In this document: piece by piece, positions 1-64,000 of the stretch
Numbering within the stretch: the first letter of the stretch is position 1
Layout of the letters: the number at the start of each line of letters is the position of its first letter
DNA from: Levilactobacillus brevis
GTDB taxonomy: Bacteria; Bacillota; Bacilli; Lactobacillales; Lactobacillaceae
DNA length: 64,000 nucleotides
NCBI GenBank assembly: GCA_021383565.1
Contig: CP079699.1
Coordinates: 1,922,001-1,986,000, forward strand
Direction of reading: 5' to 3'
Notes under the pieces: generated by a model
Databases searched by the model: none
What the model was told of the DNA's origin: nothing
Seen by the model: the letters and a program-made list of their open reading frames with translations, nothing else
Program-made: the position numbers and the translations under genes

Positions 1-501
1 GCTAAGAAAAAGAAAGGCAAGCGTCTGCACAAGACGCTTGTTGAACAGATTCTCGATAAAAATAAAGTGGCCTACAAGCAGGTTGAATTTGCCACCCACA
101 TCAAGGGCGACGTGGCGCAGATGGAGGTTGACCACGATCAGGTCGACGAACACCACATCTACAAAACTCTCGTCCTCAGTGGTCCGACGACCGGCCCCGT
201 CGTCGGTGTCGTCCCAATTGACGAGCACCTAAACGAAAAGAAACTGGCCAAGGTCTCTGGCAACAAAAAAGTTGATATGGTACCGTTGAAGGATTTAGTC
301 AAGACAACGGGGTATGAACACGGCGCGAACACGCCGGTCGGTATTTGGGAAAAGAATCATTTTCCTATCTACTTCGACAACTCCGCTAAGGAACAAGGCA
401 CCATTCTGGTTTCTTCTGGACAGATTGGCCGGTCAGTTGAATTGGACGCTACGGACCTCGCCAATCTGGTCCACGGCACATTCACCGACCTACTGGAGTA
501 A
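1..501 (+). CDS. Cys-tRNA(Pro)/aminoacyl-tRNA deacylase, EbsC/YbaK type, 5'-truncated
   Basis: The frame is open from base 1, so the start lies outside the window; 166 codons remain. The product resembles the YbaK/EbsC editing family, which hydrolyses mischarged tRNA (Cys-tRNA-Pro) in the cytosol. Family features visible are the IYKTLV segment containing the conserved lysine, VVGVVPIDEHL followed by KKLAKVSGNKK, the MVPLKDL strand and the GYEHGANTPVG loop (family form GYxxGGxxPxG). The gene ends three bases before the next start and probably shares a transcript with it. Family assignment is firm; exact tRNA specificity is inferred. Confidence 0.85.
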   Translation, partial: AKKKKGKRLHKTLVEQILDKNKVAYKQVEFATHIKGDVAQMEVDHDQVDEHHIYKTLVLSGPTTGPVVGVVPIDEHLNEKKLAKVSGNKKVDMVPLKDLVKTTGYEHGANTPVGIWEKNHFPIYFDNSAKEQGTILVSSGQIGRSVELDATDLANLVHGTFTDLLE

Positions 502-504
502 ACG

Positions 505-1308
505 ATGAATACCGACCTGAGCCTGATCTTAAAAAATCTCGGTCTCGTGGGACTGGATCTATTGGTGATTCCCTTTGTATTTGTCACCCTACTCACCTAT
601 CTTAATCGTGATACCAAGAAATTTCTGGCCAACGGTTTAGGAGTGAACAGTGAGCTTTACCTGGGATTCATCGGCATCTTTCTTCACGAACTCAGTCACC
701 TCTTGATGGCCGTCGTCTTTGGCCATCGTATCGATCAGGTGCGGTTACTCAAGCGCCCCCACCCACAGCGAATTGGGACGGATGGGCAACCCGACCTCGC
801 GTTGGGTTATGTTAATCATACGTGGAATCGCCGGAACTGGTACCAGACAACGGGCAATCTCTTTATCGGGATTGCTCCCATCTTCGGCTGTGCATTGGTT
901 CTTTTGGGACTAACGGCCGTGTTGATTCCCAGCCTCTTTCACGGCATGCTCACACTCGTGGCCGATCCCTTCAATCTGGATTGGACCGGCTTCATCGCTG
1001 CGTTAGGCGGGGATAATCATCCCCTCATCCGCTGGTTCATCATGATTCTGTTGTCGTTAAATATCAGTATTGGGGGCTTTGACCTCAGTACCGCCGACTT
1101 TGCCAATTCGCGGATTGGCTTGATTGGTTTTGTAACGATAGTTGTGGTGATTACCGTACTCTTGACCATGGGTAATATCGCCACCGGTTATTTACGCGTC
1201 ATCACCGCCGCGGTGATTCTACTCGCCTTAGTCTTAGGCTACGCCCTGTTAGTCTCACTGCTGACCAATCTGGTGGTCCGCTTGGCTTTTCAAATAAAAA
1301 TACACTAA
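505..1308 (+). CDS. Integral membrane protein with HExxH motif (M50-like metalloprotease fold?)
   Basis: This 267-residue protein has about six hydrophobic segments (roughly 13-33, 52-74, 115-142, 170-186, 205-226 and 230-256). Residues 61-65 read HELSH inside the second segment, the zinc-binding HExxH signature of site-2-type membrane proteases. A GNLFIGIAPIFG stretch near 116-127 resembles the glycine/proline loop that follows the zinc motif in M50-like proteins. No clear third zinc ligand (LDG type) was found, so protease activity is an inference. It follows the EbsC-like gene after three bases and ends at a strong terminator, so the two look like an operon. Confidence 0.6.
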   Translation: MNTDLSLILKNLGLVGLDLLVIPFVFVTLLTYLNRDTKKFLANGLGVNSELYLGFIGIFLHELSHLLMAVVFGHRIDQVRLLKRPHPQRIGTDGQPDLALGYVNHTWNRRNWYQTTGNLFIGIAPIFGCALVLLGLTAVLIPSLFHGMLTLVADPFNLDWTGFIAALGGDNHPLIRWFIMILLSLNISIGGFDLSTADFANSRIGLIGFVTIVVVITVLLTMGNIATGYLRVITAAVILLALVLGYALLVSLLTNLVVRLAFQIKIH

Positions 1309-1312
1309 TAGC

Positions 1313-1350
1313 AAACGCCGCAAGCTGATTAATGCTTGCGGCGTTTGGTG
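1313..1350 (+). terminator. Intrinsic terminator after the membrane protein gene
   Basis: A perfect 13-bp stem (AAACGCCGCAAGC at 1313-1325, partner 1334-1346) with an 8-base loop follows the stop codon at once. The U-tract is short (GTTTGG). Confidence 0.75.
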
Positions 1351-1456
1351 TTATCGAGATATTTATTTTTCCGACGCTTTAACCAATCACCACGCTACTG
1401 AGACCTTCAACGATTTCTTTATGGGAACATTTGTTCTATTCTTTTGGTGAGCGACC

Positions 1457-1465
1457 TGTTATACT
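1457..1465 (+). promoter_or_regulatory. Extended -10 promoter of the orphan antitoxin
   Basis: TGTTATACT is an extended -10 (TGnTATACT) about 50 bases before the antitoxin start. No good -35 is seen at 17 bp. The downstream GTTACT-GTCATT-GTTACT direct repeat could be an autoregulatory site. Confidence 0.45.
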
Positions 1466-1513
1466 ACGGTTACTGTCATTGTTACTGCGGCCAAATGGAC
1501 TAGGAGGAACGCC

Positions 1514-1747
1514 ATGACCACCACATCTTTCACGCAGCTTCATGCCGACCCGAAACGCCTCTTTACGCAAGTTATTCGCACTAACCATCCCCTAGAGGTC
1601 GCCCTCGATGCCCATCAGAGCGTCGTTATTCTTAGTAAGTCCCGTTATGAACAGTTGCTAGAGCTCAATTACCTGTGGTCAGCTGGAACACTGCCACGCG
1701 TCCTTCAGCAAGCCGACGAGACGCCTACATCGTCCTCAACGTTATAA
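1514..1747 (+). CDS. Phd/YefM-family antitoxin, orphan
   Basis: This 77-residue protein has a GGAGG site 7 bases before the ATG. The order is a short N-terminal helix with FTQLHADPKRLFTQVI, a beta segment (PLEVALD...SVVILSKSRYEQLLE), then LNYLWSAGTL. That is the layout of the Phd/YefM DNA-binding antitoxin fold (in YefM: VLITRKRGEAVVMMSLEEY then TAYLL). Such proteins normally neutralise a RelE/YoeB or Doc toxin encoded just downstream. No toxin-like frame follows on the plus strand before the convergent MFS gene. It may be a solitary antitoxin or a decayed module. Confidence 0.6.
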   Translation: MTTTSFTQLHADPKRLFTQVIRTNHPLEVALDAHQSVVILSKSRYEQLLELNYLWSAGTLPRVLQQADETPTSSSTL

Positions 1748-1802
1748 GACTCAGACCACTTAACAATCACCAAAATTTCTCCCCCAACAGCACTACTTCG
1801 TC

Positions 1803-1836
1803 AAAAAAGACATTTACCTACTGTAGCAAACGTCTT
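1803..1836 (-). terminator. Terminator of the MFS gene
   Basis: Read on the minus strand, AAGACGTTT and AAATGTCTTTTTT form a stem around a GCTACAGTAGGT loop, ending in a U-run. One internal mismatch lowers certainty. Confidence 0.5.
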
Positions 1837-1846
1837 ATTGAAAACC

Positions 1847-3253
1847 CTATTTATCAGATTTTTGATAGTGGAACACAATCGCATACAGACCAAAGTTCAG
1901 AATGCTTAGTGCCAGAATCAATCCGAACGCCAACTGACTCCCCAGCGCCGTCTCGTGCGCATAGGACATCCCGCTGACTTTCACGGAGGACATCAACGCT
2001 GCTAAGATGGTGGTCCCGACTGAACCGGCAAACTGTTGTCCCGTATTGTAGATGGCATTGGCATCGGCCCGTTGGCTAAAGTCGACCTCCTTTAATCCGT
2101 TGGTCATGGTATTCCCAAAGGCCATCGAACGTCCAATACTGAAGATCACGTAGAGAATCGCGATTACGACAACGCTGAGTCGCTGACCCAACAGGGTAAA
2201 ACCTGCAGCAGCAACTAGGAATAAACTGCTCCCTAGTAAGATGGGCAGTCGTGCACCGTATTCATCGAGCAGATGGCCAAACCACGGCTGTAAGATTGCG
2301 GTGACCAGACTACCAGGTAGCAACATCAACCCACCAAAGAGCGAGCTGGCACCCACGACAATTTGGGCGTAGTTGGGCAAAGCAAAGTTAATCCCAATGT
2401 TACAGAACTGAAGAATAACATAGGCCACAAAACTGAAGGTAAACACGGGATTCCGAAAGATTTCCAACTTCAACAACTGTCGGTCGCTATGTTTAGCCAA
2501 CAGAATGTACCCGGTCATCATCACGACGGCCAATAGAATTCCGCCCAAGAACTGCCAGCTTAACCAGCCCGCAGACGTGAAGCTGTTCAACCCCATCGTG
2601 AAGCTGACGAAGGCCACAGCTAACAGCCCGAACTGGCCCCACACGAAATGAACCTTCTTGACGGAAGAAAACTGATTAATTGCACCTACCCCTAAGAGCA
2701 GAATCAGGGCTTCCACTGGTAACGTTGACCAGAAGATCAAGCGCCAGTTCCCTAGCGACGCCATGATTCCTCCAAAGGTTGGCCCACTGGCTGGCGCAAT
2801 CATCAGAATCAAGCCTGCTAGTCCCATGTAAAAGCCCAAGCGAGAACGTGGCACACTCTCCAAGACAACATTAAACATCAAGGGAATTGCAATTCCCGCA
2901 CAGCCGGCCTGAATAAGCCGTCCCAATAAAAGGATTGGGAAGTTGGGTGCGAGCGCACAGATTAAATCGCCTAAAATAAAGAGCGAGGCTCCCGCGATAA
3001 ATAATTGCCGATTCGTAAATCTTTGCTTTAAGAAGGCTGACGTAATCATCAGCAAAGCCACCATTAATAGGTAACCTGTGGTAATCCACTGAACTGTACT
3101 TAAAGAAACATGCATCGTGCGCATCAAGGTCGGGAACGTCACATTCATAGAGGTCTCGACCAGAATCCCCAGAAAGGCCATAATTGCCACCGCAAAAATG
3201 GCAATCAAATTTTGACGTGAAATTTTATCTGGGTCTTTTTGTGCTTGCGTCAT
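1847..3253 (-). CDS. MFS drug exporter, DHA2 (EmrB/QacA) type
   Basis: This 468-residue, very hydrophobic protein has a length compatible with 14 membrane segments. The order is typical of proton-coupled drug exporters: an N-terminal segment with MNVTFPTLMRTMHVSLSTVQWITTGY, a LLGRLIQAGCAGIAIPL segment, and SRLGFYMGLAGLILMIAPASGP (family motif C, antiporter signature). It exports small hydrophobic compounds or drugs from the cytosol; the substrate is unknown. It stands alone, with its own terminator and 240 bases of upstream region shared with a plus-strand promoter for a small secreted peptide. Confidence 0.85.
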   Translation of the reverse strand: MTQAQKDPDKISRQNLIAIFAVAIMAFLGILVETSMNVTFPTLMRTMHVSLSTVQWITTGYLLMVALLMITSAFLKQRFTNRQLFIAGASLFILGDLICALAPNFPILLLGRLIQAGCAGIAIPLMFNVVLESVPRSRLGFYMGLAGLILMIAPASGPTFGGIMASLGNWRLIFWSTLPVEALILLLGVGAINQFSSVKKVHFVWGQFGLLAVAFVSFTMGLNSFTSAGWLSWQFLGGILLAVVMMTGYILLAKHSDRQLLKLEIFRNPVFTFSFVAYVILQFCNIGINFALPNYAQIVVGASSLFGGLMLLPGSLVTAILQPWFGHLLDEYGARLPILLGSSLFLVAAAGFTLLGQRLSVVVIAILYVIFSIGRSMAFGNTMTNGLKEVDFSQRADANAIYNTGQQFAGSVGTTILAALMSSVKVSGMSYAHETALGSQLAFGLILALSILNFGLYAIVFHYQKSDK

Positions 3254-3425
3254 TTGAACATCTCACTTTCCTTCAACAACTCGTTACTTACTATCATACG
3301 CACTTTTTCAAAAATTTTCATGGGAACTTTATCATTAAATCGGTTGCAGAAAGCCCTTTATCTCGGGAATCCGCGTTAAAGTTCAAAAAAGTTTCGATGT
3401 AAACCATTACATTTGGTTTTGGCCC

Positions 3426-3454
3426 TTGACTTTGTTTTCAGAAAATCATACGAT
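3426..3454 (+). promoter_or_regulatory. Strong sigma-A promoter for the 57-aa peptide
   Basis: -35 TTGACT (3426-3431), 17-bp spacer, -10 TACGAT (3449-3454). The palindrome at 3454-3467 begins on the last base of the -10, so a bound protein would block initiation. Confidence 0.7.
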
Positions 3455-3467
3455 GTTCACGTGAACA
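3454..3467. promoter_or_regulatory. Perfect 14-bp palindromic operator TGTTCACGTGAACA
   Basis: A fully symmetric 14-mer with a central ACGT, abutting the -10 of the peptide promoter. It is the symmetric version of the TGTTAACGTGNNCA boxes upstream of the uronate operons and has the central CG usual for LacI-family operators. It could bind the LacI-family regulator at 10037-11044 or a paralogue outside the window. Confidence 0.55.
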
Positions 3468-3498
3468 AAAGAGAAAAGAAAAAGGGGTATTTTATATC

Positions 3499-3672
3499 AT
3501 GCATGTATTTAACCGTGTTTTAGCTGTTGTCGCTGCTGTTGCTGTTTTGGGTTCTGGAATCTTTGCTACGCAAGCCGTTGCATCTACGACTAATTCTGAC
3601 GCCGCAACACAACAATCCTTATCGCAAAGTTACACCCAACTCATTCAAAAGCAAACTGAACCTCTGAAGTAA
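3499..3672 (+). CDS. Small secreted peptide, 57 residues
   Basis: A short gene: MHVFNRVLAVVAAVAVLG, a hydrophobic core, then IFATQAVASTTNSDAATQ. It has a basic start, an 18-residue hydrophobic stretch and an ATQAVA/S or AVA/S signal-peptidase I site, leaving about 29 mature residues rich in S, T and Q and ending QKQTEPLK. The ribosome site AAAGGGG is about 11 bases upstream. A strong promoter, a palindromic operator and a strong terminator (3685-3718) bracket it, which supports a real monocistronic gene. I recognise no family. It could be a small exported protein or peptide signal; no GG-leader bacteriocin motif is present. Confidence 0.7.
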   Translation: MHVFNRVLAVVAAVAVLGSGIFATQAVASTTNSDAATQQSLSQSYTQLIQKQTEPLK

Positions 3673-3684
3673 TTCAGGGTAGTC

Positions 3685-3718
3685 AAAAAGCTCTTCCCAT
3701 TGCGGGGAGAGCTTTTTT
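3685..3718 (+). terminator. Terminator of the small secreted peptide gene
   Basis: AAAAAGCTCTTCCC pairs with GGGGAGAGCTTTTTT around a 5-base loop, 12 bases after the stop codon; strong U-tract. Confidence 0.85.
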
Positions 3719-3733
3719 CATATAACTAAACAC

Positions 3734-4984
3734 CTAAGCAATCACGTCGGCACCAATTTCAGATTGGGTCATAAACTCCTTCATTCGAGAGATCATGTCG
3801 TGAACGACAACCCGGCCGACCTGTACCTCTTCAGTCGTCCCAATCATGTTAAAGCCCAGACTCAGCTGACCCTTAAACGTGCTGCAGGCAACTTGGAACA
3901 TCGGTGCGTAGCGGAAGGAACCCGTCATCAAGCAATTGATGACCGAACTACCCGCGAACTGTAGCCGTGCATCATCAATAATGCCAAAGTTGGTGAAGGC
4001 AATCGCCCGAACGTGATAATTGGCCTCCACAATCTCCTGGAGCTTCTGAATGGATTCCGTTTGATACTGGGCCATCAGCGAGCGCACGGAATCTAGGAAC
4101 TGGTCATGATCCTTCAGGCGCTGCATCTCAACGTGCATCTTCTGAACGGAAACGGACACCGCTTCGTCCTGTGGCGAATGAATGGCCGGATTAAACCGTG
4201 CCGTGTGGTTGGCAATCCGCAAAGCTGCCGGATCTTCAACAATCTTTTGCCGCATATCCGTTGGACAAGGAATGGCGAGCTCATCACCACCTCGGTCAAA
4301 GGCCTGAACCGCCTTCCCAAAGGTGGTCAGCAGTACGTCATTGACCGTGACGCCTTGCGCGTGGGTCGCGTTAATCAGACTCCGCGTCAAGTCCGGTGTT
4401 AACCGCCAACCACTCACGTTGGGCAAGGGCTGTTCTCCCGTTTCATTGGTCAATTGCGGTAGCGCTAACGGCTTGGCCGGATGATCGACATTTCCCTGCT
4501 TGGCAGCGGCCGGATGGGTCTTCAAGAGGTCCTTTAGCCAATCGAGATTGACCACGTTAACCACCCCTGCAATTGCCGTAGCACCTTGACTATAGCACTT
4601 GCTTAGTAAGTACAGGTACTGCTTGAAGCCACTGCCATCGGTCAGAATATGACTCATGGTAATGGTCAATCGCTGACCACTACCGTTCGGTTGAAGTTCG
4701 AAGCGCACCTGCGCCTCTTTTTCCCAATCTGGCGTCGCATCCAGCTGGGCATCAGCCGGCAACACCTTCAGCACCTCGCGACCATCCTTGACGACCGGCT
4801 GCCAGCCGTTATCGCTCATTTCATAACGACAGAACAGTTCGGGAACCACCTTCGCCGTCAAATTAATGGCCGTCACTAACCGGTCCTGGTCCAACGGATC
4901 GCTAAATGTCAGTTGACACCGAATCACTGGATAAAGTTGATCGAACCCAATCGTATGCAAAATATTTAACGGATTTTCATTCAT
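3734..4984 (-). CDS. Stand-alone condensation-domain/acyltransferase-fold protein
   Basis: This 416-residue protein has the fold signature of NRPS condensation domains and alcohol O-acetyltransferases. SHILTDGSG near residues 111-119 matches the HxxxDG catalytic motif of that superfamily, and the C-terminal half has NDVLLTTFGKAVQ and a late NFGIID segment like the family's bridging region. Such proteins transfer acyl groups between a CoA or carrier thioester and an amine or alcohol. No adenylation domain, carrier protein or phosphopantetheinyl transferase is nearby, so the partner is unknown. It is monocistronic on the minus strand with its start at 4984. Confidence 0.6.
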   Translation of the reverse strand: MNENPLNILHTIGFDQLYPVIRCQLTFSDPLDQDRLVTAINLTAKVVPELFCRYEMSDNGWQPVVKDGREVLKVLPADAQLDATPDWEKEAQVRFELQPNGSGQRLTITMSHILTDGSGFKQYLYLLSKCYSQGATAIAGVVNVVNLDWLKDLLKTHPAAAKQGNVDHPAKPLALPQLTNETGEQPLPNVSGWRLTPDLTRSLINATHAQGVTVNDVLLTTFGKAVQAFDRGGDELAIPCPTDMRQKIVEDPAALRIANHTARFNPAIHSPQDEAVSVSVQKMHVEMQRLKDHDQFLDSVRSLMAQYQTESIQKLQEIVEANYHVRAIAFTNFGIIDDARLQFAGSSVINCLMTGSFRYAPMFQVACSTFKGQLSLGFNMIGTTEEVQVGRVVVHDMISRMKEFMTQSEIGADVIA

Positions 4985-5093
4985 ACGTGCTATTCCCCTT
5001 TCACGAAAACGAATTCATGACTTAATTTTAGATATTCTAGACCACCAATACAAGTCTGCTGGCAAACCAGTCGTGCTGCGACCGATGGCAAAC

Positions 5094-5140
5094 AAAAAGC
5101 CCCGCAGGACTCCCGTACGGAAGCTCATGCGAGACTTTTT
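5094..5140 (-). terminator. Terminator of the GPH-uxaE-uxaC operon
   Basis: On the minus strand a long imperfect hairpin (AAAAAGTCTCGCATGAGC... with ...TGCGGGGCTTTTT) starts 9 bases after the uxaC stop and ends in a U5 tract. Confidence 0.7.
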
Positions 5141-5148
5141 CGTTTACC

Positions 5149-6612
5149 CTAGTTATTAACCGTCAGCTTGCCGAAAATTTCGTCAGGCGTCTTGTCTGGG
5201 AAGAACTTGAAGAAGTTGTAAGCATTGTTGTAGCAAATGTTTTGAACAACCTTCCCCAACATTTCTTCATCGTCAGGTACCCGGCCTTGTTCAACCAACT
5301 TACCATAGAAGTTGCAGAGAACACGACGGAAGTACTCGTGACGTGGATAGGACAGGAAACTCCGTGAGTCGGTCAGCATACCAACGAAGTTAGGTAACAG
5401 ACTTTCTTCGGCGAAGACCCGCAATTGTTCGTCCATACCTTCGGCAGTATCATTGAACCACCAGCCAGCACCGAGTTGCAAGCGTTGTTTGCCGCCTTCT
5501 TGGAAGGCACCCATCATAGTTGCTAATTGCATCCAATCGTTGTCATTCAAGGAGTAGAAGATCGTCTTTGGAATATCATGGGTGATTTGCATCTTCGTGT
5601 ATAACTTGGCCATTTGGTCAGCAATATCAGGTTGCGTCCCAACAGCATCATAACCGGTATCAGGACCTAATTTGTCGAACATTGGCCGGTTAAGGTCACG
5701 GATAGAGTTGATGTGGAACTGCATCGTCCAATCAAATTCCTTGTTCAACTTCATTAAGTTTTCCAATAAGGCGGTTAAGTATTGGTCAACTTCCTTAGGT
5801 GACAATTCTTCGTTGTTGACACCCTTATCAAAGATCGCGTTCAGCTCACTGTCTGAAGCTTCGATGAAGTGATAAGTTAACAGAGAATGGTCAGATAAAC
5901 GGCCGCCCATTTCATTGAAGAATTCAAACCGTTGCTTAACAGCATCGATCATCGTCTTGAATGAAGTGATCTTGACACCCGAAACATCACTCAATTCCTT
6001 CAGGTAGTCGGCGAAACCATCACGATCCACTTGGATTAACTTGTCTGGCCGCATAGCTGGCAAGGTCCGGAAGCCGTTTTCAGCTTCAGTTTCCTTCAAC
6101 AGTTTGTGGTAGTGCAAGTCAGAAGCAGGGTCGTCGGTCGTGCAGACAGCCTTAACGTTAGAGTTCTTGATTAAGTTCCGCGGCTTGAAGGCATCAGTTT
6201 GGAGTTCAGCGTTGGCTTTCTTCCAAATGTCTGGTGCGGTCTTCCGGCTCAAAACTTCGTCAATGTGGAAGAAACGCTTGAGTTCCAAGTGAGTCCATTC
6301 GTAGAGTGGGTTCCCCAGAGCACTTTCAATCGTTTCAGCCCAGGCCAAGAATTTCTGATATTCGTCGCCGTCACCGGTGATTAATTCTTCAGGAACTCCG
6401 TTGGTCCGTTCTTGACGCCACTTGTAGTGGTCACCGTAAACGCCTTCGTTTAACCAAATCCGCGTAATATTAGGGTAGTTCTTGTTTTCATAGATTTCCT
6501 TTGGGTTCAAGTGACAATGGAAGTCAATGATTGGCATATCCTTGGCATAGTCGTTGAAAAGCTTCTTGGCCATGTCATTGCCGAGTAAGAAATTGTCGTC
6601 CAATAAAGCCAT
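5149..6612 (-). CDS. uxaC: Glucuronate isomerase (uronate isomerase), copy 1
   Basis: This 487-residue protein converts D-glucuronate to D-fructuronate and D-galacturonate to D-tagaturonate in the cytosol, the first step of hexuronate catabolism. The N-terminus ([17 protein letters not shown]) has the HxH metal-binding pair at residues 32 and 34 of the amidohydrolase-fold UxaC family, and [10 protein letters not shown] and [11 protein letters not shown] are well-known UxaC blocks. It is last in a three-gene unit after a GPH transporter and uxaE, 54 bases behind uxaE. A second closely related copy lies at 16788-18215; about 95 of the first 120 residues match by eye. Confidence 0.95.
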
Positions 6613-6666
6613 CAGGATAGTCCTCCTTCTAGAGTCTTGCTAATTTAATCAGCTATCGTGTCTAAA

Positions 6667-8250
6667 TTAGTCTTCGTTGATCTTTGGTTCGTACTTAGCT
6701 TGAACTTCAGCCTTGGACTTTGCCAAACCTTGGAGTAAGTCGAGGTGTTCTGCAATGTGGATGTTCAAGTACTTGTCGTACAAGTCTTGGTGTTCCTTCA
6801 AAATCTTGAAGAACTTGTCACGGTAAACGTACTTGTAGCTCTTTTGAGCGTTCAAGAGTGAACCGTACATCGTGTGCAGAACTTGACGAGAATCGTCACC
6901 ATCCAGCAAACTCATAACGTTGGATTCGTTGATCGTTTCTGGCTTAGGTGCAGTCCCATCGGTTTGTGCGTTGAAGACGTAGAATGAAGCAACGTCATCC
7001 AAGTTGTCGTAAGCAAACTTGTAAAGTTGAACCATGAACTTAGGATCGACATGGGCAATAACCCGGAGAGCTTCCAACCAGTTAGTCCCAGCGGTCTTAA
7101 CGTGCCAGCCGTGTTGCTTGGAGATCCGGCCAATGATTTCGTAAACGGAAAGTTTGTCGGAACCTGAGTGAATACTCAACTTGTAACCGAACTTTTCAGC
7201 AATGGCTTCATGAACAACGTATTCACGTTCGAAGCGCTTAACGTCACCGATGTAGTCAATAGCCTTCTGGAATTCACCGTAGAACTTAGGTGCGATGGTT
7301 TCAGGAGTGATGCCTTCACGATGTAATTCGTTAGCAAAGAAGTAGTGGTTTGCAGGCGTCGTAGGAACAATCGTTTCATCCATAGAAATTTCGAAGTCCA
7401 AGTTGTATGGCACGATGAACTTGTGGTAGATGAAGATAGCGTACTTAACAGCTCCATAGAAGATCAGAACTGATTCTTCAACGTCACGCTTGGAGAAGTG
7501 AACAGAAGCGTCGTCGCTGATTTGGAACGTCTTGTCTAAGTAAGTCTTGTTGAAGCGTTCTACTAAATCGTCATCCAAAGCGTTGAACTTTTCATCCAAT
7601 TCTTCGTCAGAGAACTTAGCAACTTCGTTATGAATCTTTTCAGTGGCATCCAAAGTAATCATGGTGCAACCGGCCTTAACGGCGTAGTCAACTTCGTGAG
7701 GGTTCTTAACGTGGTCACCATCGTCAACCCAGCCATCGGTGTAACCTTCTTCGAAGACGGCCCAGCCGGCATCCAATAAGACATCGGTTTCGGTACGGTT
7801 CATCAATAGTAATTCACGAATGGATTGTTGTGCTAAGACAGGTACGATGCCCCGGCCCTTGAACAAACGTAAGTGAGCGTTAGAAGCGTTGCCTAACCGG
7901 TCACCTAAACCAAAGGTGTACTTGTAACCATGACGAGAAGTTGGCTTGATCCAAGCAAAGCGCTTAGCAAGTGCACGCCAGTTGGTTTCGTTCAAATCAC
8001 CAGTGATTAACGTCTTGTTGTGGTCAACGATGCTTTCCTTGGCGTCAAAGTCCTTGACGTCATCGCGATCTTCGTAAACAACCAAAGTCTTGGCCGTTTG
8101 CTTGTTAACGGTTTCATGTAAGATGAAGTAGACGTTGCGGCGATCTACTTGAATTGAAGGTGCATAAACTTCTTTATCTGATAAGCTGTCATAGTTACCT
8201 TGGGCAGCAATAATCTCATAGACATCTGAAACTAACTTTTGTAAGTCCAT
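6667..8250 (-). CDS. uxaE: Tagaturonate/fructuronate epimerase
   Basis: This 527-residue protein matches the UxaE family, which interconverts D-tagaturonate and D-fructuronate so that galacturonate can enter the mannonate branch without UxaB/UxaA. Blocks seen are FGLGDRLGNASNAHL near residues 113-127, EGYTDGWVDDGDHVKNPHEVD, the IHSGSDKLSVYEIIG segment and HVKTAGTNWLEALR. The first block resembles the phosphate-like binding loop of the family and the last is shared among members. It sits between the GPH transporter (73 bases) and uxaC (54 bases). No altronate oxidoreductase or dehydratase gene is in the window, which fits UxaE use. Confidence 0.85.
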   Translation of the reverse strand: MDLQKLVSDVYEIIAAQGNYDSLSDKEVYAPSIQVDRRNVYFILHETVNKQTAKTLVVYEDRDDVKDFDAKESIVDHNKTLITGDLNETNWRALAKRFAWIKPTSRHGYKYTFGLGDRLGNASNAHLRLFKGRGIVPVLAQQSIRELLLMNRTETDVLLDAGWAVFEEGYTDGWVDDGDHVKNPHEVDYAVKAGCTMITLDATEKIHNEVAKFSDEELDEKFNALDDDLVERFNKTYLDKTFQISDDASVHFSKRDVEESVLIFYGAVKYAIFIYHKFIVPYNLDFEISMDETIVPTTPANHYFFANELHREGITPETIAPKFYGEFQKAIDYIGDVKRFEREYVVHEAIAEKFGYKLSIHSGSDKLSVYEIIGRISKQHGWHVKTAGTNWLEALRVIAHVDPKFMVQLYKFAYDNLDDVASFYVFNAQTDGTAPKPETINESNVMSLLDGDDSRQVLHTMYGSLLNAQKSYKYVYRDKFFKILKEHQDLYDKYLNIHIAEHLDLLQGLAKSKAEVQAKYEPKINED

Positions 8251-8323
8251 TGATATAACCCTCCATAAATGTAGTTTGATAAAGTTTTTAAAAACCGTGA
8301 TCCCAAATTATTTAGTATGACGA

Positions 8324-9808
8324 CTAGTTCTTATCCTTATCGGTAGCTTTGCTTTCACCGATCTTGCCGCCTTCCCAACGACCATGGTCAAGGTCATCGG
8401 CAATTTCACCAAAGCGCTTGTCATCCAGTTTGTATAAGAAACCGATAACAACAGCGGCAATGATTAAGCAAAGGCCAGGATACAACGTCATAGCGGCCTT
8501 GATACCATTTAAGGCACGAGGAGTTTGTGTTGCGTTGGCAACGTAACCCGTTAAGGCCAAGACACCGGCACTAACTAAAGCAGCCAGTGATTGTGCAATT
8601 TTCCGTGAGAAGTTAAATGCAGCGTATGTAATAGCTTCTTTACGGACACCTGAACGCCATTCACCAAAGTCAATCGCGTTGGAAACCATGGCCCAAGTAA
8701 TCCCGTTAGGAATAGCTAAAGCCGTGTACCCAATGGTAACTAAAACGATGAATGTGATAACGTTGGAAGGCAAGAAGTAGTTCAAAATGTTGGCTACGGC
8801 ACCAACAACGAAACTCCACATTGCGGTCCGCTTCTGACCAAAGTGCTTAGTTAATGTAGGAATCATGAAGACCCCGACGATTGAGCACCCCATCATAATA
8901 GCGTTGATGATTGGCTGAAGGCCAATGTTACCTAAGTTGTATTGTGCGTAGAACACCATCATTTGGTTGTTCGTGTTCATGGCAGAAATGGTAAACAAGG
9001 TCATGAGAATCAAGGCACCTAAAGGACCGTTCTTAAAGATAACTTTGATGTAATCCTTAAAGCCTTCCTTTTTGGCTGCTTCACCAGTTGCCCGGTGAAC
9101 CTTAACATTTTCCTTAGTTCCTAAGTAACAAACGGCAAACATTGCAATCCCAATGACAGCGAAGACTGCGGCTGCCCAGAAGTAACCGTGTTCTTCTTTG
9201 ACACCAGTGTTCCCGTTAGCAATCAAACCCATCAAAGGAATGAAGGCAACCCCGGCAATGAATTGAGCACCGACAGAACCAACCTGACGAGAAGTCGCCA
9301 TGAAGCTCCGGTCTTGCGAGTTCCGGGACATAACGGAAGCCAAAGAACCGTACGGGTCATTGGTAAATGAATAAACCAGGCCCCAAATCATGTATGCAGC
9401 ATATGCATAAATAATCTTTTGGACCCCAGTGAGACCAGATGGCATCGTAAACGTTACGACGGTCATAATCCCTAAAATGATGGCTGAAATCATCATGACC
9501 GGACGGAACTTACCACGTTTACCGATGTTCTTCCGGTTATCAATAACTGACCCGGCAATTGGATCCATAAACGCATCGAAAATCTTGGTGAAAGCAAAAA
9601 TCCCAGCGACCGCTCCGGCACCGATACCACACGCATCAATCCAGAACTTAGTCAGATATGCTTGCCCAAGGTCAAACATGAAGCCGTTACCAAAGTCCCC
9701 AAACCCATAAGCAATCTTTTCATGAGTAGGAATCCGCTTAGAGGAGTCATTCATCATTTCCCCCTCTTTAACTGCGGGTTTTGGACTTGTTGCTGCTTCT
9801 TCGCTCAT
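8324..9808 (-). CDS. GPH-family hexuronate:cation symporter
   Basis: This 494-residue membrane protein belongs to the glycoside-pentoside-hexuronide:cation symporter family, with about 12 hydrophobic segments. Signatures are EKIAYGFGDFGNGFMFDLG at the start, KIFDAFMDPIAGSVIDNRK and GKRGKFRP in the first loop, and NGITWAMVSNAIDFGEWRSG near the end. The ATG at 9808 is preferred over one 9 codons upstream because AAGGAGGTG lies right before it. It is the first gene of the operon with uxaE and uxaC, so it probably imports glucuronate or galacturonate with a cation. Two LacI-like operators and two cre boxes lie upstream. Confidence 0.88.
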   Translation of the reverse strand: MSEEAATSPKPAVKEGEMMNDSSKRIPTHEKIAYGFGDFGNGFMFDLGQAYLTKFWIDACGIGAGAVAGIFAFTKIFDAFMDPIAGSVIDNRKNIGKRGKFRPVMMISAIILGIMTVVTFTMPSGLTGVQKIIYAYAAYMIWGLVYSFTNDPYGSLASVMSRNSQDRSFMATSRQVGSVGAQFIAGVAFIPLMGLIANGNTGVKEEHGYFWAAAVFAVIGIAMFAVCYLGTKENVKVHRATGEAAKKEGFKDYIKVIFKNGPLGALILMTLFTISAMNTNNQMMVFYAQYNLGNIGLQPIINAIMMGCSIVGVFMIPTLTKHFGQKRTAMWSFVVGAVANILNYFLPSNVITFIVLVTIGYTALAIPNGITWAMVSNAIDFGEWRSGVRKEAITYAAFNFSRKIAQSLAALVSAGVLALTGYVANATQTPRALNGIKAAMTLYPGLCLIIAAVVIGFLYKLDDKRFGEIADDLDHGRWEGGKIGESKATDKDKN

Positions 9809-9843
9809 TTGAGCACCTCCTTGAATCTGCTTCAAACCATTAA

Positions 9844-9859
9844 ACGAAATCGCTTACAA
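9844..9859 (-). promoter_or_regulatory. cre (CcpA) box before the hexuronate transporter
   Basis: Minus-strand TTGTAAGCGATTTCGT fits the cre consensus WTGNAARCGNWWWCAW at 15 of 16 positions. It lies between the operator and the start codon, where CcpA would repress. Confidence 0.7.
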
Positions 9860-9865
9860 TTTTGA

Positions 9866-9879
9866 TACACACGTTAACA
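9866..9879 (-). promoter_or_regulatory. LacI-like uronate operator, site 1
   Basis: Minus-strand TGTTAACGTGTGTA, 57 bases before the transporter start, shares its first ten bases with sites 2, 3 and 4 in the window. Confidence 0.6.
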
Positions 9880-9956
9880 CAATACTTAACGTGGTTTCGC
9901 CATCGCTCGTCGGTTTCCACAACAAATGTTAAACGTCAGAGCTTCCAACGACACAT

Positions 9957-9972
9957 TAGTAAGCGCTTTCCT
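9957..9972. promoter_or_regulatory. Second cre-like box in the transporter promoter region
   Basis: TAGTAAGCGCTTTCCT matches cre at 14 of 16 positions with a perfect AAGCGCTT centre. Confidence 0.5.
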
Positions 9973-10001
9973 TTAACAATGTCTATACTATCACAAAGTC
10001 A

Positions 10002-10015
10002 TGCACACGTTAACA
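10002..10015 (-). promoter_or_regulatory. LacI-like uronate operator, site 2
   Basis: Minus-strand TGTTAACGTGTGCA. A possible promoter, -35 TTAACG overlapping the box and -10 TAGTAT 17 bp later, would make it repressible. The sites are 136 bp apart, about 13 helical turns, compatible with looping. Confidence 0.6.
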
Positions 10016-10036
10016 ATTTTTTTGATAAAAAAAGGA

Positions 10037-11044
10037 TTATTTTCGCAAATCCTTTACAGAATCCCGGACTATCAACGTTGGGACGATTACTTTTTTTATC
10101 GGATCAGTCATTGAACCGTCCAATAATTTTGTCAAAGCATCGATTCCCTCTTGGACAATATCATCGGTTGGTTTACGCACCGTCGTCAGTCGTGGAACCA
10201 GATATTTTGCATAGCTCATGTCATCATAGCCGATGATGGAGAGATCATCCGGTACGGAATAGCCCAGATCTTGGCAAGCGCGAACCGCACCAGCCGCCAT
10301 ATCATCATTGGACGCGAAGACACAGGTCGGGGTTTCAATGTTGCCGAGGATGCTCCGCATAGCTTCGTAGCCGCTATCTGGCAGATACGTGCCCTGTTGC
10401 ACCCATTCTGGCTTAACCGTGGCGTTACTGGCCGCCGTGACGTCAACAAAGGCCTTTTGCCGGTCACGCGTGGACACAAAGTCACTAGCCCCCTTGATCA
10501 AGCCAAACTTTTGATGGCCCATTCGCACAGCGTACTCCATGAGCTTCCGGGCGCCCAGGTAGTCGTCCGTCGTAAAGTTCGAGACATCCTCACGATCAAT
10601 TTTTCGGTTGAGAATCACCACAGGTAAGCCACGTTCAATCATCATATTGATAAACGCATCATCATTGGTACTCTGACTCACGACAATGGCGCCATCATAT
10701 TGATGGCGACTCACGGCGTTGCTGCCATCCAGTGCCTCAATACTATCAATCGAGATTGAATAGCCCGCCGGCAAAGCTTCCTTTGAACGATTGATAACAT
10801 CGACCAAGAAACTTGGTGACGTCCCCGTATCCAGTTCGGAGAAGAAAATGCCGATAATAAAGGAGCGCTTCTCAACCAGCCCCTTAGCATTAATGTTAGG
10901 CACATACCCCAAATCATCCGCAATCTTGCGAATCTTGCGTTTTGTTTCTTCTTTGACTAAGGGACTATCGTTCAGAGCACGTGAAACCGTGGTGTGTGAA
11001 ACGTTAGCGCGCTTAGCAATTGTTAAAATTGTGACCTCTTCCAA
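10037..11044 (-). CDS. LacI-family transcriptional regulator (likely uronate regulator)
   Basis: This 335-residue protein has an N-terminal helix-turn-helix (TILTIAKRANVSHTTVSRAL, then KRKIRKIADDLGYVPN hinge) and a periplasmic-binding-type sugar-sensing domain (IIGIFFSELDTG; FASNDDMAAGAVRACQDLGYSVPDDLSIIGYDD). It probably starts at TTG, 10 bases after GGAGG. It lies between the uxaC unit and the kduI-uxuA-kdgK unit. Repeated LacI-like boxes upstream of the uronate genes make it the best candidate for their regulator; KDG or a uronate would be the inducer. That link is inferred. Confidence 0.85.
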   Translation of the reverse strand: MEEVTILTIAKRANVSHTTVSRALNDSPLVKEETKRKIRKIADDLGYVPNINAKGLVEKRSFIIGIFFSELDTGTSPSFLVDVINRSKEALPAGYSISIDSIEALDGSNAVSRHQYDGAIVVSQSTNDDAFINMMIERGLPVVILNRKIDREDVSNFTTDDYLGARKLMEYAVRMGHQKFGLIKGASDFVSTRDRQKAFVDVTAASNATVKPEWVQQGTYLPDSGYEAMRSILGNIETPTCVFASNDDMAAGAVRACQDLGYSVPDDLSIIGYDDMSYAKYLVPRLTTVRKPTDDIVQEGIDALTKLLDGSMTDPIKKVIVPTLIVRDSVKDLRK

Positions 11045-11181
11045 TGTCTTATTGCCTCCCTGTTACGATCATCAATCGCTCGACTCTCTATTTTAGCAGC
11101 CAGCGGGGTAACTTAAGCACGCCTTGAGACTTTCTAAGGTGTTGACGTTATCTACGAAACTGCCGATAGACCTACTATAAC

Positions 11182-11222
11182 AAAACCGTCGACCAAATAC
11201 AGTGTTTTGGGCCGACGATTTT
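11182..11222 (-). terminator. Terminator after kdgK
   Basis: On the minus strand AAATCGTCGGCC pairs with GGTCGACGGTTTTG around a 14-base loop, six bases after the kdgK stop. It separates kdgK from the regulator gene. Confidence 0.65.
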
Positions 11223-11227
11223 AACGT

Positions 11228-12187
11228 TTATTCAAATTTTGACGTTCTTAGGAATTGGTCTAGCTGTTGGCGAGTTGGATAGCCATCATTGTCACCTGGG
11301 CTTTGTACCGCCATTGCACCGATAGCATTGGCCCGCTTTAAGGCGATTGGTAGTGGCTGGCCTTCCAGCAATCCTGAAATGAGACCAACGGCAAAACCAT
11401 CCCCCGCTCCCACAGTATCAACGACCCGTGGCACGGTGAAGCCAACTACGGTGAACTGCCGACCGTCCTTCAGCTTCGCAAAAGCTCCGGCAGCCCCCAA
11501 TTTCACGACGACCGCCTTGGTGGTTACCCCTTGTTGCAGGTAGAAATCCGCAATCGCTTCCGGTGTTTGGTACCCCGTCAACGTCTGGCCCTCGCTAAGG
11601 CCGGGCATGACAATCGTCCCATAACGCGCCAGGTCATTTGTCACCCGCACCATTTCCGTCTGCGAACGCCAAAGCGTGGGCCGCAAGTTGGGATCAAAGG
11701 TCACGGGAATCCGTTTATATACCAAGTCGGCGTTGAGTTGGCGGTACGCCGCCAAACAATTGGGTGATAACGCCGCAAATATCCCAGAGAGATGGGCAAA
11801 CCGAACGCCGGAAAGGTTCACTGTCGCTAAATCAGCGGGTTGGTAGTTCGCGGCGGCCGATCCTTGGCGGAAATAAGCGACGGCCGGATCGCCACGTGTC
11901 ACGCGTTGCTTGAGATAAAATCCCGTGGGCAATCCCGGCTTTGTGAGCATGGCAGCATCTGCCACACCATCCGTCCGTAACACCCGTCGCAAGTAAACAC
12001 CGAAGGGATCATCCCCAACCGCGGAAACGTAATCGACAGGGTGGCCAAGCCGGGCCATGCCAATCGCAACGTTGAGTTCTGCCCCAGCCGAAAACTTTTG
12101 AAAGTGTTGTGCCGTCGCCAAATCGACGTCACTCTCTTGCGCCTCGAACACAACCATGGGTTCTCCAATTGTCAGTAATTCCCCCAT
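11228..12187 (-). CDS. kdgK: 2-keto-3-deoxygluconate kinase
   Basis: This 319-residue PfkB-family sugar kinase phosphorylates 2-keto-3-deoxygluconate (KDG) to KDG-6-phosphate with ATP. Motifs are the N-terminal LLTIGEPMVVF and SAGAELNVAIGMARLG blocks (PfkB signature 1) and DTVGAGDGFAVG near residues 257-268, which carries the catalytic aspartate and anion hole. It starts 16 bases after the uxuA stop with GGGGAGGTG before ATG, so it is translated from the kduI-uxuA transcript. KDPG aldolase, the next enzyme, is not in the window. Confidence 0.92.
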   Translation of the reverse strand: MGELLTIGEPMVVFEAQESDVDLATAQHFQKFSAGAELNVAIGMARLGHPVDYVSAVGDDPFGVYLRRVLRTDGVADAAMLTKPGLPTGFYLKQRVTRGDPAVAYFRQGSAAANYQPADLATVNLSGVRFAHLSGIFAALSPNCLAAYRQLNADLVYKRIPVTFDPNLRPTLWRSQTEMVRVTNDLARYGTIVMPGLSEGQTLTGYQTPEAIADFYLQQGVTTKAVVVKLGAAGAFAKLKDGRQFTVVGFTVPRVVDTVGAGDGFAVGLISGLLEGQPLPIALKRANAIGAMAVQSPGDNDGYPTRQQLDQFLRTSKFE

Positions 12188-12203
12188 CGCTTACACCTCC
12201 CCG

Positions 12204-13271
12204 TTAGGATTTAGAAATGGCTTCCCAGAGCCCGTTCAAATAGGTCAACCCCAAAGCACGATCGTAAAGACCGTAGCCTGGTCGACCAGCCTCACCCCAA
12301 ATATCACGGCCATGATCGGGACGAATGACACCGTCAAAACCCGAGTCGTGGAGAGCTTTCATAATCGCAAACATATCGAGTGATCCCGCACTGGATAGAT
12401 GGGCCGCTTCACGAAAGTCGCGACCATTTCCCGTAAATTTAATATTTCGCGCATGAACAAAGGGTACCCGTCCCTGTGCAACAAACTCACGAATAATGGC
12501 CGGAATATCGTTGTCGGGATTTTCGCCCAGACTACCCGTGCAAATCGTAAAGCCATTCGCAAGCGATGGATTCATGGCCACAATGGCCCGCATATCGGCC
12601 GCATTTTTAAAAATCCGCGGCAGGCCAAACAACGGCATCGGCGGGTCATCGGGATGAATCGCCATCTGAATATGGCAAGCCTCGCAGACCGGCAAGATCG
12701 CATCTAGAAAGTACTTGAGGTTGGCCGCTAACCGCGACGCATCGACATCGGCATAAGCTTTAAACAAGCTCTGTACCTTAGCCAGACGCTCCGGTTCCCA
12801 GCCCGGTAGACTAAATCCATTGTCGCCACTCTGAATCTGCTGAATTAAGGCTTGCGGATCTTCTGCCGTGTAACGTTCCTGAAACGCCAACGCCTTGGAA
12901 CCATCCGCCAATTCGAAGTGCAAATCCGTTCGAATCCAATCAAAGATCGGCATAAAATTATAGCAAATCGTCTTAACCCCAACCTGTGCGAGGTTACGAA
13001 TTGTTTGCTGATAATTTTCAATGTAGTGGTCCCGTGTGGGCAACCCAATCTTGATATCATCGTGAATATTAACTGACTCGACAATTGTAAACTTCAAGCC
13101 TGCCGCTTCAATTTGGGCCTTTAGCGCCTTGATCTTAGCCAGCGGCCACACTTCGCCAACCGGCACATCAAAGAGTGCCCCCACAACCTGTTGGGCCCCC
13201 GGAATCTGCCGAATATCCCGGAGCTTAACGGCGTCCTCATCAGGGCCGTACCAGCGAAATCCCATTTCCAT
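12204..13271 (-). CDS. uxuA: Mannonate dehydratase
   Basis: This 355-residue enzyme removes water from D-mannonate to give KDG. It starts [20 protein letters not shown], the classic UxuA beginning; AGGAGAG lies 7 bases before the ATG at 13271, so the longer reading at 13298 is rejected. Further blocks are [32 protein letters not shown] (metal-binding histidine and aspartate) and [12 protein letters not shown]. It is the middle gene of kduI-uxuA-kdgK, 95 bases behind kduI. Confidence 0.95.
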
Positions 13272-13366
13272 CTCTTGCTCTCTCCTTTTAACCGCCATGC
13301 ATCACATACGATAGGTCACAAGCCCTAGGCACCGTCTAACTGCAACTGATGCCCTTGCCTGCCAAA

Positions 13367-14215
13367 CTACCGTAAGTCATTCATCGCAACTTGATCCATA
13401 TCATCATATGTTTGATTCTCACCACACATTGCCCAGATGAAAGCGTAGTTCGTGGTCCCAACACCACAGTGAATGGAGTAACTGGGGTTAACCACAGCTT
13501 GGTCCTGCTTCATCCAGATATGCTTCGTGTTTTCTGGAGTTCCCATAAAGTGGGAGACTCGCGTATCAGCTGAACCGAATTCACAGTACAGGTACGTTTC
13601 CATCCGGCGCGCATGCGTGTGCGCGGGCATCGTATTCCAAGAATTACCGGGTTCCAGCACCGTGTAGCCCATTTGTAGCTGACACGTCTGCATCGTTGAA
13701 GCATCGATGTACTTGTGAATAACCCGCTTGTTCATATGTTCTTGATCACCCTTAGGCATCGCAATGGCGTCCTTGTAAACTAGTTTCTTATTCGGGTAAG
13801 TCTTGTGTGCCGGCGTAGAAACGACGTAGAACTTAGCTGGGGTCGTGGGATCGATGGAGTCAAAGACCACGTGCTTTGTTCCCATACCGATGTAAAAACC
13901 ATCGTGGGGCGCAATGGCACTCTCTTCGCCATCAATCGCGACCGTCCCAGCACCACCAATGTTGATAAACCCTAGTTCGCGACGTTCCAGGAAATAATTA
14001 ACACCTAATTCCTTATCCAGCTTGATTTCCAGCGGACCGTGAACCGGCGTAACACCACCAAAAATCATCCGGTCGTTATAGGTATACGTGAGTAGAATAT
14101 CGTCAGGACTAAAGATCTTTTCCATCAAAAATTGTTCACGCATCTGGTCTGTATTGTAGTGGTCGATATCTTCAGGACTGTGCGCGTATTGCGTGGTCAT
14201 ATTGAATGCCATCAT
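13367..14215 (-). CDS. kduI: 5-dehydro-4-deoxy-D-glucuronate isomerase (KduI)
   Basis: This 282-residue cupin-fold isomerase classically converts 5-keto-4-deoxyuronate from pectin or glycosaminoglycan breakdown to 2,5-diketo-3-deoxygluconate. Zinc ligands expected for KduI are visible: H199, H201 and E206 in MPAHTHARRMETYLY, and H249 in NPSYSIHCGVG. GGAGG precedes two adjacent ATGs (14215 and 14212); the second has the better spacing of 7 bases. No kduD dehydrogenase is nearby. It leads the uxuA-kdgK operon, so it may act as an auxiliary hexuronate isomerase, as has been proposed for the E. coli protein, or serve unsaturated uronates. Confidence 0.93.
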   Translation of the reverse strand: MMAFNMTTQYAHSPEDIDHYNTDQMREQFLMEKIFSPDDILLTYTYNDRMIFGGVTPVHGPLEIKLDKELGVNYFLERRELGFINIGGAGTVAIDGEESAIAPHDGFYIGMGTKHVVFDSIDPTTPAKFYVVSTPAHKTYPNKKLVYKDAIAMPKGDQEHMNKRVIHKYIDASTMQTCQLQMGYTVLEPGNSWNTMPAHTHARRMETYLYCEFGSADTRVSHFMGTPENTKHIWMKQDQAVVNPSYSIHCGVGTTNYAFIWAMCGENQTYDDMDQVAMNDLR

Positions 14216-14449
14216 ATTACCTCCATATTGTCGTGTTTAACCAACTAATGAATGCTCTTTTCTCCGCTCAGTTCACATACCAGTTTAGCACATGCTGACG
14301 AAAAATCCCCCTCATATATCACCGACTTGAGCGCAAAAGCCACCATCATCTTGTAACAAGTTTCACGTTCAAAATGATTCGTGGATCGGCCTGAAAAGTC
14401 GGCCAACCGGTCAGGAATTCCCATTTCTAGGACGCTTGCTAGCGTTGAA

Positions 14450-14465
14450 TTGAAAGCGCATTCAT
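14450..14465. promoter_or_regulatory. Perfect cre box of the kduI-uxuA-kdgK operon
   Basis: TTGAAAGCGCATTCAT fits WTGNAARCGNWWWCAW at all 16 positions and lies just downstream of the predicted start point, a repressing position. Confidence 0.8.
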
Positions 14466-14472
14466 TTAAAAA

Positions 14473-14486
14473 TGTTAACGTGTTCA
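14473..14486. promoter_or_regulatory. LacI-like uronate operator, site 3
   Basis: TGTTAACGTGTTCA sits immediately after the minus-strand -10, the same arrangement as at 3454-3467. Confidence 0.65.
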
Positions 14487-14514
14487 TTATACTGAATTCT
14501 TCGGCTGATTGCCA
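14486..14514 (-). promoter_or_regulatory. Promoter of kduI-uxuA-kdgK
   Basis: Minus-strand -10 TATAAT (14491-14486) with a weak -35 TGGCAA (14514-14509) at 17 bp. It would give a leader of about 265 bases. Confidence 0.6.
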
Positions 14515-14587
14515 GCCCTCACCCACGAGGTTACTTTCAAAAAAATCGTCGTCGATAGTTAACATCATCAACGACGAAGCAGTCTAC

Positions 14588-15292
14588 TTAAATGTCCAAA
14601 TCAGTTTTATCACTGGGGCTAACGTTCATGAAGTACCCCGGAAACTTGTCCAACAAGTACTTCCGTTCCTGAAGCATCAACCGCAAGTGGGCCGTCGTTT
14701 GAAAACGAACGTCCTCTAGATCACGGCGATATACCACGTCTAACAGATTCTCATGTTGTTGGATAATCGTCTGCCAATTAAGCGTATTGACCTTTAGGCG
14801 AATCCACCGGAACCGGTTCAACTGCATGTTCACTGTCTGCAACCAATCCCAAATGTTATCGCGGCCCGCAATCGTATAAAACTCATGGTGAAAGGCCTCA
14901 TCGAGATCGAAGAAGGTATCCGGATCTTCCTTTTGAATCGCCACCGCCTGCTCACGCAAGTTCACCTTCTGCTCGTGATAGGCTGCATCCGTCATCTTAG
15001 CTGTGGCTTCCAGCATAATCTCGACTTCCACGTTTTGCCGAACAAACCGTGCATCCTTTGCTTTTTCCATATCGATCTGGGAAATGTACGTCCCACTCTG
15101 CGGAATCACATCAATGAGGCCATCCCGTTCAATTCGAATTATGGCTTCTCTGACTGGCGTCCGTCCAATTCCTAATTCCTCAGAAATTGTCTTCTCAGAG
15201 ATCTTCTGGCCGGGAATAAACTTATTATGCATGATCCGGTAGCGAAGCTCAGAGTACGCCTCATTTCGCATATTCTTCGTCATTTGCTGCAT
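14588..15292 (-). CDS. GntR/FadR-family regulator (UxuR-like)
   Basis: This 234-residue protein has an N-terminal winged helix (KISEKTISEELGIGRTPVREAIIRIERDGLIDVIPQSGTYIS split as helix-turn-helix and wing, residues about 29-75) and an all-helical FCD ligand domain (DLDEAFHHEFYTIAG holds the typical D/H metal ligands). FCD regulators of hexuronate and gluconate genes respond to sugar acids. GGAGG lies 10 bases before the ATG. Candidate operators TACTNGTATATTAGTT occur before its own gene and before uxuB, with weaker copies near gnd and the MATE gene. Confidence 0.88.
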   Translation of the reverse strand: MQQMTKNMRNEAYSELRYRIMHNKFIPGQKISEKTISEELGIGRTPVREAIIRIERDGLIDVIPQSGTYISQIDMEKAKDARFVRQNVEVEIMLEATAKMTDAAYHEQKVNLREQAVAIQKEDPDTFFDLDEAFHHEFYTIAGRDNIWDWLQTVNMQLNRFRWIRLKVNTLNWQTIIQQHENLLDVVYRRDLEDVRFQTTAHLRLMLQERKYLLDKFPGYFMNVSPSDKTDLDI

Positions 15293-15712
15293 CTCAACTA
15301 CACCTCCTTATGGTGTTCACCAACTTACTTGTATATTAGTTTAACACAGGCACCAACGATTTTCTCTTGATTTTTATCGAATGGTTAAATAGTTCACAAT
15401 TTAGTAAACCGATTAACGTTTTGTCAAACCAACTCTTCTTTATCGCCATAATTTTTTAAAATTTAACTCATTACTTAACATTTGACTAACAAACTAGTTT
15501 GGCAGTTAGGCGATTTACGCGAGGCATTCCTCTCCATATTGGTCAATTGGTCGGAGTCGAATGGTTGCAAACGATATAAGCCGCTCATACCATTTTCAAT
15601 GAAATCGAGAACAATATCATCGCCCGACCTATTAAAGTTTGCCTTTGGCTTTTGAAATATTATCAAAAAATCCTGATCCGAATTTCTCCGCAATCAGGCT
15701 TTATTTTACAAC
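15293..15712. other. Intergenic region before the GntR-type regulator
   Basis: The region holds the regulator's ribosome site and a GntR-like box (15326-15341). The rest is AT-rich. A 72-codon minus-strand frame (15475-15693) has no ribosome site and no recognisable motif, and I do not call it a gene. Confidence 0.4.
15326..15341. promoter_or_regulatory. GntR-like operator, site A (autoregulation)
   Basis: TACTTGTATATTAGTT differs by one base from the site before uxuB at 29879-29894. Its left half is like the ACTTGTATAC half of gluconate-type GntR operators. It lies about 35 bases before the regulator's start codon. Confidence 0.55.
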
Positions 15713-16432
15713 TTAAAACACTTGTTGATACAGCATTGCCGCTGCGATTGCACCGGCAGTTGGGGCCACAATCGGCACCCAGCTGTAATTGAACTGTGAA
15801 CTCCCCTTGTGGGGGAACGGCCAGACCGCATGCAACAACCGCGGTCCGATATCCCGAGCCGGATTCAACGCCGGTCCAGTCGGTCCCCCAAAGGAAATGA
15901 CCAAACACATGACCAGAAAGCCTAGGCCAATAAAGTCCGCACGTGGGTCAATCTTGTCAGCAGTCATGCTCACCGCCCCTAAGACCAGAAGAAAGGTACC
16001 CACAAATTCATTGATGAACCCGTTCAACTGGCTATTGGCTGCGTCAATCGTCGAGAATGTCCCCAGGATAGCCTCCGTGTCGGTCGTCCGATCATAGTAT
16101 GGTTTGTACGCCAAGACGAGGACTAGCTGGCCAATGATGGCCCCCACCGTCTGCGCTAATATGTATGGCATGACCTCCTGCCAAGGAAAATTACCGGTAA
16201 CGGCCATAGCCACCGTCATGGCCGGATTAATCTGAGCGCCGGAAATGGTCGCGAACATTAAGGCCGGGATCATCACCCCAATGCCATATCCAAAACCAAT
16301 CAAAATCCAACCACCATGATAGCCCTTAGTTCCCTTGAGCTCAACGTTAGCAACCGAACCGTTACCTAGGGCAACCATGACGGCCGTCCCAATCAGCTCG
16401 GCCATACACCGAACGAATAAAGAATAATGCAT
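15713..16432 (-). CDS. Glycerol facilitator / aquaglyceroporin (MIP family)
   Basis: This 239-residue protein has six membrane segments and the two NPA half-helices: GAQINPAMTVA (69-71) and LNPARDIGPRLLHA (190-192). The aspartate after the second NPAR is the mark of glycerol facilitators rather than water-only channels. It moves glycerol, water or small solutes across the membrane passively. The start at 16432 has a TAGGAA site. It stands alone between the GntR-type regulator and the second uxaC, the only gene in the island not obviously tied to sugar acids. Confidence 0.88.
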   Translation of the reverse strand: MHYSLFVRCMAELIGTAVMVALGNGSVANVELKGTKGYHGGWILIGFGYGIGVMIPALMFATISGAQINPAMTVAMAVTGNFPWQEVMPYILAQTVGAIIGQLVLVLAYKPYYDRTTDTEAILGTFSTIDAANSQLNGFINEFVGTFLLVLGAVSMTADKIDPRADFIGLGFLVMCLVISFGGPTGPALNPARDIGPRLLHAVWPFPHKGSSQFNYSWVPIVAPTAGAIAAAMLYQQVF

Positions 16433-16703
16433 AAATTCCTACCCCAATCATCTTTTCTGGTTTATCCTGCCGAAAATATTCATGGCCGTCATCAGTCAAT
16501 GACGCGCCCAAAAAACAGCAGCATTAACATCATCCCCCTATCTCCAGTCGCTTTCAACATATTTTTCATGGTTTCACACCATAATTTGAAAATTATCCCT
16601 AAATTAGCTTAAATTTACCCATTAATCACGCATCCCCCCGCTAAAACATCACTGTATTTTCACGGCTTTTCAATTTCGCATCCATTTCAAATCAGTAATG
16701 TAA

Positions 16704-16752
16704 GCAAAAAAAATACGGCTCATCTCCCCCTTCAGGGAAAATAAGTCGTATT
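16704..16752 (-). terminator. Terminator of the GH31-GPH2-uxaC2 operon
   Basis: Minus-strand AATACGACTTATTTTCCC pairs with GGGAGATGAGCCGTATT, then a U8 run, about 36 bases after the uxaC2 stop. The remaining bases between 16433 and 16703 hold no gene I can support. Confidence 0.8.
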
Positions 16753-16787
16753 ATTTCGAGGATTGCCCTCAATCTTTTAACTGACGA

Positions 16788-18215
16788 CTAGTCTTCATCA
16801 AAGAAGCCAAAGTAGTCGTGCGCATTATTGTAGGAAATATCTTCCACAATCTTACCCAGGTAATCGTAATCTTCTGGCACTTGACCAGTCGTGACCCATT
16901 CACCGATCAGGTTGCAGAGAACCCGACGGAAGTATTCATGCCGCGTGTAGGAGAGGAAGCTCCGTGAGTCGGTCAACATGCCTACGAAGTTTGGCAACAA
17001 ACTTTGTTGAGCCAAGATGTTCAGTTGGTCGTGCATCCCATCACGGGTATCGTTGAACCACCATGCACAGCCCAATTGCAACTTCTGAACGCCGTCGCCT
17101 TGGAAACTTTGCATCCCCGTAGCCAGTTCCATCCAGTCATTCGGGTTGGTGGAGTACAGAATGGTCTTAGGAATACTGTCTTCTTCGGACATTGCACTCA
17201 GTAACTTCATCATTTCACCAGCAATGCCTGGTTGTGACCCCATGGAATCCCAACCGGTATCAGCACCTAATTTACGGAACATTGGGCCGTTAGCATTCCG
17301 CAAGACATTGATATGATACTGCATTGTCCAGCCGAACTTTTGGTTCAAACGCATCAGCACCTTCAATAAGGTTGTCTGGTACTTGTTGACCTCATCGTCC
17401 GTCAGGTGTTGATTATCTTGACGTGCCTTGGCCATGATGGCGTTGAACTCATCGTCCGTGGCTTCAGCGTAGTGGAAGGTGTTCAGCCCATGGTCGGATA
17501 ACCGGCCACCCATTGAAGCAAAGAAAGTAAAGCGTTGTTCCAATGCCGCCGTCAAGGACTTCAAATCCGTAATCTTGACGCCAGAAACATCGCTAAGCTT
17601 GTCCATGTACTCACCATAATTACCTTGGTTGATCCGTACCAGGTTATCTGGCCGCATTGCAGGCAAGACTTTGAAGCCATTTTCTTTTTCTTCGGCCTTC
17701 AGCAACTTGTGGTAGTGCAAGTCAGATGCCGGATCGTCCGTCGTGCAGACGACCTTGACATTGGCGTTCTTGATTAAGTTGCGGGGCTTGAAGTCATCCG
17801 TTTGGAGTAAAGCATTGGCTTTCTTCCAAATTGCTGGCGCACTCTTTTCATTAAAGACTTCGTCAATCCCGAAGAAACGCTTTAATTCCAAGTGGGTCCA
17901 TTCATAAAGCGGGTTCCCAATTGCCCGGTCGATAGTCTTCGCCCAAGCTAAGAACTTCTGGTATTCGTCACCATCACCGGTGATTAATTCTTCTGGCACA
18001 CCGTTGGCCCGTTCCAGACGCCACTTGTAGTGGTCCCCGGCGTTACCATCATTCAACCAGATCCGTGTAATGTTAGGATAATTTTTGTTTTCGTAAATAT
18101 CCTTTGGGTCCAAGTGGCAGTGATAGTCGATAATCGGCATTTTTTCTGCGTGTTCGTGGAACAGCTTCTTTGCTGGTTCACTTGTGAGTAAAAAGTCTTC
18201 GTTCAATAAAGCCAT
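16788..18215 (-). CDS. uxaC: Uronate isomerase, copy 2
   Basis: This 475-residue paralogue of the isomerase at 5149-6612 has the same [17 protein letters not shown] metal site (HxH at 32 and 34) and the NITRIWLN and [11 protein letters not shown] blocks. Both are full length and intact. This copy ends differently (a shorter acidic tail) and belongs to a separate operon with a GH31 glycosidase and a second GPH transporter, 88 bases behind the transporter. That context suggests it handles uronate released from an imported glycoside, while copy 1 handles free uronate. Substrate division is an inference. Confidence 0.93.
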
Positions 18216-18303
18216 GACACAGGTCTCCTTTAATTTTTATCAAAAATTATTGGTGATTCGGTGAAACACGCTATCTTTGCGGCACATCAATCCGCCGTCT
18301 CAA

Positions 18304-19701
18304 TTAATTTTTCGCATTCTTTTCCCGTAAAATGGCTGCGTTAGATTCAACCCGCTTCTTGTTAAGTGGGTAGAAGAACAACATGACCAGGGCTGCCAAG
18401 CCACAGCAGACCGCCGGAATACCGGAAGCCAAGTAGTAGATTCGGTCAATGACTTGTTGAGATTGTTCTGCCCCACCGGAAGTGGAGGAAACGTACCCAA
18501 TCATCGTTAACATAAACGCCCCGAAGCTCCCACCTAAGGCTTGTGCAACCTTACGTGCGAAGGAGTTCACACCGTAGATGGTCCCGTCTTCACGAATCCC
18601 AGTCGTCACCTGCTGGTTATCAATCACATCGGTAATAAAAGCCCAGACCATCAGGTTAAACATCGCCGCGCCCAAGCTCCCGAAGAAGAGGAAGACCAGG
18701 TAAACCACGGCACTACTGGTGTGGATAAAGACCAGAATCCCGTAGACAATACTTGCAAAGAACAGAGAAACCGTCGTGACTTCTTTTCGACCAAACCGTT
18801 TCGTAAAGTACTGGGCGAAAGGTGCCAGCAACAGAACCGTGGCAAAGTTAAAGATTAACGCAATGGACATCGCACTACTGTTCTTGAAGTAGTCATTAAA
18901 TAGGTAGGAAATATTCGTCCCAGATAGGTTTTGGTTAATCACCAAGATGATATCCAAGACCACCAGGATCACCAACGCGCGGTCCGTAAACATATCCTTC
19001 AGAACTGTCCCCAGAGGAACCGATTCACTCCGTTGGGTTCGTACCCGTTCGGTTGGTAATACACTGGTCAGAATGTAGCAACCGAAGCCCAAGAGCGCCA
19101 TGACCGAGGCCACGATCCAAAACCGGACGCCGTCAATCTTCTGGGAAGCCCCAACGTACATGAAGATAGGCACCACAAAGCTAACGATGGCACTCCCTGT
19201 CGCCGACCCCAAGCTCCGCCAAGTCGATAAGGAAGTCTTATCGTTTGGCGAATCACTCAGCGCAGACGCCATCGAGCCATAAGGAATGTTCACCGTGGAG
19301 TAGAAAATCCCCCACAGTAAGTAAGTGATAAAGACGTACGTAATCTTAAATGGAAACGCCCACTCTTTAACGAAGGGCACAAAAACCAAAATTGTCGCGA
19401 TAAGCAGTGGATACTTGAAACGGGCAATCCACGGAATAAACCGGCCCCGTTTGTGTAGCTTACTACTATCGACCAACCGACCAACAGTGACATCAGCAAT
19501 GGCATCAATAAACCGGGCAATCAGGAACAAAAGTCCCACGGTCACCCCCGATAATCCCAACACGTTGGTGTAAAAGATCATCAAGAAGGTATTCACAACA
19601 GCGAATGAGAAGTTGTTCCCAACATCCCCTAGGGCGTAACCAAAACGGTCAGCCCAACCAAACGGCTTTGAACGATCAATACTTGTTTTTTGTGTATCCA
19701 T
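18304..19701 (-). CDS. GPH-family glycoside/glucuronide:cation symporter
   Basis: This 465-residue, 12-segment membrane protein has GPH signatures: ADRFGYALGDVGNNFSF, RFIDAIADVTVGRLVDSS, KRGRFIPW and a late VWAFITDVIDNQQVTTGIRE. GGAGG lies 8 bases before the ATG at 19701, so the frame extension to 19728 is not used. It lies between the GH31 gene (74 bases upstream) and uxaC copy 2 (88 bases downstream). It probably imports the glycoside that the cytosolic GH31 enzyme cleaves. It is only distantly like the transporter at 8324-9808. Confidence 0.87.
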   Translation of the reverse strand: MDTQKTSIDRSKPFGWADRFGYALGDVGNNFSFAVVNTFLMIFYTNVLGLSGVTVGLLFLIARFIDAIADVTVGRLVDSSKLHKRGRFIPWIARFKYPLLIATILVFVPFVKEWAFPFKITYVFITYLLWGIFYSTVNIPYGSMASALSDSPNDKTSLSTWRSLGSATGSAIVSFVVPIFMYVGASQKIDGVRFWIVASVMALLGFGCYILTSVLPTERVRTQRSESVPLGTVLKDMFTDRALVILVVLDIILVINQNLSGTNISYLFNDYFKNSSAMSIALIFNFATVLLLAPFAQYFTKRFGRKEVTTVSLFFASIVYGILVFIHTSSAVVYLVFLFFGSLGAAMFNLMVWAFITDVIDNQQVTTGIREDGTIYGVNSFARKVAQALGGSFGAFMLTMIGYVSSTSGGAEQSQQVIDRIYYLASGIPAVCCGLAALVMLFFYPLNKKRVESNAAILREKNAKN

Positions 19702-19775
19702 TTCTTCAACCTCCGGCAATTTTGCCAAGATAATTTTAAAAAGTGAGATGCCGCAAATATAGCAAATAATTAGAT

Positions 19776-22271
19776 TTAGATTGAGATTAAGTCCTTAACA
19801 CTGGATTCAATGCTCAGCTCAATGTCTGAATCGCTTACATTATTAAATTTAATGATGACTTGACGTCTCTCGCCATCGAAGAACCAGCCTTCGGCAGCGG
19901 CGTTGAACTTATCAAACTTCAAGAATTGGGCCAACGGCTTCCCTTGTAATTCAATCGTCAACGGTGCGATGTCTGGGCAGCAAACACGGAACGTGTACCG
20001 CTTCAGCTTGGAATCATAAGTTCCTTGCTTATGCAAGTTAATTAACGTTTGGTGCTGGCTTGGCTTAACGGAAATATCCGTGGTCAAGAAGTCGCCTTGC
20101 TTGTAGCTCATGGTCTTACCATCATCTTCATACAACTGGAAGTTGCTTGCCGTTGTCGGTTCAACTAAGACATCTAAGTTTTCAACTGTGTCGTTGTGGA
20201 TATTCATCAAGCCCTTGCTTTCAGGAATAATGCTTCCTGTCCGTAAGAACATTGGAATACTTCCCAAGTCGACTGGCACCTCAACGGTTTGACCCCCATT
20301 GTAGTAGTGATAAGTGGTTAAATCATACCAATCGGCACCCTTTGGTAGGTATACTTCCTTGGTTGTTTGTCCCTTATCAACCACATTGGCGACTAACAAT
20401 GAAGCCCCCAGCATAAATTCAAAGCTTTCCTCAAACGTCTTCGGATCGTTTTGGAATTCGTAGACCAACGGCCGCATGATTGGTGCCCCAGTCACCGAAG
20501 CTTCGTGCAACAGTGAGTAGAAATATGGAATCAATTGGTAACGGAGCTGAATGGCATCACGAATATACTTGGTGTAGCTTGGATACATCCAAGGTTCCGT
20601 AACGGTATTATCATCATTAGATGAATGAATAGAGAACCGTGGTTGGAAAATTCCGTTTTGAACCCAGCGAACAAATAATTCTGGTTCTGGTGCTGGTCCA
20701 TCAAAGCCACCAATATCACAACCCTGGTTGGCAACCCCGGAAAGGCCCATTCCTAAGATGGTTGGAATGTTATACTTCACGTTCGTCCAACTCGTTCGGT
20801 TGTCGCCAGCCCAAGTCTGTGCGTAGCGTTGAATCCCCGCAAAACCGGCCCGATTAATCAAGTAAGGCCGCACGTTAGAATCGTAATCCGCGATCGCCTT
20901 TTGGGCCGTCTTGGCCATCATGGTTGGCATGATGGGTTTAACCGCACCAATGGTTTCGTGAACGCCGTCAGCGTCAACCTTAGCCGCCGTTTCATTAATT
21001 TCGTATTCGTTGTTATCGTTCCAAATACTGGTAATTCCCAGTGACAGGAGCTGCTTGGTCATGAATTTAGCCCAAGTAGCCCGGCCCTTTTCGCTGGTAA
21101 AATCAACGAAGTGAGCGGCACCGCCCCAGTACTGGTCTTCTTGATCATGCTTGCCATCCGGCGTCTTGATGTAGGCATCGGCGTCCTCGAAGTCCTTGGC
21201 TAACGGGTGTGTCACCAGCATCCCCGGCTTAACGTTAGGCGCCAGTAAGACCCCTTTTTCTTTCAACTTATTCACAAAGTCTTGAGGATCTGGGAAGCGT
21301 TCCTTGTTCCAATTGAAGACGTACCGCTTGCCATCGTCTCCGGTCGTATAGCCAGAAGACATGAAGAAGCCGTCGCACGGAATATCATTTTTCTTGCAGG
21401 TATCCACGAAGTCTAAGATCGCTTGATCGGCGTCCTTGTCGAGCTCCGTGTAGTACATGGTTGACCCCATGTAACCTAATGAAGCCTTAGGCATCATGGC
21501 CGTCTTCCCGGTCAAGTCGGTGTAGTGTTTAACCACGTCCTTGATGGTTGGCCCGGCGATGAAGAAGACATCGAGGTCGCCACCGTCACATTCAAAGTAG
21601 CTGTAACGGTGCCAGTAGTTACTGTGTTCGCTATCCATATCGAACGTTGAATCACTAGAATTGTTGTAGTACAACCCCGAAGCAATATTCATTTCGCTAT
21701 CAAAATCAATATAGAACGGAATCATCTTATATAAAGGATCAGATTTAGCGGCATTCCACCCTAAAGAATCGGTGTTATGCATCCGCATCCGGCGTTTAAA
21801 TTTATTCAATTCTCCGGATTTTTCACCGAAGCCGTAGAAGAAATTATGGTCACCCATCGTACTGTAGTGGTACGACCGACCCAAGTCATCTTGGAGGAAG
21901 GAGCGTTTTGGTAAATCTTTATGTAAAACGTTGCCTGCCTTGTCGAGGACCTCAAAGCCAAACGGTTCACGATTGATCTTTAAGGTTAAATTCTCTGTAG
22001 AGACCGAGTAGCTATCCGCATCTTCCTTCAGATTGAGTGGTAGCGGTTGTACCCGTTCCCGCTCACCTGCCATTAATGTGTCGGTCTTGTCTGCCCATGC
22101 AGTCTTGACCAAAGCATAGGATGCTTCTGGAGCAAATTCATCCTTGAACGTTCCCCGCATCCGGATAATGTTATTATCCAACAGGTAAACTTGAAACTGG
22201 GCGCCATCCGTCTTAATCGCCAGATAGTCGCCGCGGTTTTCCACGGATTGAACCTTGCTGCTTAACTTCAT
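19776..22271 (-). CDS. GH31 alpha-glycosidase
   Basis: This 831-residue cytosolic enzyme (no signal peptide) has the GH31 layout: an N-terminal beta domain, a TIM barrel and C-terminal beta domains. The nucleophile block SIWNDNNEYE matches the family WxDMNE motif, and TWAGDNRTSW matches the acid/base block (WTGDN). ATG at 22271 has AAGGAGTGAG before it; a longer reading to 22382 is rejected because it runs into the -10. GH31 includes alpha-glucosidases, alpha-xylosidases and others. Linkage to uxaC and a GPH carrier suggests a uronic-acid-containing alpha-glycoside, which is an inference. Confidence 0.88.
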   Translation of the reverse strand: MKLSSKVQSVENRGDYLAIKTDGAQFQVYLLDNNIIRMRGTFKDEFAPEASYALVKTAWADKTDTLMAGERERVQPLPLNLKEDADSYSVSTENLTLKINREPFGFEVLDKAGNVLHKDLPKRSFLQDDLGRSYHYSTMGDHNFFYGFGEKSGELNKFKRRMRMHNTDSLGWNAAKSDPLYKMIPFYIDFDSEMNIASGLYYNNSSDSTFDMDSEHSNYWHRYSYFECDGGDLDVFFIAGPTIKDVVKHYTDLTGKTAMMPKASLGYMGSTMYYTELDKDADQAILDFVDTCKKNDIPCDGFFMSSGYTTGDDGKRYVFNWNKERFPDPQDFVNKLKEKGVLLAPNVKPGMLVTHPLAKDFEDADAYIKTPDGKHDQEDQYWGGAAHFVDFTSEKGRATWAKFMTKQLLSLGITSIWNDNNEYEINETAAKVDADGVHETIGAVKPIMPTMMAKTAQKAIADYDSNVRPYLINRAGFAGIQRYAQTWAGDNRTSWTNVKYNIPTILGMGLSGVANQGCDIGGFDGPAPEPELFVRWVQNGIFQPRFSIHSSNDDNTVTEPWMYPSYTKYIRDAIQLRYQLIPYFYSLLHEASVTGAPIMRPLVYEFQNDPKTFEESFEFMLGASLLVANVVDKGQTTKEVYLPKGADWYDLTTYHYYNGGQTVEVPVDLGSIPMFLRTGSIIPESKGLMNIHNDTVENLDVLVEPTTASNFQLYEDDGKTMSYKQGDFLTTDISVKPSQHQTLINLHKQGTYDSKLKRYTFRVCCPDIAPLTIELQGKPLAQFLKFDKFNAAAEGWFFDGERRQVIIKFNNVSDSDIELSIESSVKDLISI

Positions 22272-22382
22272 TAATCTCACTCCTTGTCCAAAAAAGCTGT
22301 CTTTTCCTGATACAGCCACACAATCAAAGGATGTGATACCCCACAATTGAAATAGTAATATACCAGTTCTACCAACACCCAT

Positions 22383-22411
22383 ATCTTACTAGTTAGTGAA
22401 AGCGCTGTCAA
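22383..22411 (-). promoter_or_regulatory. Promoter of the GH31-GPH2-uxaC2 operon with cre
   Basis: Minus-strand -35 TTGACA (22411-22406), exact 17-bp spacer, -10 TAAGAT (22388-22383). GTGAAAGCGCTGTCAA at 22396-22411 is a 14 of 16 cre box overlapping the -35 and spacer, so CcpA would block RNA polymerase. Confidence 0.75.
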
Positions 22412-22710
22412 CGGACGTTTCGTTTTTATTGGTTACTAATAGTAGGCTATCTCGCTCTAAAGCCCAACGTGTCAGCATTTATGTAAAAATACAGATCTTC
22501 TTATTTTCAAAAAATAAATTAATTCGTATTCACCTAACGTGAAAACGTTTCACTAATTCCACACCATCGATCTCAAAACTATCGTAAAAAAACAGCTTAT
22601 TTTAAAATAAGTTGCCCAATAGCTATCAGACTTAAATACCAGTTTATTAATATACTAATTTTGGGGGGCCACACTGACCCGCCTATTTGGTCTAATTTCT
22701 CAGTTCAAAC
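22412..22710. other. AT-rich intergenic stretch upstream of the GH31 promoter
   Basis: No gene is seen. GTGAAAACGTTTCAC at 22539-22553 is an inverted repeat with 6-base arms and could be an operator. TATTAATATACTAATT at 22645-22660 matches the GntR-like box at 12 of 16 positions. Confidence 0.4.
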
Positions 22711-22743
22711 AAAAAAGCCCAGGCTTATTAGGCCTGAACTTTC
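22711..22743 (-). terminator. Terminator after gnd
   Basis: Minus-strand AGTTCAGGC pairs with GCCTGGGCT around a 7-base loop and runs into U6, about 30 bases after the gnd stop. Confidence 0.85.
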
Positions 22744-22771
22744 GTCTGCGATGTCATATAATTTTTTAGGA

Positions 22772-23674
22772 TTACTTGATCTTGTCGACCGCGTGACCAC
22801 CAAAACCATTCCGTAAAGCGGAAACAACTTTACCTGTAAAGGTATCGTTTTCCATTGAACGGTAACGCATCATCAACGCAAGGCTGATAACTGGAACTGG
22901 AACTTCTTGGTTGAGGGCTTCTTGTAACGTCCACTTACCTTCACCAGAACTGTGCATCGTTCCCCGAATTTCTTCAAGGTTGGCATCCTTAGAGAAGGCT
23001 TCCTGAGCCAATTCCATCAGCCATGAACGAACCACTGAACCGGAGTTCCACAGACGGGCAACGGCTTCGTTATCGTAGTTGAAGTCACTGTGTTCTAGGA
23101 CATCAAATCCTTCACCGATAGCTTCCATCATCCCGTATTCAATACCATTGTGCACCATCTTCAAGTAATGGCCTGAACCAGCAGCGCCGGTGTACAGGTA
23201 ACCATTTTCTTGAGCAATGCCTTCGAAGACTGGCTTCAACGTTTCAAAGGCTTCCGCACTGGTCCCACCAATCATGAAGTTCCCATCATGCCGGGCACCA
23301 GATTGACCACCAGACGTCCCACAATCGAAGAAGTTAATACCCTTGGCTTCGGCCTTCTTGGCATCTTCAACGGAGTTTTGCCAGAAGGAGTTCCCGCCAT
23401 CAACGATGTAGTCGCCGGCACTTAATACCTCAGTCAACGTGGCAACAGTTGATTCGGTTGGCTTGCCAGCTGGCAACATCAACCAAACAATCTTAGGAGA
23501 AGGCAACTTGCTAAGCAAATCGTCCAGTGACGTCGCAGCTTCTGCGCCGAATCCGGCAACTTCTTTAACAAAATCCTTGTTCAAATCAAATCCAACAACT
23601 TCGTGACCGTTGTCCATCATATTTTGAGCTAAGTTGCTACCCATCTTACCTAATCCAACTAATCCAATCTTCAT
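22772..23674 (-). CDS. gnd: 6-phosphogluconate dehydrogenase, short decarboxylating form
   Basis: This 300-residue enzyme oxidises and decarboxylates 6-phosphogluconate to ribulose 5-phosphate. The N-terminus is a Rossmann fold (IGLVGLGKMGSNLAQNM), followed by DGGNSFWQNS, the catalytic lysine region GSGHYLKMVHNGIEYGM and the GTMHSSGEGKWTLQEA block. The short length is that of the GndA-like single-repeat form, often NAD-preferring, rather than the 470-residue form. It lies 116 bases behind the gluconate kinase gene, giving a gluconate to pentose-phosphate pathway. A weak GntR-like box (23701-23716) is in that gap. Confidence 0.92.
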   Translation of the reverse strand: MKIGLVGLGKMGSNLAQNMMDNGHEVVGFDLNKDFVKEVAGFGAEAATSLDDLLSKLPSPKIVWLMLPAGKPTESTVATLTEVLSAGDYIVDGGNSFWQNSVEDAKKAEAKGINFFDCGTSGGQSGARHDGNFMIGGTSAEAFETLKPVFEGIAQENGYLYTGAAGSGHYLKMVHNGIEYGMMEAIGEGFDVLEHSDFNYDNEAVARLWNSGSVVRSWLMELAQEAFSKDANLEEIRGTMHSSGEGKWTLQEALNQEVPVPVISLALMMRYRSMENDTFTGKVVSALRNGFGGHAVDKIK

Positions 23675-23790
23675 GGTATAAGTTCCTCTCTGCTTGAAAA
23701 AAGTAATATATCAGTTAACGACTCTTATTATATGAAAAACTTTTACAAATTTCAAGCAGTTTTTGAAAATAAATCATCAAAACTAACAAT

Positions 23791-25329
23791 TTATTCCTTT
23801 GGTGCGCGTTTTCGTTGATATTCTGCGATACTGTCGTACTCAGTTTGGAGTTTCCGACCAAGTCGGATGTAAATTGGCATGATCTCCCGGTAGTTTTCGA
23901 ACGTTTCTGGGTTTGGCTTGTAGGTGTTCATCTTTCCGATAAACTTCTTAACGACGGATAAGTCGTCGGCCAAGCCAAGACTGATCTGGGCAATCACCAT
24001 GGCACCCAGACAACCACTTTCGAAGGCTTCTGGAATCGTGACGGGTTCTTCAAAGATATCCGCCAACATTTGCCGCCATAGTGGTGAGCGGGCAAAGCCC
24101 CCGGCTGCCAAGATGGCTGTTGGTTCCATGGCTTCCTTCAACGCCAATTCAACGGTGTACAGGTTGTAAACAATCCCTTCCAGAGCGGCCCGAACCATGT
24201 GGGAGCGATTGTGTTGCCGAGTCAAGCCAAAGTAGGAAGCCCGCGCGTTACCGTCCCAAATTGGGGCCCGTTCGCCACCTAAGAATGGGTGGAAGATCAG
24301 GCCATCGGAACCGGCTGGTACCTTGCTAGCAATTTCAGTTAACAGATCGTAAGGGTCCTTGCCTTCCTTCTTGGCTTGCGCCTTTTCGGGAGCAAAGAGG
24401 TTATCCCGAACCCAACGGAAGACAATCCCCCCGTTGTTCACTGGACCACCAATAATCCACTTACCCTGCATCACTGGGTAGCAGTAAATCCGGCCTTTAG
24501 GGTCGATTTGCGGCTTGTCAACGAAGGTCCGTACCGCACCAGAAGTTCCGATGGTAACAGCCACTTCGCCCTTGTTGATGGCACCCAAACCAATTTCAGA
24601 AAGGGCCCCGTCAGTACCACCCATGATGAATGGCGTGTCCGCAGAGAAGCCAATCTTCTTGGCAATTTCCGGGTGCAGACCCTTCATCTGGTAAGTGGTG
24701 TCTACGAGTTCTGGCAGTTGGTCACGCGTAATCCCAGTTAACTTCATGGATTCTTCGTCCCAGTCCATCGTGTGGATGTTAAACAGACCAGTGGTTGAGG
24801 CCATGTTGGTCTCTTCTTTGAGTTGACCGAAGTACCGATACAACAGGTATTCCTTCAAACCAACCCAGTACTGGGTCTTTTGGTAAACATCCGGATGTTG
24901 TTCCTTAATCCACAGTAACTTGTAGACAACCCCCATTGGATGGGTTGGCAAACCGGTCCGTTTGTACAGTTCCAAACCACTGCCATCCTTGGCCATCCGA
25001 GAAGCCACCTTCTCGGAGCGGTTGTCGGCCCAAGTGATTGCCCGAGTCGTTGGCTTGTAGTCTTTGTCCATCCCAACCAGACTGTGTTGTTGCGTTGACC
25101 AGGAAACCCCCAAGATTTTCCCTTCCTTAGGGTCAGCCTTAGCCGTAACTTCTTTCAAGGCCTCGACTGAGGCATCGAAGATCACGTCTGGATCTTCTTC
25201 GGCCATGTCAGGGTTGTCTTGAATCAAGGGGTAAAGTTTGTTGGCGTAACCAAAGATTTCTCCATCCGTGTTGTACAGCACGGCTTTGGTACTCGTGGTA
25301 CCGACATCAATTCCGATTAAATAATCCAT
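23791..25329 (-). CDS. gntK: Gluconate kinase, FGGY family
   Basis: This 512-residue FGGY sugar kinase begins MDYLIGIDVGTTSTKAVLY (phosphate-1 motif) and has GVSWSTQQHSLVG, WADNRSEKVA, GGTDGALSEIGLGA, TIGTSGAVRTF and AAGGFARSPLWRQMLAD (adenosine motif). The Gram-positive gluconokinases have these blocks. It phosphorylates gluconate at C6 for gnd. The start at 25329 follows AAAAGGAAG; a longer reading to 25395 is unlikely. Genes 25474-26466, this one and gnd run in one direction. No gluconate permease (GntP type) is in the window. Confidence 0.88.
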   Translation of the reverse strand: MDYLIGIDVGTTSTKAVLYNTDGEIFGYANKLYPLIQDNPDMAEEDPDVIFDASVEALKEVTAKADPKEGKILGVSWSTQQHSLVGMDKDYKPTTRAITWADNRSEKVASRMAKDGSGLELYKRTGLPTHPMGVVYKLLWIKEQHPDVYQKTQYWVGLKEYLLYRYFGQLKEETNMASTTGLFNIHTMDWDEESMKLTGITRDQLPELVDTTYQMKGLHPEIAKKIGFSADTPFIMGGTDGALSEIGLGAINKGEVAVTIGTSGAVRTFVDKPQIDPKGRIYCYPVMQGKWIIGGPVNNGGIVFRWVRDNLFAPEKAQAKKEGKDPYDLLTEIASKVPAGSDGLIFHPFLGGERAPIWDGNARASYFGLTRQHNRSHMVRAALEGIVYNLYTVELALKEAMEPTAILAAGGFARSPLWRQMLADIFEEPVTIPEAFESGCLGAMVIAQISLGLADDLSVVKKFIGKMNTYKPNPETFENYREIMPIYIRLGRKLQTEYDSIAEYQRKRAPKE

Positions 25330-25473
25330 AATTTTCAACTTCCTTTTATTTTGGCGATTTTTGGTCTTCTCGTTGTCACCTACGGCCATCTGCACATAGT
25401 GTGTAGCACGTTAGGATATAAACGGGGCCACGTGCCCCCAATTAGCAGCACATGGTCCCGTTCGGCCTGTTTA

Positions 25474-26466
25474 CTAGGCTAAAGTACTTGTTAATTCACG
25501 AACCAACGGCTTGTTGGCAACAATATTCTTCACATCGCTGACACATTTTTCACCCATACCGTGCAGGCATTCGTAGGTGTAAGCGGAGGTATGTGGCGTC
25601 AATAATACGCGGTCGTTTTGCAGTAATGGTGAAGTTGCCCGAACTGGTTCAACTTCGACAGCATCGGCAGCGTAACCAGCAACTTGGCCAGACTTGATCC
25701 CGTCTAAGAGGGCCGTTTCGTCGATGAGGGCACCCCGAGCGTTGTTGCACAGGTAAACACCCTTCTTCATCTTGGCAATCTTCTTAGCATCGATCAGGTG
25801 GTAGTTGCCATCATTTAATGAAGCGTTCAATGAAATGTAGTCTGCCTTTTCCAACAAAGTATCCAAGTCAACGCGTTGTACGTTGTGACTCTTTAACCAG
25901 CCAGCTGGGGCCTTAGGATCTGGGTCGTTAACCAAGATTGGGCCACCAAACACACTGAACAATTCCGCAACCCGGCTACCAATGTTCCCGCAGCCGATAA
26001 CCCCAAAGGTCTTACCAGATAATTCATTACCCATGAATTCGGCACGATCTTCGTAACGGTCATCCCGTTCGCGTTCTGCGGATTGTACCGTCCGACGAAC
26101 CAACGTCATCAAGTTAGCCAATTCGTTTTCAGCAACAGAGTCCCGTTCAACCAGTTGTGGGACAATGGCAACCTTAGTCCCATGTTCCTTGGCAGCTTTG
26201 ATATCAACGTTGTTGAAGCCGATACCGTGACGAGAAATCAGTAAGGTTTCGTCCTTGTTGTCAAAGAATTCTTTGTTAAACATTGGCGTAACGGAAGCAA
26301 TGATGATGTTGTAGCCGTTTAATTCCTTGGCTAATGACTTGCCATCGATGTCAGTAGGCAACATGAACCGCTTAACTTCACCGATTTCTTCGATTTGCTT
26401 CCAGTGTTCCTTGAAGACTTGTCCAAAACTACTTGAGTTAACCACCGCAATTTTATATTGTGCCAT
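25474..26466 (-). CDS. D-isomer-specific 2-hydroxyacid dehydrogenase
   Basis: This 330-residue NAD(P)-dependent enzyme has the two-domain D-2-hydroxyacid dehydrogenase layout. The nucleotide fold is FGVIGCGNIGSRVAELF, with the substrate arginine in LLISRHGIGFNNVD and the catalytic region in NNARGALIDETALLDGI and LLTPHTSAYTYE (histidine). GGAGG lies before the ATG at 26466. It leads the gntK-gnd unit, so a 2-keto-gluconate or 2-keto-uronate reductase role is plausible, but D-lactate-type or other 2-keto acids cannot be excluded. Confidence 0.8.
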   Translation of the reverse strand: MAQYKIAVVNSSSFGQVFKEHWKQIEEIGEVKRFMLPTDIDGKSLAKELNGYNIIIASVTPMFNKEFFDNKDETLLISRHGIGFNNVDIKAAKEHGTKVAIVPQLVERDSVAENELANLMTLVRRTVQSAERERDDRYEDRAEFMGNELSGKTFGVIGCGNIGSRVAELFSVFGGPILVNDPDPKAPAGWLKSHNVQRVDLDTLLEKADYISLNASLNDGNYHLIDAKKIAKMKKGVYLCNNARGALIDETALLDGIKSGQVAGYAADAVEVEPVRATSPLLQNDRVLLTPHTSAYTYECLHGMGEKCVSDVKNIVANKPLVRELTSTLA

Positions 26467-26572
26467 TTTCCAAAAACCTCCAAAATAATTAAATTCAAAT
26501 TCAATCTTACACCCGCCCCCCACGAATATGCGTATAATGTTGATATACATATCCTAGGAGGTTAGTTCTTTT

Positions 26573-27247
26573 ATGAAAACTATTACCATTGATTTCGTCC
26601 GCCACGGGCAAACCATCTTCAACACGATGGATAAACTCCAAGGTTGGGCAGATTCACCGCTGACGACAAATGGCATCGCAACGGCCGATCAAGTCGGTCA
26701 GTTGCTCAAAGATACCCACTATCAAAGCTACCACGCGTCCGATCTCAAACGAGCGATTGACACGGCGAAACATATCATTCAACCGAACCATTTCCTACAG
26801 GCCGAACCCGAACAACACGAAGATTTTCGTGAAGTCTTCTTCGGTTCCTATGAAGGCCTCGACTTTCATCAAGCCTGGATTGAAGTCGGTGAGCAACAAC
26901 AGCTCGGCTGCCGTACCCAAGCCGAAATCATTCAGAAATACTCATTTGATACCGCACGAGATGCCATGCACGCCGCGGACCCCCGCCATCTTTCAGAAGA
27001 CGGCGTCACGTTCAGCAAGCGGGTCGATCGGGGCATTCAAGAACTACTGAACGAAGCCCACGATGGTGACCGCTTACTGGTCGTCACCCACGGCACCTTG
27101 ATTCGCTCGCTGGTGCTGCGGTATGGCCCGGATTTCGATGCGCTCACCAACTACCCGGCCAACGGTGGCATCACCACCTTAGTCGCCCAAGCAACCGATG
27201 ACCAACACTTTACCGGCCGAGTGACGGTGTACAATCGGTTAAGTTAG
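26573..27247 (+). CDS. Histidine phosphatase family protein (phosphoglycerate-mutase-like)
   Basis: This 224-residue protein has the FVRHGQTIFN catalytic block with the phospho-acceptor histidine, then YHASDLKRAIDTAKHI (second arginine), a glutamate in DFREVFFGSYEG and VVTHGTLIRSLVL with the second histidine. Those are all the pieces of the histidine phosphatase fold. It is the only plus-strand gene in the island and diverges from the dehydrogenase gene. TATAAT at 26533-26538 and AGGAGG precede it. Its stop codon overlaps that of the epimerase gene. The substrate is unknown; a sugar phosphate is likely. Confidence 0.85.
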   Translation: MKTITIDFVRHGQTIFNTMDKLQGWADSPLTTNGIATADQVGQLLKDTHYQSYHASDLKRAIDTAKHIIQPNHFLQAEPEQHEDFREVFFGSYEGLDFHQAWIEVGEQQQLGCRTQAEIIQKYSFDTARDAMHAADPRHLSEDGVTFSKRVDRGIQELLNEAHDGDRLLVVTHGTLIRSLVLRYGPDFDALTNYPANGGITTLVAQATDDQHFTGRVTVYNRLS

Positions 27248-28125
27248 TCTTTAACGTGAATATCGTAAGCCATGGTTTCCGTTTGACCGGCAGCCACATG
27301 GTGGTTACCTTCCTTACTCTTCAGCTCACGCAGATCGCCGGAAACATCTGGTAATCCGTTGAATGGCTCGATGCAGAGGAACGGTGCGTTGGCGCCTTCC
27401 TTGGTCCACAGGGTGACGTAGTCAAAGTCTTGGACGTCCAACGTGATGGACTGACCACTAACTTTAGAACGCAGCGTCACGTGTTCCAAGCCAGGGGCAT
27501 TCAGAATCATCAAACCATCGTCAAACATCGGATAGTTCAAATCAATCACGCCATTTTCATTCTTGACAGGCAAGCTCTTGCCGCTCCGGAATGGATTTGG
27601 CGTTTTTACGATCTCAAAGTGGGTTAAGTCTTGTGGTGCTGGCGTTAAGGCCACTTGGTAATCCGTAAATTGCTCGCCGTCTGAGAATGGCACGTTGAAT
27701 GCTGGATGGGATCCTAAGGAGAAGGATAGATCCTGTGCATCGTGGTTCTCAACCGCAAACTTCAAGTTCAGACCATCGGCTGTCAAGCTGAAGGTTACTT
27801 GTAATTCAAAATCAAACGGATACATTTTTTTAGTGTCGTCAGTCGCACGCGCCGACAGAGTCACTGATGAGTCAGTTTGATTGGCAACGGCAAACGTTAG
27901 CCCGTTGACAAATCCGTGTTGAGGCATCTCGAATTTTTGACCATCAATCAAGTAGCTATCTTCATTTGAACGACCAATTGCCGGGAACAATACCGGCGCA
28001 TGTTTTGGCCAAAGATCGTTATTCCAAATTAAATCACGACCTGTCGTTTGATCCACAAAATGGGTTAACTCGGCGCCAACTTCATTAATCGCAACCCGAA
28101 AGCGACTATTTTGAATGGTGATCAT
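27244..28125 (-). CDS. Aldose 1-epimerase family protein (LacX-like)
   Basis: This 293-residue galactose-mutarotase-fold protein has the block GAELTHFVDQTTGRDLIWN, then SRFRVAINE at the start, a histidine in MPQHGFVN, SLGSHPAFNVP (second histidine) and a late IEPFNGLPD acidic block. It interconverts anomers of a sugar or sugar acid. It follows uxuB by 49 bases in the same direction and is probably co-transcribed, which suggests a uronate or aldose substrate. Its end overlaps the histidine-phosphatase gene by four bases. Confidence 0.83.
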   Translation of the reverse strand: MITIQNSRFRVAINEVGAELTHFVDQTTGRDLIWNNDLWPKHAPVLFPAIGRSNEDSYLIDGQKFEMPQHGFVNGLTFAVANQTDSSVTLSARATDDTKKMYPFDFELQVTFSLTADGLNLKFAVENHDAQDLSFSLGSHPAFNVPFSDGEQFTDYQVALTPAPQDLTHFEIVKTPNPFRSGKSLPVKNENGVIDLNYPMFDDGLMILNAPGLEHVTLRSKVSGQSITLDVQDFDYVTLWTKEGANAPFLCIEPFNGLPDVSGDLRELKSKEGNHHVAAGQTETMAYDIHVKD

Positions 28126-28174
28126 AAACTTCTCACTCCTCGTAAATTCTGCGTGACGATCGACAATTTATTCT

Positions 28175-29803
28175 TTATTTTGCGTGCTTAGCTAAGGCAT
28201 CTTCGATAGTCTTCACGATAGCGCCCTTGCCAGCAATCATTTGACTGAAGTAGTTTTCAACCTTTTCACCCAAACCAACGGCGTATAAGTCTTGGCCGAA
28301 GATTGATGTGTTCGTCAAAACATCCTTCAAGTGAGCGTGCACGTCAGTTGGTTCACCCAACTTAATGTCGCCAACGTACTTCTTCAAGTCATCCATCATT
28401 GGATCTGGACTTGGTTCGAAGGCTTCACCCTCATCGTTAACGGCCATCAGGTAACGGAACCAGCCGGCAATCGTCAATGGAATGAATTCCAGCGTCGAAG
28501 GATCGAAGCCGTCACGGTCAACGTATTGTTTGATCGTTACCCCGTAACGAACTGGAATCTTCTGTGACGTATCGGTAGCAATCCGTTGTGGCGTATCTGG
28601 AATGTATGGGTTAGGCAAACGCTTAGTAACCAATTGGTCGATGAATTCCTTAGGGTTGATAACCTTAGGATCCGTAACAACTGGTAAGCCTTCAACGTAA
28701 CCAATTTGTTTGATCACACCAACTAGGTCTTTGTTTTGTAATTCGTCAGAGATTGACTTGAATTGCAGAACACTCCCAAAGATGGCTAAGGACGTGTGCA
28801 GTGGGTTCAAGCAGGTCGTAACCTTCATTTCATCCGCTTCACCAACCGTTTTGCGATCAGTCATGATCACACCGGCATCTTCAAACTTTGGCCGACCATT
28901 CGGGAAGTTATCTTCAACAACCAAGTAGTGAACCTCTTCAGTGTTGGTAAATGGTGCGATGTTCGTGTGCTTTGGCGTGTGAATAATCGTGTAATCTTCG
29001 AAGCCAGAATCCTTCAACTTAGCACTAACGGCGTCAGATGGGTTTGGCGTAATCCGGTCGATCATGGACAATGGGAAGCTGATCTTCTTGCTGTCTTGTA
29101 AATAGTCTAAGAAGTCTTGACCCACGAAGCCATTTTCTTTCCAGCCCTTGGCAATCGTCAAGACACTGTCCTTTAACTTGTCCCCGTTGTTGGAGAAGTT
29201 ATCGGTACTCATCAACGTTAATGGCGTTGCACCGTTTTGGAAACGACCTAATAATAAGGAAACTAAACCAGCCATATTCCCCTTAGGTGCTTCAGGACCG
29301 GCAGCCAAGTCGGCCTTGGTAATGTCGTTCAAGTCACCGGCAACCGTCTTCAAGTTGTAGCCCTTTTCGGTGATAGAGAAGGAAACCACTTGTAATGAAG
29401 GTGCCTTGAAGATTTCTTGCATCCGTTTCCAATCGGCCTCACGAGCAGGCGTTGCAAAGAGAGCTTCGGTAACTGAGGCAAATAGGTCTTTGTCAAAGTT
29501 TCCGTCGGCCTTCGTGACAACCCGCAAGATCCGGTCATTGAATGGCTTGTAGACGCCATCGACAACTGAATCATCATAAGTATCCGCAACAATAACCCCG
29601 GAGTCCAATTCGCCTTTTTCAATTAAAGTGTTCGCAATGGAGGCGTGGAACGCACGGAACAAGTTCCCCCCACCAAAGTGAACCCAACGTGGGTGTTCAT
29701 TCGTTGCCGTCCGCAACTTGTCTTGATCATAAGTAGGAACCGTAATTCCGGCTGCCGCAAAAGCTGCCTTGTTATTTAAGTAATCATCCGTTAGTTTAAC
29801 CAT
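28175..29803 (-). CDS. uxuB: Fructuronate reductase (mannitol dehydrogenase family)
   Basis: This 542-residue NAD-dependent enzyme reduces D-fructuronate to D-mannonate. It has RWVHFGGGNLFRAFHA (nucleotide-binding start of the long-chain mannitol dehydrogenase family), STDNFSNNGDKL and SMIDRITPNPSD, and a later CLNPLHTSLAIFG block. The start at 29803 follows AAAGGGCGG; 16 extra upstream codons are not used. It is far from uxuA/kdgK but shares operator sites, so it should be part of the same regulon. A LacI-like box, a GntR-like box and a cre-like box lie upstream. Confidence 0.92.
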   Translation of the reverse strand: MVKLTDDYLNNKAAFAAAGITVPTYDQDKLRTATNEHPRWVHFGGGNLFRAFHASIANTLIEKGELDSGVIVADTYDDSVVDGVYKPFNDRILRVVTKADGNFDKDLFASVTEALFATPAREADWKRMQEIFKAPSLQVVSFSITEKGYNLKTVAGDLNDITKADLAAGPEAPKGNMAGLVSLLLGRFQNGATPLTLMSTDNFSNNGDKLKDSVLTIAKGWKENGFVGQDFLDYLQDSKKISFPLSMIDRITPNPSDAVSAKLKDSGFEDYTIIHTPKHTNIAPFTNTEEVHYLVVEDNFPNGRPKFEDAGVIMTDRKTVGEADEMKVTTCLNPLHTSLAIFGSVLQFKSISDELQNKDLVGVIKQIGYVEGLPVVTDPKVINPKEFIDQLVTKRLPNPYIPDTPQRIATDTSQKIPVRYGVTIKQYVDRDGFDPSTLEFIPLTIAGWFRYLMAVNDEGEAFEPSPDPMMDDLKKYVGDIKLGEPTDVHAHLKDVLTNTSIFGQDLYAVGLGEKVENYFSQMIAGKGAIVKTIEDALAKHAK

Positions 29804-29878
29804 CTGAAACCGCCCTTTCGTATTGTCAAAGTATCGAACTGTCAAATTCAACTAATGGTCGAACAATCAGCACCGTCC

Positions 29879-29894
29879 AACTAATATACTAGTA
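29879..29894. promoter_or_regulatory. GntR-like operator, site B (uxuB)
   Basis: Minus-strand TACTAGTATATTAGTT, one base different from the site before the GntR-type regulator gene. Confidence 0.55.
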
Positions 29895-30073
29895 TGACAG
29901 TGTAACCGATTTTATAATACAATATTATCAGAAATTGTCAACCTTTACGCAAGTAGCTTCAACCACGTCTAAGTCGCTGGTACCATGGATTTGCGGGAAA
30001 AAGTAAGGTTTTTTACTTTCTGAAATTTTTTCTCGATCGTCAATATCTAATACATTAGTTATGTACATCAATT

Positions 30074-30089
30074 AAGTTAGCGCTACCAT
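30074..30089. promoter_or_regulatory. cre-like box of uxuB
   Basis: Minus-strand ATGGTAGCGCTAACTT fits cre at 14 of 16 positions, downstream of the predicted start point. Confidence 0.5.
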
Positions 30090-30105
30090 TTCCATGAACA
30101 AAAAA

Positions 30106-30119
30106 TGTTAACGTGAACA
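30106..30119. promoter_or_regulatory. LacI-like uronate operator, site 4 (uxuB)
   Basis: TGTTAACGTGAACA differs by one base from the perfect palindrome at 3454-3467 and shares TGTTAACGTG with sites 1-3. It lies about 10 bases after the predicted transcription start. Confidence 0.65.
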
Positions 30120-30186
30120 TTGCGTACGGTTACAGTATATCACTTGATATGAAATCTTTAAATCCCTAACTTTGACTTCCCGGCAA

Positions 30187-30217
30187 ATAAAAACGCGAAA
30201 GCCTATGCCTTCGCGTT
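30187..30217 (-). terminator. Terminator overlapping the end of the HD gene
   Basis: Minus-strand AACGCGAA pairs with TTCGCGTT and runs into U5. The 5' arm is made from the last sense codons (Asn-Ala-Lys) and the stop codon lies in the loop. Confidence 0.7.
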
Positions 30218-30862
30218 CCATTCTGCTTTGTACTCCGCTAAAAAGTCCAACATGACCTGTTGACGATGTTCGGCCAACTTCTTGGCCGCTGATGTATTCA
30301 TCAAGTCTTTCAAGGTTAAGAGCTTTTCGTAGAAGTGATTGATGATCGTTTCGTTGTTTAGGTTACGATATTCGGCATGCGTCATTTCCGTCCGTGGTTG
30401 AACGGCGGGATCATAAATCTTTTCGCCAAAATGGCCACCGAAGTAGATCGCCCGCGAAATCCCAATTGCGCCAATCGCATCGAGTCGGTCGGCGTCCTGC
30501 ACAATCTTACCTTCCAACGGCAATGGCTTCGCTGTACCGTCTAGGGTCTTGTGGTAGGACATGTTATCCATGATTAAAAAGATCGTGTCAATCTGCGTCG
30601 ACGTGAACGTCTGCTGGGCTAAAAAGTAACGTACTTCTTGGCTAGCCTGTGCCGTATCCGTTACAAGTTTTTCGTCGATAACATCGTGAAGGTAAGCCGC
30701 CGTCACCGTCAGCAGGCGATCGGCTGCTGGGTAGTGCTGAACCAAACGATCAGCAAGACCAACGACACGCTGAATGTGATCAAATCCGTGACCAGTTTCA
30801 TCGTCCCCCATTTTAGCTTGAGAGAACTGCTTGACTGCCGCTAAGATATCTGTTTCTGTCAT
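30203..30862 (-). CDS. HD-domain phosphohydrolase (YedJ-like)
   Basis: This 219-residue metal-dependent phosphohydrolase has GHGFDHIQRVVGLA (first histidine and the aspartate pair), AAYLHDVID (the HD dyad) and IVQDADRLDAIGAIGI (last aspartate). It resembles the YedJ/PA-type HD proteins that act on nucleotides or similar phosphates; the substrate is not known. The ATG at 30862 lies one base after the stop of the TetR-family gene, so the two are translationally coupled. Confidence 0.83.
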   Translation of the reverse strand: MTETDILAAVKQFSQAKMGDDETGHGFDHIQRVVGLADRLVQHYPAADRLLTVTAAYLHDVIDEKLVTDTAQASQEVRYFLAQQTFTSTQIDTIFLIMDNMSYHKTLDGTAKPLPLEGKIVQDADRLDAIGAIGISRAIYFGGHFGEKIYDPAVQPRTEMTHAEYRNLNNETIINHFYEKLLTLKDLMNTSAAKKLAEHRQQVMLDFLAEYKAEWNAKA

Positions 30863-30863
30863 A

Positions 30864-31511
30864 TTAGTTTGCCTGTCCCTTCGTTGTATCTTCATCAATT
30901 TGTGGTGGATCGCCAATGAAACCGTAGAAAAACAGGTGCATCAGCTGATCCGCATAGTGTTTATAGGTTTTCGCGTCACCAATCATCGGATGGCTCGTCG
31001 GCGAACTGAAGTACTGCACATACATGTCTAAGTACATCATCAGTGCTTCATCCGAGAGCATGGGATTAATCATCCCCGCGGCACGACCACGCGCAATCAC
31101 GCTGTCCCAAAACCTTTCTTTACCAGCCTGATAAAGTTGTTGTGCCTCATCGTTGCCAAGAGCCCCGCGCATATCATCACTCACGAATTGATAAAAATCA
31201 TCGGTCATCGAGCCCGCATACCCCGTCTTCGTGGTAATCATGAGCTGAATTAACTCCTGAAATGAATGGGTATGGTCATCGACCATCTTCTGATAGGCCG
31301 CGTACCCATCCGTAATCATGTCGAGTACGACCTGATGGCCCAGTGCTAGCTTGCTATCAAAGTATTTATACAAGGTCACCTGAGAAACATCTGCCTCGGC
31401 CGCCACATCTTTGATATGCGTGACTTTATAGCCATCCCGCATAAACAATTTGGTCGCCGCTTGAAGAATATTCTGGCGTTGCCGCTGCCGCCGCTCTTGA
31501 TTTGTCGCCAT
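30864..31511 (-). CDS. TetR/AcrR-family repressor
   Basis: This 215-residue protein has an N-terminal TetR helix-turn-helix (RQNILQAATKLFMRDGYKVT, then VAAEADVSQVTLYKYFDSK, residues about 13-55) and a variable helical ligand domain. It diverges from a two-gene ABC exporter, and a perfect inverted repeat lies in between, so it most likely represses the exporter and itself. The HD phosphohydrolase follows one base later. Confidence 0.88.
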   Translation of the reverse strand: MATNQERRQRQRQNILQAATKLFMRDGYKVTHIKDVAAEADVSQVTLYKYFDSKLALGHQVVLDMITDGYAAYQKMVDDHTHSFQELIQLMITTKTGYAGSMTDDFYQFVSDDMRGALGNDEAQQLYQAGKERFWDSVIARGRAAGMINPMLSDEALMMYLDMYVQYFSSPTSHPMIGDAKTYKHYADQLMHLFFYGFIGDPPQIDEDTTKGQAN

Positions 31512-31588
31512 CCTGATCTCACCACCTTCGTTTAAAACTCCCGTTGTTTATTTTATCATAACTCTTTTAGGAAGCGTTTTTAACTTTA

Positions 31589-31615
31589 GTGAACTATTTT
31601 GTAAAAATAGTTCAC
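31589..31615. promoter_or_regulatory. TetR-type operator, 12-bp perfect arms
   Basis: GTGAACTATTTT and AAAATAGTTCAC separated by GTA. It lies just upstream of the -35 of the ABC exporter promoter, between the two divergent transcripts. Confidence 0.8.
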
Positions 31616-31622
31616 TTTTCTA

Positions 31623-31651
31623 TTGACTTCCCCCCGTCGAGGGCTTACGAT
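31623..31651 (+). promoter_or_regulatory. Promoter of the ABC exporter
   Basis: -35 TTGACT (31623-31628), 17-bp spacer, -10 TACGAT (31646-31651), the same hexamers as the promoter at 3426-3454. GGAGGG lies 7 bases before the ATG at 31688. Confidence 0.75.
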
Positions 31652-31687
31652 GATAGCGATTTAGATAAGCGTGAGGAGGGATTTTAA

Positions 31688-32587
31688 ATGACAAAAGATC
31701 CGGTATTACAAATTAATCATCTTCAGAAAAAGTTTGGACACTTCCAAGCCTTAAAAAATATTACCTTTAATGTTAACGCAGGCGAAGTTTTTGGTTTCAT
31801 TGGTCCTAACGGCGCTGGCAAATCAACGACCATTCGCGTCCTACTTGGTCTAATTCGGGCAACCGGTGGTGAGGCTACCATCTTTGGTCAAGACGTTTGG
31901 AATGACAGCGTCGCCATTCATCAACGGTTGGCCTACGTACCCGGTGATGTCTACCTCTGGCCCAACCTAACAGGTGGTGAAATCATCGATCTCTTACTCA
32001 AAATGAACGGGACGCATCACTCTCAACGAACCGATGACCTGATCAAACAGTTCGGCCTCGATACCAGTAAGAAGGCGCGCACCTACTCCAAAGGAAATCG
32101 TCAAAAAGTGGCGTTAATTGCCGCCCTTTCCCAAGAGGCTGACTTTTACATCTTTGATGAACCCACTTCCGGCCTCGATCCTCTGAATGAACGCCAATTT
32201 CAGTTGGCGGTATTAGCGCTCAAACGCCGTGGCAAAGCCGTTCTTCTCTCTAGCCACATTCTCTCCGAAGTTGAACGGATGTGTGACCGTATCGCCATTA
32301 TTCGGGAGGGCAGCATTATTGAAACTGGTAGTCTGGCGGAAATGCGCCACCTGACGCGAACCGTCATGAACGTCACGTTGAAGACCCCGGTCGACCTCAC
32401 CCAATTAGCCGGTGTTCACAACGTTGAGGCCGGTCAACACCCGAATGAATGGCAATTCTCGGTTGAGTCTAAGTCACTACCGGCTGTTATGCTGGCACTC
32501 ACTGAACATCATATTATGGCCTTACAAAGTACACCACCAACCCTGGAAGATCTCTTCATGCACTATTACACGACGGAAAAGGAGTGA
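31688..32587 (+). CDS. ABC transporter ATP-binding protein (drug-exporter type)
   Basis: This 299-residue ATPase has Walker A GPNGAGKST, a signature region YSKGNRQKVAL (SKGNRQ in place of LSGGQ, usual in this exporter group), Walker B FYIFDEPTSGLDP and the switch LLSSHILSEVERM. The C-terminal 80 residues are the accessory region seen in CcmA-like exporters. It works with the permease that starts 5 bases after its stop codon. The operon is under the TetR-type repressor. Confidence 0.92.
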   Translation: MTKDPVLQINHLQKKFGHFQALKNITFNVNAGEVFGFIGPNGAGKSTTIRVLLGLIRATGGEATIFGQDVWNDSVAIHQRLAYVPGDVYLWPNLTGGEIIDLLLKMNGTHHSQRTDDLIKQFGLDTSKKARTYSKGNRQKVALIAALSQEADFYIFDEPTSGLDPLNERQFQLAVLALKRRGKAVLLSSHILSEVERMCDRIAIIREGSIIETGSLAEMRHLTRTVMNVTLKTPVDLTQLAGVHNVEAGQHPNEWQFSVESKSLPAVMLALTEHHIMALQSTPPTLEDLFMHYYTTEKE

Positions 32588-32592
32588 GGGAC

Positions 32593-34218
32593 ATGACCTC
32601 TCGTTTTGCCCGCACTGGTCGCTTAACTGGGCTTGCGTTACGCCGCGACCGTTTTCGTATCTTAATCTGGGTTCTGATTCTCGCTGGATTAATGGTGGGC
32701 GTTGCCTTCAAATTTACGGATATCTTCGGTACCCAGCACGAAATAGCAGCAATCAAGGATACACTAAAAAGTCCTGCCATGGTGGCCTTACTCGGCGCCT
32801 TTAAATTCAAGAACGATCCCTCGACCGCCCAAATCTTTTCGACAGAAATGGTGGTCTTCATGGCCATCACACAGATTGTCATGAACTTAATGCTGGGGAT
32901 CCACGCCACCCGTGGCGAAGAAGATCAAGGAATCACGGAACTGGTTCGCTCACGAGCAGTGGGGCAACTTGCCCCGCTCGGTGCCGCCGCGTTGGAGCTT
33001 GTTTTGGTCAACGCCCTAATCGCGATCCTCTACGGCGTGGGTTTAGGTTTTTCTAACATGCACGGGATCACGGTGGCTGGCAACTGGGCCGTGGCACTCG
33101 GACTAGCTGCGGTCAGTCTGGTCTTCGGCCTCTTAGGGTTGGTGACCGCGCAACTGGCCGATCATTCGGCCAGCGCGACCGGTCTTGCTTACATGATCTT
33201 TGGCCTCACCTACATCGTCCGCATGATCACAGATATTCAGAATCCCGACTACACGTGGTGGTCACCTCTAGGATGGGTGGAAAAAATTTCGCCATATTAT
33301 CACCCCAATTGGCTACCACTGCGCCTTTCTCTGGTAACGGCATTTATTCTCTTTGTTCTAGCCGCAGTCATTAATCTCCAGCGGGACCTTAACGCTGGTG
33401 CCCTCGCAACGCGACCCGGTCGTCGCACCGCTTCTAGCTTCCTACGTGGGCCAGCCTCTCTACTCTGGCGACGTGAACATAATGTGATTATCGGTTGGAT
33501 TATCGGGTTAGCCGTTCTCGCGATGACCTACGGCAGTATCTACAACAGCGTCGGAAATATGCTAAAAACCAATCCAACGATGCAACAGGTCTTCGGCTCC
33601 AACGTCTTACATGAAGCCAACCACGCCATGCTGGTGAGCTTTACATCTACCTTAGTGATTCTCATGGCAGCATTGGCGGCCATCCCTGGTATTCAAATTA
33701 TCTACAAACTTTACTCTGATGAAACCAACGGCTGGCTAGAATCACTCTACGCGCGGCCCCTGTCACGGACTCACCTGTTCTTTGGTTACATCTGCACGGG
33801 CCTATTCAGTAGCCTAGTCGCCTTTGGCGTTGCGATTAGCAGTCTGATCTTAGTGGGAAATGCCACGTTGCGTCATCCCCACGATGGCCTCACAACCTTT
33901 GAATTCTGGCAATCCATCTGGGGACAGCTACCAGCCGTCCTGGTCTTTATCGGCATTGCCGCCGCGATTATCGGTTGGTGGCCGAAAATTAGAAGTCTCA
34001 ACTGGGTATACTTGGGAATTGGCTTTATCTCGATTTACATGGGCGGCATGTTAAAGCTTCCTGCGTGGGCGCAACATCTTTCTCCGCTCGGCTGGATGAA
34101 TAAGGTCCCAACGCACAGTGTTGAGTGGACCAATTTCAGTTGGATGCTCGCCTTAGCGGTGGGGCTCATTCTACTGGGATGGTGGGGCTATCAGCGACGG
34201 GACCTGCATATGAGTTAA
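32593..34218 (+). CDS. ABC exporter permease (two-module ABC-2 type)
   Basis: This 541-residue membrane protein has two similar halves of about six segments each, a long form resembling TnrB-like antibiotic-export permeases. AAGGAG lies 8 bases before the ATG at 32593, better than an upstream GTG at 32584 that would overlap the ATPase gene. Conserved charged patches LGIHATRGEEDQGITELVRSRA (after the second segment) and DETNGWLESLYARPLSRT are typical of this group. It forms the membrane part of the exporter; the substrate is unknown. Confidence 0.85.
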   Translation: MTSRFARTGRLTGLALRRDRFRILIWVLILAGLMVGVAFKFTDIFGTQHEIAAIKDTLKSPAMVALLGAFKFKNDPSTAQIFSTEMVVFMAITQIVMNLMLGIHATRGEEDQGITELVRSRAVGQLAPLGAAALELVLVNALIAILYGVGLGFSNMHGITVAGNWAVALGLAAVSLVFGLLGLVTAQLADHSASATGLAYMIFGLTYIVRMITDIQNPDYTWWSPLGWVEKISPYYHPNWLPLRLSLVTAFILFVLAAVINLQRDLNAGALATRPGRRTASSFLRGPASLLWRREHNVIIGWIIGLAVLAMTYGSIYNSVGNMLKTNPTMQQVFGSNVLHEANHAMLVSFTSTLVILMAALAAIPGIQIIYKLYSDETNGWLESLYARPLSRTHLFFGYICTGLFSSLVAFGVAISSLILVGNATLRHPHDGLTTFEFWQSIWGQLPAVLVFIGIAAAIIGWWPKIRSLNWVYLGIGFISIYMGGMLKLPAWAQHLSPLGWMNKVPTHSVEWTNFSWMLALAVGLILLGWWGYQRRDLHMS

Positions 34219-34228
34219 CCTTTCAACG

Positions 34229-34259
34229 AAACGGCATTCCCTGTGAATGCTGTTTTTTT
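34229..34259 (+). terminator. Terminator of the ABC exporter operon
   Basis: AACGGCATTC pairs with GAATGCTGTT around 5 bases and runs into T7. Between here and the next terminator (34531) I see only AT-rich non-coding sequence. Confidence 0.8.
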
Positions 34260-34530
34260 ATTTTTGTAGACTCAGCATACGGGGATTTTAGTCAAACTGC
34301 AAGTGTTAACTATTGATAATATTATTCATATTTTAAAATTATCAAACTTGTTGCTTGATCCTAACATTTTTCGACTAATTCATTTCTAGGCACGACCGCT
34401 AAACCGCCAAATAGAATAATCAAATTGTTGTCGTATTTTGTATGGCAATCCGTTATGCTATGAATACCGACAAAGCTTCGTAATTTTTCCAGCTTTCGGT
34501 GAGCTATCATGTCTATTTTTAACGCATCAC

Positions 34531-34558
34531 AAAAGGACCCGCCAATCGACGCGTCCTT
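34531..34558 (-). terminator. Terminator of ackA
   Basis: Minus-strand AAGGACGCG pairs with CGGGTCCTTTT, starting nine bases after the ackA stop. Confidence 0.7.
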
Positions 34559-34566
34559 CCTGTACC

Positions 34567-35757
34567 TTATGCTTGTGTCAGTCGTTCAACGTCACGAACA
34601 ATCATTAACTCTTCATTCGTCGGCACCACGAGTACCTTGACCGCATTTTCATTTGGACTAATCACCCGCTCTTGCCCACGAAAATCATTTTTAACCGGGT
34701 CAATTGCAATTCCTAAGTCATGCAGTTTATTCGCAATGGCTTGGCGCATCGCAATCCCATTTTCACCCGATCCGGCTGTAAAGACAAGGGCATCGACGCC
34801 ACCCAATTCGGCGACATAACTACCAACATAACGCACTACGCGGTTAACAAACATCTCTAGGGCCAGCTTAGACTTCGGCCGTTCATCTTGTGTTCGCTCA
34901 AGGTCACGCTGATCCGGTGAAAGCTCCGAGATACCCAACAGTCCCGATTCATGATTCAAAATCGTAATCATTTCCGGCATCGTCTTATGTAGCTTTTCAG
35001 CCAGAAAGGCGACAAGTGATGCATCAATATCGCCCGAACGCGTCCCCATCATAACACCTGCCAAGGGCGTGAATCCCATGGAGGTGTCACGTGCCCGCCC
35101 ATGATCGAAGGCCGTAATTGAAGCACCCGATCCCAGGTGCAAGGTAATCAATTTCAAATCAGCTAATGGCCGTTCCAACAACTCAGCCGCCCGCGCGGCA
35201 ACATAACGATGACTCGTTCCATGGGCCCCGTATTTACGTGCCCCAAACCGTTCGTAATAGCTGTACGGAATGCTATACATATAATTCACGGCTGGCATCT
35301 GGGTGTAAAGCGAGGTATCAAATACCGCCACTTGCTGGGCATGGGGGAGCAACTGCGCAAATACTTCAATGTAATAAGCCTGAATCGGATTGTGCAATGG
35401 TGCATAGTCTTTCAGTTCTTTAATCTGGTGTAAAACCCTTGGGGTGATGACCGCAGAATCTTTAAATAGCTCACCGCCTGCAACCACCCGATGGCCCACA
35501 CCCGTGATCTCGTGTAGATGCCGCAAAATACCATATGATTTCAACCGCGTCAGCACCATCGCCGCCGCTAACTTATTCGTAATGTTATCTTGGGTTTCCG
35601 AAAACTTCTCGCCATTAGCTAATTTCACCTTAAAGATCGAACCCGGTAGATTCAAGCGATCTACCAACCCCGAAGCAATTACCCGCTCCTCGGGCATTGC
35701 AAACAGCTGCCACTTCAAAGTTGAACTTCCCGCATTAATTGCTAGCACTTTTGTCAT
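34567..35757 (-). CDS. ackA: Acetate kinase
   Basis: This 396-residue enzyme makes ATP from acetyl phosphate, giving acetate, the usual energy-yielding end of heterofermentative metabolism. It has VLAINAGSSTLKWQLF at the start (signature 1), GHRVVAGG, YGAHGTSHRYVA with the catalytic histidine (signature 2), LHLGSGASITAFDHGR and DALVFTAGSGENG. GGGAGGCG lies just before the ATG. It is a single-gene unit. Confidence 0.96.
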   Translation of the reverse strand: MTKVLAINAGSSTLKWQLFAMPEERVIASGLVDRLNLPGSIFKVKLANGEKFSETQDNITNKLAAAMVLTRLKSYGILRHLHEITGVGHRVVAGGELFKDSAVITPRVLHQIKELKDYAPLHNPIQAYYIEVFAQLLPHAQQVAVFDTSLYTQMPAVNYMYSIPYSYYERFGARKYGAHGTSHRYVAARAAELLERPLADLKLITLHLGSGASITAFDHGRARDTSMGFTPLAGVMMGTRSGDIDASLVAFLAEKLHKTMPEMITILNHESGLLGISELSPDQRDLERTQDERPKSKLALEMFVNRVVRYVGSYVAELGGVDALVFTAGSGENGIAMRQAIANKLHDLGIAIDPVKNDFRGQERVISPNENAVKVLVVPTNEELMIVRDVERLTQA

Positions 35758-35786
35758 GATACGCCTCCCGCTCAGTCATTAATCAC

Positions 35787-35815
35787 AGTTTATCGGACTC
35801 AGGAACCGTTTACAA
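35787..35815 (-). promoter_or_regulatory. ackA promoter with cre-like overlap
   Basis: Minus-strand -35 TTGTAA (35815-35810), 17-bp spacer, -10 TAAACT (35792-35787). TTGTAAACGGTTCCTG at 35800-35815 is a 13 of 16 cre-like match on the -35. Confidence 0.5.
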
Positions 35816-35966
35816 TTAAAACACTGCACAAGATTTAATGCCTCTTTAGGCACACTGGGCAAAAGGTGACGTGAGGCTAGAACCCGCGTCAGATTACTTT
35901 TTCTATGACACCGTCTCCCTACATTGTAGTCAGCAATCGACGTAGCCATCTCAAATCACGCTAAAA

Positions 35967-36007
35967 CAAAAATCCGCCATCGGTCCTGACGACCAACAGC
36001 GGAAATC
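35967..36007 (-). terminator. Terminator of the short Apf-like gene
   Basis: Minus-strand ATTTCCGCTGTTGGTC pairs with GGACCGATGGCGGATTTTT. Confidence 0.75.
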
Positions 36008-36020
36008 ATTTTCATTCAAT

Positions 36021-36371
36021 TTAGAACCAGCCCCAGGATAACCAATGGCGCTTGGCCTTAACCCACGTGCCATACCGGCTGTGAGCATACTTATCAGCCG
36101 TCTTTTCTTGATTAGCCTTACTGTAGTCACCCTTCAAGTATGAGCGCGTCAACTGATATTTACCGTAATACCGGCCATTGCTAGCACGGTAGTTTCCGCC
36201 AGATTCCTTGTTGGCAATCCAGGCTTTGGCCCGCTTCTCCTTCTTAGACAGGGTGCAAACATACTTCACGCTAGCCTCAGCAGTGATACTCGTGCTAGCA
36301 ACCGTCGCAACACTGGGGAGGATCATTGAAACCAGCATTAACATAACCATAAATAATGACTTCAGCTTCAA
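36021..36371 (-). CDS. Small secreted Apf-like protein without LysM
   Basis: This 116-residue protein most likely starts at TTG (36371), six bases after GGAGGG; the reading to 36407 has no ribosome site. It has a basic start and a long hydrophobic signal core ending near ASTSITAEA. The C-terminal 70 residues match the Apf domain of its two neighbours (KAWIANKESGGNYRASNG, YYGKYQLTRSYLKGDYS, SRYGTWVKAK). The NKESGG glutamate sits as in lysozyme/transglycosylase-like domains. Unlike its neighbours it lacks the LysM and linker and is strongly basic. Confidence 0.75.
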   Translation of the reverse strand: MKLKSLFMVMLMLVSMILPSVATVASTSITAEASVKYVCTLSKKEKRAKAWIANKESGGNYRASNGRYYGKYQLTRSYLKGDYSKANQEKTADKYAHSRYGTWVKAKRHWLSWGWF

Positions 36372-36518
36372 CGGGGTCCCTCCTAGCGAATTTGTTAAGA
36401 ATAGCATAACGTTCTTAAGTTACAGGAAAGTTGTCCGAATGTTACGAAACGGTAACAGCGAGCCCCATTTTATCCGAGATGGGGTGAGAATCCCGATTTT
36501 TAGCGGTTTACGCAACGC

Positions 36519-36558
36519 AAAAACGACGGTCCACCCGCAAAGGTTTTACCGTCGTTTC
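36519..36558 (-). terminator. Terminator of the first LysM-Apf gene
   Basis: Minus-strand AAACGACGGT and ACCGTCGTTT flank a 17-base loop, then U-rich sequence. A plus-strand frame here is a shadow. Confidence 0.65.
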
Positions 36559-36602
36559 TTATCTTAGTTTATTAACTAGCTACTAAACGCTGATGACTCG
36601 GC

Positions 36603-37229
36603 TTAGTACCAGCCGTTTGCTTGCCAGAAGGCCTTGGCAGCTGCCCATGAACCGTAACGGGAGCTAACGTAAGAGTTGGCCACCTTTTCCTGGTTAGCTG
36701 CGGAGTAATCACCGTTCAGGTAAGACTTGCTTAATTGGTACTTACCGTAGTAGTTACCGTTAGAAGCGGTGTAAGAGCCACCGGATTCCTTATTAGCGAT
36801 CCAAGCCTTGGCTGAAGAAGAGTCAGAGCTGGTCGTTGACGCCGTGCTCGTTGAGGCAGAACTCGTCCCTGTTGAAGCTGAAGACGTGGTGTTTTGACTG
36901 TAGTTGCTGGTCGTGTTCGCAGCAGCCGTCGTCGTTGAGGTACTTGGCGTCGTGGTTTGTGCTGATTGCGTCGTCGTAGCAGTGGTGCTAGTAGAACTAG
37001 GAACCACTAAGGATTCGCCGACGTAAATCAAGTTGACGTTCTTTAAACTGTTGGCCTTTTCGATTGAAGAAACACTAGAACTGTATTGGTTAGCAATCTT
37101 TGCGACAGTGTCTCCCGACTTCACCGTTACCCGGACGTCGGCGTTAGCGGAAGTGGTGCCAGCAAATAATCCGGCGCCTAACACTGCAGCAGTACCTAAA
37201 GTAGAAACTAAAACTTTTTTGATATTCAT
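36603..37229 (-). CDS. Secreted LysM/Apf-type surface protein, copy 1
   Basis: This 208-residue protein has a signal peptide (MNIKKVLVSTLGTAAVLGAG, cleaved after about TSANA), then a LysM domain (VKSGDTVAKIANQYSSSV, IEKANSLKN, LIYVGESLVVP), a long Ser/Thr/Ala linker of about 60 residues, and a 70-residue C-terminal Apf domain (KAWIANKESGGSYTASNG). Such proteins bind peptidoglycan and are linked to cell shape, aggregation and probably muralytic activity. It sits between two paralogues. The upstream region shares a conserved element with the next paralogue. Confidence 0.88.
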   Translation of the reverse strand: MNIKKVLVSTLGTAAVLGAGLFAGTTSANADVRVTVKSGDTVAKIANQYSSSVSSIEKANSLKNVNLIYVGESLVVPSSTSTTATTTQSAQTTTPSTSTTTAAANTTSNYSQNTTSSASTGTSSASTSTASTTSSDSSSAKAWIANKESGGSYTASNGNYYGKYQLSKSYLNGDYSAANQEKVANSYVSSRYGSWAAAKAFWQANGWY

Positions 37230-37309
37230 AAAAATGAATGTCCTCCTTTGATTTAAGTGAAGCGGTTTGTCTATCAATTACTTAACGAGACCTATCATAA
37301 CCTGTGGAC

Positions 37310-37353
37310 GTTACATCACCGTTGTCCCTGAGTTACACCCGCGTTAAGAAAAA
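37310..37353 (-). promoter_or_regulatory. Conserved element upstream of the LysM/Apf gene copy 1
   Basis: On the minus strand ATTTTTCTTAAC, four variable bases, GTGTAAC, then GACAAC and ATGTAAC. The same order and spacing occurs before copy 2 (38458-38502). The TGTAAC hexamers in tandem resemble WalR-type sites (TGTWAH-N5-TGTWAH), though one half is imperfect. Confidence 0.45.
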
Positions 37354-37711
37354 TGAGGTTAAATGACAAACTGTAACATGGTTAACCGTGCCGAAACATT
37401 AAGCCGGTTTTCGAGTGCTTCATTGCCGCTATGTGACGATTTTGACTAAAATCACACGCTATTCGCCCAGACTTTAACGAAAATACGCCTTAGTCATGGC
37501 CAATTTATCAAATTGTTTTTGGTTTTTGGGCCAACCACAGCCTGTGTTCGTCCCAAATCGGCTGAATCGGTGGGGCTGACCGTACACTCTCGTCACAATT
37601 TTCATGAGTGCGTCCATCACTTACTCTTCTATAGAAGAGAGTTATCCGAGCTCAGAGCCAACTCTTCCAATCATTCCCACTAGTAAGGCCGCTCGTAATC
37701 CCCAGATCGAC

Positions 37712-37748
37712 AAAAAAGCCCCCACGGACCTGCATCCGTGAGAGCTTA
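37712..37748 (-). terminator. Terminator of LysM/Apf gene copy 2
   Basis: Minus-strand AAGCTCTCACGGA pairs with GTCCGTGGGGGCTTTTTT. The upstream 480 bases hold only promoter sequence for copy 1 and no further gene. Confidence 0.8.
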
Positions 37749-37778
37749 CTTGATTTAAACGATTAAATTAGCTGAGTT

Positions 37779-38402
37779 TTAGTACCAGCCGTTTGCTTGC
37801 CAGAATGACTGGGCAGCAGACCAAGAACCGTAACGGGAAGCAACGTAGCTGTTGGCAACCTTCTCTTGGTTGGCAGCAGAGTAGTCCCCGTTCAGGTAGG
37901 AAGAACTCAATTGGTACTTACCTACGTATTGGCCGTTACGTGCTGAGTATGAACCACCAGATTCTTTACCCGCAATCCAAGCCTTAGCGCTGGCTTCAGA
38001 GCCAGAAACGCCAGTAGAAGCAGTCGTGTTGCTGCTAGTAGAAGCTTGGTTGGAATAAGAAGTGGTTGCTTGGCTAGTCGTGGATTGGCTAGTTTGAGCG
38101 GAAGTGTTGGCCGTGTTGTTACTGTAGTTTTGGCTAGCAACGTTAGCAGACGTCGTGGCCGTCGTCGTGCTGGTTGGCACGTTTAACGTTTGACCCACGT
38201 AGATCAAGTTGCTGTTAGCCAAGCTGTTGGCCTTTTCAATGGCGTTGACTGACGTGTTGTACGTGTTAGCTAATGACCAAACAGAATCCCCCTGCTTGAC
38301 CGTAACAGTATCGGCGTTAGCCGTTTGCGTTGAGGCGAAGAGACCGGCACCGACTACGGCAACCGTCCCTAAAGTCGTAACTAAAGCTTTTTTGATATTC
38401 AT
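37779..38402 (-). CDS. Secreted LysM/Apf-type surface protein, copy 2
   Basis: This 207-residue paralogue of the 36603 gene has the same layout: signal peptide to about QTANA, LysM (VKQGDSVWSLANTYNTSV, IEKANSLANSNLIYVGQTL), an S/T/A/Q-rich linker and an Apf domain (KAWIAGKESGGSYSARNG...YGKYQLSSSYLNGDYSAANQ). Its AAAGGAGGACATTC leader matches copy 1, so the pair is a recent duplication kept under the same translation control. It is probably strongly expressed and cell-wall bound. Confidence 0.88.
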   Translation of the reverse strand: MNIKKALVTTLGTVAVVGAGLFASTQTANADTVTVKQGDSVWSLANTYNTSVNAIEKANSLANSNLIYVGQTLNVPTSTTTATTSANVASQNYSNNTANTSAQTSQSTTSQATTSYSNQASTSSNTTASTGVSGSEASAKAWIAGKESGGSYSARNGQYVGKYQLSSSYLNGDYSAANQEKVANSYVASRYGSWSAAQSFWQANGWY

Positions 38403-38457
38403 AAGAAATGAATGTCCTCCTTTGTTTGCTTAACGGGTATTAGAATAACCGATGGGT

Positions 38458-38502
38458 ATTACATTCAAATTGACGTTAGATTACACGGAGGTTAAGAAAA
38501 AT
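38458..38502 (-). promoter_or_regulatory. Conserved element upstream of LysM/Apf gene copy 2
   Basis: Minus-strand ATTTTTCTTAACCTCC, GTGTAAT, GTCAAT and ATGTAAT in the order seen at 37310-37353. TGTAAT-N5-GTCAAT is close to a WalR tandem site. The bases up to 38701 hold AT-rich upstream DNA without a gene. Confidence 0.45.
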
Positions 38503-38701
38503 ATTACATTATGACATTCCGTAATATTTGTAACTCTCACGTAATATAAAACGCTTTAATAAGCCATTTTTTACCCATTTTAGCCAAAAAGGGGGTGCTT
38601 TTTTGGTGCCTTTTGCACTGAAAAAACCGATTTTTTTATGTTTTCAAATGATAATTCAATGAAAATTCGGTCATTTTTCGCAAAATCGCACTATTTTTGT
38701 C

Positions 38702-38758
38702 AAAAAAAAAAGGCGGTTCACCCGACTAAAATCAAAATTCCAGTCAGCTTAATCGCCT
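38702..38758 (-). terminator. Terminator of the flavodoxin gene
   Basis: Minus-strand AGGCGATT and AACCGCCT flank a long region and run into U9. Confidence 0.6.
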
Positions 38759-38769
38759 GATTATTCCAA

Positions 38770-39243
38770 TTATAAGGGGAAATCATCCTTCAAGCCGGCC
38801 GCAATTTCGTCGGGATTATTCGCCGTAAATCCATCACTAATCGTAAAGTGACCGGTTGCTGCCCATTTCTCCAGATACGGCAAGCTCTCACTCACCCGAC
38901 TACTAGCGCTGGTGACAAATGGAATCACCGTCACCCCCGTCAAGTCAGTTGTGGTCAGAAAATTGTGGACAATCCGAGGCGGCTGATGGTACCAGGTCGG
39001 GAAACCCAGGTAAAGTGTCTGGACGGTATCTAACGTCACGGGGTTAAATTCAGGGAGTTGTGATTTTAGGTTCTCAGCATCGGTTCGCGCGACCAATTGC
39101 TGGAAACCTGTAGTAGGATACGGTTGCTTAGCGGTTAGCGCCACAGGCGTTAGCTGGAGATACCGTCCGACGGTTTCCGCTGCCGTTTGCGTACGGCCTG
39201 AGACTGAGAAATACACCAAAGCTGTTTTCGATTGTGCCATCAT
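38770..39243 (-). CDS. Flavodoxin family protein
   Basis: This 157-residue protein has ALVYFSVSGRTQTAAETVG, the FMN phosphate loop of flavodoxins, then LYLGFPTWYHQPPRIVHNFL (flavin-ring loop with the usual GxPxW) and PFVTSASSRVSESL. It is a single-domain FMN protein that probably shuttles electrons or acts with a quinone-type reductase. GGAGG sits before adjacent ATGs at 39243 and 39240. It is monocistronic. Confidence 0.85.
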   Translation of the reverse strand: MMAQSKTALVYFSVSGRTQTAAETVGRYLQLTPVALTAKQPYPTTGFQQLVARTDAENLKSQLPEFNPVTLDTVQTLYLGFPTWYHQPPRIVHNFLTTTDLTGVTVIPFVTSASSRVSESLPYLEKWAATGHFTISDGFTANNPDEIAAGLKDDFPL

Positions 39244-39333
39244 GATTCCTCCTTAGATTAATTTACCACCTTAAGCATACGCCTTATCTCGGCTACTGGT
39301 CAGCATAATCCGTATACTATAGAAGAAACCGAC

Positions 39334-39364
39334 AAAAAACGGCCGCTCTTCGCAGAGCGACCGT
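39334..39364 (-). terminator. Terminator of adhE
   Basis: Minus-strand ACGGTCGCTCT pairs with AGAGCGGCCGT around GCGA and runs into U6. Confidence 0.85.
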
Positions 39365-39377
39365 CGCGGGTTAACCG

Positions 39378-41996
39378 TTATTTTTCAACGTTTTTCCCGT
39401 CATATTCATCAATCATAATCTGTTTCAATTCTGAAACTAATGGTTCCTTCGGGTTAGCAGTCGTGCATTGGTCTTCAAAGGCCAATTCTGCCAAGTGATC
39501 AACGGCCTTATCGAAGTGGGCCTTGTCCACACCGTTAGCCTTCAAGCTCAGAGTCACGCCAACTGAATGGGCCAGGTCAATCACCTTCTTGACTAAGGCC
39601 TCCTTCAATTCTTCCTTGGTGTTCCCTGGCAAGCCGAGGTAACGGGCAATTTGCGCGTAATCTTCGTCGGCACGGAAGTACTCGTACTTCGGCCACATCG
39701 CCAGCTTCGTTGGTTCCTTGAAGTTGTACCGGATAACGTGCGGCAAGGTAATGGCAATCGCCAAACCATGAGGCAGTCCGAATTCACCACCTAATTTGTG
39801 GGCGATGGAGTGGTCTACTCCCAGAAAGGCGTTGGCAAATGCCATCCCAGCCAGCGTTGAAGCGTTATGCATTTCTTCACGTGCTGTCACATCCCCATTG
39901 TAGGAGTTGGTCAGGTTGTCCATCACCAGCTTGATAGCTTGTAAGGACCATGGCCGCGTGTAATCGGAAGCCATTGCCGAAACGTAGGATTCGATGGCGT
40001 GCGTCAAGACATCCAACCCAGAGTAAGCCACCGTCTTCTTCGGTACCGTTTGGATAAATTGAGAATCCACAATCGCAACGTCTGGCGTCAAGGCGTAGTC
40101 GGCCAGTGGGTACTTCACGTGCGTCTTGGAATCCGTGATAACGGAGAACGGCGTCACTTCTGAACCGGTCCCGGAAGTCGTCGGAATGGCCACGAATTGG
40201 GCCTTGTGTGGCTTGTGGAACTTGTAGGTCCGCTTACGAATATCCAAGAACTTTTGCTTGGCCCCAAAGAAGCTAGCATTCGGATCTTCGTAGAATAGCC
40301 ACATGTTCTTGGCGGCATCGATTGGTGAGCCCCCACCTAAGGCCACGATGGTGTCTGGCTTAAACGTCCGCATCTGCGCAACCCCACGGTTAACCGTATC
40401 CGTAGTTGGATCGGGTTCAACGTCAGAGAACAGTGAGTATTCGATCCCATCCGGTTGGCGTTTCAATTCGTTTAAGACCGTGTCAACGTAGCCCAATTCA
40501 ACCATAGATGGACTCGTGACCAGGAAAACCCGCTTAACACCTGGCATATCATCGAGGTAACGGACCGACGTCTTTTCAAAGTAAACTCGAGGTAATTTAA
40601 TCCATTGCATATTATTTCGCCGCTTTGCAATCGTTTTGATGTTTAACAGGTCAAATGAGGAGACGTTGTGGGAAACGGAGTTCTTGCCCCATGATCCAGT
40701 CCCCAAAGTTAATGAAGGAATCATTTCGTTGTAGAGGTTCCCAATCCCACCAATGGCGGATGGCGTGTTCACCAGAACCCGGCTAGCTTTCATCTTAATT
40801 CCAAATTCGGTTGCCAGATCATCGTCCATCGTGTGGATGCCGGCCGTGTGACCCAGCCCACCAAAGTGGAGAAGTTCGTCACAAATCTTGAAGGCATCTT
40901 CGTGGCTCTTGGCCTTGAAGACGGACAAGACGGGTGACAGCTTTTCTTGGGAAAGTGGGAACTTAGGACCCACACCCTTCAATTCAGCTGCCAAGACCTT
41001 CGTCGTTGCGGGAACCTTAATCCCGGCAATCTCCGCAATCTTCTGCGCGGACATCCCAGCGATAGGTCCCTTCACACCGCCCTCTGGCCGGAACATGGCG
41101 TCGGCCAAAGCCTTTTCGTCACTCTTCTTAATGAAGAAGACGCCGCGATCTTCCATTTCTTTCTTAACCGTGTCGTAGATTTCTTGATCAATCACGGCAC
41201 TGTTTTCAGAGGCACAGACCATCCCGTTATCGAACGTCTTCGATAATACGATGTCGTAAACGGAACGTTTGATGTTGGCGGTCTTCTCAATGTAAGCGGG
41301 GCCGTTACCAGGTCCCACCCCTAAGGCTGGCTTCCCGGTTGAGTAAGCGGCCTTAACCATGCCAGGACCCCCGGTAGCCAAGACACTAGCAACCATTGGG
41401 TGATTCATCAGTGCGGTCGTTGCTTCCAGACTAGGCTTGTCGATCCATTGAATCACGCCCTCTGGTGCTCCGGCAGCGATTGCCGCATCCCGGACTACCT
41501 TAGCAGCCATCACAGAAGACTTCTGTGCTTGCGGGTGAAAGGCAAAGATGATCGGGTTCCGCGTCTTTACGGCGATTAACGACTTGAACATGGCCGTCGA
41601 CGTTGGGTTGGTGACGGGTGTAACCCCGGCCAAGATCCCCAGTGGTTCTGCGACGGTAATCAATTGCCGCTCGCGATCGTCCTTGATGATGCCGACCGTC
41701 TTGTCATGCTTGATGGAGTGCCAGATTTCTTCCGTGGCGAACATGTTCTTCACGGCCTTGTCTTCCATCACGCCACGGCCAGTTTCTTCGTAAGCGGCCT
41801 TGGCTAGTTCCATATGCTTGTCCAAACCAGCAATCGCCATCTGGTGCACGATGTGGTCAACTTTTTCTTGGGTAAAGTCATCCATGGCGCACAGGGCGTC
41901 GTGGGCCTTAGCGGTTAAACGGTCGATCATTTGGTCAACGGTTTCGCCGCTTTCTTCTTTTTTAGCTTTTGGGTTTTCTTTCACGTTTTTTAACAT
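39378..41996 (-). CDS. adhE: Bifunctional acetaldehyde-CoA/alcohol dehydrogenase
   Basis: This 872-residue enzyme reduces acetyl-CoA through acetaldehyde to ethanol, the NADH sink of heterofermentation. Residues 1-440 are the aldehyde dehydrogenase domain (GVTPVTNPTSTAMFKSL; active-site cysteine in DNGMVCASENSAV). Residues 450-872 are the iron-dependent alcohol dehydrogenase domain (VALGGGSPIDAAKNMW, TTSGTGSEVTPF and the metal block HKLGGEFGLPHGLAI). GGAGG lies 7 bases before the ATG at 41996. Upstream are a perfect cre box and two Rex-like sites, so carbon and NADH control are likely. Confidence 0.95.
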   Translation of the reverse strand: MLKNVKENPKAKKEESGETVDQMIDRLTAKAHDALCAMDDFTQEKVDHIVHQMAIAGLDKHMELAKAAYEETGRGVMEDKAVKNMFATEEIWHSIKHDKTVGIIKDDRERQLITVAEPLGILAGVTPVTNPTSTAMFKSLIAVKTRNPIIFAFHPQAQKSSVMAAKVVRDAAIAAGAPEGVIQWIDKPSLEATTALMNHPMVASVLATGGPGMVKAAYSTGKPALGVGPGNGPAYIEKTANIKRSVYDIVLSKTFDNGMVCASENSAVIDQEIYDTVKKEMEDRGVFFIKKSDEKALADAMFRPEGGVKGPIAGMSAQKIAEIAGIKVPATTKVLAAELKGVGPKFPLSQEKLSPVLSVFKAKSHEDAFKICDELLHFGGLGHTAGIHTMDDDLATEFGIKMKASRVLVNTPSAIGGIGNLYNEMIPSLTLGTGSWGKNSVSHNVSSFDLLNIKTIAKRRNNMQWIKLPRVYFEKTSVRYLDDMPGVKRVFLVTSPSMVELGYVDTVLNELKRQPDGIEYSLFSDVEPDPTTDTVNRGVAQMRTFKPDTIVALGGGSPIDAAKNMWLFYEDPNASFFGAKQKFLDIRKRTYKFHKPHKAQFVAIPTTSGTGSEVTPFSVITDSKTHVKYPLADYALTPDVAIVDSQFIQTVPKKTVAYSGLDVLTHAIESYVSAMASDYTRPWSLQAIKLVMDNLTNSYNGDVTAREEMHNASTLAGMAFANAFLGVDHSIAHKLGGEFGLPHGLAIAITLPHVIRYNFKEPTKLAMWPKYEYFRADEDYAQIARYLGLPGNTKEELKEALVKKVIDLAHSVGVTLSLKANGVDKAHFDKAVDHLAELAFEDQCTTANPKEPLVSELKQIMIDEYDGKNVEK

Positions 41997-42079
41997 TCTT
42001 ATGCCTCCATTTGAAAACATCTTGTTAAGTTCTTCACGAGTTAAATCATATCACCTTTTTAAAATTCTGCAAGAGGTTT

Positions 42080-42097
42080 ATGTTAAAAAAATCACAA
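42080..42097. promoter_or_regulatory. Rex-like site 1 of adhE
   Basis: ATGTTAAAAAAATCACAA fits TTGTGAANNNNTTCACAA at 11 of 14 fixed positions. Confidence 0.45.
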
Positions 42098-42150
42098 CTA
42101 GTTGGGCTGACAAACAAACCCGCTAATATCACGGCTTACAGCCGTCAGTG

Positions 42151-42166
42151 ATGTAAGCGCATACAT
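42151..42166. promoter_or_regulatory. Perfect cre box of adhE
   Basis: ATGTAAGCGCATACAT fits WTGNAARCGNWWWCAW at all 16 positions, in the region between adhE and the divergent phosphodiesterase gene. Confidence 0.75.
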
Positions 42167-42198
42167 AGGTATACAAAATTTTTTCAATTATTTTTTAC

Positions 42199-42216
42199 GT
42201 GTGTTTTAAATCACAA
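42199..42216. promoter_or_regulatory. Rex-like site 2 of adhE
   Basis: GTGTGTTTTAAATCACAA matches 10 of 14 fixed positions of the Rex consensus. It lies 119 bases from site 1, and the cre box is between them. Confidence 0.4.
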
Positions 42217-42420
42217 CCCTAGTGTTTTCTTTCATAATTCCCAGCCGAACCATCCATAACACTTGTCATTGCCAAGTTTTTCGCGCGAACCGACCGTTTT
42301 TCCGCCCCCGATCCACGCAGACTATGCTAAAGTAGGCTTATATTAAACTTTTGTTGGGCGCGTACTGCCACTTGTCATCTACATAAGCGCCCACTTTATC
42401 AATCAGAAAGCGTGATTTTT

Positions 42421-44214
42421 ATGCGACCTTGGGCCTTTTGGCGCGACGCTACCCACCATTTCTTCAGCCACTGGGGAAGTTACGTGACCTTGGTTTTCCT
42501 GACCAATCTCGTGGTCAGCTACCTCGCTGTGCCCCTCTTTACGTGGCTGACCTCAGCCTTGATGCGTTGGCAACACGTGCCCTACGTCTCTTATACCAAT
42601 ATCGGTTCGTTAGTCCTGAAGCACCCGCTGGCCATCGTGGGGCTCGTCTTGATCCTGCTCGCCATCGTCACCCTGATTTATTGGCAATTCGCCTATCTTC
42701 TCCTGGGCATCACCAACATTCGTCGGGGACGACCCCAAACCATGTTCAACATTCTGGGGGACACCATCCGCAGCCTCGCCGGCGCCTCGCCCAGCACCTT
42801 TCTCTTCTTTATCGGCTACTTCATCGTCATCATGCCATTTGGGAGTGAATTATTTACGACGCCTCTGCTCAACAAGGCGAAGATTCCGGCTTTCATTACG
42901 AGTTATCTGATGGACAACAACCTTTTTGCCGTTCTGCTCGGCCTCTTCTACATCGGCGCGGCCTACCTCGGAATTCGTTTGATTGCCGTCCTGCCGCTCA
43001 TGATGATCGACCATTACCACAGCCGTGAGGCCATTCGCCTCAGTTGGCAGCGCACACGGGGCCATTTCTGGAACTACTTCTTAAAGATTATCGTGACGTT
43101 GGTCGTTGTCAGTATCGTGGTCGCCTTCATCTATGCCGCACTGTATGTCGGCCAGGTACTCTTCGACAAAACCCACGTGGCGTTGGTCGCCGCAACCGTC
43201 AACCTCTTCTTGATGGAAGTCATCACGGAATTCATCGTCTGCTACGCCACCGTCATCTTCATGATGGTAATTCTCAGCAGTCACGATGTCCACCAGACCA
43301 CACCATCCATGCTCTTTAGCTTCCGTGAACCGGCGAAGACACGACTTCGGACGCGGCTATTGATTGTGAGCGGTCTGGCCGTGATTAGCGCCGCACTCGT
43401 TGGGTTTAACCTGATTTATTTAAACGGACTCGCCATGAGCCGGCCGCTAACCATCGCCCACCGTGGCGTGGACAACGGCAACGGCGTCCAGAACACGATT
43501 CCCGCCATGGTCAAGACCAGCCGTGAGAAACCGGACTACGTGGAAATGGACATCCGGATGACCAAGGACCACCAATTCGTGGTCATGCATGACGGTAACC
43601 TGAAGGCTCTGGCTGGCATTAATCGCAAGGTCTCATCGCTGACGCTCAAGCAGCTCACCAACATTACCGTGACCGAGAACGGTTACCAAGCCAAAATTCC
43701 CAGCTTCAATCACTATCTCAACACGGCAATCCAGCATCACCAAAAATTACTGATTGAGATTAAGACCGGGGGCGCCGACACTCGGGACCTGCCAGAACGC
43801 TTCTACCGCCAATTCGGTGCTCGCATTCTGGCCAATCATGAGCAGGTTCATACCCTAAGTTATACGATCATGAACCGACTAAAAGAAGAGCACCCCGACC
43901 TGTTCGTGAGCTACATCATGCCGTACAATCTGACCTTCCCCCATACGCGAGCCAACGCCTACACCATGGAGGAGACCACGCTCAACGACACCTTCATCGA
44001 GCAGGCGGATCGCGAACACAAAAAGGTCTACGCCTGGGACATTGACGATGTCACCAGCATGGATCAGATGATGTTCATCGGCGTCAACGGCGTCATCACG
44101 AACAACCTGCACCTGATTCAGCAGGAAATTAAAGACAACACGGACCATCCGAGCTACGCCAACCTCTTACTCACGTTTATGAATGATTTGACGTTGGAAA
44201 CGCAGACTCAATAA
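42421..44214 (+). CDS. Membrane-anchored glycerophosphodiester phosphodiesterase
   Basis: This 597-residue protein has about seven to eight N-terminal hydrophobic segments (to about residue 340) and a cytoplasmic or extracellular GDPD domain (about 345-585). LTIAHRGVDNG has the catalytic histidine and arginine, DYVEMDIRMTKDHQFVVMHDGNL has the glutamate, aspartate and second histidine, and LLIEIKTG a late acidic ligand. It releases glycerol 3-phosphate from phosphodiesters, possibly lipoteichoic acid. The ATG at 42421 is preferred over a GTG at 42412; its ribosome site is weak. Confidence 0.85.
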   Translation: MRPWAFWRDATHHFFSHWGSYVTLVFLTNLVVSYLAVPLFTWLTSALMRWQHVPYVSYTNIGSLVLKHPLAIVGLVLILLAIVTLIYWQFAYLLLGITNIRRGRPQTMFNILGDTIRSLAGASPSTFLFFIGYFIVIMPFGSELFTTPLLNKAKIPAFITSYLMDNNLFAVLLGLFYIGAAYLGIRLIAVLPLMMIDHYHSREAIRLSWQRTRGHFWNYFLKIIVTLVVVSIVVAFIYAALYVGQVLFDKTHVALVAATVNLFLMEVITEFIVCYATVIFMMVILSSHDVHQTTPSMLFSFREPAKTRLRTRLLIVSGLAVISAALVGFNLIYLNGLAMSRPLTIAHRGVDNGNGVQNTIPAMVKTSREKPDYVEMDIRMTKDHQFVVMHDGNLKALAGINRKVSSLTLKQLTNITVTENGYQAKIPSFNHYLNTAIQHHQKLLIEIKTGGADTRDLPERFYRQFGARILANHEQVHTLSYTIMNRLKEEHPDLFVSYIMPYNLTFPHTRANAYTMEETTLNDTFIEQADREHKKVYAWDIDDVTSMDQMMFIGVNGVITNNLHLIQQEIKDNTDHPSYANLLLTFMNDLTLETQTQ

Positions 44215-44228
44215 TAATCCAATAACGC

Positions 44229-44268
44229 TAAAAGGCGCGCCAACACAATTGTGCTGACGCGTCTTTTC
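44229..44268. terminator. Bidirectional terminator
   Basis: AAAAGGCGCGCCAACAC pairs with GTGCTGACGCGTCTTTT around CAATT. A-run on one side and U-run on the other serve both convergent genes. Confidence 0.8.
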
Positions 44269-44270
44269 AA

Positions 44271-44795
44271 TTACTTCTTTTCAATCTTTCGAATCGGTCG
44301 CTTGATCAAGTGTAGTAGCTTTTCGGATTGCAGGCGGGCAACGACGGCATCCACCGCAACCTGCATTAACTTTTCGTTGAGATCCTTGGCCGCTGGTTGG
44401 ACCTGTTCCTCGCCTAGATGATGAAGGCGGTCTTCCAGTTGACCAATGAAGTTGTCATAGGCCTGCTTCGGATAGTCGCCGGCCGTGATCTGGTCGATTC
44501 CCGAGCGCACCGTATCCGTTTGGAACATGGGTTTCAGGAGGCTGATCATCAAAATATCCGTTAACTGCATGGTCTGATACTTCTTCTTGACGGGTGCCAA
44601 AATGACGTGGTGTTTCACGTAGTTATTAATCATCGCCGGGGTGATGGTATCAATCCCCAATGGCCCCAGAATATCATTAATCAACGCGGTTACCTGGTCC
44701 ATATAGAGGTCAAACTTCGGTAAATCGTCCCATCGTGGTAACTTCGCCTTGTGCATCTGGTTCTCCCAGCGGGTGTATTGATTATAATCAGCCAT
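44271..44795 (-). CDS. DUF1836 domain protein
   Basis: This 174-residue protein is a member of the DUF1836 group common in Gram-positive bacteria. Visible blocks are LPRWDDLPKFDLYMDQV, ITPAMINNYVKHHVI and KKKYQTMQLTDILMISLLK; the last two look like a MerR-type DNA-binding region (helix then wing-like VxxPxKKxY). It may be a transcription factor. Its target is not evident. The P-type ATPase gene, read in the same direction, ends 146 bases upstream of its start codon. Confidence 0.8.
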   Translation of the reverse strand: MADYNQYTRWENQMHKAKLPRWDDLPKFDLYMDQVTALINDILGPLGIDTITPAMINNYVKHHVILAPVKKKYQTMQLTDILMISLLKPMFQTDTVRSGIDQITAGDYPKQAYDNFIGQLEDRLHHLGEEQVQPAAKDLNEKLMQVAVDAVVARLQSEKLLHLIKRPIRKIEKK

Positions 44796-44940
44796 ATTTC
44801 TTCCCTACCCTTCCGTTTCTAGTTCTCATTATAGCATATTACCTAGTTACAATGACTAGATACGATTGAATATCATAATTTCAGCTAGCGTGCTGACGAG
44901 TTTCGATCGATTGGCTGATTATTTTGTGACTGAACGGCCC

Positions 44941-47280
44941 CTAACGCCAGCGAATACGACTGAGGATGCGTTTACCCAGGATTTCTTGCACCAGGATAAA
45001 GACCGGCTGCACGCTGACCATCAGCGGCAAGTAAATCAGCGCCAACTTCCAATTAATCAGACTGACCAACGAGAAGATCGGCCCCAAGAACAGGAAGATG
45101 ACCGCAAATAACCCCGCCATCAGTGCGATCAGACCAATCTTGAACCGGTTGAGTGGCCGGGCCACCATAATCAACGCATTGAGACTGATCAACCCAGTCA
45201 TTAAGACACTCAGCGTCGAGGTTGTCGCGAAGCTCAGGCTAAATTGCGTACCTAGCCCCATAATCACCAGAATATAGCCCACCACGCAGACTGCGGCCGG
45301 TGCGGCAATCTCCATCACTTGTTTCATAAATCGGTCGGCAATCCGCGCATAGTTAGGCTGTAGCGCCAGGAAGAATGTGGGAATCCCCACCATGAGCGAC
45401 GAGATAGGCGTTAATTGAATGGGTTCGAACGGATAGCTACGACTCATGAAGATAAAGATCAGTGTCAGAACCACGGAATACATGGTCTTAATCAGGTAGA
45501 GCGAGGCCACCCGCTCGATGTTATTGATGACCCGGCGCCCCTCATTGAGGACGTTAATCATCGCGTCAAAGTTCGAATCGACCAGGACAAAATCGGCCAG
45601 ACTCTTCGTGGCCTCACTCCCGGAAGCCATGGCAATACTGCAGTCCGACTGGCGTAGGGCCAGCAAATCGTTCACGCCGTCTCCCGTCATGGCAACGGTG
45701 TGCCCCGCCGTTTGATAAGCCTTGATGAGGCCCTGCTTCTGTTGCGGCGTGACTCGACCAAAGACGTTATAGGTTGCGACAAGCTGGTCATAATCTGGTT
45801 CAGCGCCGACCTGACTCATATCGACTAACCGCTTAGCGCCGGCGATACCCGCCCGATCGGCAATACTAGCCACCGTGACCGGATTGTCCCCGGAAATGAC
45901 CTTCAAGGCCACGTCCTGATTGGCAAAGAAATTAAAGGTATCCTTGGCCCGTGGCCGTAATTCGTCGGTGATTAAAATGAGGCCTAGGGCTTGCGGGTCG
46001 GTCGGCTTGGGCGTGGTCAATGCCGCCACCTTAGCCAGCAGCAAGACCCGATACCCCTGCGCAGCCAGCGTGTGAATTCGCCGCTGAATCGTGACAGGCA
46101 CCGTCTCAAAGATGAACTCCGGTGCCCCCATCACGTAGGCACCGTCCGCGAGTTGGGCGCCACTCCATTTACGACCGGACGAAAACGGCAACACCTGCGA
46201 CGCGTCCACGGTGGGCGTTCCCAACGCCGTCTTGATAGCCGTGGCCGTTTCGTTATCGTCTCCCGTGGCAGCAACGAGTTGCGCCAAGATGGTATTCAAC
46301 CGCTCCGGCGACTGGTCGCTCAGCGCTTCGACGTTTTCCAAAACCAATTTACCATTCGTGATCGTTCCAGTCTTGTCCAGACACAGAACGTCCACGCGCG
46401 CCAAGGCTTCAATCGCGGGTAGTTCCCGGACGAGGACGTGGCGGCGGCCCAGGGTAAATGCTCCCGCCGCCAAGGCGACCGAGGTCAGCAACACGAGGCC
46501 TTCCGGAATCATCCCCACCATCGAGGCTACTGTCCCCAAGATGGCCCGATTTTGGTCCTGCCCCCGCATCAACGCCGAGATAAAGAGTCCGGCCCCTAGC
46601 GGAATAATAGCGAACGTTAACACCTTGATGATTCGATTAATAATGAGCAGGAGTTGGCTAGCTGACCGCCGTTTTTGCTTAGCGGAATGGGCCAACTGCT
46701 TCACGAAGCTACCGCTACCCACCGTGGTCGCCTGGACAATTGCCTTGCCCCCCAAGATGACGCTCCCGGAAACCAATTGATCGTTCGTATTCTTCACGAT
46801 TGGCGTCGACTCCCCAGTAATCTGGGATTCATCGACCTCCATGCCGGCCGTCTCTCGGATGAGCCCGTCCACCGGTAACTGATCGCCCCGACCAATGGCC
46901 AAGAGATCGTCCTGCACAATCTCATCCTGATGGCGCGGTGTTAGCTGGCCCTCACGCAAGACGTCCAGTTTACCTTCCGACAAGAGCGCTAGCTTATCGA
47001 CTTGGCGTTTAGAACGAATTTCCTGGAAGATCCCGATCCCCGTGTTGAAAACCACGACCCCCAAGAATAATAAGTTTTTATAGCTTCCCGTAAACAGCAC
47101 GAGGCCGCCCAGGAGCACGTTAATTAAGTTAAATAGCGTTAATAAATTATCCCGAAAAATCTGTTTGACACTCCGCGTTAGGGGTGGCAACGGGTCGTTC
47201 TTTAAGCCAGCCGCCGCCCGTTGCTGCACCTCGTCTTGCGTTAGGCCTTGGTCTAACGGCGGTAGGTAACGGTCTGTCAT
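44941..47280 (-). CDS. P-type cation-transporting ATPase
   Basis: This 779-residue pump has TGES (155-158), a PEGLV motif in segment 4 (259-263, where Ca/Mg-type pumps have PEGLP), the phosphorylation site DKTGT (302-306), a hinge MTGDGVNDLLAL and about 8-10 membrane segments. It uses ATP to move a cation across the membrane; the ion cannot be named. The ATG at 47280 has AAAGGAGG 8 bases before it; a start at 47313 is less likely. Confidence 0.85.
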   Translation of the reverse strand: MTDRYLPPLDQGLTQDEVQQRAAAGLKNDPLPPLTRSVKQIFRDNLLTLFNLINVLLGGLVLFTGSYKNLLFLGVVVFNTGIGIFQEIRSKRQVDKLALLSEGKLDVLREGQLTPRHQDEIVQDDLLAIGRGDQLPVDGLIRETAGMEVDESQITGESTPIVKNTNDQLVSGSVILGGKAIVQATTVGSGSFVKQLAHSAKQKRRSASQLLLIINRIIKVLTFAIIPLGAGLFISALMRGQDQNRAILGTVASMVGMIPEGLVLLTSVALAAGAFTLGRRHVLVRELPAIEALARVDVLCLDKTGTITNGKLVLENVEALSDQSPERLNTILAQLVAATGDDNETATAIKTALGTPTVDASQVLPFSSGRKWSGAQLADGAYVMGAPEFIFETVPVTIQRRIHTLAAQGYRVLLLAKVAALTTPKPTDPQALGLILITDELRPRAKDTFNFFANQDVALKVISGDNPVTVASIADRAGIAGAKRLVDMSQVGAEPDYDQLVATYNVFGRVTPQQKQGLIKAYQTAGHTVAMTGDGVNDLLALRQSDCSIAMASGSEATKSLADFVLVDSNFDAMINVLNEGRRVINNIERVASLYLIKTMYSVVLTLIFIFMSRSYPFEPIQLTPISSLMVGIPTFFLALQPNYARIADRFMKQVMEIAAPAAVCVVGYILVIMGLGTQFSLSFATTSTLSVLMTGLISLNALIMVARPLNRFKIGLIALMAGLFAVIFLFLGPIFSLVSLINWKLALIYLPLMVSVQPVFILVQEILGKRILSRIRWR

Positions 47281-47452
47281 TTGGGCGTCCTCCTTTACCG
47301 ATTCGTTACCCATATTGTAACCGATAATCCGCTTTCATAACGACTAATCTATTGTCTTTTTCGTGATTCTTAAGTGAAACGCTAGTAGTTCACAGATGCC
47401 GCCACTCGTGGTTAAATGGAGGTGGACCTAATTATCCAAGGGAGGCTTTACG

Positions 47453-47614
47453 ATGAATCATAAATCATCTGCGGTTATTCTATTCATTCTTTACATTATC
47501 TTGTTGGGGTGCATGTTGGCGCATCAAGACATGCTGGCCATGTGGCTCATGACGTTGGGCATGCTGATTGAGGCGTCCATTAACCTGTATGATCAGTTCA
47601 AAACCAAAAAGTAA
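47453..47614 (+). CDS. Small membrane protein, 53 residues
   Basis: AAGGGAGG lies 7 bases before an ATG that opens a 53-residue frame. It has a basic N-terminus (MNHKSS), then two hydrophobic stretches (AVILFILYIILLGCMLA and LAMWLMTLGMLIEASINL), and ends YDQFKTKK. It looks like a two-segment inner-membrane peptide with both ends inside. I recognise no family. It lies between the divergent P-type ATPase and the aldo/keto reductase. Confidence 0.65.
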   Translation: MNHKSSAVILFILYIILLGCMLAHQDMLAMWLMTLGMLIEASINLYDQFKTKK

Positions 47615-47722
47615 GCGTTGCCAGTTCCGCCAAATTGGCCTACCATATTCTTTATAGGCAGGATAACGGCTCGGTCCGCAACGCCACCGTTACCCGCACG
47701 AGAACGCCAAGGAGGAAAACTA

Positions 47723-48571
47723 ATGACACTTACTAGTCTTGCAGATACGCTTAAACTCGCCGATGGCCACGAGATTCCCGGCTTCGGCTTTGGGACTTAC
47801 CTCATCAGTGACCAAGCAGCCATGGATACCACCATTAAGACGGCTTGGGTTCAGGGCTACCGGCTATTTGATACCGCCATGCTCTATCGCAACGAGGATC
47901 TTTTGGGCGAAAGCCTACGCCGCCTTGAGATTCCACGTCAGGAACTCTATCTGACGACCAAGGTCGCCGAAGAGGTCCAGGGTTACGACCAAACGTTAAA
48001 ATCCGTCGAAGGCTCGCTGAAACGCTTGGGCTTAGATTATCTGGATCTCTTGTTGGTTCACTGGCCAGTTCGCGAACACTTCTTCGACACCTGGCGCGCC
48101 TTTGAAAAGCTCAAGGCGGATGGCAAGGTAAAGTCCATCGGGGTCTCGAACTACACCGCCGCGCACTTAGACCTGCTGGCCACCAAGGCTCAGGAAATGC
48201 CCGTAATTGACCAAGTGGAATATCATCCCTACCTCAATCAGCTAGCCCTGCTGGCCTACAATCAGGAGCATCACATCATCACCGAAGCCTGGAGTCCGCT
48301 GGGGCGGCGTGCGGTGCTGGGAGATCCCATGATTGCTAAGATTGGCCACCACCACGACAAGACCGTCGCACAGGTCATTCTCCGCTGGGAACTGCAACAC
48401 GGGATCTTACCGATTCCCAAGTCCCAACACGCCGAACGTATTGCGGAAAACGCGCAGGTCTTTGATTTCACATTGAGCACAGATGAAATGTCCATGATCG
48501 ACCTATTAAACAAGTATCAACGCACGGGAAACGAACCGGAAATTGTGTACGAAACCGGCAAACAATATTAA
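47723..48571 (+). CDS. Aldo/keto reductase
   Basis: This 282-residue NADPH-dependent reductase starts at 47723 (AAGGAGG before the ATG); the long reading to 47618 is rejected. It has GFGFGTYLI, FDTAMLYRNEDLLGESLR with the catalytic Asp-Tyr pair, LTTKV (lysine) and LDLLLVHWPV (histidine), and IPKSQHAERIAENAQVFDF. It reduces aldehydes or ketones; the natural substrate is not evident. Confidence 0.88.
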   Translation: MTLTSLADTLKLADGHEIPGFGFGTYLISDQAAMDTTIKTAWVQGYRLFDTAMLYRNEDLLGESLRRLEIPRQELYLTTKVAEEVQGYDQTLKSVEGSLKRLGLDYLDLLLVHWPVREHFFDTWRAFEKLKADGKVKSIGVSNYTAAHLDLLATKAQEMPVIDQVEYHPYLNQLALLAYNQEHHIITEAWSPLGRRAVLGDPMIAKIGHHHDKTVAQVILRWELQHGILPIPKSQHAERIAENAQVFDFTLSTDEMSMIDLLNKYQRTGNEPEIVYETGKQY

Positions 48572-48579
48572 CACTTTCA

Positions 48580-48622
48580 GACTCACTAACCCCTCGCCCT
48601 TGGGTGCCTAGTGGGTCTTTTT
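48580..48622 (+). terminator. Terminator of the aldo/keto reductase gene
   Basis: GACTCACTA pairs with TAGTGGGTC around a 20-base loop, then T5. Confidence 0.65.
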
Positions 48623-48654
48623 GCGTTCTCCCATGTCTCACCGCCAACTCACAC

Positions 48655-48692
48655 AAAAACGCGCGTTCCGGAATCCGACCAGAACGCGCGCC
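48655..48692 (-). terminator. Terminator of hsp20
   Basis: Minus-strand GGCGCGCGTTC pairs with GAACGCGCGTTTTT around GTCGGATT. Confidence 0.75.
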
Positions 48693-48711
48693 ACAGTATG
48701 ATTGATTGAAA

Positions 48712-49137
48712 TTAGTCGATATTGATTTCGTGATGATCCGCAACATCAGCTTGCTTTGGCAAGGTCAACGTCAAGACCCCATCGGTAAAGCCAGCCTTAA
48801 CTTGCTTCAAGTCAATGTTTGGCAGGTAGAAGGAACGTGCCACATTTTGGCTGTGACGTTCTTGCCGCAAGATCCGGCCGTCGTCATCCTTGGCAGCTTG
48901 GCTAACTTCGGACTTCCCGGTGATCCGCAACGTATTATCGCGGTAGTCCACGTGGATATCATCCTTCTTAAAACCCGGTAATTCAGCCGTAACGACATAA
49001 TCCTTGTCGTGTTCGACAACATCCGTCTTCATTTCGTTATCACCACTGAACATATCGTGACCTAAGTTACCCACTTCATTAAAGAAATTCATTGGATCAA
49101 AGAAATCAAAGTTCCGATTCATAACATCATTAGCCAT
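48712..49137 (-). CDS. Hsp20/alpha-crystallin small heat-shock protein
   Basis: This 141-residue chaperone has the alpha-crystallin core: MKTDVVEHDKDYVVTAELPG, FKKDDIHVDYRDNTLRITG, RQERHSQNVARSFYLP and ADHHEINID at the end. It holds unfolding proteins in the cytosol. ATG at 49137 has AAAGGGG before it. Upstream are CIRCE and a CtsR-like direct repeat. Confidence 0.95.
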   Translation of the reverse strand: MANDVMNRNFDFFDPMNFFNEVGNLGHDMFSGDNEMKTDVVEHDKDYVVTAELPGFKKDDIHVDYRDNTLRITGKSEVSQAAKDDDGRILRQERHSQNVARSFYLPNIDLKQVKAGFTDGVLTLTLPKQADVADHHEINID

Positions 49138-49218
49138 AATCAATTTCCCCTTTCTGCTGTACTGCTTTACTTGATTACATTTTCTATATTAGTCAGTATT
49201 GGTCAGAAATGCAAATAA

Positions 49219-49244
49219 TTAGCACTCAATTTTTAGAGTGCTAA
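49219..49244. promoter_or_regulatory. CIRCE element with 8-bp spacer
   Basis: TTAGCACTC and GAGTGCTAA are perfect CIRCE arms, but the spacer is 8 bases (AATTTTTA) rather than the canonical 9. It is the HrcA repressor site of the hsp20 gene. Confidence 0.85.
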
Positions 49245-49311
49245 TTTAGCCACTTGATTCCTATCATATTGGCATTCGCTTTTGCTAGCAGTCTAGTCGT
49301 TAAATTTTCAA

Positions 49312-49339
49312 AGGTCAAAGAATTCATTTAAAGGTCAAA
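49312..49339. promoter_or_regulatory. CtsR-like half-sites at doubled spacing
   Basis: AGGTCAAA occurs at 49312 and 49332, 20 bases apart. A CtsR box is the same heptad repeated at 10 bases. On the minus strand each reads TTTGACC and can serve as a -35 (TTGACC, 17 bp, TAGACT). Confidence 0.45.
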
Positions 49340-49429
49340 CACTTTTTATGCCCCGATACTCCTACTAATGTAAAAATCGGCCATTTAGTTGCAGGATTAC
49401 CGCCGGCTTAATCAAATCTTTAATTGTCA

Positions 49430-49464
49430 AAAAAGACTCCCAACATTTCTGCTGGAAGTCCGTA
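49430..49464 (-). terminator. Terminator of the acidic hypothetical gene
   Basis: Minus-strand GGACTTCCAGCA pairs with TGTTGGGAGTC, then U6. Confidence 0.7.
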
Positions 49465-49481
49465 ACCATTGAAACATGGTC

Positions 49482-49847
49482 TTAATAAGTTGTCTGGTCA
49501 TTATCCTTAGGGACAACCACCTTTTCACCTAACGCATCGGCCAAGTCTTGCAAAGCCTCTTCACGCGTGGGCACAATGTCCATGTTGAAGAGAATCGAGT
49601 CGATGTCACCACCGGCGAAGTCGAATTGTTCGAAGTAAACGTAAGGATCGTGATCATCGTCATTTTCCAAGAAATGCTTAGTCACGGCCTGTGAAAGTGC
49701 GGTTGCCCAGCCTAAATCGTTCATCTTTGGTAGATCGCGCTTTGTCACATACCCCGTCGTCAATATTAACTTTGCCGCCTTTTCCACGTCATCCGTTGGA
49801 ATCTCAATAGTCGGTTCAATCTTTTCGTCCTTTGGTGTATCTGCCAT
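49482..49847 (-). CDS. Small acidic protein of unknown function
   Basis: This 121-residue protein is acidic and soluble (many D and E, no signal or membrane segment). Blocks are VEKAAKLILTTGYVTKRDLP, LGWATALSQAVTKHFLENDDD and FDSILFNMD-like DIDSILFNMDI. I recognise no family. It lies between hsp20 and a CNNM-type gene on its own transcript with its own terminator, so it may belong to stress adaptation; that is only a guess. Confidence 0.6.
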   Translation of the reverse strand: MADTPKDEKIEPTIEIPTDDVEKAAKLILTTGYVTKRDLPKMNDLGWATALSQAVTKHFLENDDDHDPYVYFEQFDFAGGDIDSILFNMDIVPTREEALQDLADALGEKVVVPKDNDQTTY

Positions 49848-50062
49848 AATTCAAATCTCCTTTGATGTTACTACTTTTAGTCTAGTCCTTTTTGCCAAAA
49901 ACGTTAAGTAACTCATTCCCCAAAGTTAATCCAATTATTTTCCGTTGTTCGGTTGCCAGATAGCCGCTTTGAGCGTAGAATTTGATTCAATCTACTCACT
50001 ATAAAAAGGCGCGCAGACGCGCTATAATAAAGATATAGAATTAATGAAATGAGGAATGATGT

Positions 50063-51430
50063 GTGGATAGCGGTCAGATAGTTGTGAACCTAATTATTAT
50101 TTTAATTACCTTCTTCTTTGCAGCTTTCTTTGTTGCTTGTGAGTTTGCCTTAGTCCAGACGCGTCCCAGTGCCCTCGAAGAAAAGATCGAGGAACTGGAC
50201 AAACCGTCGACTAAGCTCAATCGGGCCATGAAAATGGTCACCAATTTAAATGAATATTTATCAACGACGCAGGTTGGGGTTTCTCTGGCCGGGATTATCT
50301 TAGGGTGGATCGGTGAATCTTTCTTCGTCGATCTCCTGTTGGATGGTCTCGCACCCGCCCACCTGAATACGGCAACCACGCACACGATCAGCGTGATTGT
50401 CGGGGTCTTACTTTTGACCTATCTCGAAGTGGTCTTCACGGAAATTGTACCGAAGAACATTTCGATCGATATGCCAATGAAGGTCCTGATGCTGATCGTC
50501 ACACCGCTGCACTACTGCCACATCTTGTTCTACCCGTTCGTCTGGTTACTCAACACCAGCGCGTCCGGCGTTGTTCGCCTGATGGGCTTGAAGGTCGCCA
50601 ACGAAAGTGACGAGGTCTTCTCCCAAGCCGAAATTCTCAACCTTTCACGGAGTGCCGTGGAGGGTGGCGAACTGGAAAAGAACGACTTGGTCTACATGCA
50701 GCGGGCGTTCGAGTTAAACGATAAGGTCGCTAAAGACATTATGATTGACCGAACGCAGCTGGAAGTCATCGACATCACGGCTAACGTCAAGGAAGCATTG
50801 AACGTTTACCTACAGGAACGCTTTAGCCGGTTGCCGGTGGTCGCAGATGGGGATAAGGATAAGATCCTCGGCTACGTCTACAACTACGACTTGATTCGCC
50901 AACAACAGGTGGATTCCAAGGTGCGGGTCGACAAGTTGATTCGGGATATCTCGACGACACCGGAGACCACGCCCATCACCGAAGTGCTCCAACAGATGAT
51001 TAAGAAACGTACGCCAATCGTGGTGGTCGTCGACGAATACGGGGGAACTTCTGGGATCATCACCGATAAGGACATCTACGAAGAGCTCTTCGGGACCGTC
51101 CGCGATGAGATTGACGATGCCAACGATCAATACATTTTCAAACAACCGAACGGCACTTTCCAAGTCAACGGGAAGATGACCACCTACGACTTTGAACGGT
51201 ATTTCAATACCGATATCAAGGGCTTCGAGACGACAGAAACGGTCACCATGGCCGGGTTTATCATCGACAACTACCCGAACGTCAAGGTCAACGACGTCAT
51301 TCACCTGAAGAACTTCGATCTAAAAGTGCTAGACTACGAGAATTCATTTATTAACTGGTTGGAAGTCACGGTCAATCCGCCCCAAAAGCAGATTGCCACG
51401 ACCGAAGCCCATTCTGACGATAGCAAGTAA
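50063..51430 (+). CDS. CNNM/CorC-type membrane protein (HlyC/CorC family)
   Basis: This 455-residue protein has a DUF21 membrane domain (about 5-190, four segments), a CBS-domain pair (about 210-330: MIDRTQLEVIDI, RFSRLPVVADGDKDKILGYV and TPIVVVVDEYGGTSGI) and a C-terminal CorC_HlyC domain (about 345-435, FQVNGKMTTYDFERYF). Such proteins affect magnesium or cobalt export. GTG start at 50063; GAGGA lies about 8 bases upstream. Confidence 0.87.
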   Translation: MDSGQIVVNLIIILITFFFAAFFVACEFALVQTRPSALEEKIEELDKPSTKLNRAMKMVTNLNEYLSTTQVGVSLAGIILGWIGESFFVDLLLDGLAPAHLNTATTHTISVIVGVLLLTYLEVVFTEIVPKNISIDMPMKVLMLIVTPLHYCHILFYPFVWLLNTSASGVVRLMGLKVANESDEVFSQAEILNLSRSAVEGGELEKNDLVYMQRAFELNDKVAKDIMIDRTQLEVIDITANVKEALNVYLQERFSRLPVVADGDKDKILGYVYNYDLIRQQQVDSKVRVDKLIRDISTTPETTPITEVLQQMIKKRTPIVVVVDEYGGTSGIITDKDIYEELFGTVRDEIDDANDQYIFKQPNGTFQVNGKMTTYDFERYFNTDIKGFETTETVTMAGFIIDNYPNVKVNDVIHLKNFDLKVLDYENSFINWLEVTVNPPQKQIATTEAHSDDSK

Positions 51431-51442
51431 AACTGGTACGAG

Positions 51443-51476
51443 AAAAGCCGCCGCCCATTTCGGGTGACGGCTTTTT
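51443..51476. terminator. Terminator between the CNNM gene and the small membrane gene
   Basis: AAAAGCCGCCGCCC pairs with GGGTGACGGCTTTTT around ATTTC; it works in both directions. Confidence 0.8.
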
Positions 51477-51477
51477 C

Positions 51478-51657
51478 CTACGAACGCTTCACAAAGCCAG
51501 CCAGTGTGTAGCCCACGCCACCCACTAGGCAAGCCAACGAAACCCACCAGAAGACACTGGTGAAGCTCACCGACAGGACATTAGGCAACATTAGGCCAAT
51601 GACTACTAGCCCGCTCCAGAAGCGTACAGTGCGGTAAAAACGATGGTTCCAGGACAT
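51478..51657 (-). CDS. Small membrane protein, 59 residues
   Basis: The ATG at 51657 has AGGAGG 7 bases before it. The protein starts MSWNHRFYRTVRFWSG and has two hydrophobic segments (LVVIGLMLPNVLSVSF and VFWWVSLACLVGGVGYTLAG), ending FVKRS. The 31 codons upstream in the same frame are unlikely. I recognise no family. Confidence 0.65.
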   Translation of the reverse strand: MSWNHRFYRTVRFWSGLVVIGLMLPNVLSVSFTSVFWWVSLACLVGGVGYTLAGFVKRS

Positions 51658-51810
51658 CAGTTTTCCTCCTACAACTTTTTCTCCACTATTGTAAGCCCGT
51701 GACGAGACAATTGCACTGGCCAGTTGACAGCACGCAACGACTATTCCCATAATAGGACGGTAAATTTATTTATCTAAAACTTGAAAGTTCGCGAACACGC
51801 TCTAGACCCC

Positions 51811-52102
51811 AGCTGGCAAAGTTTACCGCCATTAAACGAGTCATCAACACCACCTGCGGCTGCGATGGTTGAAAGCCACTAAACACACGGTGAAATCGCT
51901 GGCGTGGTAACGTTCAGCCAGCTTAATTGGATACCCTTCACGTAGCCGTGAGTGAGTCAAATTTGGTCTCAGCCGTGGGATTTTCCAAGTGTTCTACTTT
52001 GAAAATGGCGTCTTTAAGACGTGGGTCATCAGCTCAAAGCGAGGAAAGAGACCGCCCTTTGGCTTTTTCCGATCCTGCCCACAGCGATCCAGACCAAATT
52101 TG
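51811..52102. other. Structured intergenic element with nested inverted repeats
   Basis: CAAATTTGGTCT (51958-51969) and AGACCAAATTTG (52091-52102) form a perfect 12-bp stem. Inside lie GTGGG (51975-51979) with CCCAC (52078-52082), and GGAAA near 52033 with TTTCC near 52066. A first imperfect pair, AGCTGGC near 51811 and GCCAGC near 51917, lies before it. No gene-like frame fits. It could be a non-coding RNA, a leader or a MITE-like repeat. A weak promoter (TTGTCA 52156, TTTTAT 52180) lies after it for the next gene. Confidence 0.45.
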
Positions 52103-52225
52103 GCGAACGGTAAGGCGGCCAGTACGCGACTAGCATATTATGATGGATGGTATCCTTGTCACACTACGGATTCTAGCTGTTTTATAGCTTTCAAGCTTTA
52201 GTTATTTAGAAAGGAAGCGCCCAAC

Positions 52226-53149
52226 ATGGCTATGGGGCAATTAGCGAGTCAAATTATCTTAATGTTTCTTCTGATGGGGGTCGGCCTGCTGACCAATAAA
52301 TTGGGCTTCATGCACGCCCAGACCGCCACCGATCTCACCAACATCTTGCTCTACATCGTCTCGCCCTGCTTGATCGTCAACGCTTTTGAGCAGCGCTTCT
52401 CAACCAGTCGTCTCCAGAGCCTCGCCCTCGTTTTGCTGGGGATTCTCCTCACCTATGGATTGATGGTGCTGATCACCAAGCTGGCGTTTAACCGCGTCGC
52501 CGACCCCAACTTAAAGCGCATCATGCAATTCGGCGCAGTCTACTCTAACGCCGGCTTCATGGGTGTTCCTTTGGCCAGTGCCCTCTTTGGGAGTACTGGG
52601 GTCTTCTTTGCGGTCGCCTCACTGGCCGCCTTCAATATCTTCTGCTGGACCCACGGCATCGCCCTCTTCACACCGCACCAGAAGGCCGACCCCATCAATT
52701 GGCGACAGATTCTGCTAAATCCCAACATCGTCGCCATCGTGGTTGGTCTGGCAATTTTTATCAGCGGCTTTCACCTCCCCGGCCTGCTTGACCACACGGT
52801 GACCGCTGTCAGTTCCATCAACACACCGCTGTCCATGATCGTCATCGGAAACAGCCTCGCCGCAGTGAAATTCAATCGCCAGGCGTTCAATTCGCAGCTG
52901 TGGTGGCCGCTACTCTGTCGTAACCTTCTCTTTCCCGTAATTGATATCGTAATTCTCCGCGCCTTTGGTATCAGTGGGATTCCGCTATACACGACGGTCT
53001 TGATGGCCGCCTGCCCCGTCGCCGGAAACGTGGTCCTCTTCACGCTGAAGGCCCACGGTGACACCAGCCCAGCCGTCACGCTGATGAGCATCTCCACCAT
53101 CTTTAGTGTTGCCACCATCCCCATGGTCTTCGCCCTCTGCACGCTCTAA
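52226..53149 (+). CDS. AEC (auxin efflux carrier-type) permease
   Basis: This 307-residue protein has about ten membrane segments. It is typical of the AEC family, often called malate permease: GVGLLTNKLGFMHAQTATDLTNILLYIVSPCLIVNAF at the start (here the break), VYSNAGFMGVPLASALFG and the conserved IVIGNSLAA. AAGGAAG lies 9 bases before the ATG. The substrate is not evident; organic acids are common for the family. Confidence 0.83.
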   Translation: MAMGQLASQIILMFLLMGVGLLTNKLGFMHAQTATDLTNILLYIVSPCLIVNAFEQRFSTSRLQSLALVLLGILLTYGLMVLITKLAFNRVADPNLKRIMQFGAVYSNAGFMGVPLASALFGSTGVFFAVASLAAFNIFCWTHGIALFTPHQKADPINWRQILLNPNIVAIVVGLAIFISGFHLPGLLDHTVTAVSSINTPLSMIVIGNSLAAVKFNRQAFNSQLWWPLLCRNLLFPVIDIVILRAFGISGIPLYTTVLMAACPVAGNVVLFTLKAHGDTSPAVTLMSISTIFSVATIPMVFALCTL

Positions 53150-53223
53150 CCACGTACGAAAAAGATGGTGGGCCAGTGAATAGCCAAAAACTAGCCACTG
53201 ATCGGTTACTTATTCACCATTTA

Positions 53224-53239
53224 ACTGATATACTAGTTG
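53224..53239. promoter_or_regulatory. GntR-like site overlapping the MATE promoter
   Basis: AACTGATATACTAGTT is 14 of 16 to the uxuB GntR-like box read on its plus strand. It overlaps TATACT (53230-53235), the likely -10. Since the -10 itself supplies much of the match, this is tentative. Confidence 0.35.
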
Positions 53240-53243
53240 GTAA

Positions 53244-53259
53244 TGAAAACGCTATCAAG
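53244..53259. promoter_or_regulatory. Perfect cre box before the MATE gene
   Basis: ATGAAAACGCTATCAA fits WTGNAARCGNWWWCAW at all 16 positions. It lies 10 bases after the -10 and just before the ribosome site, a repressing position. Confidence 0.7.
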
Positions 53260-53272
53260 TAGGAGGACATCT

Positions 53273-54607
53273 ATGGCACCCCTGAAATTAACCGAGGGCC
53301 GCCCCATTAAGCAGATTATTCTCTTTTCACTGCCTCTAATCGGTGGCTCCCTCTTCCAACAGCTCTACAACTTCATTGATACCCTGATCGTCGGTCGTCT
53401 AATTGGCGTGGACGCCGTGGCCGCGATTGGGGCCTACTATCCGCTAAGCTTCCTGATTATGGGCTTCGTCCAGGGAACCTGCATCGGCTTCAGTATTCCC
53501 CTGTCTCATAGCGTGGGTGAGGAAAATCACGCAGCCGTCCGCCAATATCTGACTAACGCGGTATGGCTCTGCGTGGTCCTCGCAGTCGTCCTGACACCGC
53601 TGATGGTGGTGTTGACACCGACTCTCCTGACCGCCCTACATACGCCCCACCAGATTTTACATTTGACCATCATCTTCACGGCCATTTCGTTTCTGGGGAT
53701 TCCAGCTAACATCCTCTTCAACTACTCAGCCGATGCGCTACGGTCCTTCGGTGATGCGGTCCATCCGCTCTACTTCCTAGTGGCTTCCCTCGTCGTCAAC
53801 GTGATTCTCGACCTAATCTTTATTCTGGTCTTTCACTGGGGCATTGCCGGGGCGGCCATCGCTACGGTCATCAGTGAATTCATCGGTGGCTTGCTCAACC
53901 TCACCGTCTTTCCAAAATTCCATCTCGGCCTGACGCGTAAGGACTGGGCCATCAACTGGACGCGGATGAAGAAGATGAATCTGATTGGCCTACCGATGGG
54001 CTTTGAATACTCGGTCTCCGCCATCGGGGCCATCGTCATGCAAGACGCCATCAACCTACTGGGAACTAGCATCATTGCCGCCCAGTCGGCCGCCGAGAAG
54101 ATCCGCCAACTTTTCACGTTACCAATGGAAAGCGTGGGGGCCGCCATGGCGACCTACCAGGCCCAGAACTTCGGGGCTAAGCAACGCAATCGGATGAAGC
54201 GTGGAATCGTCGATGGGGTCTGGATTCAGGTCATCTATTCTGCGGCCGCCTTCATCATCATTAATCTAGCGAAGACGCCGCTGGTGACCGCCATCATCGG
54301 ACCGGGCCACCCCGACATCATCCGTGAAGCCAATTACTACATCATCATTATCAGCTGTTATTTCCCAGTTCACGGCATCCTGATGATCTTCCGAAATACC
54401 CTGCAGGGCTGGGGACACAGCTTCTACGCCATCTTCTCCGGGATGGGTGAGTTGATTGGCCGGACTGCGGCCGGTTGGTTGTCCATTGCTGGGCTGGGCT
54501 TTACCGCCATTGCCTACGCTAACCCCCTGGCTTGGGGCTTAGCCTTGGCCTACTGTATCTTCATGGTTGTCCGCGTGTTTCGGCGTAAGAACTTCCTAGA
54601 TGAATAA
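53273..54607 (+). CDS. MATE-family efflux protein
   Basis: This 444-residue, 12-segment protein has the MATE repeat layout: PLIGGSLFQQLYNFIDTLIVGRLIG at the first half (here in brief), GAYYPLSFLIMGFVQGT and the second-half EYSVSAIGAIVMQDAIN with ATYQAQNFGAKQ. It exports cationic compounds or metabolites by Na or H exchange. The ATG at 53273 has AGGAGG before it. A cre box and a GntR-like site make it the only exporter here with apparent carbon control. Confidence 0.88.
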   Translation: MAPLKLTEGRPIKQIILFSLPLIGGSLFQQLYNFIDTLIVGRLIGVDAVAAIGAYYPLSFLIMGFVQGTCIGFSIPLSHSVGEENHAAVRQYLTNAVWLCVVLAVVLTPLMVVLTPTLLTALHTPHQILHLTIIFTAISFLGIPANILFNYSADALRSFGDAVHPLYFLVASLVVNVILDLIFILVFHWGIAGAAIATVISEFIGGLLNLTVFPKFHLGLTRKDWAINWTRMKKMNLIGLPMGFEYSVSAIGAIVMQDAINLLGTSIIAAQSAAEKIRQLFTLPMESVGAAMATYQAQNFGAKQRNRMKRGIVDGVWIQVIYSAAAFIIINLAKTPLVTAIIGPGHPDIIREANYYIIIISCYFPVHGILMIFRNTLQGWGHSFYAIFSGMGELIGRTAAGWLSIAGLGFTAIAYANPLAWGLALAYCIFMVVRVFRRKNFLDE

Positions 54608-54628
54608 TCCGCGCGACATGAACGCATG

Positions 54629-54669
54629 AAAAATGGGTCGCAAGTCCACTTCGGATTTGCGACCCATTT
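54629..54669. terminator. Bidirectional terminator
   Basis: AATGGGTCGCAAGTCC pairs with GGATTTGCGACCCATT around ACTTC; U-tracts on both sides. Confidence 0.85.
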
Positions 54670-54688
54670 CATTAGCAATTAAATTGAC

Positions 54689-54704
54689 TGTTTCACATGA
54701 AACA
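54689..54704. promoter_or_regulatory. parS-like site
   Basis: TGTTTCACATGAAACA matches the Spo0J/ParB consensus TGTTTCACGTGAAACA at 15 of 16 positions. It lies between two convergent genes, 2 bases before the MFS stop codon. The mismatch is in the centre. Confidence 0.4.
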
Positions 54705-54705
54705 A

Positions 54706-56139
54706 TTACCGGTTCGCCTTAGGAATCCGTAAGGCCAGTAAGAAGCCGACCACGGCCAAAGCAAAGGTGAAGAAGAAACCGTAGTGGGCCCCGTTAACGA
54801 AGGCCCCCGCTGCGTGATTGGCGCCAGAAGCCATGTAGGCTGCTTGACCAATCCCCAACAGGCTGGTCGCAATCGCCGTGGCAATCGCGCCGACAATCTG
54901 TTGTAAGGTGTTCATGATGGCACTCCCATCGGCCGCAATTGGACCGGTCAGGGCGTTCAACCCGTACGTTTGTGAGGGTGACATGGCCAGTGGTGCCCCA
55001 ATCATCAAGATGACGTGGGCTAAGATGACGTACCAAACCGCACTCTGCGTAGTGGTGAAGGCCAACATTAAGGCCCCAACCATTGAGATGATAAAGCCGA
55101 TCCGGGCTGGCATTTGTGCGCCCACGTGGTCATACATCCGGCCAGAAACGGCGGAAACCACAGCGTTCATCACCCCACCGGGGAACATGATGATCCCGGT
55201 CAAGGCAACGGGAACCAACAAGCCCTTTTGAATGTACATTGGTAAGAGGTACATTGCGGATAGGATAATCCCAAAGTTAATCATGACCAGACTGGCCCCA
55301 ATCCGGAAGCCCGGAATGGCAAAGGCCCGCAGGTTCAAGATTGGGTTGTCCATCGTCAATTGCCGATGGGTGTACCAAGCCAAGACGATAATACCGACGA
55401 CTAAGGCACTAATGACAGCCGCTGAGCCCCAGCCACGGTCACTGGCCAGACTAACACCGAGCACTAAACTTCCGAAGCCGACCGTTGACAGGAGAATGGA
55501 TAAGAAGTCTACCTTAGGACGGGAGACTTCCGCAATGTTCTTCAAGGATGTCACGGCAAAGATAAAGGCAATCAGTAAGAATGGCACGAACAGCCAGAAG
55601 ATCCACCGCCAAGAAGCAACCCCGAGCACGATACCGGCTAAGGTTGGGCCAACGGCAGGGGCGAACATGATAACCAGTCCGACCATCCCCATGGCAGCGC
55701 CTAGTTTGTAAGGCGGGAAGATTTGCATGGCAACGGTAAACATCAGCGGCAGGATCAGCCCAGTGGCAATCCCTTGAATCATCCGCCCGAAGAGTAAGAC
55801 ACCGAAGCCCGGTGCGATGGCCGAGATAACGGCCCCGACCATGAAGTCAACTAACGCAAACAGGATGACCTGCCGTGTAGTGAACCATTTCGTAATAATA
55901 CTGGACAATGGCAGGACAATCCCGACCATCAACATATATCCGGTGACCAACCACTGAACCGTGGCGGTCGTGACGCCTAACTGCGCCATCAACTGTGGTA
56001 AAGCAATATTTAAGGATGTTTCAGAGAACATCCCGACAAAGCCCCCGATTAGCATCCCCATCATGGCTAGCATTGGGTGAGCAACTTGTACTCGAGCTTT
56101 TTTAGCCACATTAGTTTGGCTACTTTGTACAGAATCCAT
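54706..56139 (-). CDS. MFS multidrug exporter, DHA2 type
   Basis: This 477-residue, 14-segment protein has the DHA2 pattern: MFSETSLNIALPQLMAQLGV, ATVQWLVTGYMLMVGIV, LLFGRMIQGIATGLILPL and GAAMGMVGLVIMFAPAVGPTLAG (motif C), and a late MSPSQTYGLNALTG. It exports hydrophobic drugs by proton exchange. It resembles LmrB/EmrB exporters of lactobacilli. A second DHA2 protein lies at 1847-3253. Confidence 0.88.
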   Translation of the reverse strand: MDSVQSSQTNVAKKARVQVAHPMLAMMGMLIGGFVGMFSETSLNIALPQLMAQLGVTTATVQWLVTGYMLMVGIVLPLSSIITKWFTTRQVILFALVDFMVGAVISAIAPGFGVLLFGRMIQGIATGLILPLMFTVAMQIFPPYKLGAAMGMVGLVIMFAPAVGPTLAGIVLGVASWRWIFWLFVPFLLIAFIFAVTSLKNIAEVSRPKVDFLSILLSTVGFGSLVLGVSLASDRGWGSAAVISALVVGIIVLAWYTHRQLTMDNPILNLRAFAIPGFRIGASLVMINFGIILSAMYLLPMYIQKGLLVPVALTGIIMFPGGVMNAVVSAVSGRMYDHVGAQMPARIGFIISMVGALMLAFTTTQSAVWYVILAHVILMIGAPLAMSPSQTYGLNALTGPIAADGSAIMNTLQQIVGAIATAIATSLLGIGQAAYMASGANHAAGAFVNGAHYGFFFTFALAVVGFLLALRIPKANR

Positions 56140-56267
56140 TTTGTTTTCACACTCGCTTTCATTTCAAACACAATGGATTACTCTACCAGAAAAAAACAGT
56201 CTTCGTAAGCGAAAATTATCAAAAAATTAGAGGTAATCGTTTTCATGACCAAATTCTTACCGATTCA

Positions 56268-57788
56268 TTAGTTTTGACCTTGTTTTAGCGCCGCAATCTG
56301 TTCACGTAGCTCACGTAAGCGCTGGGTATCCAGCTCCGGAGCCAGCATTAACTGATCGTATTCAAACTGTAGCCGCGGAAGGTCCGTTGCCGGTACGCCT
56401 TGGGCCGCTTGCTTTGGATCGCGTAAACGGCGGTCGGTGAGGGTCAAGACCCGGGTGGCAACCTTTTGCCGGAACGTCTGGTCATGGGCAACGAACAACA
56501 CGGTCCCAGGATAACCTATCAGAAAGTCTTCCAGAGCTTGGAGAGCTGGCAAGTCCAAGTAGTTCGTGGGTTCATCCAGCACCAATAGATTACTGGCACT
56601 CACCAGAATGGCGAGTAGTTGTACCTTCACCCGTTCGCCACCGCTGAGCTCCCCGATGAGTCGGTCGTAGAACTTGGCTTTGAGACCAAACGCTCCCATT
56701 AATTGCCGCGTTCGGTTGTCATCTAGGGCCGTCACGTGCCGCATCACCTGCCAAACTGTCTGCGTTATCGGCAACGTCGTCATGTCTTGATGGAAGTAAC
56801 CGACCCGGGCACTGGGGGCTAGTCGAATCCCCGCGCGTTGGGCGAGAATCGCTTCAATCAAGGTGGACTTGCCACTGCCGTTGGGTCCGGCCAAGGCCAC
56901 TCGCTCCCCTGGCTTAACGTGAAGTTGAACGTGTTCCAACAGATCGTGGCGGCCGCGTTGCAGGTGTAAATCCGTCACACTAATCACGTACTTTCCGGTC
57001 ACTGGGGGAAGATCCGTCGCGACTAATTTGAGTGGTGCCACCTCATGCGGCTTGGTCGCGACCTTCTCACGGTTCATCCGATCTTTGAGGGCCCGCGCGC
57101 CCCGCTCCATCTTGGCGGCGTTCTGCTCACGCATGCTCTTAGAGTTTGCGCGTTCAGCCTCGCTCATGTGCCGACTCCCCTTGCGAATCCGATCGGCCTT
57201 TTCATGGCGGGCCTGAATGGCCGATTGTAGTTGCCGTCGCTCCTTTTGTTCCTGCCGGTAGCGGTCTTGGTCGTTGTGCCGTTCTTGGTCACGCAGGGTG
57301 ATGTAGTCCGCAAAATTTCCGTTATACGGTATATAAACGTGGTCGGCCAGCGCCCAAATCTGGGTGGTCACGGCCGTCAGGAGTTCCCGGTCATGTGAGA
57401 TGACAATCAGTAACCCCTTAAAGCGCCGGAGCTGACCAATTAGCCAGCGTTGGTGTTGGTCATCCAGGTTGGCCGAGGGTTCATCGAGAATTAAGATTTC
57501 CGGCCGTTGCGCCAAGGCGGTGCGCACCCGATCCAACATGCTCTGGCCCCCGGAGCGACCTTTCGTCGGCGCAATCTGGGGAACCAGTATCACGGGCGCC
57601 GTAACCGTCCGCTGACCGGTAAAGTCCGTGTCCGTCCCGGCAATAATGTGGGCTAACGTGGTCTTCCCCGTTCCATTGGCGCCAATGATGCCAACCCGTT
57701 CCCCTGAATGGGCGGTCAGCTGGTCCAAAGTAAATAGTGGTTCTCCCGCGACCGTTTTTGTGAGTTGTTTTAAGTTAAGTTGTGTCAA
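56268..57788 (-). CDS. ABC-F family ribosome-protection-type ATPase
   Basis: This 506-residue protein has two ATPase modules and no membrane segment: module 1 GANGTGKTTLAHI, RSGGQ and ILILDEPSANLDD; a linker rich in K, R, E and Q (about 180-260); module 2 GPNGSGKSTLIEA, LSGGERVKV and LLVLDEPTNYLD. ABC-F proteins act on the ribosome, often against antibiotics (Lsa/Vga-like). TTG start at 57788 follows GGGGG; the reading to 57872 runs into the leader terminator. Confidence 0.85.
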   Translation of the reverse strand: MTQLNLKQLTKTVAGEPLFTLDQLTAHSGERVGIIGANGTGKTTLAHIIAGTDTDFTGQRTVTAPVILVPQIAPTKGRSGGQSMLDRVRTALAQRPEILILDEPSANLDDQHQRWLIGQLRRFKGLLIVISHDRELLTAVTTQIWALADHVYIPYNGNFADYITLRDQERHNDQDRYRQEQKERRQLQSAIQARHEKADRIRKGSRHMSEAERANSKSMREQNAAKMERGARALKDRMNREKVATKPHEVAPLKLVATDLPPVTGKYVISVTDLHLQRGRHDLLEHVQLHVKPGERVALAGPNGSGKSTLIEAILAQRAGIRLAPSARVGYFHQDMTTLPITQTVWQVMRHVTALDDNRTRQLMGAFGLKAKFYDRLIGELSGGERVKVQLLAILVSASNLLVLDEPTNYLDLPALQALEDFLIGYPGTVLFVAHDQTFRQKVATRVLTLTDRRLRDPKQAAQGVPATDLPRLQFEYDQLMLAPELDTQRLRELREQIAALKQGQN

Positions 57789-57832
57789 AGAGTCGTCCCC
57801 CTTTTGAAAGCAGGGATCGATGGCTGGCAAAT

Positions 57833-57873
57833 AAAAAAGTGGCCGCATTTCCCATACGGAAATGGCGCCCACT
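57833..57873 (-). promoter_or_regulatory. Leader terminator/attenuator of the ABC-F gene
   Basis: On the minus strand GTGGGCGCCATTTCC pairs with GGGAAATGCGGCCAC, then U6, 45-85 bases before the start codon. A copy of the 5' arm (AGTGGGCC, 57928-57921) lies upstream and can pair with the 3' arm as an antiterminator. No leader peptide could be defined with confidence. Confidence 0.65.
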
Positions 57874-58153
57874 GCTTACCTTTGGCAAGTCAGTCGGCGT
57901 AACCATCAATCCCAATTGCAGGCCCACTCCACCCCTCAACGGTGGTGAAGCTGACAAACATTTGAGAGTGATTAGTTACGCATCGGCTGAATACCTCGTT
58001 CTTTCTTAAAGTACGACTAGAATAGCATACCGCCGAGGCTTTGACAAGCGACCCCCGCAATTTGTCTAAATTGGGAAGCTAAACTTAAGAGCATTCCCGC
58101 GCAAATCCGAGTACACTAAAGGTAAATTAACCATCGAAATTGGAGGGAAATCC

Positions 58154-58627
58154 ATGCAACCATTACGTATTTTATTTATCTCTATTGAAGGGAATACCCG
58201 CAACTTTGTGGAAAATCTGACGGCCTATGCGGCTAAGCAACACGCCCAGAATGCCGAAGCTCCCGAAATAACAGCCACCGAAATCAGCGAAGCCAGCGAT
58301 TTAACGGCCGAAACACAACCGTATTTCTGCTTCGTCCCCACTTACCTCGATGGCGGTAACGGGATTGACAACGGCGTCAAGGAACTGATGACTAACGTCT
58401 TGGGCGAGTACATCGATTACGGCGCTAACGCGCAACACTTGATTGGCGTCGTCGGTAGCGGTAACCGTAACTTTAATGAACAGTACTGCTTGACTGCCAA
58501 GCGCTACGCCGAGAAGTTCAACGCCCCCTTCATCGCCAACTATGAACTCCGCGGGGTGCCGCGCGATGAACAGCGGGTCTACGATGCCCTCGTGGCGCGT
58601 ATGAAGGAAGTGATCAGCCATGACTAA
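58154..58627 (+). CDS. nrdI: Class Ib ribonucleotide reductase flavodoxin NrdI
   Basis: This 157-residue flavodoxin-like protein has ILFISIEGNTRNFVENL (FMN phosphate loop), FCFVPTYLDGGNGIDNGVKE and LIGVVGSGNRNFNEQYCLTA, blocks specific to NrdI. It activates the manganese cofactor of NrdF by supplying an oxidant. No nrdE or nrdF lies near it. GGAGGG precedes the ATG. It overlaps the next gene by 8 bases. Confidence 0.92.
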   Translation: MQPLRILFISIEGNTRNFVENLTAYAAKQHAQNAEAPEITATEISEASDLTAETQPYFCFVPTYLDGGNGIDNGVKELMTNVLGEYIDYGANAQHLIGVVGSGNRNFNEQYCLTAKRYAEKFNAPFIANYELRGVPRDEQRVYDALVARMKEVISHD

Positions 58628-59372
58628 TCCGACGTTAAAGACATTGCTGAATCACCGCAGCATTCGTCACTTTACCGACGAAAAATTAACGGCGGCCGAA
58701 ATTACCACCTTGGTGGATGCCGCACAACACACACCGACCAGCACCTTTTCTCAGCAGTACAGTATCATCAGCGTGACCGATCCGCAAAAATTGGCGGTCT
58801 TGAGCAAGATTACCGGGCACTCCTGGCTGGAAAAGTCCAGCCACTTCTTCTTATTTCTGGCCGATCAGTACCGTAACGCCCAATTGATTACGGCCACGCC
58901 AACCGCTGTGGCCAACCTTCACAGTACCGACAAGTTACTCGCCGGAATCTTTGATGCTAGTATCGCCGTCGAGGCCATGGTCGTGGCCGGCGAGAGTCTC
59001 GGCTTGGGGAGCACCATCATGGGGAGTGTCCTCAATGATGTTCCCCAACTGATTGACCTCTTCCATTTGCCCGAACTCACCTTCCCCGTCTTCGGCCTCG
59101 CCATCGGTCATCCGGCAGAGGAACCTGAGCAAAAACCGCGGATGCCGCAATCACTGATCCACTTCACCAACGACTATCAACCACTTACCGTGGACGACCC
59201 GACACTAGCCGCTTACAACCAAGTGATTAACGACTATTACCAGGCCCGCGACAGTCACCAGCGGCCGGAGACCTTCTCTCACCACATTGCGACCGAACTG
59301 GCGCGGGACCCGCAACAACGGGCCAAGTTAAATCAGGCGCTGGAGTACCAAGGCTTTTTACAAAAACGCTAA
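58620..59372 (+). CDS. Nitroreductase/flavin reductase (NfrA-like)
   Basis: This 250-residue oxidoreductase of the nitroreductase fold has LLNHRSIRHFTDEKLTA (FMN phosphate arginines), DAAQHTPTSTFSQQYSIISV, DASIAVEAMVVAGESLGLGSTIMGSV and FGLAIGHPAEEPEQKPRMP. That is the NADPH-FMN reductase pattern of NfrA/Frp. The ATG overlaps the end of nrdI by 8 bases, so the two are translationally coupled; it could supply electrons to NrdI, which is an inference. Confidence 0.86.
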   Translation: MTNPTLKTLLNHRSIRHFTDEKLTAAEITTLVDAAQHTPTSTFSQQYSIISVTDPQKLAVLSKITGHSWLEKSSHFFLFLADQYRNAQLITATPTAVANLHSTDKLLAGIFDASIAVEAMVVAGESLGLGSTIMGSVLNDVPQLIDLFHLPELTFPVFGLAIGHPAEEPEQKPRMPQSLIHFTNDYQPLTVDDPTLAAYNQVINDYYQARDSHQRPETFSHHIATELARDPQQRAKLNQALEYQGFLQKR

Positions 59373-59385
59373 ATACCACTTTACT

Positions 59386-59421
59386 AAGGTCGTCTCAAGC
59401 ACTTGCTGAGGCGGCCTTTTT
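59386..59421 (+). terminator. Terminator of the nrdI-nitroreductase operon
   Basis: AGGTCGTCTCA pairs with TGAGGCGGCCT around AGCACTTGC, then T5. Confidence 0.75.
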
Positions 59422-59559
59422 AACCCACACTAAATCAACTTGCGTTAACTTTTAAACGTCAACTAAGCCTTGGGTGTAAGATTCGCCACAAATATCTTAC
59501 AATCGGACTTTATTCAGTGGATCCGCGCGAAATTGTTATTTCTTTATTTTTGTGACTAC

Positions 59560-59579
59560 TGGTGATAAAATCATCACCA
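59560..59579. promoter_or_regulatory. Inverted repeat in the toxin-antitoxin promoter
   Basis: TGGTGAT and ATCACCA separated by AAAATC, 30 bases before the antitoxin start: a likely autoregulatory operator for the antitoxin or the complex. Confidence 0.6.
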
Positions 59580-59609
59580 TAGGACACAGATTGGAGGTGA
59601 AATTAAGCT

Positions 59610-59897
59610 ATGAAAAATCTTGAAAAAACCCGGGTTACTATTCGAATGGATATCGAGCGCAAGCGCAAGGCCGAACAGGTGGCCAATGGATTAGGCATCG
59701 ACCTAACATCGGCTGTCAATTTATTTATCTCTCAAATGATTAAGGAGAATGGCCTACCATTCAAGCCAACCAACAATCCCCTAGAAGCCAATTTGCAACA
59801 AGCCTTGGACGATGTCAAGAATGGCGATACTACTGACTATTCTCTCGACGACTTCATCAAACATGTCGAGGATTCGGGTGAGTCGACCGATGATTAA
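59610..59897 (+). CDS. RelB/DinJ-family antitoxin
   Basis: This 95-residue antitoxin has an N-terminal ribbon-helix-helix (TRVTIRMDIERKRKAEQVA, then LGIDLTSAVNLFISQMIKENGLPF), typical of RelB/DinJ, and an acidic C-terminus (DDFIKHVEDSG) that wraps the toxin. AGATTGGAGG lies before the ATG. Its stop overlaps the toxin start by 8 bases. Confidence 0.88.
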   Translation: MKNLEKTRVTIRMDIERKRKAEQVANGLGIDLTSAVNLFISQMIKENGLPFKPTNNPLEANLQQALDDVKNGDTTDYSLDDFIKHVEDSGESTDD

Positions 59898-60171
59898 AAC
59901 TGTCAGAACCACAAAAATATTTGAACGTAACCTGAAGAAACTCAAGAAAAAACACTACGATACTTCACGACTCACCCAAGCCGTTTCACTCATTACTCAC
60001 GGCGATCAAGAGGCCCTCATCCGCAAATACAAGTGGCACATGCTCAAGGGCGATAAAGCAGGTATCAACGAAATCCATCTAGATAGTAACTGGTTGCTAC
60101 TATACAAAATCATCGATGACGATGTCGTTACCCTTTTATTGTTAGCCACTGGTCCACACGACCTACTTTAA
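59890..60171 (+). CDS. YafQ/RelE-family mRNA interferase toxin
   Basis: This 93-residue basic toxin resembles YafQ: KIFERNLKKLKKKHYDTSRL, KYKWHMLKGDKAGINEIHLD, NWLLLYKIIDDDVVTLLLLATGPHDL. The pattern of histidines and aspartates (HMLKG, EIHLDSNW, GPHDL) follows YafQ, which cuts mRNA on the ribosome. ATG at 59890 overlaps the antitoxin. The complex would bind the upstream inverted repeat. Confidence 0.87.
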   Translation: MIKTVRTTKIFERNLKKLKKKHYDTSRLTQAVSLITHGDQEALIRKYKWHMLKGDKAGINEIHLDSNWLLLYKIIDDDVVTLLLLATGPHDLL

Positions 60172-60183
60172 TCACCAATCTAC

Positions 60184-60210
60184 TGGCTTCCGCAACTGGG
60201 AGGCCTTTTT
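60184..60210 (+). terminator. Terminator after the toxin gene
   Basis: GGCTTCC and GGAGGCC arms with GCAACTG loop run into T5. Confidence 0.6.
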
Positions 60211-60257
60211 AATTTCCGCAATCATCTGGTCGCCAAGAAACGCTGTCCGCCGCCTAC

Positions 60258-61457
60258 TTACAAGCTCGGATCAAACGCCACCAACAAATCATGTGCGTCC
60301 ACTTGAGGCATCGCACCGAAGCGACCGGCCAAGTAGTCCTCCAGCCACCCCGTCGCCGGCACCTCCGCCAAGTCAAACAACGAGACGAGCTGGCTCTCAC
60401 CACGATAGTTCTTCTCGGCTAAGTAGACCTGATCGACGCGTAGGTGTTGGCTCATCAGCATGGGTTGATTGGTCGTCATCACGATCTGATTCGTGTTGGC
60501 TACCGAATTAAATAGCGTCAGCAGTGCGGCCAGTGCCGTCGGGTGAATGGCGGCCAACCGTTCATCGGTCAGAATCGTCTGGGGGTGGGCGGCGTGCTGA
60601 GCCGTAATCAGGGCCAGTCCTAAGGCGACCAGCTGGCGCATTCCCGTCGACGCATTACTCAACGGCAGTTCCTCACGCCCCGCGACCGCCCCCTCTTCAT
60701 CGTATTTTTCATAAATGAGGTACAGATCGGGTCGCGTGAAAGCCGAGCCATCCAAAAACTGAATGGCCACCTTGCGCTGGGTGAGACCCGCCACCTCACT
60801 GCCGACGGCCCGTAAAAACTGCGTTAATTGGCTATGAACCCACTCGTCATCGAGTCCCGTGCCACTAGGATGGTCATTTAAGATCACCAGATCCTGGCTG
60901 AACCATTCAAAGACGGTAATCGCAGGTTGATAGTTCCAATTCTGAAAGGCATACAACATTAAAGCGTTGGGTCGGACCCGTTGTGCCGCTGTGACCAGGC
61001 CCTCGGGGATCACCGTCATGACGCCCTTCTCCCGGGCAAAGAGGACGTCGTAGTCATCACCCACGGCGACACTTAGCATCTCATCCATGATGCGCGTAGC
61101 CGTGTAGCTGAAGGAGTAGCGGTACTGGTGACCATCCCGATTGAAATTCACCATAAACGTCGTCCGCTGATTGGCAGATTCGTGGTCAAATTGAAACGGT
61201 TCGTAGGGAAGGTGGTCGGTAATCTGCTCAGTCGGTCCCGTCACCATTTGCCGCATGCGCTCTAGTCCGGCTAAAACGGCACTCTTACCCGCTCCGTTGG
61301 CGCCAAAGATGGCCGCACACTTGAGGACACTCAGGTCATCCGTCACGGGTACCGTGTTCTCGTGCTGCCACTGGTGAACGCCACCGCCACTCTCCAATGA
61401 CAGTGTCGCGGTATCCTTGTACGATCGAAAATTGGTTAACGTAAAGTCGATTAACAT
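60258..61457 (-). CDS. AAA15-family ATPase (RloA/AbiL-like)
   Basis: This 399-residue P-loop protein is of the COG1106/AAA15 type. IDFTLTNFRSYKD is the N-terminal family start, FGANGAGKS (51-59) is Walker A, SNASTGMRQLVALGLAL the ABC-like signature helix and TILTDERLAAIHPTAL the Walker B/D-loop region (DE pair followed by HP). Such ATPases belong to phage-defence systems (AbiL, RloA, retron and OLD-like families), usually with a partner nuclease. No partner is next to it. GGAGG lies before ATG 61457. Confidence 0.65.
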   Translation of the reverse strand: MLIDFTLTNFRSYKDTATLSLESGGGVHQWQHENTVPVTDDLSVLKCAAIFGANGAGKSAVLAGLERMRQMVTGPTEQITDHLPYEPFQFDHESANQRTTFMVNFNRDGHQYRYSFSYTATRIMDEMLSVAVGDDYDVLFAREKGVMTVIPEGLVTAAQRVRPNALMLYAFQNWNYQPAITVFEWFSQDLVILNDHPSGTGLDDEWVHSQLTQFLRAVGSEVAGLTQRKVAIQFLDGSAFTRPDLYLIYEKYDEEGAVAGREELPLSNASTGMRQLVALGLALITAQHAAHPQTILTDERLAAIHPTALAALLTLFNSVANTNQIVMTTNQPMLMSQHLRVDQVYLAEKNYRGESQLVSLFDLAEVPATGWLEDYLAGRFGAMPQVDAHDLLVAFDPSL

Positions 61458-61629
61458 CACACAACCTCCCCTTTTTCTAGCATGTTACGCTAGTTCAGCG
61501 GATAAGCAATCACTTAGATTCGAATTGGCTAAATCCGCTATTATAGAGTTTATAAAAGCGGTAACAATATGATAATACCAACCTCGATACCCCTATCCAA
61601 TTACCGGTTAACCCCCCTCACGAAATGCA

Positions 61630-61660
61630 TAAAAAAAGCAACTCCTCGAAGAAGTTACTC
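61630..61660 (-). terminator. Terminator of the MFS gene
   Basis: Minus-strand GAGTAACTTCT pairs with AGGAGTTGCT around TCG, then U7. Confidence 0.75.
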
Positions 61661-61672
61661 CCTAGGCTCGTC

Positions 61673-62836
61673 TTATTTCAGGCGCGCCTGATTGACCCGA
61701 TTCCGAATCATCACGGCAGCCAAGGCCAACAACATCAGTAAGGTGACCGACCCGAACAGGTCGCGATAACTGCCATATTCAATCAATAGACCCCCGTACA
61801 ACGGCCCAATCGCCCGGCCAAACGAGATGGCCATGTTATAGATACCTTGAAACTTCCCCTTGTCGTTATCGCCGGCCAGCTTATCAATCCATGCCGGAAT
61901 GCCGGGGAACCCGATCATTTCACCAATCGTCAGGATGACCATGGTCAAGACAAACATCGCGTAGGTCTTGGCGAAGACCAGAATTAAAAATGACAGGATA
62001 AAGATCAGTGACCCCGCCGCAATCTGCGAGCTCATCTTGAAATACTCACCCAACCGGTTGGCAATTGGTTGGCCAAACACGATCATCAAGCCATTGAGCG
62101 TCCACAACAGACTGTAGTGCTCAAAGGAAATCCCCAGGTTAGTCATATGAACGGAGATGACACTTTCCCACAGCGTGTAGCTCATGTACAGGCAGAAAAC
62201 CATGACGGCAATCAGCCAGATTAGGTTGAGTTGCGCCGGTTTGGCCGCCTTTTGCTGATGATGCTGGGTCTTGGTGGTAATCTTCATGCGGAAGTCCGCC
62301 AGAATAATCAGAAGCAACGCCGTATAACAGATGCTGGCGGCGATGAAGACCAGTTGGACCCCGTGATCCATCAAATAACCGACCATTAGCGTTCCCACGA
62401 CGACCCCTAAGTTCATCCCAATATAGAGATAGTTAAAGACCTTCCGACTGCTGATGGACGTCACGTTGGCCGCAAACGAATTGACCACAGTCATGACGAT
62501 CCCATCGCCCAGGCCAATAAACAGGAGCATAATCCCAAAGATTGGCCAACCGTGAAAGAAGATCAGAATCAGCATGGGGATAAAGGAACACAGCGTGCCC
62601 ATGATGGCCGATTTAAAGGGCGACCAATTATCAAAGAGCCAGCCGCCCAACCAATTTCCTAAAATCATACATAGAGACATTCCCAATAGGGCAATTCCCG
62701 CCAGCGTCAGGGTCTGATGTAATTCATTATGCATGTAGACCGTGGTGAGTGGCCACATACACGCTGCGGCTGCGTTAAGCAGGAGCGTTGCCGAAAGAAT
62801 TCCCACCAAACTGACTTCCTTATTGTTTTTCCACAT
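61673..62836 (-). CDS. MFS transporter
   Basis: This 387-residue protein has about 12 membrane segments with GLGDGIVMTVVNSFAANV, NYLYIGMNLGVVVGTLMVGYLMDHG and GIYNMAISFGRAIGPLYGGLL. The ATG at 62836 is chosen because GAGGG lies 7 bases upstream; readings to 62902 are unlikely. The substrate is unknown; a sugar or drug exporter is possible. -35 TTGACA (62985-62980) with TACATA at 16 bp is the likely promoter. Confidence 0.8.
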   Translation of the reverse strand: MWKNNKEVSLVGILSATLLLNAAAACMWPLTTVYMHNELHQTLTLAGIALLGMSLCMILGNWLGGWLFDNWSPFKSAIMGTLCSFIPMLILIFFHGWPIFGIMLLFIGLGDGIVMTVVNSFAANVTSISSRKVFNYLYIGMNLGVVVGTLMVGYLMDHGVQLVFIAASICYTALLLIILADFRMKITTKTQHHQQKAAKPAQLNLIWLIAVMVFCLYMSYTLWESVISVHMTNLGISFEHYSLLWTLNGLMIVFGQPIANRLGEYFKMSSQIAAGSLIFILSFLILVFAKTYAMFVLTMVILTIGEMIGFPGIPAWIDKLAGDNDKGKFQGIYNMAISFGRAIGPLYGGLLIEYGSYRDLFGSVTLLMLLALAAVMIRNRVNQARLK

Positions 62837-62983
62837 TTCATGTCCCTCACTTGTTTGAATTCTGCTCTTCATTGTCGCATATTTCCTAGTGAAAGAAAAC
62901 AACGACGCTCGCTAGCCTCCACTAATCCGCGGTTTTGTTTTTGAGGTTTATTCATTTTATGTATATTTCAAAAAAGATTTGTC

Positions 62984-63003
62984 AACTTGATTTGAGTCAA
63001 GTT
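62984..63003. promoter_or_regulatory. Inverted repeat between divergent promoters
   Basis: AACTTGA and TCAAGTT arms separated by TTTGAG. It lies just upstream of the -35 of the MFS gene and 20 bases before a TATACT -10 (63023-63028) for the HMA-Dps genes that lacks a good -35. It could be an activator site (MerR-like spacing) for either. Confidence 0.45.
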
Positions 63004-63135
63004 TTTCTCGACCGCCTGCCCGTATACTAAGTTATGTAATCAAGGCAAGGAAGTTGCCAGCGATTAAGTCTACGGCGTCCGTGAGAGGTCGTATTAAACC
63101 GTAACGTTAAGTAAACCACTTAGGAGGTTTTTATA

Positions 63136-63363
63136 ATGAGTAAAGTAACGATGAAGTTAGATGCACTGACCTGCCCGTCCTGCATGACCAAGATTGAAGG
63201 CGCACTGAGCAAGAAAGATGGCGTGGAAAACGTCAAGGTTCTCTTCAACGCCAGCAAGATTAAGGCCGAATTCGATGACAGCCAAGTCACCGCTGAAAGC
63301 CTAGCCGACACGGTCACTGACCTCGGTTACGTTGTCAAGAGTTCCAAAGTCAAAGCCCTCTAA
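63136..63363 (+). CDS. Heavy-metal-associated domain protein (copper-chaperone-like)
   Basis: This 75-residue protein is a single HMA domain: KVTMKLDALTCPSCMTKIEGAL with the metal-binding CxxC (Cys13, Cys16), then GVENVKVLFNASKIKAEFD and TDLGYVV. CopZ-like domains carry Cu(I) to exporters. The first cysteine follows a Thr-Cys-Pro rather than Met-Thr-Cys order. AGGAGG precedes the ATG. It ends 28 bases before the Dps-like gene. Confidence 0.85.
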   Translation: MSKVTMKLDALTCPSCMTKIEGALSKKDGVENVKVLFNASKIKAEFDDSQVTAESLADTVTDLGYVVKSSKVKAL

Positions 63364-63391
63364 TCCCCCAAATACGAAAGGAAGTTACCCC

Positions 63392-63955
63392 ATGACCACA
63401 TCTACGATGACTGTTGAAGACCGCTACGCTGCCGAACAAGCCCAAACCGACCACGACCATCACGTCCCCACGGCCGGTGCCATGACCAACCACATCCTGG
63501 CCAATCTGCACATCTCAATTGTGAAGTTCCACCAAGTTCGCTGGTCAGTCAAGGGGCCGTTAGCCCTGAGCGTCCGGCAATTACTCAGCGATTACATCGC
63601 CACCTACCGGCAACAATTCGATGCCCTCGGCGAACTCCTGTTGGATGAAGGCGAGATCGTTTCCACCACGACTAAGGAATTCCACGACTACAACATGCTG
63701 CAGGAAAGTGGCGCCAAGAAGTATCTGACCGCCGAAGAACAAGTCAGTGAGCTGGTTCGCGACGCGGATACCCACAACCTCTTCATCGACCGGGCTATCA
63801 AGCTCGCCGAAAAGGAAGAACGTCCTGCCTTAGCCAGCTTCTTAACCACGCTACGGGGCACCAACAACCACATCATTCGTGAACTCCAAGCCGTACTGGG
63901 CAACGACGCCCGCGACGGTCTGGACGAAGAAGACGATGACGATGATGAAGACTAA
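63392..63955 (+). CDS. Dps-like ferritin-family protein
   Basis: This 187-residue protein of the Dps/ferritin-like four-helix fold starts at 63392 (AAAGGAAG before the ATG). Helices A-B read HISIVKFHQVRWSVKGPLAL and DYIATYRQQFDALGELLL, with a late NHIIRELQAVLG helix and an acidic tail of D and E. In classical Dps a histidine follows KGP; here it is leucine, so one ferroxidase ligand may be missing. It may protect DNA from oxidants or bind metal. It is paired with the HMA gene. Confidence 0.75.
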   Translation: MTTSTMTVEDRYAAEQAQTDHDHHVPTAGAMTNHILANLHISIVKFHQVRWSVKGPLALSVRQLLSDYIATYRQQFDALGELLLDEGEIVSTTTKEFHDYNMLQESGAKKYLTAEEQVSELVRDADTHNLFIDRAIKLAEKEERPALASFLTTLRGTNNHIIRELQAVLGNDARDGLDEEDDDDDED

Positions 63956-63976
63956 TCTTTAGCATTTTAAAGCCGT

Positions 63977-64000
63977 GATTCCACACTGCGAGGTGGAATC
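63977..64000 (+). terminator. Terminator of the HMA-Dps operon, cut by the window end
   Basis: GATTCCAC (63977-63984) and GTGGAATC (63993-64000) form a perfect stem; any T-run lies beyond the window. Confidence 0.65.

Follow-up and report, generated by a model that had tools for sequence, protein, structure and literature searches.

A probable ribosome-mediated attenuator with a three-codon upstream reading frame ahead of a Vga-like ABC-F gene in Levilactobacillus brevis

Background

How is transcription into an ABC-F gene controlled when the leader of that gene contains a terminator, and could a ribosome on a short upstream reading frame (uORF) throw the switch? We addressed this question in Levilactobacillus brevis (assembly GCA_021383565.1, contig CP079699.1, positions 1,922,001-1,986,000; the whole 64-kb stretch of DNA analysed is the window, and all coordinates below are positions within it). 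A preliminary description of the interval 57833-57928 had likened the leader to those of ribosome-induced ABC-F resistance genes, had noted an upstream copy of the terminator 5' arm as making an antiterminator possible (taken below as a pairing of that copy with the terminator 3' arm), and had failed to identify a leader peptide that starts properly.

The ABC-F gene and its product

The gene (56268-57788, minus strand, from the open reading frame [ORF] list and the sequence) encodes 506 amino acids from a TTG start (57788-57786), and a domain search finds two ABC_tran stretches in the product, corresponding to two ABC-F nucleotide-binding domains. The protein passes the general ABC-F model NF000355 (387.3 bits against a cut-off of 380), but further ABC-F paralogues in this genome do so too, and the match alone is therefore insufficient for a resistance-protein label; against the named NCBIfam subfamilies it falls below both curated cut-offs (Vga, 378 versus 725; Msr, 324 versus 680). 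Its best solved relatives by phmmer are Vga(A)LC (267 bits; 7nhl, which we take to be the LC variant), Lmo0919/VgaL (263 bits) and VmlR (226 bits), with EttA behind at 170 bits. In a midpoint-rooted tree of 26 rows, built without Msr and VmlR, the protein falls in a clade of 21 rows (support 100/99) that includes Vga(A)LC, Vga(C) and Vga(G) and excludes four further ABC-F paralogues from this genome, and it lies on a separate Lactobacillaceae branch (11 rows, support 100/100). Judged by sequence, the gene is Vga-like on a separate Lactobacillaceae branch, and its product is a putative resistance protein. The start codon is TTG in every Levilactobacillus leader displayed, and mostly ATG at the same place in the Lactiplantibacillus homologues.

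Architecture of the leader

A SigA-type promoter (TTGTCA, a 17-nt spacer and a TG-extended TATTCT; 58019-58047, minus strand) is predicted by consensus match, which would place the transcription start near 58012 and give a leader of about 224 nt. Consensus matches number 2 in the region against 3.2 expected by chance and are weak alone; a similar promoter lies upstream of the uORF in homologous leaders. Directly upstream of the promoter is a divergent gene pair, an NrdI-like flavodoxin and a nitroreductase (58154-59372, domain search), and at 59610-60171 there is a small gene pair (95 amino acids, then an overlapping reading frame), presumably a RelB/DinJ-type antitoxin and a YafQ-type toxin.

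The fold of the leader is more stable than that of shuffled sequences (z = -4.7; none of 200 shuffles was as low). Prediction and consensus fold both place an intrinsic terminator at 57832-57873 on the minus strand (hairpin 57873-57838, U-tract 57838-57832), where the preliminary description had seen one, with 92.5% of alignment cells paired across 33 Levilactobacillus leaders. The upstream copy of its 5' arm is also there: AGTGGGCC lies at 57928-57921 and its first seven bases repeat AGTGGGCG, such that AGTGGGC occurs twice (57928-57922 and 57873-57867). Downstream of the terminator, a hairpin formed by UCCCUGCUU and AAGGGGGA (57796-57816, minus strand; minimum free energy and consensus folds), which resembles SL-4 of the Bacillus subtilis vmlR leader, hides the ribosome-binding site (RBS) of the ABC-F gene; all 8 listed pairs are present in 19 of the 33 rows, and 4-7 pairs in the other 14. 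A search of the window against Rfam release 15 gave no match at gathering score, and only two chance-level matches below that score in region 57700-58100; for want of a match we rejected a riboswitch or other known RNA as the identity of the leader.

Contrary to the report that a leader peptide with a proper start was lacking, a three-codon uORF, AUG CGU AAC UAA (Met-Arg-Asn), is found on the minus strand (57983-57972), some 45 bases 5' of the interval first described. Its Shine-Dalgarno (SD) sequence, GAGG (57994-57997, minus strand), is 10 nt 5' of the AUG, a normal distance, and invariant in all 33 Levilactobacillus leaders, with a distance to the start of ten or eleven bases across leaders. 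The uORF is likewise present in every one of the 33 orthologues, encoding MRN in 32 and MRF in one, with CGU or CGC at codon 2 (sequence variants ATGCGTAACTAA, n = 25; ATGCGCAACTAA, n = 7; ATGCGCTTCTAA, n = 1), and the block AAGAACGAGGUAUU..GCCG/A AUG CGU/C AAC UAA lies upstream of the gene in 30 of 30 first regions and in 3 later ones. Four features typical of translation, namely an SD sequence, a start codon, the synonymous CGU/CGC at codon 2 and an unvarying stop at codon 4, lead us to infer that the uORF is translated. Two larger ORFs in the ORF list also overlap the leader, one of 60 amino acids on the minus strand, whose TTG start (57957) lies inside the leader stem, and one of 75 amino acids on the plus strand; conservation favours the three-codon ORF.

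Distribution of the leader

The ABC-F orthologue occurs in 33 of 35 Levilactobacillus genomes and is preceded by the leader in all 33; it is absent from G006 (72% complete) and G021, in neither of which the leader motif was found. A 30-base leader motif, allowing at most 3 mismatches, matches once in each of 27 of the 35 genomes; among the eight others, six have an extra base within the motif and two have no gene. The exact pattern ACGAGGTATTNNGCCGATGCG matches once in each of 6 of 395 genomes of the order, all in this genus, and neither the exact pattern (395 order genomes) nor the 30-base motif (35 genus genomes) revealed a copy of the leader before any other gene. A scan of genome contigs returned 39 stretches, of which we inspected and rejected as leaders those from Planococcus and Polaribacter, which look like chance matches within coding sequence.

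At 67 of 96 ABC-F homologue loci, a pattern scan found an MRN, MRI or MRF ORF, a count that favours the MRN and MRI forms because the pattern was derived from such leaders. Six of the 67 start with GUG (L052, L061, L087, L089, L092 and L096), the CGU/CGC AAC UAA being unchanged. Leaving out L047, which coincides in position with L038, and L094, in which no U-tract was detected, left 33 Levilactobacillus leaders and 32 from other genera; 14 of the latter, from Lactiplantibacillus, form a second alignment (A2). In seven more distant homologues, belonging to other families within the order, ORFs of two to three codons occur near the expected place (MKF, MRN, MKF, MKL, MKI, MYN and MR), read by eye without comparison to chance.

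Two departures from the common arrangement were seen. In four Levilactobacillus species (L011, L014, L016 and L018) an extra ORF of 77-92 amino acids stands between the leader and the ABC-F gene, beginning directly after the RBS-hiding hairpin and overlapping the ABC-F start by 89 nt in a different frame, which rules out an N-terminal extension of the ABC-F protein in these species; the ABC-F gene retains its own GGGGGA-type site, and the leader would control the extra small ORF first. A natural leader lacking its 5' half occurs in L053 and on a 15-kb Limosilactobacillus reuteri plasmid (L142, 2300-2464), adjoining a RelB-type antitoxin gene. Promoter, uORF and anti-antiterminator 5' arm are missing from this half leader and the terminator and later parts are kept, and by our model the anti-antiterminator could not form.

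Competing helices

We named helices and then counted their pairs on the 33-row Levilactobacillus alignment, with 500 column shuffles per helix; the shuffle counts given here rank the helices and are not probabilities, because relatedness is uncorrected. Without being told of any helix, RNAalifold returned from the 33 leaders a uORF-containing stem, a hairpin that we call P2, the terminator and the RBS hairpin, and from the 14 Lactiplantibacillus leaders a similar uORF stem, an inner stem and the terminator. The uORF stem is an anti-antiterminator (RNAalifold and covariation, minus strand), whose 5' arm (57995-57969) spans the uORF and falls inside the footprint of a stalled ribosome, and whose 3' arm (57908-57884) doubles as the antiterminator 5' arm and partly as the release strand; 96.2% of its cells are paired, 13 are double-changed, and 0/500 shuffles reach its covariation score. 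P2 (57951-57926, minus strand) tops this stem and holds the first bases of AGTGGGCC (92.0% paired, 6 double-changed, 0/500 by covariation score).

Covariation and folding place the antiterminator in a local hairpin of CGCCGACUGACUUGCC with GGUAAGCAGUGGGCG (57899-57884 with 57880-57866, minus strand), the 3' arm of which ties up the base of the terminator 5' arm; 91.9% of cells are paired and 9 are double-changed, all in one pair, with 0/500 shuffles reaching the covariation score. For the terminator the corresponding values are 1 double-changed cell and 18/500 shuffles. Covariation also identifies a release helix, in which the strand GGGAUUGAUGG (57913-57903, minus strand), complementary to the 5' arm of the RBS-hiding hairpin, pairs with CCAUCGAUCCC (57823-57813, minus strand), with 92.6% of cells paired, 9 double-changed in 4 of 11 pairs, and 0/500 shuffles reaching its covariation score. 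The anti-antiterminator, which overlaps the uORF, and the antiterminator are mutually exclusive in Levilactobacillus.

Folding with a stalled ribosome

We mimicked a stalled ribosome in ViennaRNA folds of transcripts ended after the U-tract by forbidding pairing from the 5' end to 15 nt beyond the uORF. Across the 33 leaders this masking took the terminator base from a mean probability of 0.84 down to 0.08 and the antiterminator from 0.20 up to 0.84 (or, as estimated separately, from 0.16 to 0.85), with antiterminator probability exceeding 0.5 in 3/33 leaders when free and 27/33 when masked. Folding of the full leader gave a release helix that went from 0 to 0.75 upon masking and an RBS hairpin that went from 0.38 to 0.15. 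A 31-nt footprint slid along 12 of the 33 leaders held terminator probability at 0.06-0.20 for P-site offsets of -8 to +22 and at 0.68-0.73 from +40 to +58; it fell again at +70 (0.27), a position from which the footprint would cover the other arm of the anti-antiterminator, and was high once more from +76.

By an automatic measure (a drop in terminator probability of at least 0.5), 26/33 Levilactobacillus leaders respond to masking and 0/33 to control footprints; the seven that do not respond are L007, L008, L010, L011, L025, L014 and L016, of which L014 and L016 have a free terminator probability of just 0.54. Only 3/32 leaders from other genera show such a drop. Equilibrium folding thus supports the switch within Levilactobacillus and not elsewhere, and we do not accept masking as proof of the switch in all genera. 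In the other genera kinetics may play a part, or the U-tract may have been chosen wrongly; L071-L075 read 0 when free, which suggests that the automatic choice of U-tract may be wrong there.

Proposed mechanism and alternatives

The elements of the leader, their conservation, their covariation and their thermodynamic competition are as observed above, and we consider it very probable, from sequence comparison and modelling, that the leader is a ribosome-mediated double attenuator of the ABC-F gene, a reading in which we infer the transcription start, uORF translation, stalling, an inducer and resistance activity. With no drug present, ribosomes would translate the uORF (Met-Arg-Asn) and depart, the uORF region would pair with 57908-57884 as anti-antiterminator, the antiterminator would be blocked, and the terminator would fold, ending transcription about 180 nt into the leader; in rare readthrough transcripts the RBS of the ABC-F gene would still be hidden by the hairpin. 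Under a drug acting against initiation or against formation of the first peptide bonds, a ribosome would stall on the uORF and cover the whole anti-antiterminator 5' arm. The freed strand would then form the antiterminator, which would take the base of the terminator, and the adjoining strand GGGAUUGAUGG would pair with the anti-Shine-Dalgarno strand, exposing the ABC-F start. The ABC-F protein would protect the ribosome, and the gene would go off again. In the footprint scan each of the three codons would serve as the stall site, in keeping with drugs acting at initiation or on the first bonds, and a lincosamide, pleuromutilin or streptogramin A is by this fit, and by analogy with vmlR and cplR, probably the likeliest inducer.

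Ribosome-mediated attenuation, as the preliminary description had it, is strongly supported by the comparison and the folding; its antiterminator is not, the local hairpin taking that place. We give next to no credence to AGTGGGCC paired with the terminator 3' arm GGCCACT as the antiterminator itself: the repeat exists and most Levilactobacillus rows could form the helix (91.2% of cells paired, 2 double-changed), but shuffles equal it in paired fraction (267/500) and in covariation score (207/500), so that there is no covariation above shuffles. The helix is absent from the folds (its probability averages 0.000 in the free state and 0.020 in the stalled one and exceeds 0.5 in 0/33 leaders), the strand reads differently in Lactiplantibacillus, and the partner that covariation supports for the repeat, whose first bases are held there, is the P2 stem and not the terminator 3' arm. 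A terminator-type switch that senses a small molecule or protein directly, with the tiny ORF untranslated or not the sensor, is very improbable. A binding site could also explain the strong structure and the near-invariant surroundings of the uORF, and the lack of an Rfam match leaves room for a novel ligand, but this reading sits poorly with the SD sequence, the AUG (GUG in some genera), the synonymous codon 2 and the fixed stop, with the different two- to three-codon ORFs (MKF, MKL, MKI, MYN and MR) at the homologous position of distant ABC-F genes, and with a gene class known for uORF control.

The mechanism could also be mainly translational, with a leaky terminator and RBS hiding, opened by the release helix, as the chief control; this we regard as possible, if rather unlikely. 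The release helix has the most double-changed pairs, the weak TTG start would add reliance on RBS exposure, and the Clostridioides difficile cplR study describes a need for ribosomal stalling and not for premature termination (PMC10201436); set against this, the terminator has a good U-tract, and the antiterminator and anti-antiterminator both covary.

Significance

In the literature searched (titles and abstract openings, with few subscription papers), no ABC-F attenuator leader is described for Lactobacillaceae, and the available parts of a uORF review, of a premature-terminator survey and of the uORF4u paper make no mention of the lactobacilli searched for. In food and probiotic bacteria such as Levilactobacillus and Lactiplantibacillus, drug resistance is assessed by growth tests. 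If the gene described here is an inducible chromosomal ABC-F gene, it would confer intrinsic, inducer-dependent resistance that such tests could miss, as could resistance-gene databases, since the protein scores below the named Vga and Msr cut-offs. The natural series of tripeptides (MRN, MRI and MRF, and distantly MKF, MKI, MYN and MR) raises the question of whether initiation-type drugs read the sequence of the uORF. We think it unlikely, though worth stating, that a Lactobacillaceae leader family with a nearly fixed Met-Arg-Asn/Ile sensor governs this chromosomal ABC-F gene in dozens of species and is tuned to a natural peptidyl-transferase inhibitor of fermentations or plant material and not to clinical drugs; tuning to a particular inhibitor would follow, in that reading, from a dependence of stalling on the second and third codons.

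Comparison with known leaders

In the msrD system (Nat Commun 2023, PMC10314930), an ABC-F gene is under ribosome-stalling control on a leader ORF, with cladinose macrolides as inducers. The L. brevis locus would share the ABC-F gene with leader-ORF stalling control, and differs in that cladinose macrolides are the inducers for msrD. The msrD leader peptide is reportedly longer than the L. brevis tripeptide.

The Listeria rli53-lmo0919 leader is a lincomycin-responsive terminator/antiterminator leader before a Vga-group ABC-F gene, according to a review (PMC11550727). To that extent the arrangement is the same as ours, but the L. brevis leader matches no Rfam family and the two ABC-F proteins are distantly related, at the phmmer score given above for Lmo0919. 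The Listeria leader is said to come originally from the Term-seq paper.

The C. difficile cplR leader (Obana et al. 2023, PMC10201436) has a three-codon uORF, MR[I/M], and is induced by lincomycin and retapamulin. A three-codon uORF hidden in a 5' hairpin and a terminator are common to both leaders; in cplR the RBS is hidden by the terminator hairpin itself, whereas in L. brevis a separate hairpin downstream of the terminator hides it.

In layout the leader corresponds to that of B. subtilis vmlR as described by Takada et al. (2022, PMC9226507). There SL-1 contains the uORF (MIN) and is the anti-antiterminator, followed by SL-2, the terminator SL-3, an SL-4 in which the RBS is hidden, and a release pairing; its inducers are lincosamides, pleuromutilins and streptogramin A, and vmlR-type uORFs in other Bacilli read MDN, MDK and MRK. 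The L. brevis leader has the same layout: a conserved uORF with its SD sequence near the leader 5' end, within the anti-antiterminator stem, P2 in the place of the pause hairpin, an intrinsic terminator before the gene, and an RBS-sequestering hairpin with an alternative pairing, which upstream bases would open upon induction. The lengths also agree (219 nt in vmlR against about 224 nt from the predicted start). A NusG-dependent RNA polymerase pause is, in that text, a feature of the vmlR type. Unlike vmlR, with its MIN, the Lactobacillaceae leaders read MRN or MRI, sequence and host family differ, no Rfam model links the two leaders, and the L. brevis gene starts with TTG. With a vmlR-like layout, a different tripeptide and no Rfam match, the leader is probably a further case of a control type already known, ribosome-mediated attenuation of a Vga-like ABC-F gene, distinguished by its tripeptide, its sequence and its host family.
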